NCBI RefSeq assembly: GCF_002204795.1
Contig: NZ_NIXO01000001.1
Coordinates: 186,001-250,000 of the forward strand
Direction: 5' to 3'
Origin: Pseudomonas sp. K2I15
GTDB lineage: Bacteria > Pseudomonadota > Gammaproteobacteria > Pseudomonadales > Pseudomonadaceae
DNA: 64,000 nucleotides
A program made the position numbers and the translations under genes. Position 1 is the first letter of the stretch. Every line of letters starts with the position of its first letter. Under the pieces are notes generated by a model, which was given only the letters and a program-made list of their open reading frames with translations, had not been told where the DNA came from and did no database searches. Below are positions 1-64,000 of this stretch, piece by piece.

Positions 1-21
1 CGATCCTGCAGGGAGCATGCT

Positions 22-1362
22 CTAATCGAGCAACAGCACCTTGGCCAACACGATCTTCGGCCCTTTCATCTTCTTGATGATGATCCGCAGGCCTTCAACC
101 TCCAGCACTTCTTCCTCTTCCGGCACCCGTTTCAGGGTGTCGTAGATCAGCCCTGCCAGGGTCTCGGCTTCGATATGGTCCAGGTCGACGCCCAGCAGGC
201 GCTCCACCTTGAACAGCGGCGTGTCACCACGCACCAGCAGCTTGCCCGGCTGGTACGCGAGGATGCCGCGCTCGGCCTTGCGGTGTTCGTCCTGGATGTC
301 GCCTACCAGCACTTCCAGCACGTCTTCCATAGTCAGGTAGCCGATGATCTTGCCGTCGGCTTCTTCCACCAGGGCAAAGTGCGCGCCGCCTTTGCGGAAC
401 TGCTCGAGCAATTGCGACAGCGGCATGTGGCGCGATACGCGCTCCAGTGGGCGGGTCAGTTCGGCCAGGTTGAACGACTCGGGAATATGGTCCAGGGCCG
501 CCAGCTCGAGCAGCAGGTCCTTGATGTGCAGCAGGCCGACGAACTCGTTGCGCACGGCGTCGTACACCGGGTAGCGGCTGAACTTGTGGCGACGGAACAA
601 CGCCAGGATTTCCTTGAGCGGGGCGTTGAAGTCCAGGGTCACCAGGTCTTCCCGGGAGTTGGCCCAGTCGACCACTTCCAGTTCGCCCATTTCCACGGCG
701 GAGGCCAATACACGCATGCCTTGGTCGCTCGGGTCCTGGCCACGGCTGGAGTGCAGGATCAGTTTCAGTTCTTCACGGCTGTAATGGTGCTCGTGGTGCG
801 GGCCAGGCTCGCCCTGGCCGGCGATGCGCAGGATGGCGTTGGCGCTGGCGTTGAGCAGGTAGATCGCGGGGTACATGGCCCAGTAGAACAGGTACAGCGG
901 CACGGCAGTCCACAGCGACAGCAGCTCCGGCTTGCGAATCGCCCAGGACTTGGGCGCGAGTTCACCGACCACGATGTGCAGGTACGAGATCACGAAGAAG
1001 GCGGCAAAAAACGACACGCCCTTGATCACTTCCGGCGATTGCACGCCGATCGCGCCCAGCAACGGTTCGAGGATGTGCGCGAAGGCAGGCTCACCGACCC
1101 AACCCAGGCCCAGGGAGGCGAGGGTGATACCCAACTGGCAGGCCGACAGGTACGCGTCGAGCTGGCTGTGTACGGTGCGCAGGATCTGCCCGCGCCAGCC
1201 GTTTTTATGGGCGATGGCCTCGACCCGGGTCGAGCGCAGTTTGACCATGGCAAATTCCGCCGCAACGAAAAAACCGTTGAGCAGTACCAGGATCAGTGCA
1301 AAAAGAATCATGCCGAAGTCGGCGAAGAGTGTCGCGAGGGTGATGCCAGGGGAAGGGTCCAT
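22..1362 (-). CDS. CNNM/CorC-type CBS-domain membrane transporter
   Basis: Inner-membrane protein of about 446 aa in the HlyC/CorC (CNNM) family, linked to magnesium/cobalt efflux. The N-terminal DUF21 part (residues about 1-190) has hydrophobic helices and the family phrase NGFFVAAEFAMVKLR. A CBS pair follows (VTLDFNAPL to EDVLEVLVGDI), then a C-terminal CorC_HlyC domain rich in acidic residues. The start MDPSPGITL is chosen by comparison with the usual family N-terminus. A 25-residue upstream extension is open but Pro/Arg-rich and unlike a membrane leader. No clear ribosome site is visible for either start. It lies downstream of phoBR in the same direction, so weak read-through from that operon is possible. 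The transported ion cannot be read from the sequence. Confidence 0.88.
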   Translation of the reverse strand: MDPSPGITLATLFADFGMILFALILVLLNGFFVAAEFAMVKLRSTRVEAIAHKNGWRGQILRTVHSQLDAYLSACQLGITLASLGLGWVGEPAFAHILEPLLGAIGVQSPEVIKGVSFFAAFFVISYLHIVVGELAPKSWAIRKPELLSLWTAVPLYLFYWAMYPAIYLLNASANAILRIAGQGEPGPHHEHHYSREELKLILHSSRGQDPSDQGMRVLASAVEMGELEVVDWANSREDLVTLDFNAPLKEILALFRRHKFSRYPVYDAVRNEFVGLLHIKDLLLELAALDHIPESFNLAELTRPLERVSRHMPLSQLLEQFRKGGAHFALVEEADGKIIGYLTMEDVLEVLVGDIQDEHRKAERGILAYQPGKLLVRGDTPLFKVERLLGVDLDHIEAETLAGLIYDTLKRVPEEEEVLEVEGLRIIIKKMKGPKIVLAKVLLLD

Positions 1363-1428
1363 GATGGGGTTTTGCGGGTTCCGTCTAATCAAAAAGGGTG
1401 AGCAGGTGGGCCTGAAAGGCAGGCACAA

Positions 1429-1450
1429 GTCAGCCAATGTAGCGGCTGAC
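1429..1450 (-). terminator. Hairpin downstream of phoR
   Basis: GTCAGCC and GGCTGAC form a perfect 7-bp stem around an 8-nt loop, between the phoR stop and the CBS transporter start. There is no T-run, so it is only a candidate attenuator or terminator. Confidence 0.3.
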
Positions 1451-1486
1451 GGGGCGCTTGCCTAGTGGCGGCTGCCGGGTGGAGGC

Positions 1487-2809
1487 TCACTCGTCCTGTT
1501 GAATGACCCGTGAGCGCGTCATCTGGGCTGGCGGGAAATGGCAGGTAAAGGTGCTGCCATGGCCCAGCACGCTGCTGATTTCCAGCCGCGCGCGATGGCG
1601 CAGCAGCACATGTTTGACGATGGCCAGGCCTAGCCCGGTGCCGCCGGTGTTGGAGTTGCGGCTGGAGTCGACGCGGTAGAAGCGCTCGGTCAGGCGCGGC
1701 AAGTGCTTGGCGTCGATGCCCATCCCGGCGTCCTGCACGCTCAGGTGCGCGCCCTGGTCATCGGCCCACCAGCGGATGCGGATGTTGCCCTTGTCCTGGG
1801 TGTATTTGACGGCGTTGAACACCAGGTTGGAAAACGCGCTGCGCAATTCGCCCTCACTGCCCTTGAGCAGGATCGACGGGTCGGCTTCCAGGGTAATCTG
1901 CTGTTCACGCTGCCCGGACAACGCCTGCGCATCGCTCTTTATGGTCTGCAACAGGCTTTGCACCGGCACCGGGTGGTTGTCCGACGGGTAGTCAGTGGCT
2001 TCCAGCTTGGCCAGCAACAGCAGGTCGTTGAGCAGGGTTTGCATGCGCCCGCCTTGCTGCTGCATCTGCTGCAGGGCGCGAGTCCAGCGCGGGTTCACGT
2101 CTTCGACGTTATCAAGCAGCGTCTCCAGGTAGCCGCAAATCACCGTCAGCGGCGTGCGCAGTTCGTGGGAGACGTTGGCGACGAAATCCTTGCGCATCTG
2201 TTCCAGCTGATGAATGCGTGTGACATCACGCACCAGCATCAAATGTTCGTTATTGCCGTAGCGCGTCAGGTACAGCTGGATGCGCACGCGGTCGTTGGTC
2301 GGCGACGGAATTTCCAGCGCTTCTTCGTAGTTGTCCTGCTCGAAGTACTCCTTGAAGCGCGGGTGGCGCACCAGGTTGGTCACCGGCTGGCCGCTGTCCT
2401 GGGGCGTCTTGAGGCCCAGCAGGGTTTCTGCGGCGCGGTTCCACCATTCAAGGTTGCCATCGCTGTCGAGCATGATCACCGCGTCTTTCAGCGCGGCAGT
2501 GGATTCCTGCACCCGGTCGATCACCGCTTGCAGCCGCCCGCGCACGCGTTGGTCGCGGCGTTGCAGGTGGTAGATGCTGTCGAACACCTCGCCCCACAGG
2601 CCGTAGCCGTCGGGTGGCGCTTCGTCGGGTTTGTGCTGGCGCAGCCATTCGTGCAGGCGCAGCAATTGCTTGAGGGTCCAGCCAAGGTAAATGCCGATGC
2701 CGACGGCCAGGCTCCAGCCGTAATAGCCGCTGACCAGTCCCACCAGCAGGCAGCCGGTGATCAGCAGGAGCATGTGGCGGATCAGGGTGCCATACCAGTT
2801 TTGGTTCAC
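1487..2809 (-). CDS. phoR: Phosphate regulon sensor histidine kinase PhoR
   Basis: Membrane sensor kinase of 440 aa that phosphorylates PhoB when phosphate is scarce. Two N-terminal membrane segments (about residues 10-45) lead to a PhoR-type linker. A PAS domain follows (about 105-200, with EWWNRAAETLLG). The dimerisation/phosphoacceptor box is FVANVSHELRTPL, with the His at 215. The ATP-binding domain carries the N box (NLVFNAVKYT) and G boxes (DAGMGI, GGTGLGLAIV). Translation starts at GTG. It follows phoB by 43 bp, the standard phoBR operon. Length and domain order match pseudomonad PhoR. Confidence 0.97.
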   Translation of the reverse strand: MNQNWYGTLIRHMLLLITGCLLVGLVSGYYGWSLAVGIGIYLGWTLKQLLRLHEWLRQHKPDEAPPDGYGLWGEVFDSIYHLQRRDQRVRGRLQAVIDRVQESTAALKDAVIMLDSDGNLEWWNRAAETLLGLKTPQDSGQPVTNLVRHPRFKEYFEQDNYEEALEIPSPTNDRVRIQLYLTRYGNNEHLMLVRDVTRIHQLEQMRKDFVANVSHELRTPLTVICGYLETLLDNVEDVNPRWTRALQQMQQQGGRMQTLLNDLLLLAKLEATDYPSDNHPVPVQSLLQTIKSDAQALSGQREQQITLEADPSILLKGSEGELRSAFSNLVFNAVKYTQDKGNIRIRWWADDQGAHLSVQDAGMGIDAKHLPRLTERFYRVDSSRNSNTGGTGLGLAIVKHVLLRHRARLEISSVLGHGSTFTCHFPPAQMTRSRVIQQDE

Positions 2810-2852
2810 TTAAACACGCGTCCTTTCAGCTGTCTGGGCAGTTCGGTCTGGC

Positions 2853-3542
2853 TCAGCCTTTGGTGGAAAACCGGTAGCCGGTGCCGCGCACGGTTTGTAC
2901 CAGATTCTCGTAAGCGTCGCCCAAGGCTTTGCGCAGGCGGCGGATATGCACGTCGACGGTACGCTCCTCCACATACACGTTGCCGCCCCAGACCTGGTCC
3001 AGCAACTGGCCGCGGGTGTAGGCACGTTCCTGGTGAGTCATGAAGAATTGCAGCAGGCGGTATTCGGTAGGGCCCATTTCGGCCGGCTTGCCGTCGATGG
3101 TCACGCGGTGGCTGATCGGGTCCAGAATCAAGCCGTCGACTTCGATCGGTGCTTCGCCATCGGTAGGGCCGGCACGGCGCAGCACGGCTTTCAGACGGGC
3201 GACCAGTTCCCGTGGGGAAAAGGGCTTGGTGATGTAGTCATCGGCGCCGACTTCCAGGCCCTGGATCTTGTTGTCCTCTTCGCCCTTGGCGGTGAGCATG
3301 ATGATCGGGATGTCGCCGGTCAGCTCATCACGCTTCAGACGGCGGGCCAGCTCGATGCCGGAGGTGCCGGGCAGCATCCAGTCCAGCAGGATCAGGTCGG
3401 GCTTACGGTCGACGATAATGGCATGGGCCTGCTGGGAGTTCTCCGCCTCCAGGCAGTCATAGCCGGCCATTTCCAACGCAACGGCGATCATCTCGCGAAT
3501 GGGCGCTTCGTCGTCAACGATCAGAATGCTCCTGCCAACCAT
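2853..3542 (-). CDS. phoB: Phosphate regulon response regulator PhoB
   Basis: OmpR-family response regulator of 229 aa. The receiver domain has acidic residues D10/D11 and the phosphoacceptor D54 in LLDWMLPG, with the conserved Lys in [10 protein letters not shown]. The C-terminal winged helix contains [17 protein letters not shown] and the GTGYRF end. The start [12 protein letters not shown] is supported by AGAGGA 7 nt upstream. The longer open frame (six extra codons) would put that ribosome site inside the gene. Phospho-PhoB binds Pho boxes. One such box lies just upstream on this strand, so autoregulation is likely. Confidence 0.98.
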
Positions 3543-3553
3543 GCTAAATCCTC

Positions 3554-3571
3554 TTGTCATTTAACTGTCTT
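3554..3571 (+). promoter_or_regulatory. Second, plus-strand Pho-box-like repeat
   Basis: TTGTCAT, four bases, CTGTCTT. These are two 7-mers at 11-bp pitch, matching CTGTCAT at 6/7 and 5/7. The box is oriented towards the gene at 3695 and lies in the phoB 5' leader. An AT-rich TTAGATAA sequence follows about 10 bp downstream and could serve as a -10. It may also be a downstream operator for phoB. Confidence 0.4.
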
Positions 3572-3578
3572 GCGCCGC

Positions 3579-3612
3579 ATTAGATAACGGAATTATTGCA
3601 GTCGTGTGACAG
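3579..3612 (-). promoter_or_regulatory. Pho box and -10 region of phoBR
   Basis: On the minus strand, positions 3612 to 3595 read CTGTCAC, ACGA, CTGCAAT. This is two Pho-box half-sites at 11-bp pitch (6/7 and 5/7 to CTGTCAT). About 10 bp further down, TATCTAAT (3586-3579) is a plausible -10. This spacing is normal where PhoB replaces the -35, and it implies autogenous control of phoBR. Confidence 0.7.
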
Positions 3613-3694
3613 TAATTTAGTCGCTTGGGCAATCGGCGCCTGTCTGGACTACTCTTTGGGTCCGAATCCTGACAACCACAAAAGGAAGGTTCCC

Positions 3695-4075
3695 ATGACT
3701 CACAGTACTTTTTCCTGGAAAGCCCTGCTGGTAACGGCCGCGTTAACGCTGCCGACACTGGCCTTTGCGGCAGACCCGGCGACGACCAAAGGCGGGATGC
3801 TGGTGGACTCCAATGGGATGACGCTCTACACGTTCGCCAAGGATGCCGGCGGCAAATCCATGTGCAACGACAAGTGCGCCACCAACTGGCCGCCGTTGGC
3901 GGCCGATTCGACCGCCAAGCCCATGGGCAAGTGGACCGTCGTCACCCGTGACGACCAGAAAAGCCAATGGGCCTACAACGGCAAGCCGCTCTACACCTTC
4001 GTCATGGACAAGAAGGCCGGTGACATGACAGGTGACGGCAAAATGGACGGGGCCTGGAAAGTCGCCAAACCCTGA
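3695..4075 (+). CDS. Secreted repeat protein (COG4315, lipoprotein_15 type)
   Basis: Exported protein of 126 aa. The signal peptide is SWKALLVTAALTLPTLAFA followed by AD. Two copies of the family repeat follow: GGMLVDSNGMTLYTFAKD...MCNDKCATNWPPL and the second unit SQWAYNGKPLYTFVMDKKAGDMTGDG. This is the COG4315 fold of unknown function seen in many proteobacteria. The Cys pair in CNDKC is the family's conserved pair. The start is set by AAAGGAAGG upstream of the ATG. It stands alone between phoB and ubiA. A Pho-box-like repeat upstream suggests possible phosphate control. It is not a classical lipoprotein because no lipobox Cys is present. Confidence 0.85.
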   Translation: MTHSTFSWKALLVTAALTLPTLAFAADPATTKGGMLVDSNGMTLYTFAKDAGGKSMCNDKCATNWPPLAADSTAKPMGKWTVVTRDDQKSQWAYNGKPLYTFVMDKKAGDMTGDGKMDGAWKVAKP

Positions 4076-4108
4076 TTAAACCCGGGCAAGGGTGAGGGGC
4101 GTGGCCTC

Positions 4109-4999
4109 TCACCGAAGCCCGTAGTCCGCCACAATCCCGACAAAAATCGCCAACCCGGCCCAGTGGTTGTGCAAAAACGCCTTGAAGCATTTGAGGCGGT
4201 CCTTGTCCCGGGTGTACCAGAACTCCCAGGCAAAACACCCGGCCGCCGCCAGCAAGCCCAGGTGGAACCAGCCGCCCAACTCAAAGCGCACCCCCGCCAG
4301 CCACAGGCACACGAGTGCCAGGCCCTGCAACGTCAGAATGATCACCCGGTCGGCATCGCCAAACAAAATGGCGGTGGATTTGACCCCGATTTTCAGGTCA
4401 TCGTCGCGATCGGTCATGGCGTAGTACGTGTCGTAACCCACCGTCCACAACAGGTTGGCGATGTACAACAGCCATGCCGCGGCGGGCAGGGTGCCCGTCT
4501 CGGCGGTGAACGCCATCGGCATGCCCCAGGAAAACGCCGCGCCCAATACCACTTGCGGGTAATAGGTGTAGCGCTTCATGAATGGGTAGCTGGCCGCCAG
4601 CGCGAGGCCGCCCAGGGACAGCCAGATCGTCATGGAGTTGGTCAGCAGCACCAGCAGGAAACTGATGAACATCAGCACCGCGAAGAACACCAGCGCCTCT
4701 TTTGAGCTGATCTTGCCGCTCACCAGCGGGCGCTGCTCGGTGCGTTTCACATGGCCGTCGACCTTGCGGTCGGCCCAGTCATTGATCACGCAACCGCCGG
4801 CGCGGGTGAGTACTACGCCGAGTACAAAGATCACGATGTTGAGCAGCGATGGCGAACCCTTGCCGGCAATCCACAGCGCCCACAGCGTGGGCCACAGCAG
4901 CAGATAAATGCCGATGGGCTTGTCCATCCGGGTCAGTTGAATGAAGTCCCAGGCCCTGGGGTTCAAGTGATTCAGGGATTTGAGCAGGCGCTGGTACAT
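4109..4999 (-). CDS. ubiA: 4-hydroxybenzoate octaprenyltransferase UbiA
   Basis: Integral membrane prenyltransferase of 296 aa that attaches the polyprenyl tail to 4-hydroxybenzoate in ubiquinone synthesis. The two Mg-diphosphate motifs are visible: [15 protein letters not shown] and [17 protein letters not shown]. About eight hydrophobic segments surround them. The start [12 protein letters not shown] is chosen because it overlaps the ubiC stop as TGATG, implying translational coupling. The length equals that of other pseudomonad UbiA proteins. Confidence 0.97.
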
Positions 5000-5562
5000 C
5001 AGCAATTCTCCGGATGGTCGTGCACGGCTTGCCACAGGGTCGGCAGGAAGATTTCAGCCACCAGCACGCTCAGCGGCCCGCGATCAAAGCGCGAGCGGCG
5101 CGCCCACAAGTCATCAGCCTGATCTGCGGTGGGCAACCATTCACGTGGATAGTGGCACACGTCGATGGGCTGGCGCGTGAAGGCGTGATCACAAAACAGC
5201 AACTCCCCCAGCGACCGGCTGCCCAACTCATCCATGTGCAAACCGTCACCCTGCAAGGCGCTGCGGGCCGCCACGCTGCGGGCGAATACCCACGGCTGGC
5301 CATGGCCACGCAAATACACTTCGCGCACCCAGCCGATGCTGGCCGCAGACAAGCCCAGGGCGGCACATTCGTCGTCTCGCAACGGCTGCCAGCCTTCGAA
5401 CAGCGGCGTCACGCTGAAGCCATCGTTGGACAAGCGCGTGAGGCGTCGGGTCAGCGAACCTTCATCGAACAGCCAGTTGAGTGTCAGCGGCGCGGGCAGT
5501 GGGCTCAGAAGGCTCTGGGGCAGCCATCGGCAAGCATCGGGAAGGGTGTTTGAATGCGGCAC
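4999..5562 (-). CDS. ubiC: Chorismate pyruvate-lyase UbiC
   Basis: Cytosolic enzyme of 187 aa converting chorismate to 4-hydroxybenzoate and pyruvate, the substrate step for UbiA. The alignment region [19 protein letters not shown], the segment [19 protein letters not shown] and the acidic end [13 protein letters not shown] are typical of UbiC. It is the first gene of a ubiCA operon, with a one-base stop/start overlap with ubiA. The promoter should lie in 5563-5758, divergent from rubredoxin. Confidence 0.95.
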
Positions 5563-5758
5563 GGAGGGTCATTATTGGCAGTTAATGAGGCGGCGAGCTT
5601 ACCATGGCACCCTGGACTTTTGCCGGGCGGCGCCAAGCCCATGCGTCGATCATGCTTGCATCTGCGCGTGCCGATCAGTACAAAACGCCCTGAGCCGCAC
5701 GGCAAGGCTGGATCTATCGACCGTCGGCCAACACGCCTGGACCCTGAGGAAGCAAGTA

Positions 5759-5926
5759 ATGAAGAAGTGGCAATGTGTCGTCTGTGGCCTGATCTACGAC
5801 GAAAAAGACGGATGGCCGGATGATGGCATCGCGCCGGGCACCCTGTGGCAGGACGTCCCCGAAGACTGGCTGTGCCCGGACTGCGGCGTGGGCAAAATGG
5901 ATTTCGAAATGATCGAAATCGGCTGA
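5759..5926 (+). CDS. rubA: Rubredoxin
   Basis: Electron carrier of 55 aa with one iron held by four cysteines: C6 and C9 in CVVCG, and C39 and C42 in [15 protein letters not shown] and WQDVPEDW are standard rubredoxin surface motifs. It passes electrons from the reductase encoded 29 bp downstream to oxygenases or peroxide/oxygen-detoxifying partners. The start follows AGGAAG, and a much longer upstream open frame is not needed. P. aeruginosa carries two rubredoxin genes here from memory; only one is seen in this window. Confidence 0.97.
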
Positions 5927-5955
5927 TTCCAGAATTTAACTGCAAGGAGAAAGGA

Positions 5956-7104
5956 ATGAACGCACCTGTCGTGATCGTCGGCACGGGTTTGGCCGGTTAC
6001 AACCTGGCTCGGGAGTTTCGCAAGCTCGATAGCGAAACCCCGCTGTTGCTGATCACCGCAGATGACGGGCGCTCCTACTCCAAGCCCATGCTCTCCACCG
6101 GCTTTGGCAAGAACAAGGAAGCCGACGGCCTGAGCATGGCTGAGCCGGGCGCCATGGCCGAGCAATTGAAGGCCGAAGTGCGCACCCACACCCGCATCAG
6201 CGGTATCGACCCTGGCCACAAGCGCTTGTGGATCGGCGAGGAAGCGGTGGCCTACCGTGACCTGATCCTGGCCTGGGGCGCAGAAACCGTGCGGGTGCCG
6301 GTGCAAGGTGACGCCGCCGAGCTGATTTTCCCGATCAACGACCTCGAAGACTACGCGCGTTTTCGTGCGGCTGCGGCCGGTAAACGCCGGGTGCTGCTGC
6401 TGGGCGCCGGGCTGATCGGCTGCGAGTTCGCCAACGACCTGATCCTCGGCGGTTATGAGATCGACCTGGTGGCGCCGTGCGAGCAAGTCATGCCGACCCT
6501 GCTGCACCCGGCGGCGGCCGCAGCGGTGCAGGCCGGGCTCGAAGGCCTGGGTGCGCGTTTCCACCTGGGCCCGGTGCTCAATCGCCTGCAACGCAACGCT
6601 GAGGGCCTGGAAGCCCACCTGTCGGATGGTGAAGTGATCCAGTGCGACCTGGTGGTGTCTGCCATCGGCTTGCGCCCGCGTGTCGACCTGGCCGCAGCCG
6701 CCGGTTTGCAGATCAACCGCGGGATCATGGTCGACCGCCACCTCAAGACCTCCCACGCCAATATCTACGCCTTGGGCGATTGCGCCGAGGTCGATGGCCT
6801 GAACCTGCTGTACGTGATGCCGCTGATGAGCTGCGCCCGCGCCCTGGCCCAGACCCTGGCGGGCAACGCGACTGCCGTCAGCTACGGCCCGATGCCCGTC
6901 ACGGTAAAAACCCCGATCTGCCCGCTGGTCGTCTCGCCACCCCCACGGGGCACCGAAGGCGTCTGGAGCGTCGAAGGGCAGGGCGCCGACATCAAGGCCC
7001 TGTGCCGCGATGCCAGCGGGCGGCTGCTGGGTTACGCCCTGACTGGCACGGCCGTCATGGAAAAACTGGCCCTCAACAAAGAGCTTCCGCCGTTGCTGGC
7101 GTAA
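5956..7104 (+). CDS. rubB: Rubredoxin-NAD(+) reductase
   Basis: FAD-dependent reductase of 382 aa moving electrons from NADH to rubredoxin. An N-terminal FAD-binding Rossmann motif ([15 protein letters not shown]) is followed by a central NADH-binding motif ([14 protein letters not shown]). The late FAD motif is [13 protein letters not shown]. The start ATG has AAGGAGAAAGGA just upstream. Together with rubA it makes a two-gene operon, as in the alkane-oxidation rubredoxin system and its housekeeping homologues in pseudomonads. Confidence 0.96.
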
Positions 7105-7295
7105 ATACCGGTCGTTCTGTCGGAATAAGCATCATTTTGACCGTAGAAAGGTCGCCGTGAGACTGGCGCAGGCCCCGATGGCATGCCATCCTCACTCCCG
7201 TCTGCCGCAGAGTAGAGCCTGCGGCGCCTTGGGCGCTGCTCCGAAAGAGAGCAGCACGGACATAACAACAAAAAACCGTCAAAGAGGCTTCACTT

Positions 7296-7571
7296 ATGCG
7301 TAAACCAGAACTCGCAGCCGCTATCGCTGAAAAAGCAGACCTGACCAAAGAACAGGCTAACCGCGTACTCAACGCCGTACTCGAAGAAATCACCGGCGCG
7401 CTGCATCGCAAGGACAGCGTCACCCTGGTGGGCTTCGGTACCTTCCTGCAGCGCCACCGCGGCGCCCGCACCGGCAAAAACCCGCAAACCGGCGAGCCGG
7501 TTAAAATCAAGGCGAGCAACACCGTTGCGTTCAAGCCAGGCAAGTCGCTTAAAGACAGCGTTAATCCGTAA
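7296..7571 (+). CDS. hupA: HU-family DNA-binding protein
   Basis: Histone-like protein of 91 aa that bends and compacts DNA as a dimer. The family signature GFGTFLQRHRGARTGKNPQTG is visible around residues 46-66. The N-terminal dimerisation helices (LAAAIAEKADLTKEQANRVL) and the end KIKASNTVAFKPGKSLKDSV are standard. It sits after rubredoxin reductase, as does the PA5348-type HU of P. aeruginosa. That makes it the HU paralogue of this locus rather than the one next to lon. A strong terminator follows. Confidence 0.95.
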   Translation: MRKPELAAAIAEKADLTKEQANRVLNAVLEEITGALHRKDSVTLVGFGTFLQRHRGARTGKNPQTGEPVKIKASNTVAFKPGKSLKDSVNP

Positions 7572-7615
7572 GTAAAGAAGCACGCGCTACGCACACAGCG
7601 AGCGCGGGATGAAAG

Positions 7616-7650
7616 ATGGGCACGCCGACTGGGTCGGGTGCCCATTTTTT
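7616..7650 (+). terminator. Rho-independent terminator of hupA
   Basis: ATGGGCAC pairs with GTGCCCAT (8 bp) and is followed directly by TTTTTT. It marks the left boundary between the core genome and the accessory region. Confidence 0.9.
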
Positions 7651-7790
7651 GTTGAGGGGGAGTGGAAGCGACATAGCTTGTCTGAATCGTAATGTATTAA
7701 GCCTGGAACTTTTTATTCTGTTGAACCACGTAAAAGGTCGAGGTTGCAGGGAGCCCTCTTTAAATTGAGTATTTATTAGAGGTTAATAAT

Positions 7791-8774
7791 ATGAAGTTAT
7801 CCGATCAGTTCTACACCCCTCGTGTTTTACCTCACGTCAATACTGACACCCCACAACAGAAAGTTCCGGTACCCCCCGAGGTTATTCATACGCCGTATGG
7901 TGAGCCTGAGTCGGCTACGCGTAAGGCAGACTATGGTTATCCGGAGGCGACCCATGAAGAACGGGCCAAGAGAGCGTACCGGCCCGGTGGTTTTGGAAAA
8001 GGGGGAGGCGGTAAAACTAAAGACAAACCCAAAGCTGATAAAGAGAAAGGAAAAAAGGCGGAGGAAGTTAATAAAGGTAAACCCAAAGCGGGTAGTTCAT
8101 ATCACAAAACAACGCAGAAACTATCCGGTGGCCCAAACAGTCCGGCGAATGCGGCCCATAACACGCAGACCATCAATGAATTGCAACGTCGAGGCTTTTT
8201 TCCACCTCTTCCCCAAGGGCTTGCAGCTGTTGCGCGTAATGCCATTGTCGAGGCGACACTGAGCGGGTTGGTCAGGCTGGCGTTCACTCCCGCTCAATAT
8301 GCTGTTTCGAACGCCATGGAACAAAGAATCAAGGCACAAACTGAAATGCCCGGCGCGCAAAAAAAGAATGCAGACGGGACTAAATCTACCGTTGACCCCT
8401 CCGCGACCGATCAGCAAAAAATGGAGGCGCGAGTGGAAGGCGCTGAAATAAACGTCGAATTGCTCGCTAATTCCATCATTTCCATAAACGAAGGGCCGGA
8501 TGCCCCGGCAGTCGGCAAGTCGCCCAACGCGCCCACGACAACCGGTGAGCGCTTGGACAACCTTGAAAAACTGCTTGATGCCGCCGAGGGGCCGCTTGAA
8601 GACATCGCGAAAAGGTACGGTCAGGTTTACACGCGGCCAGCTGTCGCTGACTCCTCAGAGCCCCGTACCCCTGAGAGCCGCATGGATCGCATCGAACAAC
8701 GCTACGCAGAGATGAACAAGATGCTTAAAAGGCTGGTCGCGGTGAAGGAGGCTGAAGCGGCAGAGGCTGAATAA
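7791..8774 (+). CDS. Unrecognised Lys/Gly-rich protein, accessory region
   Basis: I do not recognise this 327-aa protein. The start has GAGG about 12 nt upstream. The first 65 residues are rich in Pro, Tyr and charge (VLPHVNTDTPQ, PVPPEVIHTPYG). Residues about 65-105 form a Gly then Lys-rich low-complexity stretch (GGFGKGGGGKTKDKPKADK). A middle moderately hydrophobic region (LAAVARNAIVEATLSGLVRL, near 145-165) is too weak for a sure membrane helix. The last 60 residues look coiled-coil (RMDRIEQRYAEMNKMLKRL). There is no signal peptide and no cysteine. Base composition is AT-richer than the neighbours, suggesting transfer. It stands alone and converges on the orphan immunity-like genes. A secreted or T6SS-linked role is only a guess from position. 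Confidence 0.6.
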   Translation: MKLSDQFYTPRVLPHVNTDTPQQKVPVPPEVIHTPYGEPESATRKADYGYPEATHEERAKRAYRPGGFGKGGGGKTKDKPKADKEKGKKAEEVNKGKPKAGSSYHKTTQKLSGGPNSPANAAHNTQTINELQRRGFFPPLPQGLAAVARNAIVEATLSGLVRLAFTPAQYAVSNAMEQRIKAQTEMPGAQKKNADGTKSTVDPSATDQQKMEARVEGAEINVELLANSIISINEGPDAPAVGKSPNAPTTTGERLDNLEKLLDAAEGPLEDIAKRYGQVYTRPAVADSSEPRTPESRMDRIEQRYAEMNKMLKRLVAVKEAEAAEAE

Positions 8775-8833
8775 AGCTTCGGTAAGGGGGGCGAATAAAA
8801 GTATTAAATAGATCCGTCCCCTTTTACGTTGAC

Positions 8834-8881
8834 GATCATTTAAATGGCGCGAGCTTTTGCAGTCCGATCGCGCCAATGATC
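8834..8881. repeat. Inverted repeat between convergent genes
   Basis: GATCATT...GGCGCGA pairs with TCGCGCC...ATGATC across about 15 nt. It lies between two convergent genes, so a bidirectional terminator is the simplest reading. There is no strong T-run. Confidence 0.45.
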
Positions 8882-8974
8882 TCATTTATTCTATTTATAT
8901 TTTCACTAATGTCGGCGTTGATTTTCTCGCTTGGATAATATTCAGGCTTGTCGAAAAACTTGATCTTCAGCAGG

Positions 8975-9451
8975 CTATATCAAATAGGTAATGCGTTGAT
9001 TTCCCTCTGTGACGAAGTCCTTTTCCTCGGCAGCGTCCTGTATTTTTTCCAGACTTAACGTCTCACCCTTTATAAAGCGCTCATGTGTATTGCGCTTTAC
9101 CGTTATCTGCAGCTCGTTCCCTGAAGACAGTGCCTCCAGCACGCGCGTCAACGCCTGCTCATAAACCGCAGTATTGCCCTGTTCCTTGGCCAACGTGCCA
9201 TTCAGCACCAGTGCTGCCTCAATCCATACCCAGTAGTCGTAGTTGTTCTCGAAAGGAATCCGGGACAGTGGCTCGGTGATCTGTCCGGCAAGGTCTTTTT
9301 CGTTAATGACATACAACAGGTACGCCAGACGGGTGAGCGACTCAATGCGCAGCTTGTTGGTTTTGCTGTACTTGGCCGGGACCTTTGCCAGGTAATCCGC
9401 CAGCTGGCCGCTGGCAGATGAAAATGAGTCAAGCGCCTCGGTAATCAGCAT
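8975..9451 (-). CDS. Small helical protein, candidate orphan immunity protein
   Basis: Protein of 158 aa with an all-helical look (LRIESLTRLAYLLYVINEKD, NNYDYWVWIEAALVLNGTLA). The style resembles small immunity-type families such as DUF6707, but that name is from memory and uncertain. The ATG is chosen because GGAG lies 7 nt upstream; the longer frame begins at TTG inside that ribosome site. It overlaps the preceding 97-codon gene by 7 nt, so the two are probably translationally coupled. It lies downstream of an Rhs-immunity pair in the same orientation, as expected for displaced immunity genes. The base composition is lower in GC than the T6SS genes. Confidence 0.6.
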   Translation of the reverse strand: MLITEALDSFSSASGQLADYLAKVPAKYSKTNKLRIESLTRLAYLLYVINEKDLAGQITEPLSRIPFENNYDYWVWIEAALVLNGTLAKEQGNTAVYEQALTRVLEALSSGNELQITVKRNTHERFIKGETLSLEKIQDAAEEKDFVTEGNQRITYLI

Positions 9452-9738
9452 GCGGATCTCCAATCGGTTATTTCACAACTATTTTGACTCCAGCACCAGT
9501 GAACTTGTCCTTGTGGCCCGAACAGATCGCCCAGAACGTCAAGCGCAGCCTCACTGAGCACGAAAAATGGCCTTAGCGAAGCGCTTATATCGAACTGGTA
9601 GTTTTTCTTCCCTGAATCGCTTTTGCGCAACTCCAGCGCTATAGGCGTCGGTGGTTTTCCAGTCGGCATCGCTGCTGGCTGAGGAAAAAAATGAACCCGG
9701 CCACTGATTCGTTTTTTCACTTTATGGTTTGATCCCAT
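9445..9738 (-). CDS. Short protein resembling part of an Imm11/DUF1629 immunity protein
   Basis: Open frame of 97 aa starting at ATG with GAGAA just upstream. The segment ASLRPFFVLSEAALDVLGDL looks like the central part of the Imm11 (DUF1629) family. Those proteins are usually about twice this length. This copy ends soon after it, at a TGA overlapping the start of the next gene (ATGCTGA). It may be a truncated immunity gene or a small two-gene unit with the 158-aa protein. The N-terminus is basic (HKVKKRISGRVHFFPQ) with no signal peptide. Confidence 0.45.
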   Translation of the reverse strand: MGSNHKVKKRISGRVHFFPQPAAMPTGKPPTPIALELRKSDSGKKNYQFDISASLRPFFVLSEAALDVLGDLFGPQGQVHWCWSQNSCEITDWRSAC

Positions 9739-9750
9739 CCGTTCTCGGGT

Positions 9751-10620
9751 TTATTTCTTGCTGTTCATCACCGGGTCGGCGAGGTTCTCATCACGATCAT
9801 TCATGCGCTGCAAAAGTTTGACTGCACGCGAAAAACCTTGAGCGGCTGAGCGTTCCAGCCACTGTCGGGCTTGTTCAAAATCCTGCTCGACTATGTGCCC
9901 ATCAATATACATTTTCGCTAAGTCAAACTTGCCGTGGGCATCACCGGACTCTGCTCTGGGAAAGTGAAACCCCACCGTTTTGGTGGTTGTATCAATCTCC
10001 CAATAGTCGCGTTTGTTTGCCTGGAACAGCCGGACGGTTTGATCGTTTATCCATTCAACAGCGCCTAGCAGGGACTCAAAAAGACCCAACGCGATGCCGA
10101 TTCGTGTAGCGGTGAAAAATGCTTCAGGTGTGTTTTTGGATCCTTGCACCAGAACGCCTATATGGATGTATTGATCCGTACGCCAAGCGGCCGTCGCAGT
10201 GAGCGTTTTGGACGGGTTTTTTAGTGCGCGTCCGGCGGTGCCTGAAAACTGATAGTCACGTTTGATAATCTCGGCATGGAGCTTGTGTATCGGATCGGCA
10301 TCCCAGCCTTTAAGCACCGCGAGCGACAACAGCACTTCATGAATGTCCTCGATTAACGAACGGCGAATGGCACCCTCCGCAGCGTCCGCTGGTAGCTTAT
10401 CGAGGTGCTTGAATGGATGAGAGTAGATGCAGACATCCGTGAGTGTTTGCTCCGCCTCGACTGGTGCTGGCTTAAGGATTATTTTGGCGATTCCGCCAGC
10501 AGGCAGCCTGCATTTGGTTGCAAGGAGATAAATATAGAGTACGGCTGCCTCTCGAATACTTTGAGCCTGGAGGCTCTCCGGAGGGCAGGCGATTTCGAGT
10601 GTTGATAAATATTTGCTCAT
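9751..10620 (-). CDS. Sel1-repeat-ended protein, candidate orphan immunity protein
   Basis: Protein of 289 aa. The first 210 residues match no family I can name. The C-terminus has a Sel1-like repeat: GKFDLAKMYIDGHIVEQDFE followed by ARQWLERSAAQGFSRAVKLL (about residues 230-270). Sel1 repeats mediate protein contact and are common in immunity and scaffold proteins next to polymorphic toxins. The start is the ATG after a weak AGAAA site. It ends 12 nt before the 97-aa gene, so these three genes read as one operon. No partner toxin is present beside it, so it is probably an orphan from an earlier Rhs tip. Confidence 0.6.
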   Translation of the reverse strand: MSKYLSTLEIACPPESLQAQSIREAAVLYIYLLATKCRLPAGGIAKIILKPAPVEAEQTLTDVCIYSHPFKHLDKLPADAAEGAIRRSLIEDIHEVLLSLAVLKGWDADPIHKLHAEIIKRDYQFSGTAGRALKNPSKTLTATAAWRTDQYIHIGVLVQGSKNTPEAFFTATRIGIALGLFESLLGAVEWINDQTVRLFQANKRDYWEIDTTTKTVGFHFPRAESGDAHGKFDLAKMYIDGHIVEQDFEQARQWLERSAAQGFSRAVKLLQRMNDRDENLADPVMNSKK

Positions 10621-10848
10621 CAGAATTTCTATCTCGTCGCGTTTGGCAGTGAGTTGCCCGCTGGGTTAATCACCGATCCTGCCCGGCGTCGTTCAACGTA
10701 ACCGGCTACTCTTGCTTGGCGGGAGGGGGTGATATTCCTATTTACAGTGGCTGGCGAACGATATCGCTTGTAGGAATCGTAATTCGTTAAATAACTCCGT
10801 TACTCGATTACCAATCACCTCTCCAGGCCTCCGCGAATCTGGCTGGGC

Positions 10849-11046
10849 TTATGTAAATTGGACGAGGAAATACCCGGCCTCATCGCCTTCCTTCATCTTT
10901 TTCGCTCGGTTGTCGGCAAAAACGTAGCCGATGCCTCCGCCAAGTAATCCCTCATGGACCTCTTCAGTCGGTGGGGAAACGGGGTCAGACCACGGTTTCA
11001 TAATTATCGAGTAGTCAGTATTTCTCGATTCGTGGATTGACCCCAT
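10849..11046 (-). pseudogene. Possible gene remnant (65 codons) fused to a repeat
   Basis: The frame starts within the repeat block, so its first 25 residues (MGSIHESRN..., MKPWSDPVSPP) are probably not native. The last 35 residues (GGGIGYVFADNRAKKMKEGD...YFLVQFT) look protein-like and may be the surviving C-terminus of a lost immunity or toxin gene. No family is recognised. Confidence 0.25.
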
Positions 11047-11060
11047 TTTCTACTCTGACC
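10973..11060. repeat. Dispersed-element scar with GGGGTCAGACCACG motifs
   Basis: The block GGAAACGGGGTCAGACCACG appears near one end and GTGGATTGACCCCATTTTCT near the other, with TACTCTGACC beyond. The phrase GTGGTCTGACCCC and its variants recur at many loci in proteobacteria, often near REP-associated transposases. Here there is no transposase. I infer a small mobile-element remnant; the identity rests on memory of the motif. Confidence 0.4.
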
Positions 11061-11108
11061 GAGCCGCTCGGTTTTTGGTGAACTTGTAATTCAGTCCTTG
11101 TCCCATTT

Positions 11109-11678
11109 TTATTGAGCGTCGAATAGTGCTTGCGCGCCGAGTACGGCCTTGTTGACCCGTTCCGAGGCTATAGCGCTGTCGACGCGCAAATCTTCGGGCA
11201 AGCACTCGTACTTCATGAGTTCGTTCTCAGCAAGGACTCCACGTAAATGGGCAATGACCCTGAAAATGATGTGGTGCATACGCCAGCAAATGGACGGCTC
11301 AATATTAGCCAACTGTTGCTCTGTCGCGGGTTTGCTAATGCCACCTGTCCAAATTTCCGAATCAAATGCGAATTGAATCGCATCATATCCAGACGACGAC
11401 TTTTTGTAGTCGGGATCGCTGAACAGAATCTTCCAGCGAGGAATACCTGAAAAGCGCAGGCTGCAGAAAATCGGTCGGAATAGGCGTTTTGAGGTATCTA
11501 CCTCATTGATAGAAGCAGGCATTTTTGTATAAAACTTTGCGAAAATCTCGATCAGGTGCCCCAGCGCCGGTGGAATGAGCTCGATATAGCGGGCAATCAC
11601 AAATCCAGGCTCATCTGATGCATTGAGAGCCGGGATGTAAAAAAGATCACCGGGTTTAGGTGTCGTGAGGTTTTTCAT
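11109..11678 (-). CDS. Imm26-like immunity protein for the Rhs toxin
   Basis: Protein of 189 aa encoded 13 nt after the rhs stop, the classic position of the cognate immunity gene. The N-terminus TTPKPGDLFYIPALN...GFVIARYIELIPPALGHLIEI fits the Imm26 family opening (GD-x-hydrophobic-x-IPL, then a strand ending in ARxx). AGAGG lies 8 nt before the chosen ATG. A longer open frame runs back into rhs and is ignored. The protein is expected to stay in the cytosol and bind the Rhs C-terminal nuclease. AT-richer composition matches the toxin tip rather than the Rhs core. Position supports immunity strongly; the family name is less sure. Confidence 0.72.
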   Translation of the reverse strand: MKNLTTPKPGDLFYIPALNASDEPGFVIARYIELIPPALGHLIEIFAKFYTKMPASINEVDTSKRLFRPIFCSLRFSGIPRWKILFSDPDYKKSSSGYDAIQFAFDSEIWTGGISKPATEQQLANIEPSICWRMHHIIFRVIAHLRGVLAENELMKYECLPEDLRVDSAIASERVNKAVLGAQALFDAQ

Positions 11679-11691
11679 ACAGCGGCCTCTT

Positions 11692-14600
11692 CTAAGTGCA
11701 GGATTTGATTTTGCTTGGTTTGATGCCCAGCGCCTTGGCCGCAGCCCTATAATTTTTATAGTGAGTTTTACCGCGTGTATCGGTTCGACTTTTATTGATG
11801 GGTTCGATGACGTTGCCCGGAAACTTGCCCTTGGTTTTGTACTTCTCTCGATAGGCTTGTTCATAGCCTTTTGCTTGAGAGTAAGTCATCTTTCCATCTT
11901 GACCCTTCAACACCCTCAGCTCTCCATTACCCAGCCGCGTAGTCTTGTCATGCTGTCGTTCACGTGCTGAAGGATTCTGTTCGGTATGGCCTATGTAGTA
12001 GGGCGTTTTAGCATTCGGAGCGTAGAGCCCATACACATAAAATCCGGGTTTGTTGAGGGGGGTAGGAGCCCAGCCTAATGGATCCAGCCAGGTAAAAGGG
12101 TTGGCGCCATAAAGATAGAGATTCAAACCCCCTTGCAGGCCAATGGGATCCGGGGTGGTAAAACGACCTACATCCGGATCATAGAACCTGAAGGTGTTGA
12201 AGTGCAGCCCGGTTTCCCGATCCAGATACTGACCTTGAAGTCGCAAGTTCTGTTCTTCGAGATAGTACGGCTCGCGTATCTCCTCAAGCGTATTGCCCCA
12301 GACCCGATAGGTGGCTTGCCAGACTTGATGCCCGTCGACCTCGGTTAATTGCTCCGGTATTCCGTTGAGGTCATTGTGGTAGTACCGGGTGTTCTGTAGG
12401 GCCCCCTGGCCATCCACGCGTGCAAGAGGTTCAAAACCATCGTCCTCGTAGATGTACAAACTGGTTTGTTGATTGCGATGTTCTTGCAGCAACCGCAGGG
12501 CGTCCCACGTAAAACGGGTTTGACTTGATAAGTAGCCACCGTCTTGCTGGAGCGACTTACCTATTCTGCGGCCCAGCGGGTCATAGGACATGGTAACGAC
12601 GGTGCCTTTATCGTTACGCACCTCCGTCAAGCGGCTCTCAGCATCGTAGGCGAACCGCTGTACACCATGGCGAGCGCTGCGCTTTTCGATCATCCGGCCA
12701 AATGCGTCGTAGCGATAACGCTTGTCTTGATAAGTCAGCAGCTTGTTGTGCACCACCAGCCCGGCACCTGGTTGTGGGCCGTCGAGCAGGTTGGCGGCGG
12801 CGTCGTAGGCGAATGTTTCGCGCTGGCCTTGCAGGTTGTCCTGGCTGGCGATGATGCGGCCGGTGGCGTCGTAGTGCAGCAGTTGACGGTGTTGTGCTGC
12901 GGGCTGTTGGTCGAGTTTGCCGATCAGGTTGTCGGCGGGGTCGTACTCGAACTGCTTTTGCGCGGCTGCTGGCATCAACGAGGGCTGGCTGACGTGGCGT
13001 CGTTGGCGTGAGCGCAGGCGGCCGCTGCGGTCGTATTCGCTGCGGGTAATGATCTGGCCTTGGGTGCGCAGCACTTCGCGGTGCAGGCGGTCGCGCTCGA
13101 AGTCGCTGATGACCTGACCGTCGATGTTGATCTGGTGCAGATGGCCGCTGCCGTAGTACAGGCGATTGAGCCAACGGCCGTCCGGCAGTTGGGTCTGGAT
13201 CAGGTTGCCGAGTTCGTCGTAGTGGTGTTGCAGATTGCCCGCTGAACTCTGTTCGGCAAGCAATTGGCCAAGGGCGTCGTAAGCGAAGCCCAGAGCTTGG
13301 GCATTACCCTGCAGGTCGGTGAAGGTGACTGCCGTCAGTTGGTCCAGCGCATCGTAGCTGTAGTCGGTGCTGCCATCGTCGGTGACTTTCGCAATCAGTC
13401 GACCTACCGCATCGCGCTCAAGTTGATGAACGATGGGCGCCGGTGGCATCTCGGGAACCACTGCCAAGCCATTGCCATAAGGCGCTGCAACGGCGGTCAC
13501 CGCCGTGATGTTATTCAGGCGGTCGTAGTCGTAGCGCTTGGCGCTTCCGTCAAGGTCCTGTTGCTCGGTCAACCGATCCCCGGCATCCCAGGCAAACCGA
13601 TAACGTTCGCCGTTCTCGTTGATCAGCGCTTGCAGCCGTCCGTAGTTATCGTAGCCGAATTGCACCTGACGACCGTGGGCATCGGTACGCTGGCGCACCT
13701 GGCCACGACGGTTGTGCTGGTAGAGCGTGGTGTGGCCGGCGGGGTCGGTATAGCCCACCAACTGACCGCTGGCATCACGCTGATACTGCTCGGTGCGCCC
13801 GTCCGGCAGTTGGCTGTTGAGCAAGCGCCCCTGGGCGTCGTAGCTGAATTGAGTACGCTCGCCGAGGGCGTCGGTGATGACCTGCAAATAGCCCCGCTCG
13901 TCGTAGCGAAAGCGCGTTGGGTAACCCGAGCAATCGACATGCTCGACCAGTTGCCCGAACGGGTTCCAGCGCAGCTTTTTACTTTTGCCGGTGGCATCAA
14001 TGATTTCCACGACCTGGCCGTGGACGTCATAACGGTAGCGGGTGATGTGGCCCAGCGGATCGGTTTCGGCAATGCAGTTGCCGCGTGGGTCGTAGCGGTA
14101 CTGCCAGCTGTTGTCGGCTGCGTCGGTCTCCACCAGCGGCAACGCCCAATGTTCCAACCATAGGGTTGAATCGCTGCGACCCAGCGGGTCGGTTTCGCCG
14201 ATCAGGTTGCCCGCCTCGTCGTAGCTGTATTCATAGCGCCCGCCCTGCGGGTCGGTGGCGCTGAGCAACTGGCGTTCGTCGTTCCACTCAAACAGCCAGG
14301 TCTGGTCGAGGTTGTCGCTGTACTGAATGATCTGGTGCTGAGTGTTCCAGTGCCGGGTGCTGACCCGTTGCAAACTGTCGGTAACGCGGGTGAGGCCGGT
14401 CTTCAAGTCATAGTCGAACTGGTAAGCGTCGCCCTCATCGGTCCAGTGTCGGACTACACGCCATTCCAGGTCTTCAATCAAGGCCCAGTCATAGAAGCAG
14501 CGCAACCCGGTGGGCAACTGATGCTCCACCATTCGGCGCCCGGCGTCGTAAGCGAAGCGCCGTTGCACCTGGCCGCTGGCATCGCGTACCTCAGCCAGAC

Positions 14601-16080
14601 TACCTGCTGCGTCGTAGCCATAGCTCACGAGTACTTCACGGTGTTGGTCGGGATAAAGACGTTCGATGCGAGTGACCTGTTCACGGTCCCGGATCAGTTC
14701 GACCTGCACCAGGTCGAAGGTATCGCGCAGCCGCACCAGGCGTCCGCCGGCGTCGTAGTCGATGTGGATGCGGTTGTCGTTGCGGTCACCGAGCTGTATC
14801 AGGCGCAGTCGCGACGGGTTTGCTGGTGTAGGCTCGAACAAGCGGTACACGCCGTCGTCGCTTTCGATCAGTAACTGCCCATTTAGGTGTCGCCGCACCG
14901 CGAGCCCTTCACCCGCACTGAACACCGCGCTGCCCAATGCAATAGAGCCCATGTCGATGGGCCGCCCCTGCTCGTCGGTGTAGACCAGCGTCTCGCCGCC
15001 TTCGGGATGAGGCTGGATCTCAACACACACCTCGTAAGGTACGCCCCAGCCTGCGCCGAATAACCCATCGCGTCGCTCATCGCGGCTGTTGTAGAAGCGC
15101 TGCCAGTCAATCGGCAGGATGCCGGGCAATACAAAATCCAGCTCCTCGGCATCGCCCAGCACTTTCGCGCCGGTTGCGGCGTGCACCGGGTTGGACGAGC
15201 CCATGGCGGCGTTGGCCATGGCCCCCATCGCGCTGCTGACAGCCATTGAGGTCGCACCGCCAATCAACATGCACGGCAGTTTGCTGAAGAACTTCCCCTT
15301 GCCACCCTTGAGCATCAGTAACGCGGTGACCGCCAGCCCTACGCCCGGAGTCTTGCCGCTGCGAATTTCACGCACCACGACCGAGCCGCCGCCAATGGTC
15401 ACGTTCGACGAAATCAGTCCGGACGACACCACCGTCGCATCGCAAGTGCTGCGGTCGCCGCTACGGACGGCGGGTTGGCCGTTGACCGTGACCTTTTCCG
15501 AACCCTCTGCCAGAAACTGCGGCGGCATTGGCGGATGCTTCATGCAGACGACCAGGTCCAGCGGTTTGGGCACCGCGCCGGGTGCGGGAGTAGCGACAGT
15601 GGGGCGCCACATCTGGGAGAAAAAGCTCTCGGCCATGTCCAGGTAACTGGCTTCTGCTTCAGGCTTGGGGTCTTCCTGTTCTATACCAGCCGGTGCGACA
15701 TGGGACGTGATCGCACCGGCAGCGCGGGCGGCAGGAATGTTATTGGTGAGGGTATTGGTGGAGCCGGTAAGAATATTTGCCTGCACCGTGGGCGGGAACA
15801 GTGCGTTGCTGAAGCTCTCGCATAAATTGCTTAACCCCTTGTCCGCCCCGCTCTTGCTCATGGCGAAGCCGACAATCGTGCCCACAACTGCGCCGAGCAA
15901 GAAGCAGCCGAGCCCGCCGGTGACGACGGTAATGCCGGTGGCGGCAACCACGGCAGCGGTCGCGACGGCAGTGATCGCGATATTGGCAGCCACCTCCAGC
16001 ACACCGCCGAGGATGTCAGCCATCATCGAGGTATGCGACAGCGCATCGCCCATGCGGGCCGCCCATAGAGCGTCAGACAT
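11692..16080 (-). CDS. rhs: T6SS Rhs effector: prePAAR-TM-PAAR, Rhs cage, GIY-YIG-like nuclease tip
   Basis: Polymorphic toxin of 1462 aa. The prePAAR motif AARMGDALSH (residues 7-16) precedes a two-helix membrane region (about 28-75), the part an EagR chaperone binds. The PAAR domain spans about 178-245 (KHPPMPPQFLAEG...VRSGDRSTCD). From about 300 on it is Rhs cage with many YD repeats. The core ends with DPIGLQGGLNLYLYGANPFT then WLDPLGW, the conserved self-cleavage region. The tip (1338-1462) has FYVYGLYAPNAKTPYYIGHT and ARERQHDK, a GIY-YIG endonuclease pattern, so DNA cleavage is the likely activity. The tip region is visibly AT-richer than the core, consistent with tip exchange. The PAAR domain should cap VgrG. 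Confidence 0.93.
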   Translation of the reverse strand: MSDALWAARMGDALSHTSMMADILGGVLEVAANIAITAVATAAVVAATGITVVTGGLGCFLLGAVVGTIVGFAMSKSGADKGLSNLCESFSNALFPPTVQANILTGSTNTLTNNIPAARAAGAITSHVAPAGIEQEDPKPEAEASYLDMAESFFSQMWRPTVATPAPGAVPKPLDLVVCMKHPPMPPQFLAEGSEKVTVNGQPAVRSGDRSTCDATVVSSGLISSNVTIGGGSVVVREIRSGKTPGVGLAVTALLMLKGGKGKFFSKLPCMLIGGATSMAVSSAMGAMANAAMGSSNPVHAATGAKVLGDAEELDFVLPGILPIDWQRFYNSRDERRDGLFGAGWGVPYEVCVEIQPHPEGGETLVYTDEQGRPIDMGSIALGSAVFSAGEGLAVRRHLNGQLLIESDDGVYRLFEPTPANPSRLRLIQLGDRNDNRIHIDYDAGGRLVRLRDTFDLVQVELIRDREQVTRIERLYPDQHREVLVSYGYDAAGSLAEVRDASGQVQRRFAYDAGRRMVEHQLPTGLRCFYDWALIEDLEWRVVRHWTDEGDAYQFDYDLKTGLTRVTDSLQRVSTRHWNTQHQIIQYSDNLDQTWLFEWNDERQLLSATDPQGGRYEYSYDEAGNLIGETDPLGRSDSTLWLEHWALPLVETDAADNSWQYRYDPRGNCIAETDPLGHITRYRYDVHGQVVEIIDATGKSKKLRWNPFGQLVEHVDCSGYPTRFRYDERGYLQVITDALGERTQFSYDAQGRLLNSQLPDGRTEQYQRDASGQLVGYTDPAGHTTLYQHNRRGQVRQRTDAHGRQVQFGYDNYGRLQALINENGERYRFAWDAGDRLTEQQDLDGSAKRYDYDRLNNITAVTAVAAPYGNGLAVVPEMPPAPIVHQLERDAVGRLIAKVTDDGSTDYSYDALDQLTAVTFTDLQGNAQALGFAYDALGQLLAEQSSAGNLQHHYDELGNLIQTQLPDGRWLNRLYYGSGHLHQINIDGQVISDFERDRLHREVLRTQGQIITRSEYDRSGRLRSRQRRHVSQPSLMPAAAQKQFEYDPADNLIGKLDQQPAAQHRQLLHYDATGRIIASQDNLQGQRETFAYDAAANLLDGPQPGAGLVVHNKLLTYQDKRYRYDAFGRMIEKRSARHGVQRFAYDAESRLTEVRNDKGTVVTMSYDPLGRRIGKSLQQDGGYLSSQTRFTWDALRLLQEHRNQQTSLYIYEDDGFEPLARVDGQGALQNTRYYHNDLNGIPEQLTEVDGHQVWQATYRVWGNTLEEIREPYYLEEQNLRLQGQYLDRETGLHFNTFRFYDPDVGRFTTPDPIGLQGGLNLYLYGANPFTWLDPLGWAPTPLNKPGFYVYGLYAPNAKTPYYIGHTEQNPSARERQHDKTTRLGNGELRVLKGQDGKMTYSQAKGYEQAYREKYKTKGKFPGNVIEPINKSRTDTRGKTHYKNYRAAAKALGIKPSKIKSCT

Positions 16081-16092
16081 GCACGGTGCTCA

Positions 16093-16527
16093 TCAGGAAA
16101 TCGCGTCGAACGACAATGAGTTTTTGATCGTCGCCCAATGCGCCGCTTCGGCATCACCCAGCTTGTCGGCCTTCACGTAACTCAAGGCGAGCATCTTGCG
16201 CGTGCCGGGCAATACCAGCGCCAATTGATACTGGAATACCTTGTCGTTGCCCTTGTTGAACTGGCTGCGCAACTCGATGCCTTCCACTTCCTGGGCCGCG
16301 CCCAGACGCACGGTAACACCCGGCTGGTAGCGCAGGTCCTGCACCTGTTTTTCCAGGCGTTTGAGCTGGTCGTCGAAGTTGCTCTGCAAGGTTTCACCCT
16401 CGGCAAGGAAGCTGCGGCTGACGATCAGCGAGGTGCCCAAATCGGGGAACTTGAGGATGTTGATCGTCGCGTCCTGCAGCTCGCCGGCAGGCAGTTGGAA
16501 CTGGAATTCGTTGATTCGGTACGTCAT
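16093..16527 (-). CDS. eagR: EagR-type DUF1795 chaperone for the Rhs effector
   Basis: Cytosolic adaptor of 144 aa in the DUF1795/DcrB-like family. The opening MTYRINEFQFQLP and the middle VSRSFLAEGETLQSNFDDQL are typical. Eag chaperones shield the N-terminal transmembrane helices of prePAAR effectors before loading on VgrG. The gene lies exactly between vgrG (15 nt upstream) and rhs (12 nt downstream), as eagT6 lies next to tse6 in P. aeruginosa. The presence of a prePAAR motif in the neighbouring Rhs makes the assignment firm. Confidence 0.92.
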   Translation of the reverse strand: MTYRINEFQFQLPAGELQDATINILKFPDLGTSLIVSRSFLAEGETLQSNFDDQLKRLEKQVQDLRYQPGVTVRLGAAQEVEGIELRSQFNKGNDKVFQYQLALVLPGTRKMLALSYVKADKLGDAEAAHWATIKNSLSFDAIS

Positions 16528-16542
16528 GGAAAACAGGTCTCG

Positions 16543-18483
16543 TCAGGAGCTTTTAGGCGGTGGGAACGCGGCTTTCACGTTGGCATCGATGCTGGCTTTG
16601 GAGCCCTGTCCATCGGGTGTCGCGCCGGGGCCGCCGCCGTTGTTCAGGTGCAGCACGCCGCCGGTATTGAACTCGGCGTCGCCGCTGGCGTAGAAGCTGA
16701 TTTGCACGCCGGTGAGGTTTATTTGCCCGCTGGCGTTCAGCTCCAGGATGCTTTCGCCGCACACCAGCCGCAGGTTTTCACCCACTTCGATGACGTAGCT
16801 CTGGCTGATGCTGTCGGTCTTCTTTTGGCCCACCGAGAGGATGTCTTCCTGCTTAACGATGCGCAGGCGGTTATTGCCAATGGTCACCGTCTCGTTATGC
16901 CCGATGCTTTTGTTCCGGTCATGCCCCACCGAATGACTTTCATCCACCTCAACCACGATGTCCTGATTACGCTCGGCGTGGATGTACAACTGCTCCAGCC
17001 CCTTCTTGTCCTCCATGCGGATTTCATTGAAGTTGGCCGGCGTGCCGCCTTTGCTGGAGCGGCTTTTCATCCCGCTTTGGGTGGCGTTTTCCGGCAAATC
17101 GTAAGGCACGGTCTGCTCAGCGTTGTACACCCTCCCGGTGATGATCGGCCGGTCCGGGTCGCCTTCCAGGAAGCTCACAATCACCTCCTGACCGATCCGT
17201 GGAATCTGCATCGAGCCCCAGTTTTTCCCGGCCCAGGACTGCGACACGCGAATCCAGCACGAACTGTTTTCGTTGGACTGGTCGTGGCGGTCCCAATAGA
17301 AATGCACCTTTACCCGGCCATATTGATCGGTCCAGATTTCCTCGCCCTTGGGCCCCACCACCAGTGCCGTTTGCGGGCCTTTGACGATGGGCCGGTAGGT
17401 GTTGGCCAGCGGGCGGAAGCTCTGTTGCGCGTCGATGCAGGTGAGGGTGCTTTCGAACTGGGCCGAGGCTGCGCCGCCGCCGCTTTCGAGGCTTTCCTGG
17501 GAGACGTAGTAGCGGGCGCCGACGATCAGGTATTCGCGGTTCTGGTCGCGGCGGCTGAAGCCGGTGAGGCTGAACAGATGCCCGGAACCCAGGCCTCGCG
17601 CGTTGCCGCTGAACTCTACTTGTTCGTGCAGGGTTTGCAGGGCTTCGATGCGGGTGCGCGCGTAGTGTTCGCCGTCTTCGCTTTTGACGTAGGTGCCGGG
17701 GTAGTCGTACAGCGGGTAGTCGCCGGCGGTGTGCGGGCGCGGCATGGCCGAGCGTACGTCGATGCTGGCGCTGGGGCGCTGGAAGTCGTAGTCGTTGAGC
17801 TCAAGGGAGCCGGGCTGTACTTCCTGCGCCAGGTGCCAGTTGTGCATATGGTCGCGCTCGCGCTGCTGCTCGTCCTTGGGGTAGTAAGGCACCGAGTCGT
17901 AGCCGGGCACGTTGCTGTGGGCGCCATAGGCGTCGGCCAGCACCAGCACGTGGCGGTCCTGTTCGTGGCGGAAAAAGTAGTAGATACCTTCCTGTTCCAT
18001 CAGGCGGCTGACGAAATCGAAGCTGGTCTCGCGGTACTGCACGCAGTATTCCCACTCGCGGTACGGCCGGCTCAAGGCGTCTTCGAAATCGGAAAAACCC
18101 AGGTCGCGAAACACCTGTTTGATGATCTGCGGGATGCTCAGATTCTGGAAAATCCGGCAGTCGGAAGTGCGGCTCAGCAGCCATAACCATGGGCGCAAGG
18201 TCACCTGGTAACTGGCGAACTGGCCCTGGTCGATGTTCTGGCTGCAGCGGGCGACGATGCCGTGGAAGTGCCGCTCACCACCATCCGCCAGTTGCAGGTT
18301 CAGGCTCATCGGCTTGCCCAGCAACTGGTTGAGGTCGATGTTGGCGTCCAGCGAGGTCAGCTGCAATTCGAAATTGAACAGTCGCCCCAGCTCTTCGCCG
18401 CCACCCATTTCATTGAGCAGCAGTACATCCGGACCCAAGGGGCTGGTGATCTTGGCCAGGCGTGAGGCTTGGTTGAATAGCAT
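16543..18483 (-). CDS. vgrG: T6SS spike protein VgrG
   Basis: Trimeric tail-spike protein of 646 aa. The gp27-like head occupies the first 380 residues (LFNFELQLTSLDANIDLNQL, YCVQYRETSFDFVSRLMEQE). The OB fold and gp5-like needle follow (TDQYGRVKVHFYWDR, SWAGKNWGSMQIPRIGQEV, FLEGDPDRPIITGRVYNAEQ). The repeat-like beta-helix part (VEVDESHSVGHDRNKSIGHN) is near 530. There is no large extra C-terminal effector domain, only about 60 residues ending in a Gly-rich tail, so it is a structural VgrG whose cargo is the Rhs protein encoded downstream. The gene is separated from clpV by a REP pair. Confidence 0.96.
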   Translation of the reverse strand: MLFNQASRLAKITSPLGPDVLLLNEMGGGEELGRLFNFELQLTSLDANIDLNQLLGKPMSLNLQLADGGERHFHGIVARCSQNIDQGQFASYQVTLRPWLWLLSRTSDCRIFQNLSIPQIIKQVFRDLGFSDFEDALSRPYREWEYCVQYRETSFDFVSRLMEQEGIYYFFRHEQDRHVLVLADAYGAHSNVPGYDSVPYYPKDEQQRERDHMHNWHLAQEVQPGSLELNDYDFQRPSASIDVRSAMPRPHTAGDYPLYDYPGTYVKSEDGEHYARTRIEALQTLHEQVEFSGNARGLGSGHLFSLTGFSRRDQNREYLIVGARYYVSQESLESGGGAASAQFESTLTCIDAQQSFRPLANTYRPIVKGPQTALVVGPKGEEIWTDQYGRVKVHFYWDRHDQSNENSSCWIRVSQSWAGKNWGSMQIPRIGQEVIVSFLEGDPDRPIITGRVYNAEQTVPYDLPENATQSGMKSRSSKGGTPANFNEIRMEDKKGLEQLYIHAERNQDIVVEVDESHSVGHDRNKSIGHNETVTIGNNRLRIVKQEDILSVGQKKTDSISQSYVIEVGENLRLVCGESILELNASGQINLTGVQISFYASGDAEFNTGGVLHLNNGGGPGATPDGQGSKASIDANVKAAFPPPKSS

Positions 18484-18530
18484 CGGTTAACCCGTAAATT
18501 GCGTAATAACTGTAGGAACCGGCTCCAAAT

Positions 18531-18618
18531 GTGGGAGCGGGCTTGCTCGCGAATGCGGTGAATCAGCCACCAGATGCATCAACTGATGCACCGCCTTCGC
18601 GAGCAAGCCCGCTCCCAC
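18531..18618. repeat. REP inverted pair between clpV and vgrG
   Basis: A 23-bp unit GTGGGAGCGGGCTTGCTCGC... (18531-18553) is repeated inverted at 18596-18618. This is a typical pseudomonad REPIN of the GGGAGCGGGC subtype. It can form a long hairpin on the transcript and may reduce read-through from clpV into vgrG. Confidence 0.92.
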
Positions 18619-18641
18619 AGTTTTGATCGCATTCCGTCAGG

Positions 18642-21314
18642 TCAATCGTTGAAGTCGTAGTGCAATTCGTTATCCCGCGTGCTGATGCGCACGCCCGCCA
18701 GCGCCTTGCCTTCGAGCATGCGGGTGAGGAATTCGCGGCTCATGTCCGGCAGCAGGCTGTTGGTCAGGAGGGTGTCGATCATCCGCCCGCCGCTTTCGGT
18801 TTCGGTGCAGCGGGACACGATCAGGTCGACCACTTCATCGTCGTAGTCGAAGGCGACTTTGTGGGTGTTCTCCACGCGCTTCTTGATGCGGTTGAGTTGC
18901 AGGCGGGTGATTGCCTTGAGCATCTCGTCGCTCAGCGGGTAGTACGGAATGGTCACCAGGCGGCCGAGCAGCGCCGGTGGGAAAATCTCCAGCAGCGGCT
19001 GGCGCAGGGCCTTGGCGATTTCCTCGGGCTCGGGGATGTTCGCCGGGTCCTTGCAGACCCGGGAAATCAGCTCGGTACCCGCGTTGGTGGTGAGCAGGAT
19101 CAAGGTGTTCTTGAAGTCGATCACCCGGCCTTCGCCGTCTTCCATCACGCCCTTGTCGAACACCTGGAAGAAGATTTCGTGCACGTCCGGGTGGGCTTTT
19201 TCCACCTCATCCAGCAGCACCACGCTGTAGGGTTTGCGCCGCACCGCTTCCGTTAGCACGCCGCCTTCGCCGTAGCCGATGTAACCCGGTGGCGCGCCCT
19301 TGAGCGTGGACACGGTGTGGGCTTCCTGGAACTCGCTCATGTTGATGGTGATCACGTTCTGCTCGCCGCCGTACATGGCTTCGGCCAGGGCCAGGGCGGT
19401 TTCGGTCTTGCCCACGCCGGAGGTGCCGGCAAGCATGAACACGCCAATCGGCTTGCTCGGGTTGTCGAGGCCGGCGCGGGAGGTCTGGATGCGCTTGGCG
19501 ATCATCTGCAAGGCGTGGTCCTGGCCGATGATGCGTTTCTTCAGGTGCTGGTCGAGGTTGAGCACCGTCTCCAGTTCGTTGCGCGCCATGCGGCCCACCG
19601 GAATGCCGGTCCAGTCGGCGACCACCGAGGCCACGGCCTGGTAATCCACGGTTGGCAGGATCAGCGGGGTTTCGCCTTGCAGGGTGCTGAGGCGCTGTTG
19701 CAGGTCGACCAGTTGCGCACGCAATTGATCGCTCTCGTTGTTACCCGCATCACTGTCCACAACACCGGCTTTTTCACGCAGCGTCGCACGGGTGGCGAGC
19801 AGTTCGTCCACCAGGGTTTTCTCTTCGGCCCAGCGGGTTTCAAGCGTCGCCAGGCGCTCACGCTCGGCGCTCAGCAGCGCTTCGCTGTTGGTCTGGCGCG
19901 CACCAATGGCGATGCCGATCGCATGCTCGCGGGCGATGATTTGCAGCTCGGTTTCCAGTGCCTCGATACGGCGACGGCTGTCGTCGACTTCCGCCGGCAC
20001 CGCGTGCAGGCTGATGGCGACGCGGGCGCAGGCGGTGTCCAGCAGGCTCACGGATTTGTCCGGCAACTGGCGCGCTGGAATGTAGCGGTGGGACAGCTTC
20101 ACCGACGCTTCCAGGGCTTCGTCGAGGATCTGCACCTGATGGTGTTTTTCCATGGTCGAGGCCACGCCGCGCATCATCAGCAGCGCCTTGTCTTCCGACG
20201 GCTCGGCCACTTGCACCACCTGGAAACGGCGGGTCAGGGCCGGGTCTTTTTCGATGTGCTTCTTGTACTCGGCCCAGGTCGTGGCGGCCACGGTACGCAA
20301 GGTGCCGCGAGCCAGTGCAGGCTTGAGCAGGTTGGCCGCGTCGCCGGTCCCGGCGGCGCCACCGGCACCCACCAGGGTATGGGCTTCGTCGATAAACAGG
20401 ATGATCGGTTTCGGCGAGGCCTGGACGTCTTCGATGACCTGGCGCAGGCGCTGTTCGAACTCGCCTTTCATGCTCGCGCCGGCTTGCAGCAGGCCCACAT
20501 CGAGGCTGCGCAGTTCCACGTCTTTCAGCGCGGGCGGTACGTCACCGGCGACGATGCGCAGGGCGAAACCTTCGACCACGGCGGTCTTGCCGACACCGGC
20601 TTCACCGGTAAGGATCGGGTTGTTCTGGCGGCGACGCATGAGGATGTCCACCAGTTGGCGGATCTCTTCGTCACGCCCGACGATCGGGTCCAGCTTGCCG
20701 CTGCGGGCTTGTTCGGTCAGGTCGACGGTGAAGCGCTTGAGGGCTTCCTGCTTGCCCATCGCGCTCGGGGCCATGGCGCCGCTGGCTTCGCCGGGCACGG
20801 CGCCGCCGTTGAAGCCGTCGCTGGCACTCAAGGCATTCTCGGGCGAGTCGCCGACGTATTCGTCAAAGCGTTCGCTCAGGGCTTCGGCCTTGATCTTGTC
20901 GAACTCCCCAGACAAACCCAGCAACGCATGGCGCAGGCTCGGCGTCTTGAGAATCCCCAGCACCAGGTAACCGGTGCGCACCTGGCTTTCGCCAAACATC
21001 AGGCTGCCGTACACCCAGCCGCGCTCGACGGCTTCTTCCACGTGGGACGACAAGTCGGTGATCGACGTCGAGCCACGGGGCAGGCGGTCCAGGGCTTCGG
21101 TCAGGTCGCGGGCCAGACGTGCTGGCTCAACGTTGAACTGGCGGATGATGCGGTGCAGGTCCGAGTCCTGCAGTTGCAGCAACTGGTGAAACCAGTGGGC
21201 CAGTTCCACATACGGGTTGCCCCGCAATTTGCAGAATACGGTGGCGGCTTCGATGGCCTTGTAGGCCACGCTGTTGAGTTTGCCGAACAGTGCGGCGCGA
21301 CTGATTTCACCCAT
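18642..21314 (-). CDS. clpV: T6SS sheath-disassembly ATPase ClpV (TssH)
   Basis: AAA+ unfoldase of 890 aa that recycles contracted TssBC sheath. The N domain (residues 1-160) carries Clp_N repeats. The first AAA module has Walker A GEAGVGKT (237-244) and Walker B ILFIDEAH (305-312). A coiled middle domain lies at about 430-545. The second module has Walker A GTSGVGKT (630-637) and SEFQEAHTVSTLKGAPPGYI. The gene overlaps the tssG stop by 8 nt. N-terminal phrasing (AALFGKLNSVAYKAIEAATV) is that of ClpV rather than ClpB. Confidence 0.96.
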   Translation of the reverse strand: MGEISRAALFGKLNSVAYKAIEAATVFCKLRGNPYVELAHWFHQLLQLQDSDLHRIIRQFNVEPARLARDLTEALDRLPRGSTSITDLSSHVEEAVERGWVYGSLMFGESQVRTGYLVLGILKTPSLRHALLGLSGEFDKIKAEALSERFDEYVGDSPENALSASDGFNGGAVPGEASGAMAPSAMGKQEALKRFTVDLTEQARSGKLDPIVGRDEEIRQLVDILMRRRQNNPILTGEAGVGKTAVVEGFALRIVAGDVPPALKDVELRSLDVGLLQAGASMKGEFEQRLRQVIEDVQASPKPIILFIDEAHTLVGAGGAAGTGDAANLLKPALARGTLRTVAATTWAEYKKHIEKDPALTRRFQVVQVAEPSEDKALLMMRGVASTMEKHHQVQILDEALEASVKLSHRYIPARQLPDKSVSLLDTACARVAISLHAVPAEVDDSRRRIEALETELQIIAREHAIGIAIGARQTNSEALLSAERERLATLETRWAEEKTLVDELLATRATLREKAGVVDSDAGNNESDQLRAQLVDLQQRLSTLQGETPLILPTVDYQAVASVVADWTGIPVGRMARNELETVLNLDQHLKKRIIGQDHALQMIAKRIQTSRAGLDNPSKPIGVFMLAGTSGVGKTETALALAEAMYGGEQNVITINMSEFQEAHTVSTLKGAPPGYIGYGEGGVLTEAVRRKPYSVVLLDEVEKAHPDVHEIFFQVFDKGVMEDGEGRVIDFKNTLILLTTNAGTELISRVCKDPANIPEPEEIAKALRQPLLEIFPPALLGRLVTIPYYPLSDEMLKAITRLQLNRIKKRVENTHKVAFDYDDEVVDLIVSRCTETESGGRMIDTLLTNSLLPDMSREFLTRMLEGKALAGVRISTRDNELHYDFND

Positions 21315-22350
21315 GCTCTGGATTCCTTGAGGTGTTGGCGTGTTCGGCGTAATGCCGGGCCAGGATTAGGTCGTTGGCGTCGTGCTCGGGTTGGCCGAGC
21401 CAGGTGTTGAAGCCCAGGCGGAACTGGCCATTGAGTTGCAGGGCCGGCACTTCGGGTTGTTGCAGAATCAGGTTCAGGTCCCAGTCCAGTTCATGGCCCA
21501 GGTATTCGGCGACCCACGCCACCAGTTCGTTGAACGGCTGGCTGCCGGGCAGCATGCCCATGTAGTCATCGAGCTTCAGCGGGCCCAGGCGAATGCGGAA
21601 CTTATGCTGGCGGTCCCACACATGGCTGCCCAGGCAAAAATCCACGCCCAACTGGTTGGCGCTGACACTCACGCGGCTGCGTTCGGGCAGTTCCAGCCAT
21701 TGGCCGACGTATTCTTCGATCTCCACCGGCAGGCCGAAGTACTCGCCCAGAATCGCCTTCAGGCCGTCCGGGTAGCGGGTTTGCGCTGACAGGTGGCCGC
21801 TGTAGTGCAGCTTCGCCGTGTCGGGGATCAGGCCCTGGTTGAGCAGGCTCGGTGTACCGCGACCGCTCAAGGCTGCGAGGCGCGCCGACCAGTAATCATC
21901 GTCCGGGCGGTCATGGCTGACGGTCGGCCGTGCCTCGGCCCAGGCCCGATAAAACAGGGTCAGCAGGCGGTGGTGGAACACATCCAGGAAGCGCTTGCTG
22001 GTGCTGTCGGCGTTGTTGCGCTGGCGTTCGCGCACGTACTCGGTGATGTGCAGCGGCAGCGGGCCGTTGGGGCCGCCAAGGCCGAAGAAGAACTGCTCCA
22101 GGCGTGCCGGTTTGCCGTCAGCACCGGGCTCGACCGAGGCCAGTGTGGCCGGCGCAAAGGTGCAATCGGCTTGCTGGCCGAGGCGCAGCGGATCATCCGC
22201 CAGGCGCAGGGAATGCCCCAGGCGTGGCAGGTCTGGCGATTCGCACTCGATACGGCGCAGCGCCTGGAAGAAGTCATATTCCCAGGGCTCCTGATGCATC
22301 GCATCCAGGGTACTCACAGGGTCGGACGACGTCCGGGCTTGGCTTTCCAT
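21307..22350 (-). CDS. tssG: T6SS baseplate subunit TssG
   Basis: Baseplate wedge protein of 347 aa. The family opening EPWEYDFFQALRRIECESPD is at residues 21-40, and FFFGLGGPNGPLPLHITEYV is the conserved middle motif. The end ...LQLNGQFRLGFNTWLG is typical. The start ATG lies 37 nt inside the end of tssF, so the two are coupled. A second ATG at residue 18 would also fit the family. TssF and TssG form a 2:1 complex in the baseplate. Confidence 0.94.
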   Translation of the reverse strand: MESQARTSSDPVSTLDAMHQEPWEYDFFQALRRIECESPDLPRLGHSLRLADDPLRLGQQADCTFAPATLASVEPGADGKPARLEQFFFGLGGPNGPLPLHITEYVRERQRNNADSTSKRFLDVFHHRLLTLFYRAWAEARPTVSHDRPDDDYWSARLAALSGRGTPSLLNQGLIPDTAKLHYSGHLSAQTRYPDGLKAILGEYFGLPVEIEEYVGQWLELPERSRVSVSANQLGVDFCLGSHVWDRQHKFRIRLGPLKLDDYMGMLPGSQPFNELVAWVAEYLGHELDWDLNLILQQPEVPALQLNGQFRLGFNTWLGQPEHDANDLILARHYAEHANTSRNPEHG

Positions 22351-24173
22351 CGCATGATCTCGCCGCGTTCGGTGGTACGGATCACCGTCTCGGTAAAACT
22401 GTTGATCGACACGTAGCGTGCCAGGAACCGTTCAAACACCGCACCGAGCAGGAACACGCCGGTGCCGCGGAACGCGTTTTCATCAAATTCCAGGGTGATC
22501 TCCAGGCCCCGGCCAAACACGATCGGGCCGGGCATCGGCAGGCGACGGGTCACCGCTTTGCTGCTGACCTCGCGCAGGCCTTCGATCTGCAATTGCAGGG
22601 CGGCGTCGTTGCTGTCGCCATACAAGCGCAGCAGTTCGCGCAGCGCCGCGGCGCCCTGGCCTTGCTCGCTCAGCGACAGGTAGTTCAACGACAACTGGCT
22701 GATCAGGCGCCAGGCCTTGGCGTCATGGGCATGGCTGGCGCGTGGGCGGCTTGGCCCGGCGACGCAGCGCACCGCCAGCACCGGGGCGCTGTCGGCCAGG
22801 GTAAAGTCGGTCTTGCCGTTGCCCACGCTCATGAACAGCGGCAAATCGCGGTTGGTGCACAGCGCGGTAACGCCCAACTGGCGCAGGTCATGGCGGTACG
22901 GCGCTTGCTGGCTGTCCACCAGGCTGACGAAGGTTTCGCTGCCCACGTAGGTGGAACGCGGCCCGTTGCGGCGTTGGTCGCTGGACAACACGCGCGGCTC
23001 GCGGCGCACGCTGTAATACGCCTGGTCACGGCCGTAGCGCGATGGGTCGCGCACTGCGTAGAACGGCAAAAACGGCTGCTCCGGCCCGGTGCCGTGGCCC
23101 GTGATGCCGCTCAGGGAATGAATCTCGAAATCCATCGGCCGGGTGCGGTCGGCGATCACGTGGTGTTCGTTGACCCGCTCGGACAAGTGAATCCGGTCCA
23201 CGCGCTTGGGAAACAGGTTGATCGCCGGGGTGCAGAACGGCACGAATTGCGCCTTGCCGACGCTGCCTTCCAGGCTCGGGTCGTGGCGGTCGAACAGCAC
23301 GATCAGTTCCAGCTCCTGGCCGTCGCAGCGTTTGACTGCGCGGCTCAGTTCGGCGAATTCGACGAACAGAAAACGGTGGGGCAGGGCGAAGTATTCCTGG
23401 AGCAAGCGATAGCCCTGGAAGGCGCGAGGTACCACCGGCATCGCTGCATCGGCGTCGTCAAAACCGCGCGAGCGCAATGCATCCGGCGGCAGGCGTTCCA
23501 CCCAATCACCGCCAGGCTTGCGCGCGAACACCGCGCAGGCATTGCCCAGCAGTTGTTCGTAGAGGCGGAACGGTTGCTCGTCGGCACCGCTGAGGTACAG
23601 CGGCAAGTTATCCAGCGCGAGGCTGTTGAACGGCAGTTCGGCGCCGGTACGCAGGGTCAGGCGCAAGCCGGCCTTGGCCTTGGGTTCACTGGCGGCCAGG
23701 CGCCCGAGCACCGCCGACGGGTTGCCGAAGTACTCGGCCTGGGCGACTTGCAACGGCCACAACGTCACCGGGTGAGCGGTGCGGTACTCGCAGCAGGTCT
23801 GGGTTTCGCGGCCCAACGCGGCGCGCAATACGGTGTCGCGGGGCAGCGCAAAACCGCTGGCCAGGGAGCCTTCGTCGGGATCGGCCTGTAGCTGCACCAC
23901 GGTCATCGACGGGGTCGGCGCCAGGTAGTGCGGGTAGGCGATCTCCAGCAGGTTGTTGGTGAAGGTCGGGTATTCGGCGTCGAGTTTGAGTTGAACCCGG
24001 GCGGTCAGGTAGGCGAAGCCTTCGAGCAAACGTTCGACGTACGGGTCGGCGCAGTCCATGCCGGACAGGGTCAGCCGACTGGCGATCTTCGGGTATTCCT
24101 TGGCGAACTCCGCGGCGCTTTCGCGCACGTGGTGCAGTTCCTGATTGTACAGCTCCAGCAGGCGCGGGTTCAT
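22314..24173 (-). CDS. tssF: T6SS baseplate subunit TssF
   Basis: Baseplate wedge protein of 619 aa. It begins [20 protein letters not shown] then [13 protein letters not shown], the standard TssF start, with [20 protein letters not shown] following. The open frame runs further upstream into tssE, but the ATG overlapping the tssE stop as ATGA is the natural start. With TssG, TssE and TssK it forms the phage-like baseplate around VgrG. Confidence 0.95.
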
Positions 24174-24685
24174 GGGCGTCTCCGCTGGTCGGCGTTCACC
24201 ACGCGCACATGGCCCGACTCCAGATCCAGGTCGGTTTGCAGCAACAGGCGCAACGGCACCGGCTGCGCCCACAGGTCGCCCTCGATCTCGAAACTCAGCG
24301 CGTTGTGGTTCATCTCGCCATGACCCACGCGAGCCTTGACCCGCAGGGTATGGCGCAGGATGCGCGGCTCGAAGGTGGCGATAGCCTGGTGGATCAAGGC
24401 TTCCAGGGCACTGACATCCACGCTGGAGACACTGTTGCCCGCCAGCGCCGGCAGGCCGTAATTGACCACCGAAGTACCGGCCGGCGTGTGCAGCGTGGCA
24501 TCGGCATTGAGCAATGAAGTGGTGTTGAGCAGCCACGTCAGGTCACGCAGCACCGAGGCTTTTAATTGGCTCAGGGACAGCACGCGTTTGTCGGCGCTTT
24601 CCTTGGGATTGGTCGGGTCATCGTCGGTCAACCGGTCCAGCAGGGACGGTTGCAGGCGATCGCGGGAAGCAATTTCAGTTACCAC
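24170..24685 (-). CDS. tssE: T6SS baseplate subunit TssE (gp25-like)
   Basis: Protein of 171 aa homologous to phage T4 gp25, joining sheath and baseplate. The GTG start is preferred because GGAG lies 8 nt upstream and it gives the usual opening [20 protein letters not shown]. An ATG 18 codons earlier is possible. The gp25 core lies around [29 protein letters not shown] and IATFEPRIL. It ends in an ATGA overlap with tssF. No tagJ gene lies between it and hcp. Confidence 0.93.
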
Positions 24686-24763
24686 CAAAGCAGCTCCACG
24701 GACGGGTTGCGAGAGGAACAGGGGGCTTGCAGCCGCCACCGAAAGCGGCGGCTACAGGGGCGA

Positions 24764-25252
24764 TCAGCGTTTGGTGTTGGAGCGGATGTTCCAGCCAAAC
24801 TTGATCGCGCCGCCGTCTTTGGTGCCGTCGGCTTTCTGTGGCTGGTAGTCCACCATCACCTGGGCAAAGTTCAGGGTGACGTTTTCGGTCAGGCGGTCAT
24901 CGCTGCCCGAACCACCGGTGCTCAGGGAGGTGACCAGCACTTCTTCCAGGTTGATGATCATGTACTCGACCTGGCTTTCACCGCCGGCCTTGCGCACGGT
25001 CAGCTTGACCTTGTCGATGTGCTTGCCGCTGGCGCAGTGCATCATCAGGTTCGGCGAAGCCTTGTCGACGTACTTGGTCAGCGACAGGTCCTGGATGTTC
25101 ACCTTGCCCGCGCCGCCGCCGCCGCCAACGTGCATGTTGCCGGACTGGGCCATGCCCCAGCTCCAGTTCAATACATCGATTTCGTCCTTGTGGGCCTTGT
25201 CCATGGACTCGCCCTTGATGTCGCCGATCTTGATGAAAATATCAACAGCCAT
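24764..25252 (-). CDS. hcp: T6SS tube protein Hcp (TssD)
   Basis: Tube subunit of 162 aa, the length of P. aeruginosa Hcp1. It begins MAVDIFIKIGDIKGESMDKA and carries the family segments NWSWGMAQSGNMHVGGGGGA and DLSLTKYVDKASPNLMMHCA. The start is the second in-frame ATG because the first nine codons upstream are absent in the family and GGAGAAA precedes this ATG. It forms hexameric rings that stack into the expelled tube and can carry small effectors. A REP pair separates it from tssC. Confidence 0.97.
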   Translation of the reverse strand: MAVDIFIKIGDIKGESMDKAHKDEIDVLNWSWGMAQSGNMHVGGGGGAGKVNIQDLSLTKYVDKASPNLMMHCASGKHIDKVKLTVRKAGGESQVEYMIINLEEVLVTSLSTGGSGSDDRLTENVTLNFAQVMVDYQPQKADGTKDGGAIKFGWNIRSNTKR

Positions 25253-25304
25253 GTTTTCTCCCTGTGTGGTCTCAGCCACAGAATTTATTAACGCCGCCGA
25301 CCCC

Positions 25305-25404
25305 TGTAGGAGCGAGCTTGCTCGCGAAGGTCGTCAACGATGACGCTGGCACCCTGGATGAACGCAGCGCCTTCAAGTTTTTCGCGAGCAAGCTCGCTCC
25401 TACA
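25305..25404. repeat. REP inverted pair between tssC and hcp
   Basis: A 24-bp unit TGTAGGAGCGAGCTTGCTCG... is at 25305-25328, inverted at 25381-25404. This is a different REP subtype from the pair beside vgrG. It lies inside the operon, and the hairpin could protect or separate tssABC and hcp messages. Confidence 0.92.
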
Positions 25405-25427
25405 GGGAGCGAACCAGTTCCGATTTT

Positions 25428-26924
25428 TTACGCGCCTTTCGCCGAAGGCAGTTTCGATACCAGGCGCAACGACACGGTCAGCCCTTCAAGCTGGTAGTGC
25501 GGGCGCAGGTAGAACTTGGAGTTGTAGTACCCCGGGTTGCCTTCAACGTCTTCCACGATCACTTCGGCAGCAGCCAACGGGTGCTGGGCCTTGGTGGTTT
25601 CGGTGGAGTGCGCCGGGTCACCGTCGACGTAGTTGAGGATCCAGTCCTGCAACCAGCGCTGCATCTCGTCCTTCTCTTTGAAGGAACCGATCTTGTCGCG
25701 CACGATGCACTTCAAGTAATGCGCGAAACGGCACGTGGCGAACAGGTACGGCAGGCGCGCGGCCAGGTTGGCATTGGCGGTGGCGTCCGGGTCATCGTAT
25801 TCGGCCGGTTTCTGCAACGACTGGGCGCCGATGAAGGCGGCGAAGTCGGTGTTTTTCTTGTGCAGCAGCGGCATGAAACCGTTCTTCGCCAGTTCCGCTT
25901 CACGGCGGTCGCTGATGGCGATTTCGGTCGGGCACTTCATGTCCACACCGCCGTCATCGGTGGGGAAGGTGTGGGCCGGCAGGTTCTCGACTTCACCGCC
26001 AGACTCCACGCCCCGGATGCGCGAGCACCAGCCGAAGTGTTTGAACGAACGGTTGATGTTCACCGCCATCGCGTACGCGGCGTTGGCCCAGGTGTACTTG
26101 GAGCTGTCGGCGCCGTCGGTGTTTTCTTCGAAGGCGAAGGCTTCCACCGGGTCGGTCTTGGCGCCGTACGGCAGGCGCGCCAGGAAGCGCGGCATGGTCA
26201 GGCCGATGTAGCGCGAGTCTTCCGATTCACGCAGGGAGCGCCAGCCGGCGTATTCCGGGGTGGTGAAGATCTTGGTCAGGTCACGCGGGTTTGACAGTTC
26301 CTGCCACGAGCCCATGCCCATTACGGTTGGCGAGGCAGCGGCAATGAACGGTGCGTGCATCGCGGCGCAGACTTTCGACAGCTCGCCCAGCAACTCCACA
26401 TCGGGGGGCGACTGGTCGAAGTAGTAATCGCCCACCAGGCAGCCGTAAGGTTCGCCGCCAAACTGGCCGTATTCTTCTTCGTACATCTTCTTGAAGATCG
26501 GGCTCTGGTCCCACGCGGTACCCTTGAATTTCTTCAGGGTCTTGTGCAGCTCGGGCTTTGAGATGTTGAGCACGCGAATCTTCAGCTGCTCATCGCTCTC
26601 GGTGTTGTTCACCAGGTAGTGCAGGCCACGCCAGGCGCTTTCCAGTTGCTGGAAATCCTGGTGATGGATGATCTGGTTGACCTGGGCGGTGAGCTTGGCG
26701 TCGATGGCGGCGATGATCGACTCGATCGACTTGATGGCGTCGTTGGACACCAGGTCGGTCTGGGCCAGAGCCTGCTCGGCCAGGGTACGCACGGCCGTTT
26801 CCACGGCTTCGCGGGCACGCTCGGTCTTGGGTTTGAATTCTTGCAGCAGCAGCGACGCGAACTCGCTGGTTTCTTCGGTAGCGCCCAGGTTCTGGGCGCC
26901 TTCGCGGGCGGTATTCTCGGTCAT
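25428..26924 (-). CDS. tssC: T6SS sheath large subunit TssC
   Basis: Contractile-sheath protein of 498 aa (VipB/EvpB family). Conserved segments are WRGLHYLVNNTESDEQLKIR, GEPYGCLVGDYYFDQSPPDV and RFLARLPYG. The N-terminal helix (SEFASLLLQEFKPKT) is the area that ClpV reads in systems without TagJ. It starts 2 nt after the tssB stop, and the two proteins form the helical sheath together. Confidence 0.97.
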   Translation of the reverse strand: MTENTAREGAQNLGATEETSEFASLLLQEFKPKTERAREAVETAVRTLAEQALAQTDLVSNDAIKSIESIIAAIDAKLTAQVNQIIHHQDFQQLESAWRGLHYLVNNTESDEQLKIRVLNISKPELHKTLKKFKGTAWDQSPIFKKMYEEEYGQFGGEPYGCLVGDYYFDQSPPDVELLGELSKVCAAMHAPFIAAASPTVMGMGSWQELSNPRDLTKIFTTPEYAGWRSLRESEDSRYIGLTMPRFLARLPYGAKTDPVEAFAFEENTDGADSSKYTWANAAYAMAVNINRSFKHFGWCSRIRGVESGGEVENLPAHTFPTDDGGVDMKCPTEIAISDRREAELAKNGFMPLLHKKNTDFAAFIGAQSLQKPAEYDDPDATANANLAARLPYLFATCRFAHYLKCIVRDKIGSFKEKDEMQRWLQDWILNYVDGDPAHSTETTKAQHPLAAAEVIVEDVEGNPGYYNSKFYLRPHYQLEGLTVSLRLVSKLPSAKGA

Positions 26925-26926
26925 GA

Positions 26927-27433
26927 TTACTGGTCCCCTGCCGGCTTCGGCGCGCTCGCAAGGGCCTGCAGCAATGCCGGGTCCTTGATCGCTTTCATGA
27001 TGATTTCTTCAGCGCCGGTCTTGCCGTCCATGTAGGTCAGCAGGTTGGCCAGTTGGGTGCGGGCTTCGAGCAGCTTGTTCAGCGAGTCGACCTTGCGCGC
27101 CACGGCGGCGGGGCTGAAGTCGTCCATGCTTTCGAAGGTGATATCCAGGCTCAGGTTGCCCTCGCCGGTCAGCTCATTGGGCACGTGGAACGCGACGCGT
27201 GGCTGCATGGCCTTAAGGCGCGAGTCGAAGTTGTCGACGTCCACTTCAAGGAACTTGCGGTCGGCCACAGCCGCCAGAGGCTCGGCGGGCTTGCCGGCGA
27301 GGTCGGCCATCACGCCCATGACAAAGGGCAGCTGGACCTTTTTCTCGGCGCCGTAGAGCTCGACGTCGTACTCGATCTGCACCCGAGGCGCACGGTTGCG
27401 CGCGATGAATTTCTGAGAACTTTGCTTCGCCAC
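26927..27433 (-). CDS. tssB: T6SS sheath small subunit TssB
   Basis: Sheath protein of 168 aa (VipA family). It begins MAKQSSQKFIARNRAPRVQI and carries YGAEKKVQLPFVMGVMADL and RVAFHVPNELTGEGNLSLDI. The C-terminal half is helical and pairs with TssC. The start is preceded by GGAGCAGCAACG. Length and order match pseudomonad TssB1. Confidence 0.97.
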   Translation of the reverse strand: MAKQSSQKFIARNRAPRVQIEYDVELYGAEKKVQLPFVMGVMADLAGKPAEPLAAVADRKFLEVDVDNFDSRLKAMQPRVAFHVPNELTGEGNLSLDITFESMDDFSPAAVARKVDSLNKLLEARTQLANLLTYMDGKTGAEEIIMKAIKDPALLQALASAPKPAGDQ

Positions 27434-27487
27434 GTTGCTGCTCCTGGTCGCTTGAGCGACGGTGTTGTAACTGCGCGATCCGTACGC

Positions 27488-28507
27488 TTATTCGCTGTCG
27501 GGCCCGCGCAGATTTTCAAATTGGGACATGCCGTCGGGAATCAGGTTGCGCACGATGGCCGCAAAGTCGGCGTGCACCAGATTCTTCGCCCGGTTCAACA
27601 GCACCGGCAGCGGGCTCGAGGGCTCGTGCCGGGTGTAGTACGCAAGGATCTTGTCGAGGCTGCGCAGCACTTCATCGCGGCTCGCGATGTCGCCGCTGGG
27701 GCGTGCTGCAGCGGGCGCCGCGGCGTATTCAACCGAGGGGGCATTGTCGTCACTGACAACCTCGGGCTCGCTGGCGGCGCCACTGTGTGGGGCGTATTGA
27801 TTGAGTATCTGCACGGCCTGCTTGAGCGGTTGCTTCAAGGGGCCGAGGTCCACGCCCTGGGCGGAACCGACCTGGTCGCTGACGTGTTGTTCGATGGCTT
27901 CGCAGGCCGCGCGGGCGGCGTTCAGCGCGTCGCGGGTGGCTTGCAGTTGCTCGGCGTCGCTGTCGAGGAACGCGCCGTTGAGCTGTTCGGCACCGAGGTT
28001 TTCGCCGGGGAAACTTTGCAGCCCGCTGGCATTCAGCGCGGCGCGCAGGCTGACGGGGCCGAAGGTGCGTGAGCGGGTGAGGATGCTTTCGCGCAGCAGG
28101 CGAATGGTGGTGTCGCTGGTCAGGCCGCTGAGGGCATTGATGCGTACGGTGGGGTCGTTGTCGTCATCGGCATCCAGGCGCGGATGCAGGTCGGCCCAGT
28201 ATTCGCGCAGCAGCGCGTTGATCAGCGTGAGCGCGTCGGCAAGCCCGGCAATGCCCTGGAGGGCGAGGGCGCTTTGCAACAGGAAATGGGTGATGCGCAG
28301 GTCTTTGCTGCGTTGCAGGAGGTCGAGGCTTTGCTGCTGGATGCTGCGCCATTCCGGAGGTTCGGCAGGCAGGATCGAGTCGCCCATGCTGCGCTCGGGT
28401 TGACCCTGTGCGGCACGCTCAAGATGCAAATAATCGGCGTCATATTCCAGGTCTTCGCCACAAGGCGAATTCGCGGAAACGGCGGCGAGCAGCAGAGGCA
28501 CATCCAC
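27488..28507 (-). CDS. tssA: T6SS cap/baseplate protein TssA
   Basis: Protein of 339 aa that nucleates tail assembly. The N-terminal ImpA domain includes VSANSPCGEDLEYDADYLHL and PEWRSIQQQSLDLL. The end SRDEVLRSLDKILAYYTRHE followed by PSSPLPVLLNRAKNLVHADF is the TssA1-type C-terminal module. The GTG start is chosen since GGGAG lies about 10 nt before it and the product then opens VDVPLLLAAVS; an ATG 15 codons earlier lacks family support. It is the first gene of the minus-strand arm. Confidence 0.93.
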   Translation of the reverse strand: MDVPLLLAAVSANSPCGEDLEYDADYLHLERAAQGQPERSMGDSILPAEPPEWRSIQQQSLDLLQRSKDLRITHFLLQSALALQGIAGLADALTLINALLREYWADLHPRLDADDDNDPTVRINALSGLTSDTTIRLLRESILTRSRTFGPVSLRAALNASGLQSFPGENLGAEQLNGAFLDSDAEQLQATRDALNAARAACEAIEQHVSDQVGSAQGVDLGPLKQPLKQAVQILNQYAPHSGAASEPEVVSDDNAPSVEYAAAPAAARPSGDIASRDEVLRSLDKILAYYTRHEPSSPLPVLLNRAKNLVHADFAAIVRNLIPDGMSQFENLRGPDSE

Positions 28508-28911
28508 TAAATTCGATCTCCCTATCAGCCCGTAAGATGACGGGCAATTCATGCATTAGTTGCGCGAGGAACTTTGCATGTTTTCTTGGTCATATTAAGC
28601 GCTCTGACATCGTTTCGATTTCAAAGTGCCATCATTGGTGTTCAAGAAGTTGTGCATTTTTGGTGTAGTACTTATGCCTTGTCAAGGTAAGCTATTCGCC
28701 CTCTATGACAGATGTGCGGTGCTTAACATCTTGTGCGACTGATCAGTCGAAGCGGATGCCGAGGCAGGATTTTTGTCATAGAGGCCGGTTAAGATCAGCA
28801 ATTACGCGGGTTGAAGCAGGCTTTCAAGGTATTGGAAGGATCTGTCGTGGATCCCTCGGGAGCACCTCTCCCAGGGAATGGCCGCGCGCGAAGTATCAGC
28901 AAGGAGGCAAG
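28508..28911. promoter_or_regulatory. Divergent control region between the two T6SS arms
   Basis: This 404-bp gene-free stretch separates tssA (minus) from tagH (plus). It is AT-richer than its surroundings. A candidate sigma-70 site for tagH is TTGTCA (28679-28684) with TCTATG (28702-28707) at 17-bp spacing; the -10 is poor. I see no convincing sigma-54 (GG-N10-GC) site. The last 80 nt before tagH carry repeated GGA motifs. Confidence 0.55.
28834..28905 (+). promoter_or_regulatory. GGA-rich leader of tagH, candidate Rsm (CsrA) target
   Basis: Six GGA triplets fall in 72 nt: 28834, 28838, 28849, 28859, 28875 and 28903, the last inside the ribosome site AAGGAGG. GGATC and GATCC at 28838-28854 can pair. 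Repeated ANGGA sites with one over the ribosome site are the hallmark of RsmA/RsmE control, known for H1-T6SS of P. aeruginosa. Binding here is inferred. Confidence 0.45.
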
Positions 28912-30231
28912 ATGTCGCTGTGCTTGACTATCACTAGTTATCACAAGATTACCCCTGGCCAGTGTTCTGAAAAGTCCATGGATCAGGGGGTGATGGCTAT
29001 TGGCCGCGGTTCCGAAAATGACTGGATATTGCCTGATCCCGAGCGCCTGGTTTCTACGCAGCATTGCGTTATTCAATACAAAGAGGGGCGTTATTATTTA
29101 ACCGATAACAGCACCAACGGTGTCGAATTAGTCAACGCCGGTATTCGTTTGCGCCGGGGAAACAGTGAGCCATTACAAGACGGCGAACTGATCCGCATCG
29201 GTGATTACGAAATCCAGGCGCGCATCGATTTCAACCTGAAAGTGACAGACAACCAGGTTTTCGCCGGCGACTCATCCAACAGCTTCGAAGCCCTGATGGG
29301 CGCCGCCGTGAAGGCCCCGACGCCGCAGCCGGTCATCGCGCCGCAGTTCCAGGGCGCCTCGTCGATGGACACCCTGCCGGACCTGTTCGACTTCCTCGCA
29401 CCCACCAGCGTACCGCCGGCCACCGTGCACGATCACGTGCCGGCCGAACAACACGACTTCCGCCCGCCGACGCCGCTGCCCGTGGTTGAACCGCCTGCGC
29501 CGGCGGTCTCGGGCTCAGTGATTCCCGAAGACTGGGATTTGTTCGGCGATGCCCCTGCGCCCAAGCCTGTTGCGCCACCGCCACCGCCACCGATCATCGA
29601 GCCACCCAAGGTCGAGCAACCGCTCCCCGTGGTCGACGCCAACCAACCCGATTTGCTGCAAGCCTTCCTGCGCGGTGCCGGCCTCGATCAGTTGCGCCTG
29701 GACAAGGCCCAGGCCGAAGCCCAGATGGAAAGCATCGGGCGCAGCTACCGGCTGATGGTCGAAGGTTTGATCGACGTGTTGCGTGCTCGCGCGAGCCTCA
29801 AGGGCGAGTTCCGCATGCAGCAGACGGTGATCCAACCGGTGGAAAACAATCCGTTGAAATTCGCCCCGAATGCCGACGAAGCGTTACTGCTGCTACTACG
29901 CCACAGCAACCAGGCGTTTATGGCGCCGGACTTGGCCGTACGCGACAGTTTCGACGATCTGCGGGCGCACCAACTGGCCGTCATGGCCGGGGTCGAGGCT
30001 GCCATCAAACACCTGCTGACGCGCTTTGAACCGGCGCAGCTCGAAGAGCGCATGGGCAAGCCCGGCGGGCTGTCGAGCATCTTCAACGGTTCGCGCCAGG
30101 CCCAGTACTGGCAGCAGTTCACCGAGCTCTACAGCAATATTTCCCGCGAGGCCCAGGAAGATTTCCAGGACCTGTTCGGGCGTGAATTCAGCCGCGCCTA
30201 CGAAGAGCACAGCACCCGACAGCGCCGCTAA
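28912..30231 (+). CDS. tagH: T6SS FHA-domain protein TagH (Fha)
   Basis: Cytosolic regulator of 439 aa. The FHA domain fills residues 1-100 (GVMAIGRGSENDWILPDP, LVSTQHCVIQYKEGRYYLTD, NSTNGVELV), the phospho-threonine pocket being GRGS...ST.H...STNG. A Pro-rich linker follows (about 150-235), then a helical C-terminal domain. PpkA phosphorylates Fha1 in P. aeruginosa to trigger assembly. The ATG follows AAGGAGG; the longer open frame runs into the leader and is ignored. It is the first gene of the plus-strand arm. Confidence 0.95.
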   Translation: MSLCLTITSYHKITPGQCSEKSMDQGVMAIGRGSENDWILPDPERLVSTQHCVIQYKEGRYYLTDNSTNGVELVNAGIRLRRGNSEPLQDGELIRIGDYEIQARIDFNLKVTDNQVFAGDSSNSFEALMGAAVKAPTPQPVIAPQFQGASSMDTLPDLFDFLAPTSVPPATVHDHVPAEQHDFRPPTPLPVVEPPAPAVSGSVIPEDWDLFGDAPAPKPVAPPPPPPIIEPPKVEQPLPVVDANQPDLLQAFLRGAGLDQLRLDKAQAEAQMESIGRSYRLMVEGLIDVLRARASLKGEFRMQQTVIQPVENNPLKFAPNADEALLLLLRHSNQAFMAPDLAVRDSFDDLRAHQLAVMAGVEAAIKHLLTRFEPAQLEERMGKPGGLSSIFNGSRQAQYWQQFTELYSNISREAQEDFQDLFGREFSRAYEEHSTRQRR

Positions 30232-30283
30232 AAACGCAGTACACGGAACAACGGATAGCTAAGTACGTCATTGAGGACGCAGG

Positions 30284-30790
30284 ATGATTCCCAGGTTTTT
30301 ACTCGCAGCCGCCGCAGCGCTTCTGCTGACGGCGTGTGCCAAGGATGCGGCCAAACCCGAGGCCCCCGAGGCTGAGGCAGACACCGCCGCCGTCGAGCTG
30401 CATTTTCACGCCATCTCCGGGCTCAACCCCGGCGCCAATGGCCAGGCAGCCCCGGTACGCGTGCGGATTTTCGAACTGAAAAACGCCGCCACCTTCAGCC
30501 GTTCCGATTACTTCGCCTTGGCCGATCGCGCCCAGTCGACCCTCGGCCTCGACCTGCTCGACCAGGACGAAGTGGTGATCCAGCCCGGCCAGCAATTGAG
30601 CGTCCAGCGCAACCTCGACCCGTCCACTCGCCAGATCGGCCTGCTGGTGGGCTATCGCGAGCTGGACCGCGCCGAGTGGCGCACGGTGCTCAGCGTGCCT
30701 GCGCGCCAATACACCGAATACCAGATCAGCCTCGATGTGCATGCGGTGCGTGCCGATGTCGTGGTTCCCCCATCCAGCCCTGCCCAATAA
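30284..30790 (+). CDS. tssJ: T6SS outer-membrane lipoprotein TssJ
   Basis: Lipoprotein of 168 aa. The signal peptide ends at the lipobox LTAC, lipidated Cys18. The mature beta-sandwich shows VELHFHAISGLNPGANGQAA then PVRVRIFELKNAATFSRSDY, the TssJ signature, and a late GLLVGYRELDRAEWRTVLSV. It anchors the TssJLM complex at the outer membrane by contacting TssM. Confidence 0.95.
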   Translation: MIPRFLLAAAAALLLTACAKDAAKPEAPEAEADTAAVELHFHAISGLNPGANGQAAPVRVRIFELKNAATFSRSDYFALADRAQSTLGLDLLDQDEVVIQPGQQLSVQRNLDPSTRQIGLLVGYRELDRAEWRTVLSVPARQYTEYQISLDVHAVRADVVVPPSSPAQ

Positions 30791-30804
30791 GAATCGGAGC
30801 CCCC

Positions 30805-32139
30805 ATGTCCTGGAACAATCGCGTGGTCTGGTCGGAAGGCATGTTCATCGGAACGCAGCACTTCCAGCAGCATGACCGTTACCTGGAAAACCTGATCGAT
30901 GCGCGCAGCCGCCCGTTGTCGGCAGGGGCCTGGGGCTTCTCCGAATTGTTGATCGACCAGGGCCTGCTGGCCCAGGGCAAGCTGGCGATTGTCTCGGCGC
31001 GCGGTTTGTTGCCCGACGGCACGCCGTTCAATATCCCCCAGGATGACCTGGCGCCGAGCCCGCTGAACATCGACGACAACCTGCGCGATGGCCTGGTGTA
31101 CCTGGCGTTGCCCCTCAAACGGGCCGGCGCCCGTGACACCGTCGATGAAGGCGAAGCGCTGGAAGCGGCGCGCTACGTCAGCCAGGTGCGCGAAGTACGC
31201 GACGACAACGCACCCTTCGAAAACCGTGCGCCCGTGGCTGTTGGCTCCCGCGCCTTGCGCTTGTTGACGGCCCAGGATGGCATCAGCGATTACGCGGCCA
31301 TTGGCCTGGTGCGCATCAAGGAAAAACGCGCCGACCGCGCCCTGGTGCTCGACGACAGCTACATCCCGCCGGTACTCGATGTGACCGCCAGCAAACCGCT
31401 GACCGCGTTTCGCAGCGAACTGCTGGGCCTGCTGCACCAGCGCGGCGAGGCGTTGGCCGGTCGCGTGGTGGCCTCGGGCGCCGGTGGTGCTTCAGAGATT
31501 GCCGACTTCATGCTGCTGCAACTGGTCAACCGAGCCCAGCCGCTGATCCAGCACCTGAGCCAGTTGAGCCCGCTGCACCCGGAGCGGTTTTTCAGCGAAC
31601 TGGTGAGCCTGGCGGGCGAGTTCTCGACGTTCTCCACCGCCGGCCGCCGCCCCCAGGAATACCCGCAATACCAGCACGACGACCTGGCCCTGAGCTTCAT
31701 CCCGGTGATGCAGGCGCTGCGCGAGGCGCTGTCGATGCTGATCGACAGCAAGGCCACGCCGATCCCGATTGTCGAAAAAGCCTACGGCGTGCACGTGGCA
31801 ATGCTGGCCGACAAAACCCTGATCGACAGCGCCAGTTTCATCCTGGTGGTACGCGCCGATGTGCCGGGCGAAACCCTGCGCGCGCGCTTCGGCCAGCAAA
31901 GCAAAGTCGGCTCGGTGGAACACATCCGCGACCTGGTCAACCTGCAACTGCCGGGCATCGGCCTGCTGCCGCTGCCGGTGGCGCCACGGCAGATTCCGTA
32001 CCACGCAGGCAGCACTTATTACGAGCTGGACCGGGGCAGTGAGCACTGGCAGCAACTGAGTAATTCCGGTGGTTTTGCGTTTCACATCGCCGGCCAGTTC
32101 CCGGGGTTGAACCTGGCTTTCTGGGCCATCCGAGGATAA
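30805..32139 (+). CDS. tssK: T6SS baseplate subunit TssK
   Basis: Trimeric connector of 444 aa linking baseplate to the membrane complex. It begins SWNNRVVWSEGMFIGTQHFQ then QHDRYLENL, the standard TssK opening. Conserved later parts are VYLALPLKR, the helical middle (MLLQLVNRAQPLIQHLSQLS) and RQIPYHAGSTYYELDRGSEH near the end. The ATG follows CGGAG by a few bases and lies 14 nt after tssJ. Confidence 0.96.
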   Translation: MSWNNRVVWSEGMFIGTQHFQQHDRYLENLIDARSRPLSAGAWGFSELLIDQGLLAQGKLAIVSARGLLPDGTPFNIPQDDLAPSPLNIDDNLRDGLVYLALPLKRAGARDTVDEGEALEAARYVSQVREVRDDNAPFENRAPVAVGSRALRLLTAQDGISDYAAIGLVRIKEKRADRALVLDDSYIPPVLDVTASKPLTAFRSELLGLLHQRGEALAGRVVASGAGGASEIADFMLLQLVNRAQPLIQHLSQLSPLHPERFFSELVSLAGEFSTFSTAGRRPQEYPQYQHDDLALSFIPVMQALREALSMLIDSKATPIPIVEKAYGVHVAMLADKTLIDSASFILVVRADVPGETLRARFGQQSKVGSVEHIRDLVNLQLPGIGLLPLPVAPRQIPYHAGSTYYELDRGSEHWQQLSNSGGFAFHIAGQFPGLNLAFWAIRG

Positions 32140-32145
32140 TCCGCG

Positions 32146-33435
32146 ATGCATCCCAATGACGATGACCGCACCCAGTTCATGCCGCGCCCGGGCGGCCGCG
32201 CGCCGGAGCCGGTTCGCGCAGAACCTGCACCGCTGTCGATGCCTGCCGCGCCAATTCTGACCGGCAAGGCCCAAGGCCTGAACCCGCTGGAAAGCGCCGC
32301 CGGCCCTTTGCTGTCGTTGCTTACACGCTTGCGCAATACGATCGCGCACCCGGCGCCGTCGAGCCTGCGCGCGCAGTTGCTGGCCTACCTGCGCCAGTTT
32401 GAAGAGCGTGCCGAGGCGTCCGGCGTGGCCCGCAACGATGTGCTGCTGGCGCGTTACGCGCTGTGCACCGCCCTCGATGAAGCCGTGCTGAGTACGCCGT
32501 GGGGCAGCGCCAGTGACTGGGGCAAACAGAGCTTGTTGATCACCGTGCACAACGAAGCCTGGGGCGGCGAAAAGGTCTTCCAGTTGCTGGATCACTGCCT
32601 GCAAAGCCCGCGCGAACGCCTGTACCTGCTGGAGCTGTTGTACCTGTGCCTGTGCCTGGGTTTCGAAGGTCGCTACCGCGTGATGAACGACGGTCGTAGC
32701 CAGTTGGAAGCCTTGCGTGAGCGCACTGCTGCGGCGATTCGCAGTGCGCGCGGCGAGCATGAGCGCGAGCTGTCGCCCCATTGGCGCGGCGTGGCCGTGG
32801 CCCGTGATCGCCTGGCGCAATTCATGCCGCCGTGGATCGCCGTGGCCATCGGCGTGGCGCTGCTGTTGGCGTTGCTGTTCGGGCTGCGGATGAAGCTGGC
32901 GTCGGATGCCGAGCCGGTGTTCAAGAATATTCATGCCCTGGGTGAAATCCCGGTGCAGGCCATCGACCGTCAGGTTGCACAGCCGAAAATCATCGAGCGG
33001 CCACGCCTGGCGGGCTTCCTCGTCGAAGACATCAAGGCCGGTCGTGTAGCAGTGGAAGATGCCGTCGACCGCTCCGTAGTGACCATCCGTGGCGACGAAC
33101 TGTTCGCCTCGGCCAGCTCCAGCATCGTCGACGACTTCCAGCCGCTGATGCTGCGTATCGCCGACGCCATCCGCAAGGTCAAGGGCCAGGTGCGCGTCAC
33201 CGGCCACAGCGATAACCGTCCGATTGCAACCCTGCGGTTCCCGTCCAACTGGGCGCTGTCCGAGGCGCGGGCCAAGTCGGTGCTGGAGATTCTCGCGGCC
33301 AAGACCGGCCAGCCGGAACGCTTCAGCGCCGAAGGCCGCAGCGACACCGAGCCGGTGGCCACCAACGCCACCGCTGAAGGCCGTGCGCGCAATCGCCGGG
33401 TAGAAATCACCGTATTGGCGGAGGGGGTCGAGTGA
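32146..33435 (+). CDS. tssL: T6SS inner-membrane protein TssL with OmpA-like domain
   Basis: Membrane protein of 429 aa. The cytoplasmic DotU domain (about 45-220) contains RYALCTALDEAVLSTPWG and EAWGGEKVFQLLDHCLQSP. One membrane helix lies at about 226-250 (WIAVAIGVALLLALLFGL). The periplasmic part carries an OmpA/peptidoglycan-binding domain (GQVRVTGHSDNRPIATLRFP). This extended form is the same as TssL1 of H1-type systems, whereas many TssL proteins end after the membrane helix. It overlaps tssM by GTGA. Confidence 0.95.
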   Translation: MHPNDDDRTQFMPRPGGRAPEPVRAEPAPLSMPAAPILTGKAQGLNPLESAAGPLLSLLTRLRNTIAHPAPSSLRAQLLAYLRQFEERAEASGVARNDVLLARYALCTALDEAVLSTPWGSASDWGKQSLLITVHNEAWGGEKVFQLLDHCLQSPRERLYLLELLYLCLCLGFEGRYRVMNDGRSQLEALRERTAAAIRSARGEHERELSPHWRGVAVARDRLAQFMPPWIAVAIGVALLLALLFGLRMKLASDAEPVFKNIHALGEIPVQAIDRQVAQPKIIERPRLAGFLVEDIKAGRVAVEDAVDRSVVTIRGDELFASASSSIVDDFQPLMLRIADAIRKVKGQVRVTGHSDNRPIATLRFPSNWALSEARAKSVLEILAAKTGQPERFSAEGRSDTEPVATNATAEGRARNRRVEITVLAEGVE

Positions 33436-36400
33436 AGGCGTTTTTCAGTTTTGTGATTCGCTGGGTGATCCCGCTGCTGGGCCTGATCGCCTTGAGCCTG
33501 ATCATCTGGTTTGTGGGGCCGTTGCTCGATGTGCTGGTGCCGGAAGGGCGCCGCTGGGCGCTGATCATCCTGGTGTTCGCGGTGTGGATTGCCTACCGCG
33601 TGTTTCGGATTATCCAAGTCCGCCGCCAGGCCGCGCAAGTGATGCGCAGCCTCGCAGCTGAGACGCCGCCAGACCCTGCCAGCGTCGCCACCGCCGAAGA
33701 ACTGGCGACCCTGCGCCAGCGCATGGACGAAGCCCTGGTCCTGTTGAAAAAAGCCAAGCTGGGCGGTGACGAGCGCCGCAATCTGTACGAGTTGCCGTGG
33801 TACGTGATCATCGGCCCGCCGGGCTCGGGCAAGACCACCGCGCTGGTCAATTCCGGGCTGCACTTCCCCTTGGCTGCGCAGCTGGGTGCCGGTGCGGTAC
33901 GTGGCGTGGGCGGCACGCGCAATTGCGATTGGTGGTTTACCGATCAGGCGGTGCTGCTCGACACCGCTGGCCGCTACACCACGCAAGACAGCAACTCCAC
34001 GGTGGACAAAGCCGCCTGGCTGGGCTTCCTCGACCTGCTGAAAAAGCAGCGGTCCCGGCGCCCGATTGACGGCGCGTTTATCGCCATCAGCCTCTCGGAC
34101 CTGCTGCTGGGCAGCGACGCCGAGCGCGCCGCCCATGCCGCCGCGATCCGCCTGCGCATCCAGGAGCTGTACACCCAACTGGGCGTGCGCTTCCCGATCT
34201 ACCTGATGCTGACCAAGCTCGACCTGGTGCCGGGCTTCATGGAGTTCTTCGACAACCTGAGCAAGGAAGAGCGCGCCCAGGTGTGGGGCATGACCTTCGC
34301 CCTGGACGACGGCAAGAACAGCGACAGCCCGCTGGCCCATCTGCAAAGCGAATTCGCCGGCCTGGAACAGCGCCTCAACGAGCGCTTGGTGGAACGCCTG
34401 CAACAGGAGCGCGACCCGGCGCGGCGCGACCTGATCTACGGCTTCCCGCAGCAGTTCGGCGCGTTGAAGGATTGCCTGCAAGGCTTCCTCGAAGGCGTGT
34501 TCAAACCCAACGCCTTTGAAGAGCGCGTATTGCTGCGCGGCGTGTATTTTACCAGCGGCACCCAGGAAGGCAGCCCGATTGACCGCTTGATCGGTGCCAT
34601 GGCCCAGAGCATGAACCTGGACCGCCAGCACCTGGCACGCCAGACCGGTACCGGGCGCAGCTACTTCATCGAAAAACTGTTCACCGCCGTGGCGTTTGCC
34701 GAGCGTGGCCTGGTGGGCGTCAACCCGAAGGTCGAGCGCCGTCGCAAGTGGATTGCCCGTGGCGTGTTGGCCGCAACTGTGGCCTTGGTGCTGGTGGTGA
34801 GCACCCTGTGGTGGGTGAGCTATCGCGCCAACCAGGCCTATATCGCCCAGGTTGACCAGAAGGTCGCACCGTTGGGCCAGACCGTGCAGAGCCTGAGCCC
34901 GGCGCAACGCGAAGTGCTCGCGGTATTGCCGCTGCTCAACGCCGTGAAGAACCTGGCGGGCGACTCGCCAAGCTGGTCCGAAGGCTTGGGCCTGTATCAG
35001 GGCGACATGCTCGAAGCCGAATCTGCGAGCGTCTACCGCAAGCTGTTGATCGCCGTATTCGCGCCCCGTTTGGTGACGCGTATCGAAGAGCAACTGCACA
35101 GCGGCGGCAATTCCGACTTCCTCTACGAGGGCTTGAAGGCCTACCTGATGCTCGCCGATAACGAGCATTACGACCCGGACTTCATCAAGGCCTGGATCGC
35201 CCTGGACTGGGACCGCAACCTGCCGCGCGACTTGCCGGCGGATCAGCGCCAGGCGTTGATCGGGCACTTGCAGGCTTTGTTCGAACGCCATCCGCCAAGC
35301 GCCCGTCTCGACCCGCGCTTGATCGACGACCTGCGTCGGCAGTTGCAACAACTGCCGGTGGCCCAGCGTGTATACGACCGCATCAAGCGCCAGAAGCTGC
35401 CGGAAGGTGTGCCGGACTTTCGCATCAACGAAGCGGCGGGCCGCGATGCTGCGCTGGTGTTCAGTCGCAAAAGCGGCAAGCCGTTGGGTGAGCCATTGAG
35501 CGGCTTCTTCACCGCCAAGGGTTATCGCCAGGGCTTCCTGCTGACCAGCCTGAACCAGACCGGCACCCTCGCTGAAGAGCAATGGGTGCTGGGCCGCGAA
35601 CAGGCCGATCAACAGAACGTGGTCAGCCTCGCGGCCGACGTACGCCGCCTGTACTTCCAGGACTATCAACGCCAGTGGGACGCCTTGCTGGCCGACATCG
35701 ACTTTGTGCCGATCACCAGCGTGGCCCAGGCGGCGGATGTGCTGCGGGTGATTTCCGGGCCGACGTCGCCGCTGAAAAAGCTGCTGGTGGCGGTCTCCAA
35801 GGAGACCGACTTGCAGCAGGAAGAACGCCTGCTGGCCGCCAAGGGCGCGCCGGTAGAAGGCGGCGTGGACAAACTCAAGGAGCGCCTCGGCAGCCTGCTC
35901 GGCCAGGATCAGCCGAGCGCGAATGCACCGGCCGCCAGTGAAGACCCGGTGACCGCGCACTTCGCCGAACTCAACAGCATCGTCAGCAAGAACGAAGGCG
36001 AGCCGGCGGCCATCGACGGCCTGCTGGCGGACATGAACGCGCTGTATGTGCAGGTCAGTGCCATGGTCGGTGCCAGTGGCGATGCATTGCTTGGCGAAGC
36101 GAAAAACCAGGCGGCGGCTGCGGCCACCCGGGTCAGCCTGAATGCCGAGCGTCAGCCGCCGCTGGTGCAGGGGCTGGTCAAGTCGGTGGTCAACTCCACC
36201 ACCAACAGCATGATGGGCGGGGTGCGCAATCAACTGAACGCGGCGTGGGTCAGCGAAGTGGTGAATGTGTATCGCCAGTCCCTGGCCGGGCGTTATCCAA
36301 TGTCGCCCGGCAGTGCGCGGGATGCGACCCTGGATGACTTCGGCCAGTTCTTTGGGGTGGGCGGGGTGATGGACAACTACTTTCGCAAGTACCTGCAACC

Positions 36401-36932
36401 TTACGTCGACACCTCCACGCAGACCTGGCGCTGGCAGCCGGGTGCGGCGCAGAAGCTCGGCATCGCACCGGGCGTGCTGCAAACCTTCCAGCGGGCGGCG
36501 ACCATTCGTGATGCGTTTTTCCGCGCCGGTGGTACCCAGCCGGTTGTGCGCTTTGAGCTCAAACCGGTGGCGATGGACGCGACCATCACCCAGTTCCTGC
36601 TGGACCTGGACGGCCAACAACTGAGCTACGACCACGGCCCGAGTCGCCCGGTTGCGATGCAGTGGCCCAACCCCGGCAGCATTGGCGTGGTGCGTATTTC
36701 CATCATGCCGCCGTCGGCCAGCGGGCGCTCCGGTGTGACGCTGGATGGCCCGTGGGCGTGGTTCCGTTTGCTTGAGCAATCGGACCTGACCGCCGGCAAT
36801 TCGCCGGACCGCTTCAACCTGCGCCTGCGGGTCGACGGCGCGAGCATCTCCTACGAATTGCGGGCCAACAGCGCCTTCAACCCGTTCAAGAACCGCGTGC
36901 TTAACGGCTTCAGCCTGCCGGAGCGGTTATGA
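33432..36932 (+). CDS. tssM: T6SS inner-membrane protein TssM (IcmF)
   Basis: Large membrane protein of 1166 aa bridging TssL and TssJ. The start is GTG, overlapping the tssL stop. Two N-terminal helices (about 6-28 and 41-59) precede a cytosolic NTPase-like domain with Walker A GPPGSGKTT (128-136). A third helix is near 446-466. The rest is periplasmic, ending in the beta-rich TssM C-terminus that contacts TssJ. A complete Walker A suggests nucleotide binding, which not all TssM proteins retain. Confidence 0.96.
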   Translation: MKAFFSFVIRWVIPLLGLIALSLIIWFVGPLLDVLVPEGRRWALIILVFAVWIAYRVFRIIQVRRQAAQVMRSLAAETPPDPASVATAEELATLRQRMDEALVLLKKAKLGGDERRNLYELPWYVIIGPPGSGKTTALVNSGLHFPLAAQLGAGAVRGVGGTRNCDWWFTDQAVLLDTAGRYTTQDSNSTVDKAAWLGFLDLLKKQRSRRPIDGAFIAISLSDLLLGSDAERAAHAAAIRLRIQELYTQLGVRFPIYLMLTKLDLVPGFMEFFDNLSKEERAQVWGMTFALDDGKNSDSPLAHLQSEFAGLEQRLNERLVERLQQERDPARRDLIYGFPQQFGALKDCLQGFLEGVFKPNAFEERVLLRGVYFTSGTQEGSPIDRLIGAMAQSMNLDRQHLARQTGTGRSYFIEKLFTAVAFAERGLVGVNPKVERRRKWIARGVLAATVALVLVVSTLWWVSYRANQAYIAQVDQKVAPLGQTVQSLSPAQREVLAVLPLLNAVKNLAGDSPSWSEGLGLYQGDMLEAESASVYRKLLIAVFAPRLVTRIEEQLHSGGNSDFLYEGLKAYLMLADNEHYDPDFIKAWIALDWDRNLPRDLPADQRQALIGHLQALFERHPPSARLDPRLIDDLRRQLQQLPVAQRVYDRIKRQKLPEGVPDFRINEAAGRDAALVFSRKSGKPLGEPLSGFFTAKGYRQGFLLTSLNQTGTLAEEQWVLGREQADQQNVVSLAADVRRLYFQDYQRQWDALLADIDFVPITSVAQAADVLRVISGPTSPLKKLLVAVSKETDLQQEERLLAAKGAPVEGGVDKLKERLGSLLGQDQPSANAPAASEDPVTAHFAELNSIVSKNEGEPAAIDGLLADMNALYVQVSAMVGASGDALLGEAKNQAAAAATRVSLNAERQPPLVQGLVKSVVNSTTNSMMGGVRNQLNAAWVSEVVNVYRQSLAGRYPMSPGSARDATLDDFGQFFGVGGVMDNYFRKYLQPYVDTSTQTWRWQPGAAQKLGIAPGVLQTFQRAATIRDAFFRAGGTQPVVRFELKPVAMDATITQFLLDLDGQQLSYDHGPSRPVAMQWPNPGSIGVVRISIMPPSASGRSGVTLDGPWAWFRLLEQSDLTAGNSPDRFNLRLRVDGASISYELRANSAFNPFKNRVLNGFSLPERL

Positions 36933-37582
36933 CCACGTTGGGCTTCTACGGCAAGTTGGCCAGCCGCGGCGACTTTGTCAGCCGCGCGCTGCCGCAGAGT
37001 TTTATCGGCCCTTGGGACAGTTGGCTGGCGTCTGGCTTGCTCGCCAGCCAGACCAGCCTTGGGGCTGACTGGTTGAACGCGTACCTGGTCAGCCCGCTGT
37101 GGCGCTTCGTGTTGGCGCCGGGCGTGTGCGGGCCGGACGCGGCGGTGGGCGTGGTGATGCCGAGCATCGACCGTGTGGGCCGCTATTTCCCGCTGACCGT
37201 GGCTGCGCTGTTGGATCACGACACCGACCCGGCCTCCGTCGTCGGCGGCCCGGACGCCTGGTTTGAACAGGTGGAAGAACTGCTGCTGAGCACGCTGGAT
37301 GCCGGCGCTACGTTCGAAGGGTTCAGCGACGGAATCGAAAGCCTCGGCACGCCAGCCTGCCGACCACGCACGGTGGGCAGCCGCTTTGCCGGCTTGCAGC
37401 GCGTCGACGCCACAGACCCGCAAGCACGCATGACCGCGCTCGCCGAACAGGCCTGTGAAGGCGCCAGCCTGTGGTGGGGCCGTGGCTCGCAACAGATTTC
37501 CCCCGGTTTATTGCGGTGTCAGGGCCTGCCTGCCGCCGGCGATTTTGCGCAATTTTTGCTCGGCCAAGAAGGTGTTGTGTAG
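36929..37582 (+). CDS. tagF: T6SS post-translational repressor TagF
   Basis: Protein of 217 aa that in P. aeruginosa holds Fha1 inactive independently of phosphorylation. Family segments are LGFYGKLASRGDFVSRALPQ, VGVVMPSIDRVGRYFPLTVA and the end LRCQGLPAAGDFAQFL. It overlaps the tssM stop as ATGA and abuts pppA with no gap. TagF and PppA are fused into one protein in some bacteria; here they are separate. Confidence 0.94.
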   Translation: MTTLGFYGKLASRGDFVSRALPQSFIGPWDSWLASGLLASQTSLGADWLNAYLVSPLWRFVLAPGVCGPDAAVGVVMPSIDRVGRYFPLTVAALLDHDTDPASVVGGPDAWFEQVEELLLSTLDAGATFEGFSDGIESLGTPACRPRTVGSRFAGLQRVDATDPQARMTALAEQACEGASLWWGRGSQQISPGLLRCQGLPAAGDFAQFLLGQEGVV

Positions 37583-38302
37583 ATGCGGTCCACGTTCAAA
37601 TCCGCCAGCAAAAGCCACGTCGGCATGGTTCGCCAAGTCAATGAAGACGCCTGCCTCGACCTGCCGGAAAACGGCTTGTGGGTGGTGGCCGACGGCATGG
37701 GCGGGCACGCGGCGGGGGATTACGTCAGCAGCCTGATCGTCGACAGCCTGCGCGGTATTCCCGTAGGCCGCTCCCTGGAGGAATACACGGCGGCGTTGCG
37801 CAGCGACCTGCTGCGGGTCAACGGCGCTGTACGCGAAGAAACCGCCCACCGCGGCGTCACCATGATGGGCAGCACCGTGGTGTTGCTCGCTACCCGAGGC
37901 TTGCGCGGCGTGTGTTTGTGGGCCGGCGACAGCCGCCTGTATCGCCTGCGGGACGGCCTGCTGGAAGGCATCTCCCGCGACCACAGCTACGTGCAGGACC
38001 TGCAAGACAGCGGCCTGCTCAGCGAGGCCGACGCCCGGGTGCACCCGCGGGCCAACATCGTCACCCGCGCGATTGGTGTGGAAGCGCAGTTGGCGTTGTC
38101 GTCGGTAGACCTGCTGATCGCTCCCGGCGACAGTTACCTGCTGTGCAGCGACGGCCTGAACAAGACCGTCGAAGACCACGAGATTCGCGAAGTGCTGAGC
38201 CATGCCGAGCCGGATGAAATCGTCCGCAGCCTGGTACACCTGGGCCTCAATCGCGGCGCGCCGGACAACATCACCGCCATCGTTGTGAAGGTGTCGACAT
38301 GA
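37583..38302 (+). CDS. pppA: T6SS PP2C phosphatase PppA
   Basis: Ser/Thr phosphatase of 239 aa, opposing PpkA by dephosphorylating Fha. PP2C metal-binding motifs are present: VRQVNEDACLD, VVADGMGGHAAGD, LWAGDSRLYRLRDG, LCSDGLNK and DNITAIVVKV. There is no membrane segment or signal peptide. The gene begins at the base after the tagF stop and overlaps ppkA by ATGA. Confidence 0.96.
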   Translation: MRSTFKSASKSHVGMVRQVNEDACLDLPENGLWVVADGMGGHAAGDYVSSLIVDSLRGIPVGRSLEEYTAALRSDLLRVNGAVREETAHRGVTMMGSTVVLLATRGLRGVCLWAGDSRLYRLRDGLLEGISRDHSYVQDLQDSGLLSEADARVHPRANIVTRAIGVEAQLALSSVDLLIAPGDSYLLCSDGLNKTVEDHEIREVLSHAEPDEIVRSLVHLGLNRGAPDNITAIVVKVST

Positions 38303-41300
38303 ACATCATCATTCCCGGGTACGACATCGAAGGCGAAATCGGCGTTGGCGCCATGGCCAGCGTGTACCTGGCGACCCAGCGTTCCCTGGAGCGCAAGGTG
38401 GCGTTGAAGATCATGGCGGCGGCGCTGGCGGCCGACCCGAGCTTTTGCGAGCGCTTCCTGCGCGAAGGCAAGACCCTGGCGCGTTTGTCCCACCCGCACA
38501 CCGTGACGATCCATGACATCGGCAATGTCGGTGAGTTGTATTACATGGCCATGGAATACCTGCCCAACGGCACGCTCAAGGAGCGCATTGCCGCGGGCCT
38601 GACGCCGGAGCAGGGGCTGACGTATATCCGCCAGATCGCTTCGGCGCTGGGCTATGCCCACGCCCAAGGCCTGGTGCACCGTGATGTGAAACCGGCGAAC
38701 ATTCTGTTCCGCGCGGATGGCACGGCGGTGTTGTCGGACTTTGGTATCGCCAAGTCGCTGGATGATCGCACCCAGTTCACCCAGGCCGGATTTGCCGTCG
38801 GCACGCCCAGCTACATGAGCCCGGAACAGGCGCGGGGCCAGGAGATTGATGGGCGCGCTGACCTGTATGCGTTGGGCGTGGTGCTCTACGAAATCCTGGT
38901 GGGCAAGCTGCCTTACAACGGAACGGATGCGCTTTCTACTGCGCTGGCGCACCTCACTGAACCGCTGCCGGAATTGCCGGTGCACCACGGGCGTTATCAG
39001 GAGGTGCTGCGCAAGCTGCTGGCCAAAGACCCGGCGGAACGTTTCCCGGATGCGGCGGCATTGCTGACGGCGCTGGATCAGTTGCCGAAGGACACGCAGG
39101 TAGAGGCAACGCTGATTCGACCTCTGCCGATTCCGGTTGCGGTCTCGAATGACCTGGCAGGACTCACGCCGGTTTCCATCGAAATCCCGACCGACAAGCC
39201 GCAGCCGCAACCGGTGCGCCAGCCGGTGGTGACGCCGACGCAGCACTCCGCCGTGTCTGAACAAACCCGTGGGCCGGTGCTGGCGTTGGCGGCAGTTGCC
39301 GTGGCGGTCGCGCTGGCGATTGGCGGTGCCAGTTACTGGTGGTTGAAAGATGACGCGCCCGCCGCGCCGCCGGTCGTTGCGGCTGCCAAGACAGTCACGC
39401 CGCCTGCCGTGCAACCGGTGGTCGCGGAGGTCGACGGAGGCCAACGTCCGCTGCTGATGGCCGGCAAGAAAACCCTGTTCCAGCGCGTACTGAGCAAGCC
39501 TGGCACCAAGCTTTCCCACGAGGCGGGCGGGGCGCCAGGCGAAGGTTTGCCGGCGTTTTCGGTGCTCTACGTTTACCAGCGCAAAGACATCGACGGCAGT
39601 CCGTGGTTGCGTGTTGGCGCCGCCACTGACGGGCGTAGCGACGGTTGGTTGCCGGCGGCGCAAGTCAGCGACTGGAAGCAGAGCCTGGTGCTCAAGTTCA
39701 CCGAGCGGTCGGGCCGGGCGCCGGTGATGTTCCTGCGCCAATCCGCGGAAGTGGAAAAGCTGCTGGCCGATCCTGCCGCGGCGAAAAACCTGCTGCTCAA
39801 GGTGCAGAAAAACAGCGAGGACAACCAGCAAGTGCTGGCCCTGGAACCGACCGCCAGCGCCGTCCCGCAGAGCCAGTTCTACCTGCTGCCGATCTTCGAT
39901 TCCAAAGAGAGCTTCGACGAAAACGGCCAGCCGGTGCAGTTGCTCAACGTCGCCTCCATCGACCCTGGCAACACGCCTGACTCCAGCGCCAAGGCTGTCG
40001 GACGAACGCCGGTGATCAATGCCAACGCCGACGCGTTCCGTACAGCTGTGGTGCTGGTGGTCGACACCACCGTCTCGATGCAGCCCTATATCGACCAGGT
40101 CCGCGACGTGGTCCACGAACTGCAAACCCGCATCGCCGAACGTGGCGAGCTGGACAGCGTGAGCTTCGGCCTGGTGGGCTTTCGCAACAGCATCAAGAAA
40201 ACCCCCGGCCTGGAATACGTGGCCAAGACCCTGATCACCCTCGATCAGGGCCGCGACCCACAACGCTTCCTCGACATGGCACGGCAGGTAAAGGCGTCTA
40301 CCGTCTCCAGTCACTCATTCAACGAAGATGCGTTCGCCGGCGTGATGCAGGCGGTGGACGGCATGGACTGGTCCGGTTATGGCGGGCGCTTGATCCTGCT
40401 GGTGACCGATGCCGGTGCGCTGCGCAAGAACGACCCGTTCGCCACCACCCAGATGAACGAAGCCGAAGTGCGCCAGGCCGCATTGGGCAAGCAGATCAAG
40501 ATCTACGCCCTGCACCTGCGCACCGACGCCGGCAAGAAAACCCACAGCGGCGCCGAAACCCAGTACCGCACGCTGACCGCCGACGCCAACCCACAGATCG
40601 GCGACCTGTACACGCCGGTGCCGGGTGGCGATGTGCGCAAGTTCGGCGAGCGGGTCGACGAAATCGGCACGGTGTTCGCCAACCTGGTGCATCAGGTGCG
40701 CAGCAATACGCCGCAGCCGGTACCGCTGCTCAGCGCTGCGCCGACGCTGGCAGACAAGTCGGCCGCTGTTGGCTATGCGATGCACATGGACTTCCTCGGG
40801 CGCAAAACCGCGAGTCAGGCGCCGCAACTGGTCAGCGCCTGGACCGCCGACCGCGACCTGACCAACACCGCGCTGCCAGCCTTCCAGGTGTGCGTGATGC
40901 TGACCAAATTGCAGCTCAACGATTTGCAGCAATCCTTGAAACTGATCGTCGACGCGGCGCGTAAAACCCAGACTTCACCGAAGGATTTCTTCCAGGAAAT
41001 CGCCAGCGCCTCGGCCTACATGAGCCGCGACCCGCAGGCCTTGCGCAAGGGCGGCAACCTGGCGGACGGCGGCATTCTTGGCGAATACCTCGAAGGCCTG
41101 CCGTACCGCAGCAAGTCGCTGAACATGACCCAGGATCTATGGTTGTCGTTGAGCGTGGCCGAGCAGGAAGACTTTATCGACGAGCTGGATTCGAAGATCC
41201 GCCTCTACGAAACCTTCCACAACGATGTGGCGAACTGGGTCCGTTTCGGCGATGCCGAGCCGGGTGATGCGTTGTACCGCGTGCCGTTGTCGACGTTGCC

Positions 41301-41304
41301 GTAA
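38299..41304 (+). CDS. ppkA: T6SS Ser/Thr kinase PpkA with SH3-like and vWA domains
   Basis: Membrane kinase of 1001 aa that starts the threonine-phosphorylation pathway. The cytosolic kinase domain (1-265) has K37 in VALKIM, HRDVKPAN (127-134) and DFG (147-149). One membrane helix lies at about 331-352 (VLALAAVAVAVALAIGGASY). The periplasmic part has an SH3-like stretch (about 380-460, PWLRVGAATDGRSDGWLPAA) and a von Willebrand A domain from about 582, with the metal motif DTTVS instead of the common DxSxS. The periplasmic end should sense TagQR. All key kinase residues are intact. Confidence 0.95.
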   Translation: MNIIIPGYDIEGEIGVGAMASVYLATQRSLERKVALKIMAAALAADPSFCERFLREGKTLARLSHPHTVTIHDIGNVGELYYMAMEYLPNGTLKERIAAGLTPEQGLTYIRQIASALGYAHAQGLVHRDVKPANILFRADGTAVLSDFGIAKSLDDRTQFTQAGFAVGTPSYMSPEQARGQEIDGRADLYALGVVLYEILVGKLPYNGTDALSTALAHLTEPLPELPVHHGRYQEVLRKLLAKDPAERFPDAAALLTALDQLPKDTQVEATLIRPLPIPVAVSNDLAGLTPVSIEIPTDKPQPQPVRQPVVTPTQHSAVSEQTRGPVLALAAVAVAVALAIGGASYWWLKDDAPAAPPVVAAAKTVTPPAVQPVVAEVDGGQRPLLMAGKKTLFQRVLSKPGTKLSHEAGGAPGEGLPAFSVLYVYQRKDIDGSPWLRVGAATDGRSDGWLPAAQVSDWKQSLVLKFTERSGRAPVMFLRQSAEVEKLLADPAAAKNLLLKVQKNSEDNQQVLALEPTASAVPQSQFYLLPIFDSKESFDENGQPVQLLNVASIDPGNTPDSSAKAVGRTPVINANADAFRTAVVLVVDTTVSMQPYIDQVRDVVHELQTRIAERGELDSVSFGLVGFRNSIKKTPGLEYVAKTLITLDQGRDPQRFLDMARQVKASTVSSHSFNEDAFAGVMQAVDGMDWSGYGGRLILLVTDAGALRKNDPFATTQMNEAEVRQAALGKQIKIYALHLRTDAGKKTHSGAETQYRTLTADANPQIGDLYTPVPGGDVRKFGERVDEIGTVFANLVHQVRSNTPQPVPLLSAAPTLADKSAAVGYAMHMDFLGRKTASQAPQLVSAWTADRDLTNTALPAFQVCVMLTKLQLNDLQQSLKLIVDAARKTQTSPKDFFQEIASASAYMSRDPQALRKGGNLADGGILGEYLEGLPYRSKSLNMTQDLWLSLSVAEQEDFIDELDSKIRLYETFHNDVANWVRFGDAEPGDALYRVPLSTLP

Positions 41305-42008
41305 TGCTGAACTTGAGCGCAGTGCACAAGAGCCGGGGCGTCGGGGCCCAGCGCTACAGCCTGGTGATTCCGGGCCTGCAACTGCGTGCGGGTGAACAGT
41401 TGGCGGTGGTCGGGCCGAGTGGCTGCGGCAAGAGCACTCTGCTGGATTTGCTGGCGCTGGTATTGGCGCCGGATCAGGTCGGTCAGTTCGATTTCAACCG
41501 CGTCGACATCGCCGGGCTTTGGCGTGGCGATCAGCAAAGCGAGCTGGCTCAACTGCGCAGTCGGCACTTGGGTTATGTGCTGCAAACCGGCGGCCTGCTG
41601 GGCTTTCTCGACGTACGCGGCAACATTGCGTTGTCGCGGCAATTGCTGGGTTTGAAGGACGACGGCAGCGTGGCGCGGTTGGCCGAGCAGTTGGAAATCA
41701 CTGATCAGCTGGATAAGAAGCCTGCGGCGTTGTCCGTCGGCCAGCGTCAGCGCGTCAGCTGCGCCCGGGCGTTGGCCCACGGTCCACAACTGTTGCTGGC
41801 GGATGAACCGACCGCTGCGCTCGACCCGTTGAACGCCGAACGCGTGATGCAGGCGCTGTTGGCCCAGGCCCGGAACAACAGCGCGTGCTGCGTGATCGCC
41901 ACCCATGACGAACCCTTGGCCCGGGCCAGCGGCTTGCAGGTACGGCGCATCAGCTGCCGTCGCGACACCGACGGCGGCGTCACCGCCACCCTCGGGGAGG
42001 CGTGCTGA
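41304..42008 (+). CDS. tagT: ABC-transporter ATPase TagT
   Basis: ATPase of 234 aa, LolD-like. Walker A is GPSGCGKST, the signature LSVGQRQRVSCARAL and Walker B LLLADEPTAALD. With TagS it forms an inner-membrane complex upstream of PpkA in the H1 signalling cascade. It begins in a TAATG overlap with ppkA and ends in a TGATG overlap with tagS. Confidence 0.93.
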   Translation: MLNLSAVHKSRGVGAQRYSLVIPGLQLRAGEQLAVVGPSGCGKSTLLDLLALVLAPDQVGQFDFNRVDIAGLWRGDQQSELAQLRSRHLGYVLQTGGLLGFLDVRGNIALSRQLLGLKDDGSVARLAEQLEITDQLDKKPAALSVGQRQRVSCARALAHGPQLLLADEPTAALDPLNAERVMQALLAQARNNSACCVIATHDEPLARASGLQVRRISCRRDTDGGVTATLGEAC

Positions 42009-43192
42009 TGCGGATCGCACTGGTGGCTTCCCTGGCCTGGCAGGACTACCGCAACGATGCGTGGCTGTCGGTGTGTTCGGTGCTCGCGCTGGTGGCGGTG
42101 ATCGCGCCGTTGCTGGTGTTATTTGGCCTGAAATATGGACTGGTTAGCAGTTTGACCGAACGTTTGGAAAACGACCCCGCCACCCGGGAAATTATTCCGC
42201 TGGGCGGTGGTCGATTCAGCAGTGAGTTTGTCGAGCAGCTGCGCCAGCGCCGTGACGTGGCGTTCGCCTTGCCGCGTACCCGTCAGATTGCAGCCACGGC
42301 GCAGTTGGGCGCAGTGACGGTGGAGATGTTGCCGACGGCCGCCAACGACCCCTTGCTGGCCGGTATGCCAATGCCCAAGGGCCTGGATCAAATCGTACTG
42401 AGCCACACCGCCGCCGAGAAGCTCGGGGCACAGGCCGGGGATTGGCTGGAGGCAAGTTTTGGTCGCCAGGTGGCGGGGCGCGTCGAGTCGCAACGCACGC
42501 GGGTTCAAGTGCTGCACGTGTTGCCGCTGGAAGCCTTCGCCCGGGACGGATTGTTTGCGCCCTTGGGCTTGCTGGAAGCGGCGGAAGATTATCGTGATGG
42601 CCGCGCGGTGCCGGCGTTTGGCTGGGACGGCGATGCAGCAGGCGTGAGTGAGCAGCGGGTTTACCCGGCGTTCCGTCTGTATGCGCGCCGCCTGGTGGAT
42701 GTGGAGCCGCTGCGGGTGTATTTCGTCGGGCAGAATTTGCTGGTGTCGACCCAGGCCCAGACGATCGCCCAAGTGCAGTCGTTGAGCCGCAACCTGTCGA
42801 TCGTGTTCTGGATCATCGCCGGGCTGGCCTTGGCGGGCGCGTTTGCTGCGATCTTTGCCGGCGCGCTGGCATCGGTTGCACGCAAGCGGCGGGAATTGTC
42901 GGTGCTGCGGCTGTTGGGTTTTTCCACCGCAGGGCTGTTGCTGTTCGTGGTGCTGCAGGCGCTGTACAGCGCCGGGTTTGCCGCGGTGTTGAGTGGACTT
43001 TTATACGGCCTGGCAGAGTCAGGCCTGAACCAATTATTCGTGCAGGTGCCGGGCGAGTACGCCAGTCACCTGTTGGCGCGTCATTACGGCCTGGCCCTGG
43101 CTGCTGTCCTCGGCGTCAGCGCCGTGGCGGCGGCCTGTGGCGGTTGGCGTGTGGCGCGTATCCAGGCTTCTGAAGGAATCAGAGATGTATAA
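42008..43192 (+). CDS. tagS: ABC-transporter permease TagS
   Basis: Membrane protein of 394 aa of the FtsX/LolC type. One membrane helix near residues 20-45 is followed by a large periplasmic domain. Three helices near the end (SIVFWIIAGLALAGAFAAIF, GLLLFVVLQALYSAGFAAVL and LALAAVLGVSAVAAACGGW) complete the fold. The ATG overlapping the tagT stop is chosen over a GTG two codons earlier. The 3' end overlaps tagR by 8 nt. Confidence 0.9.
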   Translation: MRIALVASLAWQDYRNDAWLSVCSVLALVAVIAPLLVLFGLKYGLVSSLTERLENDPATREIIPLGGGRFSSEFVEQLRQRRDVAFALPRTRQIAATAQLGAVTVEMLPTAANDPLLAGMPMPKGLDQIVLSHTAAEKLGAQAGDWLEASFGRQVAGRVESQRTRVQVLHVLPLEAFARDGLFAPLGLLEAAEDYRDGRAVPAFGWDGDAAGVSEQRVYPAFRLYARRLVDVEPLRVYFVGQNLLVSTQAQTIAQVQSLSRNLSIVFWIIAGLALAGAFAAIFAGALASVARKRRELSVLRLLGFSTAGLLLFVVLQALYSAGFAAVLSGLLYGLAESGLNQLFVQVPGEYASHLLARHYGLALAAVLGVSAVAAACGGWRVARIQASEGIRDV

Positions 43193-44897
43193 GTTACTGG
43201 GCGCCGCCGTGGCGCTGACCCTGGCCACCGTGGCCTGGGCCGATGAAGCGAGCGACAAGCTGGACAACCCCAAGCCGCTGCCGGACGACGTCAGCCTGCC
43301 GCTGCCGTGCGAAGGCAACATGCTGTTCCGCTACGCCTACGTGCTGGCCCAAGGCACCCTGGATGACCGCGAGATCAGCCTCGGCTACCCGTTCAGTGAA
43401 GGCGAGGCGGGCTATCAGCAGTCGTTCATTTCCGGCTATCGCCGCGACTTTATCAACGGCCAGTTCACCCTCAAGGATCTGCCCAAGGACTGGAACAAGG
43501 TCATCGCGCCCTTGATGCCCAAGACCGACGCCAAGACCCCGCTCAAGCCGATGCTCTACTTCATCGGCAAGTACGAAGTCACCGCGCGGCAATACGCGCA
43601 GGTCATGTCCCAGGCGCAATCCCTGGCCAGCGGCGAGCCGGCCCCGACGTGCGACGTACCGACTGGCATGGCGGCGCGTTTGCCCAAGGTCAAGCTGTCG
43701 CGCTTTGAGGCCGAGCGCTTCTCGGCGGTGTACAGCGCCTGGCTGATGAAATACCACCGCGAGCTGCTGCCGGTGAGCGGTCGTGGTTCTTCGGCGGACG
43801 ACGGCGGCCTGGGCTTTGTACGCCTGCCCACCGAAGTGGAGTGGGAGTTCGCCGCACGCGGTGGCCAGGCGGTCAGCCGTCAGGACCTGGAAGGCCGGCT
43901 GTTTCCACGGCGCGTCGAGGGCAATGAAAGCGACGGCCCGCTTGCCGATTACGCGGTGTTCAATCAGGTCGCCGGTGGCACCGGCCAGGCTGCACGGTTG
44001 ATGCCCATCGGCACCAAATTGCCCAACCCGATCGGCATGTTCGATGTGATCGGCAACGCGGCGGAAATGGTCCAGGAATCGTTCCAACTGGTGCACGCCG
44101 GGCGCCGCCAGGGCACCTATGGCGGCTTCGTGGTCAAGGGCGGCAACTACCTGGAAGGCGAGGGCACGCTGTTTACCGGCATGCGCCGCGAGTACCCGTT
44201 GTTCGCCGCCGACGGCACCGAACAAAGCAACGAAACCACCGGCTTTCGCGTGGCGATTGGCGCCTTGTCGGCGCCGCGTTCGCGCTACAAGGAGCTGTTC
44301 GCCCAGTGGCAGAAAGAAGGCCGCCTGGCCTCGCTGACCGACGCCATCGACGACGCCCAAGACCCGACCAAGCGCCTGGACAGCATCATCGCCGCCAGTG
44401 TTGACCCGCGCCTGCAAGCCGAACTTGGCCTGGTCAACGAAGAGCTCAAGCGCAACGTCTCGCTGATCGCCCAGCAGCGCGAAGAAGCGGCCGGCAACCT
44501 GATTCAGTCTGCGGCCTTGGTGGCCGAGACCATCAACAACTACAACATCCGCCTGATCAATTTGCAGAAGAGCCGCCAGCAGGCCATCGATGCCAATGAC
44601 GAGGCCAGCGCACAGCTGTTTGCCACGGCCATCACCAATGGGCGCAGTGCGCTGGATGGCGCGGTGGCGATCTATATCGACAACCTGGCCACCGGCACGC
44701 GTTACACCGATGCGGTGATTCAGGCGCAGTTTCAACGGATCAAGGAAGAGTTGGATCGCAAGCCAGTGCTGGGCAAGAGCCTGGTGACGCGCGCGACGTT
44801 ATTCGTTCGCCATGTGGGCAACTACCGCAAGCAACAGCGGGCCGACCCGGCGACGATTTTGAAGGAATTGCTCGCAGCGAGCGGTCAGCGGTCTTGA
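43185..44897 (+). CDS. tagR: T6SS sensor TagR (FGE/SUMF1-like)
   Basis: Periplasmic protein of 570 aa with a signal peptide (LLGAAVALTLATVAWA). The formylglycine-generating-enzyme-like domain shows YFIGKYEVTARQYAQVM, RLPTEVEWEFAARGG and GMFDVIGNAAEMVQESF. The final 200 residues are helical (about 380-570). In P. aeruginosa TagR acts with outer-membrane TagQ upstream of PpkA. The enzymatic function of the fold is probably lost. The ATG is preceded by AAGGAA. Confidence 0.92.
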   Translation: MYKLLGAAVALTLATVAWADEASDKLDNPKPLPDDVSLPLPCEGNMLFRYAYVLAQGTLDDREISLGYPFSEGEAGYQQSFISGYRRDFINGQFTLKDLPKDWNKVIAPLMPKTDAKTPLKPMLYFIGKYEVTARQYAQVMSQAQSLASGEPAPTCDVPTGMAARLPKVKLSRFEAERFSAVYSAWLMKYHRELLPVSGRGSSADDGGLGFVRLPTEVEWEFAARGGQAVSRQDLEGRLFPRRVEGNESDGPLADYAVFNQVAGGTGQAARLMPIGTKLPNPIGMFDVIGNAAEMVQESFQLVHAGRRQGTYGGFVVKGGNYLEGEGTLFTGMRREYPLFAADGTEQSNETTGFRVAIGALSAPRSRYKELFAQWQKEGRLASLTDAIDDAQDPTKRLDSIIAASVDPRLQAELGLVNEELKRNVSLIAQQREEAAGNLIQSAALVAETINNYNIRLINLQKSRQQAIDANDEASAQLFATAITNGRSALDGAVAIYIDNLATGTRYTDAVIQAQFQRIKEELDRKPVLGKSLVTRATLFVRHVGNYRKQQRADPATILKELLAASGQRS

Positions 44898-44981
44898 CCG
44901 TTGGTTGTATGGCGAGCTTGGAAGGGACTCAGGCGGCGGTGGGCCGTGCTGGGCAAGTCAAACTTAAAAGAGAACACACCT

Positions 44982-45905
44982 ATGCTTTTTTCCCGTAAGG
45001 CGGTTTCCAAGCGTCACTTGTTGTTGATTGCTGCCGGTTTCAGCACCGTGCTGACCGGTTGCGCAACGTCGCCGACCTCCAAGGTCGCCTCGACCACCAA
45101 GGTCGAGTACTACCCGACCTGCTACGAGCCGGTGCAGCACCTGCGTGCCACTGATTCGGACATGACCAAGTCGGTGGTCACCGGCGCTGCAATCGGCGCA
45201 GCCGGTGGCGCACTGCTGGGCGCCCTGACCGGCGACTCCGAAAAGCGCGGCCGCAATGCCGCCATCGGCGCAGCGGGCGGCGCCCTGGCCGGCGGTGCAG
45301 CGGGTTACTACACCGAGCGCCAGAAACAGATCACCGATGACAACCAGCGTATCGCTTCCTACGCTACCGACGTGAACAAGCGCGCCTCCGACATCGACCG
45401 CAGCACCGCGTACGCCAAGGCGTCCCAGCAGTGCTACCAGAGCGCATTCACCAAGCTGGTGGCTGACCGCAAGGCCAAGACCGTCAACGACACCGAAGGC
45501 CGTAAGCGCCTGGCAGAAATCGTCTCCGGCCTGAAAGAGTCGAACGACCTGATCGTCGCGGTCAACGGCAAGGCCAGCGAAGACCTGAACAACTACACCC
45601 AGGCGTACGAGCAGGACCTGCAGCAAGTGGGCGTACAACGTGCCGATGTGGTGACTGTTGCGACGGCTGACACCACCCCGGTGGTGACGCCAGCCAAAGG
45701 CAAGAAGCCGGTAAAAGTGGCGAAGAAGCCGGTGCTGCCAACCGTGCCGAAAGAAGCGGTAGCCACCGAGAAAACCCTCCAGACCGCCCAGACCAAGCAA
45801 GCTGAAAGCAAGCAGGTCGCCAGCGCCGGTAAAGCGCAGATCGAAGGCACTTGCCGCGATCCAAACCTGGCGGACTGGGCACCGGTTCCTTGCCCTAACG
45901 TCTGA
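44982..45905 (+). CDS. tagQ: T6SS outer-membrane lipoprotein TagQ
   Basis: Lipoprotein of 307 aa, lipobox LTGC after AAGFSTV. A glycine-zipper region (VTGAAIGAAGGALLGAL, AAIGAAGGALAGGAAGYY) is typical of membrane-embedding lipoproteins. A helical middle and a Lys/Pro/Val linker (KGKKPVKVAKKPVLPTVPKE) lead to a C-terminal CRDPNLADWAPVPCP end. In H1 systems TagQ localises TagR at the outer membrane. It is the last gene of the plus-strand arm, 84 nt after tagR. Confidence 0.92.
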   Translation: MLFSRKAVSKRHLLLIAAGFSTVLTGCATSPTSKVASTTKVEYYPTCYEPVQHLRATDSDMTKSVVTGAAIGAAGGALLGALTGDSEKRGRNAAIGAAGGALAGGAAGYYTERQKQITDDNQRIASYATDVNKRASDIDRSTAYAKASQQCYQSAFTKLVADRKAKTVNDTEGRKRLAEIVSGLKESNDLIVAVNGKASEDLNNYTQAYEQDLQQVGVQRADVVTVATADTTPVVTPAKGKKPVKVAKKPVLPTVPKEAVATEKTLQTAQTKQAESKQVASAGKAQIEGTCRDPNLADWAPVPCPNV

Positions 45906-45937
45906 GCCAAGTTGTTGCTATAAGCGGTAAACGCTAG

Positions 45938-45965
45938 CCGATCTCCTGCTAAAACGGGAGATCGG
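45938..45965 (+). terminator. Hairpin after tagQ
   Basis: CCGATCTCC pairs with GGAGATCGG (9 bp perfect) around a 10-nt loop, 33 nt after the tagQ stop. No T-run follows, so it is a likely but not certain end of the plus-strand operon. Confidence 0.55.
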
Positions 45966-46030
45966 TGGCGTTATGCGCACAAATCGTTAAACTGCTGCGG
46001 CCACCCAATAATTAAACTGAGGCCGTGTGC

Positions 46031-46411
46031 ATGAAATTTCGTTTTCTTCTCTGGATGCTTGGCCTGTTGATGGGCAAAGCCAGCCGCACCAACCCTGCGT
46101 TCCAGCAGCAGTTGGGTGACAAGGACCTGGCGTTCCAGCTGCAGACCCTCGACGGCAAGGTTGCCCGTCACTTCATCGTCAAAGACCAGCGCATCACCAG
46201 CCGTTCGGGTGTTCATCCCGCGCCTGCGTTTGCTATTGCCTTTAAAGACGCCGCCTACGGCTTCGCCACGATGCAGGCGAAGAACAAGCAACTGGCGTTC
46301 ATGACGGGGATTCAGGACAAGTCGATCCAGATCAAGGGCAACCCGGCGCTGGTGATCTGGTTCCAGGGGTTGACCAAGTATTTGAAGCCGAAGAAAAAGC
46401 CGAAGGCTTGA
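46031..46411 (+). CDS. SCP2-like small protein (PA5347 type)
   Basis: Protein of 126 aa with an N-terminal hydrophobic stretch (MKFRFLLWMLGLLMG) and an SCP2 sterol-carrier-like core: HFIVKDQRITSRSGVHPAPA, FAIAFKDAAYGFATM and IQIKGNPALVIWFQGL. Such proteins bind lipids in other families; the role in pseudomonads is unknown, and some entries call it a helicase without reason. ATG is preferred to a GTG two codons upstream. It marks the right edge of the T6SS block. Confidence 0.75.
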   Translation: MKFRFLLWMLGLLMGKASRTNPAFQQQLGDKDLAFQLQTLDGKVARHFIVKDQRITSRSGVHPAPAFAIAFKDAAYGFATMQAKNKQLAFMTGIQDKSIQIKGNPALVIWFQGLTKYLKPKKKPKA

Positions 46412-46448
46412 TGGTTGCGCCACAACTTATGTGGTGAGAATGCTTGTT

Positions 46449-46541
46449 GTGGCGAGGGAGCTTGCTCCCGCTGGAGTGCGCAGCACTCCCAAAAAAGCCG
46501 GGGCCGCTTCGCAGCCCAGCGGGAGCAAGCTCCCTCGCCAC
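46449..46541. repeat. REP inverted pair, GGCGAGGGAG subtype
   Basis: A 26-bp unit GTGGCGAGGGAGCTTGCTCC... at 46449-46474 is inverted at 46516-46541. This is the third REP subtype in the window. It lies between two convergent genes and may end both transcripts. Confidence 0.92.
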
Positions 46542-46558
46542 ATTGATCTGCTGAGGTT

Positions 46559-47959
46559 TTAGCCTTGGCTGAACTGGGATGCCAACTCGCGCAGCAACGT
46601 TTCCGCATCCAGCACTTTAGCCACCACATCCTCCGCCTTGTCCCGGCTCAGCCCCAGGCGCTCAAGCAGTTCGTCCGGGATGGCTTCATCCGGGCCGGAA
46701 CCGATGCCGCGGCTGCGCAGCAAGCGCACGGCCAGGCACACCAGGTTCGGGTATTCCGCATATTGCCCGTCGTAGGTCGGGTCGTGCTGGAAGCGCAGGG
46801 CCGTGGACAGTTCGTCCGGCATGTCCCAATAACGCATCAACCACGCACCAATCTGCTCGCGGCTGATACCCAGCAAGTGCTGCTCGATGTAGCTGTGGCA
46901 CAGGTGCGGGTTGACCTCCAGGTGCCGGCAGATCAGCGAGAAATGCGGCGGGAACACGTGGGCCAGCAACAGGTAGCCAAAGTTGTGCAGCAGGCCGGCG
47001 AGGTACGTCAGGCCGGCTTCCGGGCGCTGGGCGCGAGGCATGGCGCGTGTCAGGCCTTCGATCACGGCGGCGGTGTAGATCGACTGGTGCCAGTACGGCG
47101 TAGCCTGTTGCGGGTGGTCCTTGGGCAGGCTTAAGGTCTTGCCCAGGGCCAGGCCCAGCGCGAGGTTGATCACCAGGTCAAAGCCCAGCACGCGGACGAT
47201 GGCGTCTTCCACCGAGCGGATCTTGCCCGGTGAGGCGTAGTAGGGCGATGCCGCCCAGCTCACCACTTGCGCGGCCAGGGCCGGGTCGGTTTCGACCACG
47301 CCGGTGATGTCGTCGATGGTGGCGTTGGGGTCGACCCGCAGCTTGATGATCTTTTGCGCGGTATCGGCCAGCGGTGGAATCTCGATGGTCGCTTCCAGGC
47401 GCTGCTGGATACGGCGCGCGGTGAACGCCTGCATCGCTTGGGTGATTTCTTCGCGGTCGTCGTTGGGGCGATCCAGGTTCGGGCGGATGCTGCTCAGCGG
47501 CTCGCCGAAATGTGCGGCGCTGGCCTTGGTCAGCATGCTCTTGAAGGCGTCACTGGAAATCTCCAGCAGCAGCCCGGCTTCGCCCGAGTGCACCAGTACA
47601 GTGGGTTCGCGCAGCAGGCTTTCTTCGTACAGGCACGGGGAGCTGGTCAGCGGCGGCAGGCCAGGCAGCAAGCTCAGGCTGTGTTTGCCGAGCATGCGCT
47701 CAAGGCGCTCCGGCGACACGGCCGTGAGGCGTCGGCCGGTAAGTTCGGCCAGGCGATTGAGGTCCAGCAGTTGGCTCTGCGGAAACATCACCATGAGTGC
47801 ACCCACAGCATCGTCGAGCAGCACCGCTTGAACCTTTTGTGCCGGGTTCAGGCCAGGGCGTTCGGCAACTTCCGTGTAGCTGATAGCGAGCTTTGCAAGC
47901 AGCGTCCGAATCACCGAGGGTGCGGTTGGCGGAGCTGTGGCGAGGGCGACTTCTGACAT
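46559..47959 (-). CDS. HDOD-domain signalling protein
   Basis: Cytosolic protein of 466 aa. The N-terminal 150 residues resemble a YbaK/aminoacyl-tRNA deacylase-like domain (PGLNPAQKVQAVLLDDAVGA). The HDOD domain starts near 210 (IEIPPLADTAQKIIKLRVDP, DDITGVVETDPALAAQVVSW) and keeps YLAGLLHNFGYLLLAHVFP. It has no catalytic HD pair of a phosphodiesterase, as usual for HDOD. The start MSEVALATAPPTAP is preferred; 17 more codons are open upstream. It corresponds to PA5346 next to recG in P. aeruginosa. Confidence 0.88.
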   Translation of the reverse strand: MSEVALATAPPTAPSVIRTLLAKLAISYTEVAERPGLNPAQKVQAVLLDDAVGALMVMFPQSQLLDLNRLAELTGRRLTAVSPERLERMLGKHSLSLLPGLPPLTSSPCLYEESLLREPTVLVHSGEAGLLLEISSDAFKSMLTKASAAHFGEPLSSIRPNLDRPNDDREEITQAMQAFTARRIQQRLEATIEIPPLADTAQKIIKLRVDPNATIDDITGVVETDPALAAQVVSWAASPYYASPGKIRSVEDAIVRVLGFDLVINLALGLALGKTLSLPKDHPQQATPYWHQSIYTAAVIEGLTRAMPRAQRPEAGLTYLAGLLHNFGYLLLAHVFPPHFSLICRHLEVNPHLCHSYIEQHLLGISREQIGAWLMRYWDMPDELSTALRFQHDPTYDGQYAEYPNLVCLAVRLLRSRGIGSGPDEAIPDELLERLGLSRDKAEDVVAKVLDAETLLRELASQFSQG

Positions 47960-48061
47960 GGCCTGAATCCAATTTCCTACAGTCTTTGGAGTATAACCAG
48001 CTTGATACAAGTGAGGGTTGTCTAAGTGCGGTTTGTGACACTGTCGGCTATTGCAGGCACC

Positions 48062-48161
48062 TGTAGGCGCGAGCTTGCTCGCGAAGGTCGTTAACGCTGA
48101 CGCGGGTATCCTGATTCAACGTGGTGCCCTAAGGCTTTTCGCGAGCAAGCTCGCTCCTACA
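48062..48161. repeat. REP inverted pair between recG and the HDOD gene
   Basis: TGTAGGCGCGAGCTTGCTCG... (48062-48085) is inverted at 48138-48161 as a GAGCTCGCTCCTACA-type arm. It is the same subtype as the pair at 25305, with one mismatched base pair in the arm. Confidence 0.9.
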
Positions 48162-48173
48162 GTGAGTCAGCCG

Positions 48174-50249
48174 TCACACTTGGCCATATTGCTGCCCATG
48201 CCTGAGCCAGCGATCAAGCAACGGGCTGACGTGTTCCGGCCAGCGTTCGATCAACGCCTGGGCGGCATCGCGCACGGCAGGCAGCAGGTCGGCGTCGCGC
48301 ATCAGGTCGGCGACCTTGAATTGCAGCAGGCCGGTCTGGCGCGTACCGAGCATTTCGCCGGGGCCGCGCAGTTCGAGGTCTTTTTCGGCGATCACGAAAC
48401 CGTCGTTGGTCTCACGCATGATGCCCAGGCGCTGGCGGCCGATCTGCGACAGCGGCGGGTGGTACAGCAGCACACAATGGCTGGCGGCGCTACCCCGGCC
48501 TACGCGGCCGCGCAACTGGTGCAGTTGCGCCAGGCCCAGGCGCTCGGGGTTCTCAATGATCATCAGGCTGGCGTTGGGTACGTCGACGCCGACTTCGATC
48601 ACCGTGGTCGCCACCAGCAATTGCAGGTTGCCGGCCTTGAACTCGGCCATCACCGCAGCCTTTTCCACCGGTTTCATGCGGCCGTGGATCAGCCCCACCT
48701 TGAGTTCGCCCAGGGCGCTGGTGAGGTCTTCGTAGGTGGTTTCGGCGGCCTGGCAGGTCAGCTCCTCCGACTCTTCGATCAGCGTGCACACCCAATACGC
48801 CTGACGCCCTTCGGCACAGGCGCCGCGCACCCGCTCGATCACTTCGACCCGGCGGGTGTCGGTGACCAGCACGGTGTTGACCGGCGTTCGGCCCGGCGGC
48901 AGCTCGTCGAGGATCGAGGTGTCGAGGTCGGCGTAGGCGCTCATGGCCAGGGTGCGCGGGATTGGTGTGGCGGTCATGATCAACTGGTGCGGGCTCATGC
49001 GGCCGCCCACGCCTTTCTGGCGCAGGGCCAGGCGCTGCTGCACGCCGAAGCGGTGCTGTTCGTCGATGATCACCAGCGCCAGGTTCTTGAACTTCACTTC
49101 GTCCTGGAACAGCGCGTGGGTGCCCACCACCATCGGGGCGCCGGCGGCGATCTGTTCCAGGGCGGACACGCGGTTCTTGCCCTTGAGCTTGCCGGCCAGC
49201 CACGCGACTTCCAGGCCCAGCGGTTCGAGCCAGCGCTTGAAGGTGATGAAGTGCTGCTCGGCAAGAATCTCGGTAGGCGCCATCAGCGCCACTTGATAGC
49301 CTGCTTCGAGCGCCTGCAACGCGGCGAGGGCGGCGACCACGGTTTTACCCGCGCCCACGTCGCCCTGGATCAGCCGCAGCATCGGTTCTTTCTGGCTCAG
49401 GTCGTAGGCGATTTCATTGCCGACCCGCTGCTGGGCGCCGGTCGGTGCAAACCCCAGGTTGGCCAGGTATTGCGCAGGCAGGCGCGTGGCCTTGGGCATC
49501 GCTGGTGCGCGCAGGGAACGCATGCTCTCGCGCAGGCGTTGCTGGGACAGTTGGTGTGTCAGCAGTTCTTCGAACGCCAGGCGATGCTGGGCCCAGTGAT
49601 GACCGAGGGCCAGTTCGTCGACGTCGGCGTCGGCCGGTGGGTGATGCAGGTAGCGGATCGCATCATCCAGCGGGGCCAGTTGGTAGTCGCGCGCCAGTTC
49701 CTGAGGCAGCCAGTCGGGCAGGCTTTTCGGCCCGAGCATCGTCAGGGTTTGCATGCACAGTTGGCGCAGGCGCTGTTGGGTCAGGCCTTCGGTGAGCGGG
49801 TAGATCGGTGTGAGGGTGGTGTCTACCGGCGGAGGTTCGTCGCCGGTAATGGCGCGGTATTCCGGGTGGTAGATTTCCAGCCCCGAAGCGCCGGGCCGGG
49901 CTTCGCCGTAGCAGCGCACGCGGGTGCCACGCTTGAGGCCTTCTTTCTGGGCGTTGCTGAAGTGGTAGAAGCGCAGGCTCAAACCGCCGGTGCCGTCCTG
50001 CAGGCGCACCACCAAGCTGCGGCGCTTGCCCATCACCACGTCGGCGCCGCTGACGGTGCCTTCAACCACGGCATCTTGCCCAGGGCGCAATTGGCCGATG
50101 GGCACCACGCGGGTGCGGTCCTGGTAACGCAGGGGCAGGTGGAACAATACGTCCTGGAGATTTTCCAGGCCGACCTTGGCCAATTTCTCGGCCATGGCCT
50201 CCCCGACACCCTTGAGTGCCGTCACCGACACCTGCGACAGCTCAGTCAT
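48174..50249 (-). CDS. recG: ATP-dependent DNA helicase RecG
   Basis: Helicase of 691 aa that remodels stalled forks and Holliday junctions. The wedge OB domain is N-terminal (about 60-150). Walker A is GDVGAGKT, motif II IIDEQHRFGV, motif III MTATPIPRTLAMS, and motif VI lies around LHQLRGRVGRGS. The start MTELSQVSVTALKGVGEAMA is the family start; the 14 codons upstream run into the oxyR end. The length equals that of P. aeruginosa RecG. It lies 8 nt after oxyR, so the two form an operon. Confidence 0.97.
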   Translation of the reverse strand: MTELSQVSVTALKGVGEAMAEKLAKVGLENLQDVLFHLPLRYQDRTRVVPIGQLRPGQDAVVEGTVSGADVVMGKRRSLVVRLQDGTGGLSLRFYHFSNAQKEGLKRGTRVRCYGEARPGASGLEIYHPEYRAITGDEPPPVDTTLTPIYPLTEGLTQQRLRQLCMQTLTMLGPKSLPDWLPQELARDYQLAPLDDAIRYLHHPPADADVDELALGHHWAQHRLAFEELLTHQLSQQRLRESMRSLRAPAMPKATRLPAQYLANLGFAPTGAQQRVGNEIAYDLSQKEPMLRLIQGDVGAGKTVVAALAALQALEAGYQVALMAPTEILAEQHFITFKRWLEPLGLEVAWLAGKLKGKNRVSALEQIAAGAPMVVGTHALFQDEVKFKNLALVIIDEQHRFGVQQRLALRQKGVGGRMSPHQLIMTATPIPRTLAMSAYADLDTSILDELPPGRTPVNTVLVTDTRRVEVIERVRGACAEGRQAYWVCTLIEESEELTCQAAETTYEDLTSALGELKVGLIHGRMKPVEKAAVMAEFKAGNLQLLVATTVIEVGVDVPNASLMIIENPERLGLAQLHQLRGRVGRGSAASHCVLLYHPPLSQIGRQRLGIMRETNDGFVIAEKDLELRGPGEMLGTRQTGLLQFKVADLMRDADLLPAVRDAAQALIERWPEHVSPLLDRWLRHGQQYGQV

Positions 50250-50257
50250 ACCGTTAC

Positions 50258-51178
50258 TTAGCTCGCAGCAGGCGGCTTGGCCACCGAACACAGGCGGATC
50301 GAGTCGGCGAGGATTTCAATCGCTTTGGGCCGCGGGAAGCTCGCGCGCCAGGCAATCGCCACGGTACGGAACGGCACCGGCGGCGTCAGTGGGCGTACGG
50401 CGATCACGCCCGGGGCGTAGTGATGGCTGTCGACCGCCGACAGCGGCAGGATCGAAATGCCCAGGCCGGACGCGACCATATGGCGAATGGTTTCCAGGGA
50501 GCTGGACTCCACCGTGGTGTGCTTGGCGCCGTCGTTGCCCTTGGTCAGGGTCGGGCAGGCTTCCAGCACCTGATCGCGGAAGCAGTGGCCTTCGCCCAGC
50601 AACAGCAGGCTCTTGTCGTTGAGCAGGCCGGCGTCGATGGTGTCTTTTTGCGTCCACGGGTGGGACGCCGGCATCAGCACGTAGAACGGCTCATCGTAAA
50701 GCGGCAGGGTCAGCACGTCTGCTTCGTTGAACGGCAGGGCGATGATGATCGCGTCCAACTCGCCGTTGCGCAGTTTGTCGCGCAGCACGTGGGTGAAGTT
50801 TTCTTCGATATACAGCGGCATCTGCGGCGCGACGCGGTGCAGTTGCGGAATCAAGTGCGGGAACAGGTACGGGCCGACGGTGTAGATGGCGCCGACTTTC
50901 AGCGGGGCGGTCAGCTGGTTTTTACCGGCCTGGGCCAGCTCGCGAATGCTTTGGGCCTGTTCCAGAACCTTCTGGGCCTGGGCGACGATGCCTTCGCCTA
51001 CCGGCGTGAGGCGCACGGCGCTTTTGCTGCGCTCGAAAATCAGCACACCGAGTTCGTCTTCAAGCTTCTTCACACCCACCGACAGCGTCGGCTGGCTGAC
51101 GTGGCAACGCTCGGCCGCGTGGCCGAAGTGCTGCTCTTGGGCGAGGGTAACGATGTAGCGTAATTCTGTGAGAGTCAT
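50258..51178 (-). CDS. oxyR: Peroxide-sensing regulator OxyR
   Basis: LysR-family activator of 306 aa. The N-terminal helix-turn-helix includes HFGHAAERCHVSQPTLSVGV. The redox cysteines are C199 (GEGHCF) and C208 (LEACPT), the same numbers as in E. coli OxyR. Oxidation forms a disulfide that activates catalase and peroxidase genes. It is transcribed with recG, as in P. aeruginosa. Confidence 0.97.
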   Translation of the reverse strand: MTLTELRYIVTLAQEQHFGHAAERCHVSQPTLSVGVKKLEDELGVLIFERSKSAVRLTPVGEGIVAQAQKVLEQAQSIRELAQAGKNQLTAPLKVGAIYTVGPYLFPHLIPQLHRVAPQMPLYIEENFTHVLRDKLRNGELDAIIIALPFNEADVLTLPLYDEPFYVLMPASHPWTQKDTIDAGLLNDKSLLLLGEGHCFRDQVLEACPTLTKGNDGAKHTTVESSSLETIRHMVASGLGISILPLSAVDSHHYAPGVIAVRPLTPPVPFRTVAIAWRASFPRPKAIEILADSIRLCSVAKPPAAS

Positions 51179-51292
51179 AGCGGGCGTCCATGAGGTTGCG
51201 GGCCAAGCATACCGGCTGCAATCGATAGACGCACGTTATCAGACAGCGTAGGGGCCACGACACCGGTTAATCGGGTATCGCGGCCCCGTATT

Positions 51293-51823
51293 TCACTTCT
51301 GCGGGTACTTGAAGGTGAAGGTTTCGGTGAAGGGAGCCCACCAGTCAGGCACGCCGGTTTCCTTGTCCACGTGGTGGAAGAAGCCTTTGATTTGCGGGCT
51401 TTCATAGCGCAATACCACGGTGTAGGTGCCGGGGCCGTCCATCTTCACGTTGTTGGCGTAGTGGGCGCCGTCTTTTGCAACCATCGGCAGCAGCGTGCCG
51501 ATTTCCTTGTAGTCGGGCGAGCCTTGCTTGACCAGCGAGTAGCTGATGGTCAGGTAGGGCACCCACTCACCGTTGGACAGGCCGTACTTGTTGTCGGCGG
51601 TGGCGTGCACATCGGTCTCAAGGTGCACCGAGTCCTTGCTCATCACCATGCCCGGCGGCATGGGCGCCATTTCGATGCCTACCAAGTACGAGGAGGCGAT
51701 CTCCATGTCATTGATCTGCACCGGGCCGCCAATCGGGTATTCGCGGGCCTGGGCCAGGGAGGAAACGGCCACGGCGCTGACGAGTAGCAGTGCGGCGGCC
51801 AAGGGATTGCGCAGGTGTTTCAT
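51293..51823 (-). CDS. Periplasmic iron-binding protein, P19/Tp34 (FtrA-like)
   Basis: Exported protein of 176 aa with signal peptide (NPLAAALLLVSAVAVSSLAQ, ARE). Its mature part has the P19/Tp34 pattern: YPIGGPVQINDMEIASSYLV, the Met-rich loop MAPMPPGMVMSKDSVHLE and a His-bearing DVHATADN. It binds ferrous iron or copper and hands it to the FTR1 permease encoded just upstream. It is the last gene of a three-gene operon under a Fur-type box. Confidence 0.9.
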   Translation of the reverse strand: MKHLRNPLAAALLLVSAVAVSSLAQAREYPIGGPVQINDMEIASSYLVGIEMAPMPPGMVMSKDSVHLETDVHATADNKYGLSNGEWVPYLTISYSLVKQGSPDYKEIGTLLPMVAKDGAHYANNVKMDGPGTYTVVLRYESPQIKGFFHHVDKETGVPDWWAPFTETFTFKYPQK

Positions 51824-51842
51824 GGTGGGGCTCCTGGGGCGG

Positions 51843-52661
51843 TTAACGTGATGAACTCGGGCGTGAATGAATCAGGCGGCTACCCAGCACCAGGAGCGCG
51901 AGGGTGACGGACCAAGCGACCAGTTGGACGCCCAGCGGCCGGTCGGTGTAGCCCACCAGCGCGGTCAATGCGCGGCCGGTGAGGCTGCCATCGGAGACCA
52001 GCCAGGAGGTGTCCCAGAGCTGGTAGCCCCAGGCGGGAATCAGGTCGATACCGGCGAGGATCGCGGCGGCTCGACCGGCCATGCCGGCGGCGAGCAAGGC
52101 GATCATCCAGCCGGTAATCGAAAACAGGCGCTTGAGGCTGATGGTGACCAGGCCGCGGTACATCAGCCAGGACAGCACGGCGCCGGCGGCGATGCCGAGC
52201 ACACCGCCCGCCAACATCGACAGTGGGTCTGCCTGGCTCGACGCGGCGATGCCGTAGAGGAACAGCACGATTTCCGAACCTTCGCGCAGCACGGCCACGG
52301 TGATCACCACGGCCAGGGCCCAGAGTGATTTTTCGCCGTTGAGTACCGCATTGCCGGCGCTGCGCAGTTGGGTCGCCAGTTCGCGTCCGTGGCTGGCCAT
52401 CCACAGGTTGTGCCAGCCCAGCATCACCACGGCGATCACCAGAATGGCCGCGTTGAAAATTTCCTGGCCGAAGCCTTGGAGTGCCTGGGTGATTGCGCCG
52501 GTAAACAGCGCGAGGATGCCAGCACCGAGCACGCCGGCCGCGATCCCGCCGCCGATAAACAGCCCGCGCCTTGCCAGGCCTTGGGTGGCAGCCATCACGA
52601 TGCCCACCACAATCCCGGCTTCCAGCACTTCTCGAAACACGATCAACAGACAGGCCAGCAT
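51843..52661 (-). CDS. FTR1-family iron permease
   Basis: Membrane protein of 272 aa with seven hydrophobic segments. Both iron-channel motifs of the Ftr1/EfeU family are intact: REVLE (10-14) and REGSE near residue 126. With the cupredoxin and P19 proteins it forms an FtrABC-type ferrous-iron uptake system as in Bordetella and Brucella. The start lies 3 nt after the cupredoxin stop. Confidence 0.93.
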   Translation of the reverse strand: MLACLLIVFREVLEAGIVVGIVMAATQGLARRGLFIGGGIAAGVLGAGILALFTGAITQALQGFGQEIFNAAILVIAVVMLGWHNLWMASHGRELATQLRSAGNAVLNGEKSLWALAVVITVAVLREGSEIVLFLYGIAASSQADPLSMLAGGVLGIAAGAVLSWLMYRGLVTISLKRLFSITGWMIALLAAGMAGRAAAILAGIDLIPAWGYQLWDTSWLVSDGSLTGRALTALVGYTDRPLGVQLVAWSVTLALLVLGSRLIHSRPSSSR

Positions 52662-52664
52662 GGC

Positions 52665-53000
52665 TTACTCCTTGGCCGCGACGGCAGTGACCGTGCCTTT
52701 GGCCTGGTCGGGGTGGTAGTCATCGAAGAAGGTGTAAGTGCCGGGGTGCAGTGGGCCGGCAAATACCGTGATGGTGTTGCCGGGGACGATGATTTTTTCG
52801 AATTTCATGTCGTAGCTTTCGAACTCATCAACGCTTTCGTCGTGGCTGGTGAGTTGGATGCGAAAGCGCTCACCGGCCGGCACCTCGAACGTCGAGGGGC
52901 TGAAGGTGTGGTTTTGAATGACCAGGGTGACCAGCTGATCCGCATGTGCAGCGACGGGAAAAGCCAGTAGAAGGAGAGCCAGCCGGGCAAGGTTAGGCAT
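52665..53000 (-). CDS. Periplasmic cupredoxin (FtrB-like)
   Basis: Exported protein of 111 aa, signal peptide ending AHA-D. A cupredoxin fold is suggested by LVIQNHTFSPSTFEVPAGER, SHDESVDEFE and HPGTYTFFDDYHP. The cupredoxin may oxidise or shuttle iron for the FTR1 permease. It is first in the operon, directly after a Fur-type box. No FtrD-like ferredoxin gene follows. Confidence 0.85.
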   Translation of the reverse strand: MPNLARLALLLLAFPVAAHADQLVTLVIQNHTFSPSTFEVPAGERFRIQLTSHDESVDEFESYDMKFEKIIVPGNTITVFAGPLHPGTYTFFDDYHPDQAKGTVTAVAAKE

Positions 53001-53011
53001 GCCGAATGTCC

Positions 53012-53030
53012 GCTAATGAGAACTATTCGC
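53012..53030 (-). promoter_or_regulatory. Fur box of the iron-uptake operon
   Basis: GCTAATGAGAACTATTCGC matches the pseudomonad Fur box GCAAATGAGAATTATTTGC at 16 of 19 bases and lies 12 bp upstream of the cupredoxin start. Iron repression is expected. Confidence 0.7.
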
Positions 53031-53132
53031 GTATGATTGGCTTTGTATTTAAATGTTACAAGTGAAGATCGAGTTAGGCGGCGGCCTGTTCAACCCTGGT
53101 TCAGGTTGCGGTGATGCGAGGGGGAGCAGCAG

Positions 53133-53158
53133 CCGTGGGCACCCGAGAGTGCCCACGG
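53133..53158 (-). terminator. Hairpin after tonB
   Basis: CCGTGGGCAC and GTGCCCACGG form a perfect 10-bp stem with a 6-nt loop just after the tonB stop. No T-run is present. Confidence 0.6.
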
Positions 53159-53164
53159 TGAGGA

Positions 53165-53914
53165 TTACCGGCGACGTTTTTCGATGTTGTAAACGAACGG
53201 CGCAACGATCTCGATGCTGCCGCCTTTCAGCATCTCGGCCGGCGGTTTGGGCAGCGGTTGGGCCCGACGGATCATGTCGAGGGTGGCGCGGTCCAGGTCG
53301 GCGTTGCCGGAGCGGCCCACCAGTTCGTAGGACAGCACGTTGCCATCGGCATCCACCACGAAACGCAGGCGGTTCAGGCCTTCCTTGCCACGCGCCTGGG
53401 CGCCTGGCGGGTACTTCTTGTACTTCTGCAGGTGGCCCAGCAGGGTACTTTCCCAGGTGGCCTTGGCCGCGATCTGCTGCGGTGAAGGGCCGGGTTGTGG
53501 CTGAGCGGATTTTTCCGTAGGCGCGTTGTTCTGCGGAGTTTCGCTCGGCGGCTCTTCGGAAGGTTTTTCCTTGGGCGGATCGGGCTTCTTCTCTACAGGC
53601 TTGGGCGGCTGTGGTTTTGGCTTGGGCTTGACCGGCTTGGGCACCTGGATTGTTGGCTTGGGTGCTTCGGCCAGTTTCGGCAATGGCAGCTCTTCCACCG
53701 GCGCGGGTGGCTGTGGCGGTGTTATCACCTTCGGCGGGGCCGGAGGCGGTGGCGCCGGCATGGGTGCCAGGTCGATGACCATGGCTGCCGGTGGCAGTTG
53801 GACCATCTGTGGCGCCGACCACTGGAGCGCGATGATGATCGCGACGGCGTGGACGCCCAGCACGACGGCGAGGCTGGTGCCATAACGCGTCAGTTTGTGG
53901 CGCGTCGTGATCAT
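53165..53914 (-). CDS. tonB: Energy-transducing protein TonB
   Basis: Periplasm-spanning protein of 249 aa. One N-terminal membrane helix (about residues 14-32) is followed by a long Pro/Lys/Glu spacer (KPKPKPQPPKPVEKKPDPPK). The C-terminal TonB domain contains YPPGAQARGKEGLNRLRFVV and the end PLPKPPAEM. It transmits the proton-motive force from ExbBD to outer-membrane siderophore receptors. It overlaps exbD by ATGA. Confidence 0.95.
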   Translation of the reverse strand: MITTRHKLTRYGTSLAVVLGVHAVAIIIALQWSAPQMVQLPPAAMVIDLAPMPAPPPPAPPKVITPPQPPAPVEELPLPKLAEAPKPTIQVPKPVKPKPKPQPPKPVEKKPDPPKEKPSEEPPSETPQNNAPTEKSAQPQPGPSPQQIAAKATWESTLLGHLQKYKKYPPGAQARGKEGLNRLRFVVDADGNVLSYELVGRSGNADLDRATLDMIRRAQPLPKPPAEMLKGGSIEIVAPFVYNIEKRRR

Positions 53915-54336
53915 TTCTTGGCTGCCGTCTCAAGTCCGACCAGGCCTACCTTGAGGTAGCCGGCTGCCCGCAGGGCATCCATCACGCTCATCAGGTCGCC
54001 GTAGTCCACGCCCTTGTCGGCCTGGAAGAAGATCGTCGTGTCTTTCTTGCCCTGGGTCTTGGCGTCGAGCACCGCGCCCAGGGTTTCGGATTTGACTTCT
54101 TCTTCGCCCAGGAACAGACGCTGGTCCGCCTTGACGCTGAGGAACACCGGTTTCTCTGGCCGCGGCGCAGGTTTCGCGCTGGAGGCGGGCAGGTCGACCT
54201 TGATGTCCACTGTGGCCAGTGGTGCTGCCACCATGAAGATGATCAGCAGCACCAGCATCACGTCGATAAACGGCGTGACGTTGATTTCGTGGTTCTCGAC
54301 GAGCTCGTCGTCGCCTTGATTCAAATGCAGGCCCAT
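53911..54336 (-). CDS. exbD: TonB-system protein ExbD
   Basis: Inner-membrane protein of 141 aa. The single N-terminal helix carries the essential Asp in INVTPFIDVMLVLLIIFMV. The periplasmic domain ends in YGDLMSVMDALRAAGYLKVG. It lies 6 nt after exbB and is coupled to tonB. Confidence 0.96.
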   Translation of the reverse strand: MGLHLNQGDDELVENHEINVTPFIDVMLVLLIIFMVAAPLATVDIKVDLPASSAKPAPRPEKPVFLSVKADQRLFLGEEEVKSETLGAVLDAKTQGKKDTTIFFQADKGVDYGDLMSVMDALRAAGYLKVGLVGLETAAKK

Positions 54337-54342
54337 GGCCGA

Positions 54343-55329
54343 TTACCCCACTTTCACCATATGCGGTTGCGAGCTGCGCTCGGTAGGCAGGTGATCGAGG
54401 TCACGGCTGACCAGCAACAGGACTTCTGCCGAAGCGTCCGACACCTGAGCCTTGTAGCCGGCGATCGAACGGGCGAAGACGTTGTAGATGACCACCGCAG
54501 GAATCGCGGCAACCAGGCCCAGTGCTGTTGCCAGCAGGGCTTCGGCGATGCCGGGCGCCACGACGGCGAGGTTGGTGGTCTGGGTTTTGGCGATGCCGAT
54601 GAAGCTGTTCATGATGCCCCACACGGTACCGAACAGGCCGACGAAGGGCGCGGTGGAACCGATGGTCGCCAGCACGCCGGTGCCGTTGCTCATGTTGCGA
54701 CCGCAGGCTGCAACCAGGCGCTCAAGACGGAAGCTGACGCGTTCCTTGATGCCTTCTTTTTCACGGGTATTGGCCGACAGGCGCATTTCTTCGAGTGCGT
54801 CGTGGACCAGCAGGTGCGCCAGGGTGCCTTTCTTCGCCGCGCTTTCGCTGGCTTCTTTCAGGGTGGTGGCTTTTTTCAGGTGGACGATTTCAGTGCGCAG
54901 ACGACGCTTGGCGCCCAGCAGCTCGAAGCCCTTGGCGATCCAGATGGTCCAAGTGATGATCGAGGCGATGGCCAGGCCGATCATCACGATCTTCACGATG
55001 ATGTCAGCGTTCTGGTACATGCCCCAGGGCGACAGGTCGTGGGCCATGCCCAGGCTGTTGTCTTCTTCCAGCACGACGCCGGAACCGTCAGCCGGTGCGC
55101 CTTCGGCGGCCAGGGCCGGGTCGGTGGCGGCGGGTGCGGCGGCAGGCGCAGCAGCATTTTGCTCGTGGGCAGGCGCGGTCGCAGCAGGCGGGGTAGCTGG
55201 TGCGGTGTTGTCGGCGAACGCGGCGGTCGGTGCCAGCAGAACGCTGAACAGCACTGCAGCAATCGCACGCCAGGCGCGGGATGGGCTGTGAGGCTTGGTT
55301 GGCGAAGCGGGGAATATATTGCGTGTCAT
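54343..55329 (-). CDS. exbB: TonB-system protein ExbB, long form
   Basis: Proton-channel subunit of 328 aa. A cleavable signal sequence and an Ala/Pro-rich periplasmic stretch (about 40-95) precede three membrane helices. The conserved region is STAPFVGLFGTVWGIMNSFI and ALLATALGLVAAIPAVVIYN. The N-terminal extension is usual in pseudomonads. A Fur-box-like site lies upstream, so the exbB-exbD-tonB operon is probably iron-repressed. Confidence 0.95.
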   Translation of the reverse strand: MTRNIFPASPTKPHSPSRAWRAIAAVLFSVLLAPTAAFADNTAPATPPAATAPAHEQNAAAPAAAPAATDPALAAEGAPADGSGVVLEEDNSLGMAHDLSPWGMYQNADIIVKIVMIGLAIASIITWTIWIAKGFELLGAKRRLRTEIVHLKKATTLKEASESAAKKGTLAHLLVHDALEEMRLSANTREKEGIKERVSFRLERLVAACGRNMSNGTGVLATIGSTAPFVGLFGTVWGIMNSFIGIAKTQTTNLAVVAPGIAEALLATALGLVAAIPAVVIYNVFARSIAGYKAQVSDASAEVLLLVSRDLDHLPTERSSQPHMVKVG

Positions 55330-55409
55330 GCTGGCCGGACCTGAGAGAAAAAATGAGTGGTTGTCCTTCCAGACCGTAACGAGTCGAGGACAAAAGGGCA
55401 GTTATTATT

Positions 55410-55428
55410 GCAAGTAATTCTTGTTAAC
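55410..55428 (-). promoter_or_regulatory. Fur-box-like site upstream of exbB
   Basis: GCAAGTAATTCTTGTTAAC agrees with GCAAATAATTCTCATTTGC at 14 of 19 bases, about 80 bp before the exbB start. Confidence 0.5.
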
Positions 55429-55517
55429 AGAAGCAATACGAATACTTTATTTGTCGTTTTGCTGGCCGCTGGTCATCTACGGGGGCTAATCTTGACCTTT
55501 AAGAACGGAGTTTTGTG

Positions 55518-56369
55518 ATGTCTGCGCCTTCTGTGGTGATTGCCGGTTGCGGCGATGTCGGTAGCCGTCTGGCCACCCAATTGCTGGCCCAGGGCTGGGA
55601 AGTTCATGGCCTGCGGCGGGATATCTCGCGCCTTCCCAAGGGTGTTATCGGGATTGCCGGCGACCTGTTCAATGAAGACTGCCCCGACACCTGGCCGGTG
55701 GGTGGGGTGGATTACCTGGTGTACTGCGCGGCGGCCACCGATCACGATGAGGCCGGCTATCGCGCGGCGTACGTGCAAGGGTTGCAGCATGTGCTGGAGT
55801 GGTTGAACGACTACGGCCAGGAGCCTAAACACCTGTTGTTTGTATCCAGCAGCAGTGTGTATGGGCAGCAGAACGGTGAGTGGGTCGACGAAAGCTCCGA
55901 GACCCAAGCGGGCGGCTATTCCGGGCAGGTCATGCTGGAAGCCGAGCAAGTGGCGTTGAATAGCGGCATTCCCGCCAGCGTCGTGCGCCTTACCGGCATC
56001 TATGGCCCCGGCCGGGAATGGCTGTTGAGCCAGGTGCGCCAGGGTTATCGCGTGGCGATTGATCCACCTTTATATGGCAACCGCATCCACGCGGATGACG
56101 CGGCAGGTTTGCTGGCGTTTTTGTTGCGGCACGTGGAGCAGGGCGGTGTGCTGGATAAATGCTACATCGGCGTCGACGATGCGCCGGCACCGCTGGCCGA
56201 GGTGGTGGGCTGGCTGCGCGAATACCTTGGCGTGACCGAATGGGCTGATAACGCCAGCGTACGCCGCGCCGGCAGCAAGCAATGCAGCAATGCCCGGGCC
56301 AAGGCGCTGGGCTGGGTGCCACGTTACCCAAGTTATCGCGAAGGGTATGCGGCGATTCTTGAGGGTTGA
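55518..56369 (+). CDS. NAD-dependent epimerase/dehydratase-like SDR
   Basis: Extended-SDR-like protein of 283 aa. The Rossmann motif is variant, VVIAGCGDVGSRLATQLL (GxGxxGxxLA). Later LLFVSSSSVYGQQNGEWVDE and VVRLTGIYGPGREWL match the YeeZ-like group. The usual YxxxK appears modified (YSGQVMLEAE), so activity is uncertain. ACGGAG precedes the ATG; a GTG one codon upstream is less likely. It stands alone, divergent from exbB. Confidence 0.8.
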   Translation: MSAPSVVIAGCGDVGSRLATQLLAQGWEVHGLRRDISRLPKGVIGIAGDLFNEDCPDTWPVGGVDYLVYCAAATDHDEAGYRAAYVQGLQHVLEWLNDYGQEPKHLLFVSSSSVYGQQNGEWVDESSETQAGGYSGQVMLEAEQVALNSGIPASVVRLTGIYGPGREWLLSQVRQGYRVAIDPPLYGNRIHADDAAGLLAFLLRHVEQGGVLDKCYIGVDDAPAPLAEVVGWLREYLGVTEWADNASVRRAGSKQCSNARAKALGWVPRYPSYREGYAAILEG

Positions 56370-56382
56370 TCGCGGCCTGAAG

Positions 56383-56410
56383 AAAAAGGAGCCCAAGGGC
56401 TCCTTTTTTT
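56383..56410. terminator. Bidirectional terminator
   Basis: AAAAAGGAGCCC pairs with GGGCTCCTTTTTTT around AA. Both strands give a T-run, so it ends the SDR gene and the convergent lipoprotein gene. Confidence 0.93.
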
Positions 56411-56413
56411 GCA

Positions 56414-57148
56414 TCACTGTTTTTCCAGCAGCCATTGGCGTGGGCCGGGAGTGAGTTGGGGGATTTCGTCGGGCTGGGACAGGTTGATCGCTTGGAGAAT
56501 CTCCAACTGTTTGCCGTAGCGGACAAAAATCCAGCTTTTTCCCACATCGCCCTTGCCGAGATAGAGGGTGTCATTGCCTGCGCCTTGAGTGGCGCAATCG
56601 CCTCCCAGGCACAGCTCATACCGGTTGTTTTGCGCCAGGCCCGACATGCTGCCATCAGCTCTGAACGCTACGATGTTGCCGGTGCCCTGTCCTTCAATGA
56701 TTTTCCATTGGCCGCCCATATAGGCTGAGTTAAGTGCCTGTCTGAACGTGCTACCCCACTTTGCGCCCGCAATGGCGGGTTGGGTGGGGCGAGTGAAGCG
56801 TTGGGCCGCGTAATTTTTTGTGGTCTGCTGGATCAGTTGTTTGCCATCCAACTGCAGCTCGTCGGTGCCGTGGCCGTTGTAGTCGACGGTCCATATACCC
56901 GGCGCCTTTTGCAGCAATTGCCCTTCGCCCAGCTCGAACGCATTGCTGACTTGCGCCTTGGCGTTGCGGGTGTCGATGCTCCATTCCAGGTTCATGCCGT
57001 GGGCATCAATGGCTCGCAGTAAAGGCCTGCCTTGGGCGGCCGAATCGATGGCTGCCTGGTTGATCCATAGCCCGCTGATGTCGGTTGTTTGCGGTGCATG
57101 AGTGCAGCCGCCCAGCAGGATCAGGCTAAGGACAAGTAATGTGCGCAT
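56414..57148 (-). CDS. Lipoprotein of unknown function (copy 1 of tandem pair)
   Basis: Lipoprotein of 244 aa with lipobox LGGC (Cys15). The mature part begins with DISGLWINQAAIDSAAQGRP and ends in TPGPRQWLLEKQ. The same plan appears in the neighbour at 57321, from ISGxWINQAAID through YMGGxWKI to LTPGPRQWLLEKQ, so the two are paralogues. Paired Cys residues in LCLGGDCA are shared. No function is known to me. Confidence 0.85.
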   Translation of the reverse strand: MRTLLVLSLILLGGCTHAPQTTDISGLWINQAAIDSAAQGRPLLRAIDAHGMNLEWSIDTRNAKAQVSNAFELGEGQLLQKAPGIWTVDYNGHGTDELQLDGKQLIQQTTKNYAAQRFTRPTQPAIAGAKWGSTFRQALNSAYMGGQWKIIEGQGTGNIVAFRADGSMSGLAQNNRYELCLGGDCATQGAGNDTLYLGKGDVGKSWIFVRYGKQLEILQAINLSQPDEIPQLTPGPRQWLLEKQ

Positions 57149-57186
57149 GGGGGCAATCCCTGGACGGTAAAAACCATGGGGCCTAA

Positions 57187-57286
57187 TGTAGGAGCCAGCT
57201 TGCTCGCGAAAAACGCCAAGACACCGCGTTAATTCAGGATGCCAGCGTTATCGTTGACGTCCTTCGCGAGCAAGCTCGCTCCTACA
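57187..57286. repeat. REP inverted pair between the two lipoprotein genes
   Basis: TGTAGGAGCCAGCTTGCTCG... (57187-57210) is inverted at 57263-57286 with one mismatch between the arms. Same subtype as at 25305 and 48062. Confidence 0.92.
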
Positions 57287-57292
57287 GAAAGC

Positions 57293-57315
57293 AGGAGCCC
57301 GTGGGCTCCTTTGTT
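57293..57315 (-). terminator. Terminator-like hairpin after the second lipoprotein gene
   Basis: AGGAGCCC pairs with GGGCTCCT around GT. It sits just beyond the stop of the lipoprotein gene at 57321, resembling the terminator at 56383 and probably duplicated along with the gene. The T-run is interrupted. Confidence 0.6.
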
Positions 57316-57320
57316 CTGTA

Positions 57321-58064
57321 TCACTGTTTTTCCAGCAACCACTGCCGCGGTCCGGGGGTAAACGAGGGCACCTCGTCGGCCTGGGCGGTGTTGATCGCCT
57401 GGAAAATCTCCAGTTGTTTGCCCTTGCGCGTAAAGATCCACGGGTTGCCCTGGCCGTTCAGTTGCAGCCAGATGCTGTCGTAGCCGCCGCTCATTGAGGC
57501 GCAATCGCCCGCCAGGCACAGCGAGTACTGATCGGCGCCCGGCAGGCCGGTCACCTGGCCATTGGCCTGGAACTGCACGGTCGCGCCTTCGCCATTGCCG
57601 CTGCTGATTTTCCAGCTGCCGCCCATATAGGCGGCGTACAGGGTGCGTTCGAAGTTGGCGCCCAGTGGCGCGCCTTCGGGGGCAGGGTCCTTGGCACGGG
57701 CGAACAGTTGCTCGGGCTCGTTATCATTGGCCCCTTGCAGCAGTTGTTTGCCTTTGCGCTTGAGTTCGGTGGCAGAGCCGCCGTAGAAATCGACACTCCA
57801 GGCGCCGGATTTTTCACCCAGCAGCTTGCCTTCAGCGACTTCAAAACCGTTGTAGTAGCGGGCCTGAGACGCCTTGGTGTTCACCTCCCATTCGAGGTTC
57901 GGACCATAGCTCTGCAGGGCTTCACGCAAAGGGCCGCCCTTGGCTGCCGCATCGATGGCGGCCTGGTTGATCCAGGTGCCGCTCACATCCAGGTCGGCGG
58001 GATTGCTGGCGCAGCCGCCGAGCAGCAGGGCGAGCAACGAAGAGGCAACGAGCGCTTTGCGCAT
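57321..58064 (-). CDS. Lipoprotein of unknown function (copy 2 of tandem pair)
   Basis: Lipoprotein of 247 aa with lipobox LGGC (ALLLGGCASN). The mature part starts DLDVSGTWINQAAIDAAAKG and ends EVPSFTPGPRQWLLEKQ. It is a clear paralogue of the 244-aa product downstream, with the same Cys pair in LCLAGDCA. It lies upstream of copy 1, separated by a REP pair and hairpin, so the two are likely separate transcripts. Confidence 0.85.
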   Translation of the reverse strand: MRKALVASSLLALLLGGCASNPADLDVSGTWINQAAIDAAAKGGPLREALQSYGPNLEWEVNTKASQARYYNGFEVAEGKLLGEKSGAWSVDFYGGSATELKRKGKQLLQGANDNEPEQLFARAKDPAPEGAPLGANFERTLYAAYMGGSWKISSGNGEGATVQFQANGQVTGLPGADQYSLCLAGDCASMSGGYDSIWLQLNGQGNPWIFTRKGKQLEIFQAINTAQADEVPSFTPGPRQWLLEKQ

Positions 58065-58127
58065 TACGAAATCCTTCCAAAAACCAATTCGGCGCAGCCT
58101 TCCCGTGGAAGCGCTGCGCCGGATGTT

Positions 58128-58508
58128 TTACTCGATGACCAGAATGGCGTCCATCTCAACCTGCGCGCCCTTTGGCAGGGCGGCAACGCCGATGGCGGCG
58201 CGGGCTGGGTACGGTTGTTCGAAGTACTTGCCCATGATCTCGTTGACCTTGGCGAAGTGGCTCAGGTCGGTGAGGAAGATGTTCAGTTTGACGATGTCCT
58301 TGAACGAACCGCCAGCGGCCTCGGCAACCGACTTCAGGTTTTCGAAGACCTGGATGGTTTGCGCTTCAAAGCCTTCAACCAGTTCCATGGTTTTTGGGTC
58401 CAGTGGAATCTGGCCGGACATGTAGACGGTATTACCCGCCTTGATCGCCTGGGAGTAAGTACCGATTGCTGCTGGTGCCTTGTCGCTGGTGATAACAGTC
58501 TTGGTCAT
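58128..58508 (-). CDS. ridA: Enamine/imine deaminase RidA
   Basis: Trimeric RidA (YjgF/YER057c/UK114) protein of 126 aa that hydrolyses reactive 2-aminoacrylate. It shows [28 protein letters not shown] and the late signature [20 protein letters not shown] with the catalytic Arg. AAGGAG precedes the ATG. It lies 25 nt after spoT in the same direction. Confidence 0.96.
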
Positions 58509-58533
58509 GAATGACTCCTTGTAATGGGGCGGG

Positions 58534-60639
58534 TTACGCGCGCATCCGGGTGATGCGGATGACCCCGGTCAGGGCGCGCAGTTTCTTGATCACGCGGGCC
58601 AGGTGCACACGGTCGTGCACGCTGACCACCAGTTGGACCACGCTGATGCGACCATCGCGTTCGTCCATGCTGATTTTCTCGATATTGCCGTCGGCCGCAT
58701 TGACGCTGCTGGCCAGCAAAGCGATCAGGCCGCGCTGGTGTTCCAGCTCGACCCGCAGCTCGACGTTGAATTCGCCGGTGACATCCTTGGCCCACGAAAG
58801 CTGGATGCACTTCTCGGGGTTGTGGCGGATTTCACTGATATTGCGGCAGTTGTCCAGGTGCACGACCATGCCTTTGCCCGCGGACAGGTGGCCGACAATC
58901 GGGTCGCCCGGGATCGGCGTGCAGCACTTGGCGTAGCTGAGCACCAAACCTTCGGTACCGCGAATGGCCAGCGGGCCTTCAGGGCTTGGCAACTGTTCGC
59001 CTTCGCCCAACAGGCGGCGAGCCACCACATAGGCCATGCGATTGCCCAGACCGATGTCTTCCAGCAAGTCTTCGATCAGTTCCTGGCGGTACTCATGGAG
59101 CATCGCCTGCACGCGCTCGTTCGGGATCTTGTCCAGGGAGCTGTCGAAGCCGTTTAGCACCTTGTTCAGCAGGCGTTCGCCCAGGCTGATGGACTCGGAA
59201 CGGCGTTGCAGTTTCAGGGCGTGACGGATGTGGGTGCGGGCCTTGCCGGTGACCACAAAGTTAAGCCAGGCCGGGTTCGGGCGCGCGCCCGGTGCGCTGA
59301 CGATCTCCACCGTGGAGCCACTTTGCAGCGGCTCCGACAGCGGGGCCAGTCGACGATTGATCCGACAGGCTATGCAGCTATTACCCACGTCGGTGTGCAC
59401 CGCGTAGGCAAAGTCGACCGCCGTGGAGCCTTTGGGAAGCTCCATGATCCGGCCTTTGGGCGTGAAGACGTAGACCTCGTCCGGGAACAGGTCGATCTTC
59501 ACGCTTTCGATAAATTCGAGGGAGTTGCCGGCACGTTGCTGCATTTCCAGCACGCCCTTGACCCACTGGCGGGCACGGGCATGCGTACCTTTTGGCTGCT
59601 CGTCGCCGGTGGACTTGTACAGCCAATGGGCGGCGATGCCGTTGTTGGCCATCTCTTCCATTTCGCGGGTGCGGATCTGGATCTCGATCGGCACCCCATG
59701 CATACCGAACAGCGTGGTATGCAGTGACTGATAGCCGTTGGCCTTGGGAATCGCGATGTAGTCCTTGAAGCGCCCCGGCAGGGGTTTGTACAAATTATGT
59801 ACAGCGCCCAGCACGCGGTAGCAGGTATCGACCTTGTCGACGATGATCCGGAATGCGTACACGTCCATGATCTCGTTGAAGGCCCGACGCTTGCCGCGCA
59901 TCTTCTTGTAGATGCCGTAGATGTGTTTCTGCCGGCCGCTGACCTCACCCTCGATCTCATCGATCGCCAGGCAATGGCTCAGGGACTCTTCGATCTTGTT
60001 GACGATTTCCTTGCGGTTGCCCCGGGCGCGTTTCACCGCCTGGTAGATGCGCGCAGAACGCATCGGGTGCATGGCTTTGAAGCCGAGGTCTTCGAACTCG
60101 ATACGAATGGCGTGCATGCCCAGCCGGTTGGCAATGGGCGCGTAGATTTCCAGGGTTTCCTTGGCGATGCGCCGGCGTTTTTCACCGGACAGCACTTCCA
60201 GCGTGCGCATGTTGTGCAGCCGGTCGGCCAGCTTGACCAGGATCACGCGGATGTCCCGGGCCATGGCCATGGCCATCTTCTGGAAGTTTTCTGCCTGGGC
60301 TTCGGCCTTGGTCTCGAAGTTCATCTGGGTCAGTTTGCTGACCCCGTCGACCAGTTCGGCCACGGTTTCGCCAAATTGCGCACTGAGCGCTTCCTTGGCA
60401 ATGCCGGTGTCTTCGATCACGTCATGCAGCATGGCGGCCATCAAACTCTGATGGTCCATGTGCATGTCGGCAAGAATGTTTGCCACCGCAAGAGGATGCG
60501 TGACATACGCCTCGCCACTGCGGCGGCGTTGGCCGTCGTGGGCTTGTTCGGCGTAGAAATACGCTCGGCGGACCAGGTTGACCTGGTCTGGGCCGAGGTA
60601 GGTCGATAAGCGATCGGCGAGGGCGTCTATGCTCGGCAA
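58534..60639 (-). CDS. spoT: (p)ppGpp synthetase/hydrolase SpoT
   Basis: Bifunctional stringent-response enzyme of 701 aa, the P. aeruginosa length. The HD hydrolase region has [12 protein letters not shown]. The synthetase region shows [24 protein letters not shown] domain ([20 protein letters not shown]) and an ACT domain at the end complete it. The start is TTG with GGAG 8 nt upstream, giving the family opening [17 protein letters not shown] weak start codon may keep the level low. It is 60 nt after rpoZ. Confidence 0.96.
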
Positions 60640-60699
60640 AGTATTAACTCCTGCCGAAGGCTGTGACCCCGCGCCGTGCTACGTCGACCAGGCATAGGC

Positions 60700-60963
60700 T
60701 TAGACGGCCTCGTTGGACTCGTCCTCGAACGCTGCAAACAGCGGTTCGTCTTCAACGATTTCGGCGTTGGCGATGAACTCGTAGCTCATCAGGCCTTCAG
60801 CGATTTCACGCAGGGCTACAACGGTAGGCTTGTCGTTTTCCCACTGGACCAGGGGCTCTTTGCCGCCAGTGGCCAGTTGACGGGCACGCTTGGTAGAGAG
60901 CATGACCAGCTCAAAGCGGTTATCCACGTGTTCTAGGCAGTCTTCAACGGTTACGCGGGCCAT
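60700..60963 (-). CDS. rpoZ: RNA polymerase omega subunit RpoZ
   Basis: Subunit of 87 aa: [20 protein letters not shown], the conserved [13 protein letters not shown] and [17 protein letters not shown]. It stabilises the beta' subunit and contributes to ppGpp binding. It lies directly upstream of spoT, the usual gmk-rpoZ-spoT order. GAGGAA precedes the ATG. Confidence 0.97.
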
Positions 60964-61030
60964 GGTATTCCTCGGAGCGAATGCAATATGCGCGCTGCCC
61001 GGTTGGGCGAGCGGACTGAACAGTTTAAAA

Positions 61031-61060
61031 AATCACCAGCGTTTAGGGAAGCGCTGATTT
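61031..61060 (-). terminator. Terminator-like hairpin between gmk and rpoZ
   Basis: AATCACCAGCG on the plus strand pairs with CGCTGATT around about 10 nt, and on the minus strand TTTTTT follows. It would partly end gmk transcription before rpoZ. Confidence 0.5.
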
Positions 61061-61130
61061 TTCCCGCGCCATCGAAAACGCGCTACAAGTGCCAATCTAA
61101 AGCCCTTGCAGCGGTTTTGGGAAGAGCCAA

Positions 61131-62626
<1,496 letters not shown>

Positions 62627-62800
62627 GGAGGTACCTCGCGATGCAGTCCCGCAAACAGGCGGGCTGATGGGTAGATTGAAGCCGACAGGCTGCGAAGGCG
62701 CAGGATTGTAGCTCAACGGGACGGGTGGCCCCAAACAGTGGCTTCGATGCCCGGGTTTGTAACAGGATTTTTTAGAAGTGCCGATAAAGGCTGGCGGCTC

Positions 62801-62806
62801 TATAAT
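62801..62806 (+). promoter_or_regulatory. -10 box of rph
   Basis: TATAAT lies 37 bp before the rph start, inside a gene-free divergent region. No good -35 is present at 17 bp, so it may need an activator or be an extended element. Confidence 0.5.
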
Positions 62807-62843
62807 GCTCGGCAGTTTTTCGTCCTCCGTACAGGTATCCCCT

Positions 62844-63566
62844 ATGAAACGTCCAAGTGGTCGCGCTGCCGATCAGCTCCGCTCGATCCGCATCACCCGC
62901 AACTACACCAAACACGCCGAGGGATCTGTACTGGTCGAGTTTGGCGATACCAAGGTTATCTGCACCGTCAGCGTCGAAAACGGCGTGCCGCGTTTCCTCA
63001 AGGGCCAGGGCCAGGGTTGGTTGACCGCCGAATACGGCATGCTGCCGCGCGCTACCGGCGAGCGTAACCAGCGTGAAGCCAGCCGTGGCAAGCAAGGTGG
63101 CCGCACCCTCGAAATCCAGCGCCTGATCGGCCGTTCCCTGCGCGCAGCCCTGGACATGTCCAAGCTGGGCGACGTGACCCTGTACGTCGACTGCGACGTG
63201 ATTCAGGCTGACGGCGGCACCCGCACTGCGTCCATCACCGGCGCCATGGTTGCCCTGGTTGATGCGCTCAAAGTCATCAAGAAGCGTGGCGGCCTGAAAG
63301 GCGGCGACCCTCTCAAGCAAATGATCGCGGCTGTGTCGGTGGGCATGTATCAGGGCGAGCCAGTGCTGGATCTGGACTATCTTGAAGACTCGGCTGCCGA
63401 GACCGACCTGAACGTGGTGATGACCAGCACCGGTGGTTTCATCGAAGTGCAGGGCACCGCCGAAGGCGCGCCATTCCAGCCGGCAGATCTAAACGCCATG
63501 CTGGCCCTGGCCCAGAAAGGCATGACCGAGATTTTCGAGCTGCAGAACGCCGCATTGGCGGACTGA
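62844..63566 (+). CDS. rph: Ribonuclease PH
   Basis: Phosphorolytic 3' exoribonuclease of 240 aa that trims tRNA ends. Family segments are [40 protein letters not shown] and [20 protein letters not shown]. The end is complete, without the frameshift known in E. coli K-12. Divergent from yicC, as in many gammaproteobacteria. Confidence 0.97.
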
Positions 63567-63588
63567 GTCAATCCCAAGGAGCTACGCC

Positions 63589-63957
63589 ATGAGTGACAGT
63601 CAACTTCCACTGCCGACACCGTCCAAGGAAGTTCGCCAGTGGGCGATGCTCTGTCACTTCGCGGCGTTTTTCGGCTTGATGTTTCCGTTCGGCAGCTTGC
63701 TGGGGCCGTTGATCCTCTGGCAAGTGAAGAAGGATACGGACCCGTTCATTGATGATCAGGGCAAGGAAGCGCTGAATTTCCAGATCACCGTGGGCATCGC
63801 CTGGGCGGTCTGCTTCCTGCTGGGCTTTATCGTGATCGGCTTTGTGTTGATGACCGTGCTGGTGATCGGCGCGGTGGTGATGACGATCATTGCAGGCATC
63901 AAGGCCAACAAGGGCGTGGCTTATCGTTATCCGTGGACGTTGCGGTTGATCAAATAA
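63589..63957 (+). CDS. DUF4870 membrane protein
   Basis: Membrane protein of 122 aa: WAMLCHFAAFFGLMFPFGSL, DPFIDDQGKEALNFQITVGI and a hydrophobic tail with two helices. This matches DUF4870 (TM2-like) proteins of unknown role. CAAGGAG precedes the ATG, 22 nt after rph, so it is probably cotranscribed. Confidence 0.9.
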   Translation: MSDSQLPLPTPSKEVRQWAMLCHFAAFFGLMFPFGSLLGPLILWQVKKDTDPFIDDQGKEALNFQITVGIAWAVCFLLGFIVIGFVLMTVLVIGAVVMTIIAGIKANKGVAYRYPWTLRLIK

Positions 63958-63968
63958 CCACCGCCCAC

Positions 63969-63998
63969 AAAAAAACCGACAGCGATGTCGGTTTTTTT
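63969..63998 (+). terminator. Rho-independent terminator
   Basis: AAAAAAACCGACA pairs with TGTCGGTTTTTTT around GCGA. It ends the rph-DUF4870 transcript and is symmetrical enough to act both ways. Confidence 0.95.
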
Positions 63999-64000
63999 GT

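Follow-up and report, generated by a model that had tools for sequence, protein, structure and literature searches.

Introduction

Arrays of immunity genes that form through sequential displacement of type VI secretion system (T6SS) effectors are known from Vibrio cholerae (PMC5361080). Orphan modules have also been described in CDI and Rhs systems (PMC3150448), and in Snodgrassella alvi Rhs C-terminal displacement is found together with decaying orphan immunity genes (PMC5727410). The process itself is therefore known: C-terminal displacement that leaves orphan immunity genes has been published for several bacteria. The phrase "immunity gene array" also occurs in a paper on P. aeruginosa (PMC11751169), there in the reference list only.

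The locus described here was found in a window of 64,000 nucleotides from Pseudomonas sp. K2I15 (G000:C1:186001-250000), whose draft genome has 6.64 Mb in 140 contigs. Three open reading frames, here called A, B and C, follow an Rhs gene and its putative immunity gene. As in the V. cholerae arrays, old immunity genes accumulate behind the pair in use, each orphan matches a pair in use elsewhere, and the 3' end of the effector gene may remain (PMC5361080). However, the carrier in the window is, across species, a Pseudomonas Rhs core and most of the remnants are broken. The CDI and Rhs orphan modules and the S. alvi loci share with it the order of a main gene with its immunity gene, followed by truncated tips with theirs (PMC3150448, PMC5727410), but in the window the tips are reduced to their last codons, with no orphan toxin domain. 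At the Rhs1 locus of Serratia, an orphan immunity gene also stands behind the pair in use and matches the pair of a sister strain (PMC10539506). In that case protection has been demonstrated, while for the window it is only predicted, and the Serratia toxins are NADases.

Individual modules have counterparts as well. In Salmonella, an Rhs NucA/NucB tip is paired with DUF6707 (PMC11669294), which gives the same toxin domain, an immunity candidate of the 204-aa type and adjacent genes; that pair is in use, while ours is orphaned and frame-broken. Tox-URI2 systems with Imm9, Imm12, Imm39 or Imm44 have been catalogued together with the Imm families of Tox-AHH (PMC3482391), and Tox-URI2 is found in Salmonella (PMC10469887), including Salmonella Dublin (PMC8867033). 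Here too the tip sits on a T6SS-linked carrier and is followed by an immunity gene (PMC3482391, PMC8867033); however, A matches no named Imm family in Pfam scans. In Salmonella Dublin, the immunity candidate lacks a named domain (PMC8867033).

Organisation of the locus

The T6SS block lies on the minus strand and consists of clpV, vgrG, a dcrB-like gene and rhs (assigned by Pfam, clpV by eye). A, B and C lie downstream of the Rhs/Imm26-like pair in the same direction, exactly as the initial annotation had placed them, see Table 1. That annotation attributed the three genes to successive replacement of the Rhs tip, with the old immunity genes retained against sister strains. For the origin we reach the same explanation: the array is very probably what repeated C-terminal displacement of Rhs has left at a single T6SS effector slot. 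Retention for protection has indirect support, and for A alone.

Table 1. Features of the Rhs locus in the window (all on the minus strand).
Feature	Position	Strand	Description
rhs in use	11692..16080	-	1462 aa; PAAR motif and RHS repeats (Pfam); tip not classified
Imm26-like ORF, putative immunity of tip in use	11109..11678	-	189 aa; Imm26 E 0.011
Stub of fourth displaced module	10852..10962	-	final 37 codons of an immunity-like protein of 220 aa
Lost Tox-URI2 tip, 3' end, just before A	10629..10671	-	DNA match to L038, L015 and L017 up to 10670/10671
A, full-length Sel1-ended immunity gene	9751..10620	-	289 aa; relatives 81-87% identical
ORF B	9445..9738	-	97 aa
Lost AHH tip, near-end piece	9654..9685	-	32 nt; 29/32 bases identical to L027 8329-8360
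Imm11-type immunity gene fragment inside ORF B	9527..9658	-	132 nt; ~44 codons of a 186-aa gene
Lost NucA/NucB tip, last codons and stop, just before C	9468..9490	-	DNA match to L019; ORF end at 9468
C, DUF6707 immunity gene, N-terminal part	8975..9451	-	158 aa from ATG; 162 aa from TTG at 9463
C, C-terminal remainder	8836..8979 (about)	-	46 residues, other frame

The tip in use matches no Pfam family properly; the one hit is NUMOD1 at E 0.022, and its appearance is presumably GIY-YIG-like. The ORF behind it had been taken for Imm26. It is indeed present, but scores 16.4 bits against the Imm26 (PF15428) cut-off of 23.3, and its relative in G017, where the same tip and ORF are paired at 80% DNA identity, has no Imm26 match in Pfam.

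Between vgrG and rhs lies a DcrB-family gene (16093-16527, minus strand, E 1.2e-19), which we take to be the position of an adaptor or chaperone. At the other end, the array is adjoined by a 327-aa ORF on the opposite strand (7791-8774, plus) that reaches the cut-off of no Pfam or NCBIfam family; relatives occupy the equivalent position in G351 and G305 (64%), and are present in the array of G182 (49%). Between 8700 and 11800, promoter-like sites (3 against a mean of 3.5) and terminator-like sites (5 against 3.5) occur at chance level and give no hint that the array is expressed.

A full-length putative immunity gene linked to Tox-URI2

A was described as ending in Sel1. The repeat does close the protein, although in the window it scores 29.8 bits, just under the Pfam cut-off of 30.7; the relative in G351 reaches 32.9. 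In Pfam, NCBIfam and PADLOC, A has Sel1-type and weak matches only, nearly all C-terminal, and the single PADLOC match is weak and falls in the Sel1 part (E 9.7e-4). The first ~210 residues match none of the families searched. At a Pfam threshold of E 1, Sel1 is the sole match of A, and neither Imm9, Imm12, Imm39 nor Imm44 is hit, all of which we take to be present in the Pfam copy used; the G351 protein matches Sel1 and, at E 0.13, MupG_N. In a PDB sequence search with a profile of nine sequences, 19 chains matched at E 0.1. Every match falls within residues 210-285, and apart from one E. coli locus protein the chains are of Sel1, TPR or MotX type. The AlphaFold model (7-sequence alignment) has a mean pLDDT of 52.5 and is thus too poor for a fold search.

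Within the genus, A matched 8 of 199 genomes. Four of these (G014, G075, G153 and G163) were left out of the counts, since the match is confined to the Sel1 repeat; the others are G000 itself, G168, G006, where the match is in pieces, and G182, which has two copies. A wider scan covered 84,980 species with one genome per species and reaches only sequences with two short peptide patterns. It returned seven loci. Five are in Pseudomonas, two of them being G168 and G351; the sixth, 57% identical over 139 residues, lies at a contig end in a Peptococcaceae bin, and the seventh, 25% identical, is a frame-broken locus of Chitinilyticum aquatile with stop codons inside the stretch. Leaving out the contig-end and the frame-broken locus, there are nine Pseudomonas copies in eight genomes. 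The plasmid collection holds no match to A. By eye, a sequence resembling the end of a Tox-URI2 tip also precedes the Chitinilyticum relative (L052, ~6900-7950).

The surroundings of the nine copies tie A to one kind of tip. Two copies stand directly behind an intact Rhs, of 1456 aa in G351 and of 1454 aa in P. karstica (L046). Both Rhs proteins have the same tip end, and the G351 tip (L038) is Tox-URI2 (Pfam, E 1.3e-18). In G182 (copy 1) and P. viridiflava p4.D11, an Rhs fragment with a Tox-URI2-type tip precedes A, the fragment ORF of the latter ending inside the tip. Four copies are preceded by the tip-end scar alone: the window, G168, G006 and, weakly, P. fluorescens FW300-N2E3. Only the second copy in G182 lacks a tip remnant. 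In the window, the ORF ending at the scar matches intact tips with E 2.8e-6 to 3.4e-5 (tblastn against the set of fetched loci), and the DNA from 10671 to 9741 corresponds to the Rhs-tip end plus A in the relatives.

A search with the partner tip of A found it in 7 of 398 genomes, at 100% in G182, 91% in G351 and 43-51% in the other five. At four of these five loci (L039-L042) the ORFs behind Rhs differ from A; the G305 tip is also Tox-URI2 (Pfam, E 6.8e-14). As related tips have other immunity genes, A would serve one subtype only.

A also looks constrained, over a period that would include the time before displacement: pairwise dN/dS against six relatives is 0.10-0.15. Out of 129 possible synonymous and 591 possible nonsynonymous changes, 8 and 3 are private to A; copies that are still paired show 7 and 2 (G351) and 9 and 2 (P. 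karstica). A is likely a working orphan immunity gene and the only one of the three ORFs for which standing protection is plausible. It would probably still neutralise Tox-URI2 tips of its own subtype when these come from relatives. Binding of the toxin domain, the usual mode of immunity proteins of this kind, is the most likely way. The putative family, with ~210-220 residues without assignment and a closing Sel1 repeat, is seen in Pseudomonas and, distantly, in Chitinilyticum and the Peptococcaceae bin. We lean, by a little, towards regarding A as both the founder of an undescribed immunity family for one Tox-URI2 tip subtype and a shield that still works. The new element is modest, a Tox-URI2-linked immunity candidate that carries no family name and can be put to the test. 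The literature on URI2, immunity proteins, Sel1 and Rhs led to PMC3482391, and the passages of that paper on these subjects list no Sel1-ended Tox-URI2 immunity protein.

Remnants of three further modules

ORF B had been called an Imm11-like fragment, which is true of only part of it. A mid-gene piece of an Imm11-type gene is present, with DNA identities of 75.8% (L027) and 71.2% (L028) over its 132 nt, but the rest of the ORF is foreign, both ends being neighbouring sequence. ORF B has no Pfam match at E 1. The two close full-length relatives score 20.5 and 17.2 bits against Imm11 (PF07791) and miss the cut-off of 22.1, so the gene is labelled Imm11-type only. Relatives occur in 5 of 398 genomes, our own included. 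In G100 and G135, a 186-aa relative lies directly behind an Rhs of 1472 aa; the G100 tip is AHH (Pfam, E 1.8e-18) and the G135 tip reads alike. The more distant B-like genes of G071 (61%) and G084 (50%) do not immediately follow an AHH-tipped Rhs and were left out of the pairs. The AHH scar in the window is far from chance, as none of 60 shuffles of the tip end reaches its 29 identities (maximum 21). To judge from the sequence, B is an accidental ORF, the remnant of a deletion, and almost certainly without any function.

C matches DUF6707 (PF20453) with 110.9 bits against a cut-off of 27 (Pfam, E 9.6e-32), over profile positions 91-246 of 279. The 158-aa protein of the initial annotation is a real ORF, but it is the frame-broken part of a longer gene: the frame breaks near 8975, the ORF lacks 46 C-terminal residues, and the genome search gives the gene in two pieces. 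Its relative in G090 is 76% identical, and the window from 9490 to 8836 matches that locus (L019) without interruption at 72% DNA identity, from the last codons of the NucA/NucB tip through the entire gene. A PDB sequence search with the G090 protein gave one chain, at E 0.066. Relatives of C were found in 3 of 199 and 5 of 358 genomes, our own included. They stand directly behind an intact Rhs in G090 (208 aa behind 1465 aa) and in G070 (204 aa behind 1468 aa). The G090 tip is NucA/NucB (Pfam, E 5.5e-6) and that of G070 reads alike. In G349, the relative comes after an ORF of Imm11-type appearance and an Rhs fragment whose tip end is the same, and in G321 the contig starts just before it.

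The dN of C against G090 is 0.16 before the break and 0.15 after it. As both sides are equally conserved, the break is young or an assembly error. The latter would mean that C is intact in the cell and only the assembled or determined sequence is at fault, and a draft of 140 contigs leaves room for this. However, the break lies outside any long single-base run, and we regard such an error as decidedly unlikely. In its present state C is probably without function.

A fourth module, overlooked by the initial annotation, has left a stub between the Imm26-like gene and A. It is 92% identical to its counterpart (E 2.3e-16), with a DNA match of 111 nt to G182. The 220-aa protein is found in 23 of 398 genomes, including the stub itself. 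At 20 loci, the 1500 bases upstream of the gene were inspected: in 10, an Rhs ORF that is truncated by the stretch's edge but has at least 495 codons ends directly before it. Of the others, two show a shorter piece of Rhs or tip, two a further copy of the gene and six something else. The tip of this module (G170) matches no Pfam family, and the part of the module upstream of the stub was not found in the window. A search of the own genome with 10660-11120 matched only itself, and 10672-11110 has no match in the plasmid collection.

The claim of three orphan immunity genes is thus too strong: A alone is full length, while B keeps ~44 of 186 codons and C is short of 46 residues. This bears on the view that all three ORFs yield protective proteins and together form a working shield. 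A is full length and constrained, residues 1-158 of C are intact and match DUF6707, and an orphan Rhs immunity gene is protective in Serratia (PMC10539506). Yet so little is left of B, the residues missing from C are conserved ones, and the fourth module is reduced to a stub, all of which makes a threefold shield very improbable. That just one of the four displaced modules keeps its immunity gene at full length tempers the idea that such arrays are standing shields.

Could the three ORFs instead form one operon of unrelated, non-toxin function, a condition under which they should always occur without toxins? The Sel1 repeat of A is common in unrelated proteins, and the B-like genes of G071 and G084 lie apart from AHH Rhs genes. 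However, each of the orphans has a relative directly behind an intact Rhs (A in G351 and P. karstica, B in G100 and G135, C in G090 and G070), with a tip of its own in each case, as the check proposed by the initial annotation had asked, and the window retains the tip ends. An unrelated operon is hardly credible.

One slot and its probable earlier states

The slot is bordered by clpV-vgrG-dcrB-rhs on one side and by a block of HU, FAD-oxidoreductase, ubiA and phoB genes on the other. Among 21 stretches tested for these flanks, nine have the rhs N-terminus together with HU, FAD oxidoreductase, ubiA and phoB (L019, L027, L028, L038, L041, L042, L046, L050 and L055, the rhs match of L055 being an inner piece of the G182 array). 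L053 has all flank genes except phoB. For G168 (L017, L056) and G182 (L015, L055), the two sides of the slot are on adjoining or nearby stretches; the remaining stretches lie inside arrays, at contig edges or at other places. The shared flanks put the pairs of A (L038, L046), B (L027, L028) and C (L019) at the slot of the window. The Rhs partners thus carry different tips in an orthologous slot, visible for all but G070 (L020), where only the clpV-vgrG-dcrB-rhs side can be seen. In-between states, in which a tip-bearing Rhs fragment precedes the immunity gene, exist for A (G182, P. viridiflava p4.D11) and for C (G349).

Two P. viridiflava isolates preserve the states on either side of one replacement. 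In p4.G3 (L049/L038), the Rhs is intact, carries the Tox-URI2 tip and is followed by A. In the same slot of p4.D11 (L050), another tip and immunity gene are in use and a broken Tox-URI2 fragment precedes A.

We suggest that the array arose in repeated steps. A new module of tip plus immunity gene would recombine onto the Rhs core, no more than the final codons of the displaced tip would survive, and the former immunity gene would end up further out. Four modules would have been displaced in this way: an unclassified one, Tox-URI2 with A, AHH with the Imm11-type B, and NucA/NucB with the DUF6707 gene C. Homology, gene order, the scars of the tips, the common slot and the in-between states can be seen in the sequences; the direction in time, recombination as the mechanism and protection through A are inferred. 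The scars before A and C retain the stop codon of the tip and the stretch up to the immunity start, which may keep the old gene translatable. Searches of the own draft genome with the cognate tips gave no match, a positive control being available only in the search with the partner tip of A. Read in this way, the locus documents in compact form how the tip at one Rhs slot was replaced four times. Its junctions can be read within tens of bases, and relatives preserve earlier and in-between states.

We also considered that modules further away from rhs might be more damaged. The fourth stub speaks against this, being the nearest to Rhs and the shortest remnant. Decay is not ordered by distance, a point that counts against the displacement reading.

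Alternatively, the 3' array, or much of it, could have been imported ready-made from another strain through homologous recombination. Comparable events were reported by Kirchberger et al. (PMC5361080), and G017 has the same pair in use with different genes behind it, so pair and array travel separately. However, the array would still have had to form by displacement somewhere, and the order A-B-C was found in no other genome examined. Import as a block is unlikely, and we prefer stepwise displacement at the slot.

Other arrays at this slot differ in content. Behind the shared pair, G017 (L053, 7295-11119) has a 208-aa ORF that resembles the immunity gene in use in p4.D11, a piece of Rhs with an AHH tip, and one gene each of the Imm11 (E 3.2e-14) and Imm26 (E 6.4e-11) families. 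In G182 (C1, ~6400800-6454000; L015, L054, L016, L055), ~53 kb separate the rhs start from the HU gene of the slot, an interval packed with Rhs pieces and immunity-like ORFs. In G168, the ORF that immediately follows the Rhs in use (L017, 8205-8972, plus strand), its immunity candidate, encodes a pentapeptide-repeat protein, and a 255-aa ORF in G182 is similar to it.
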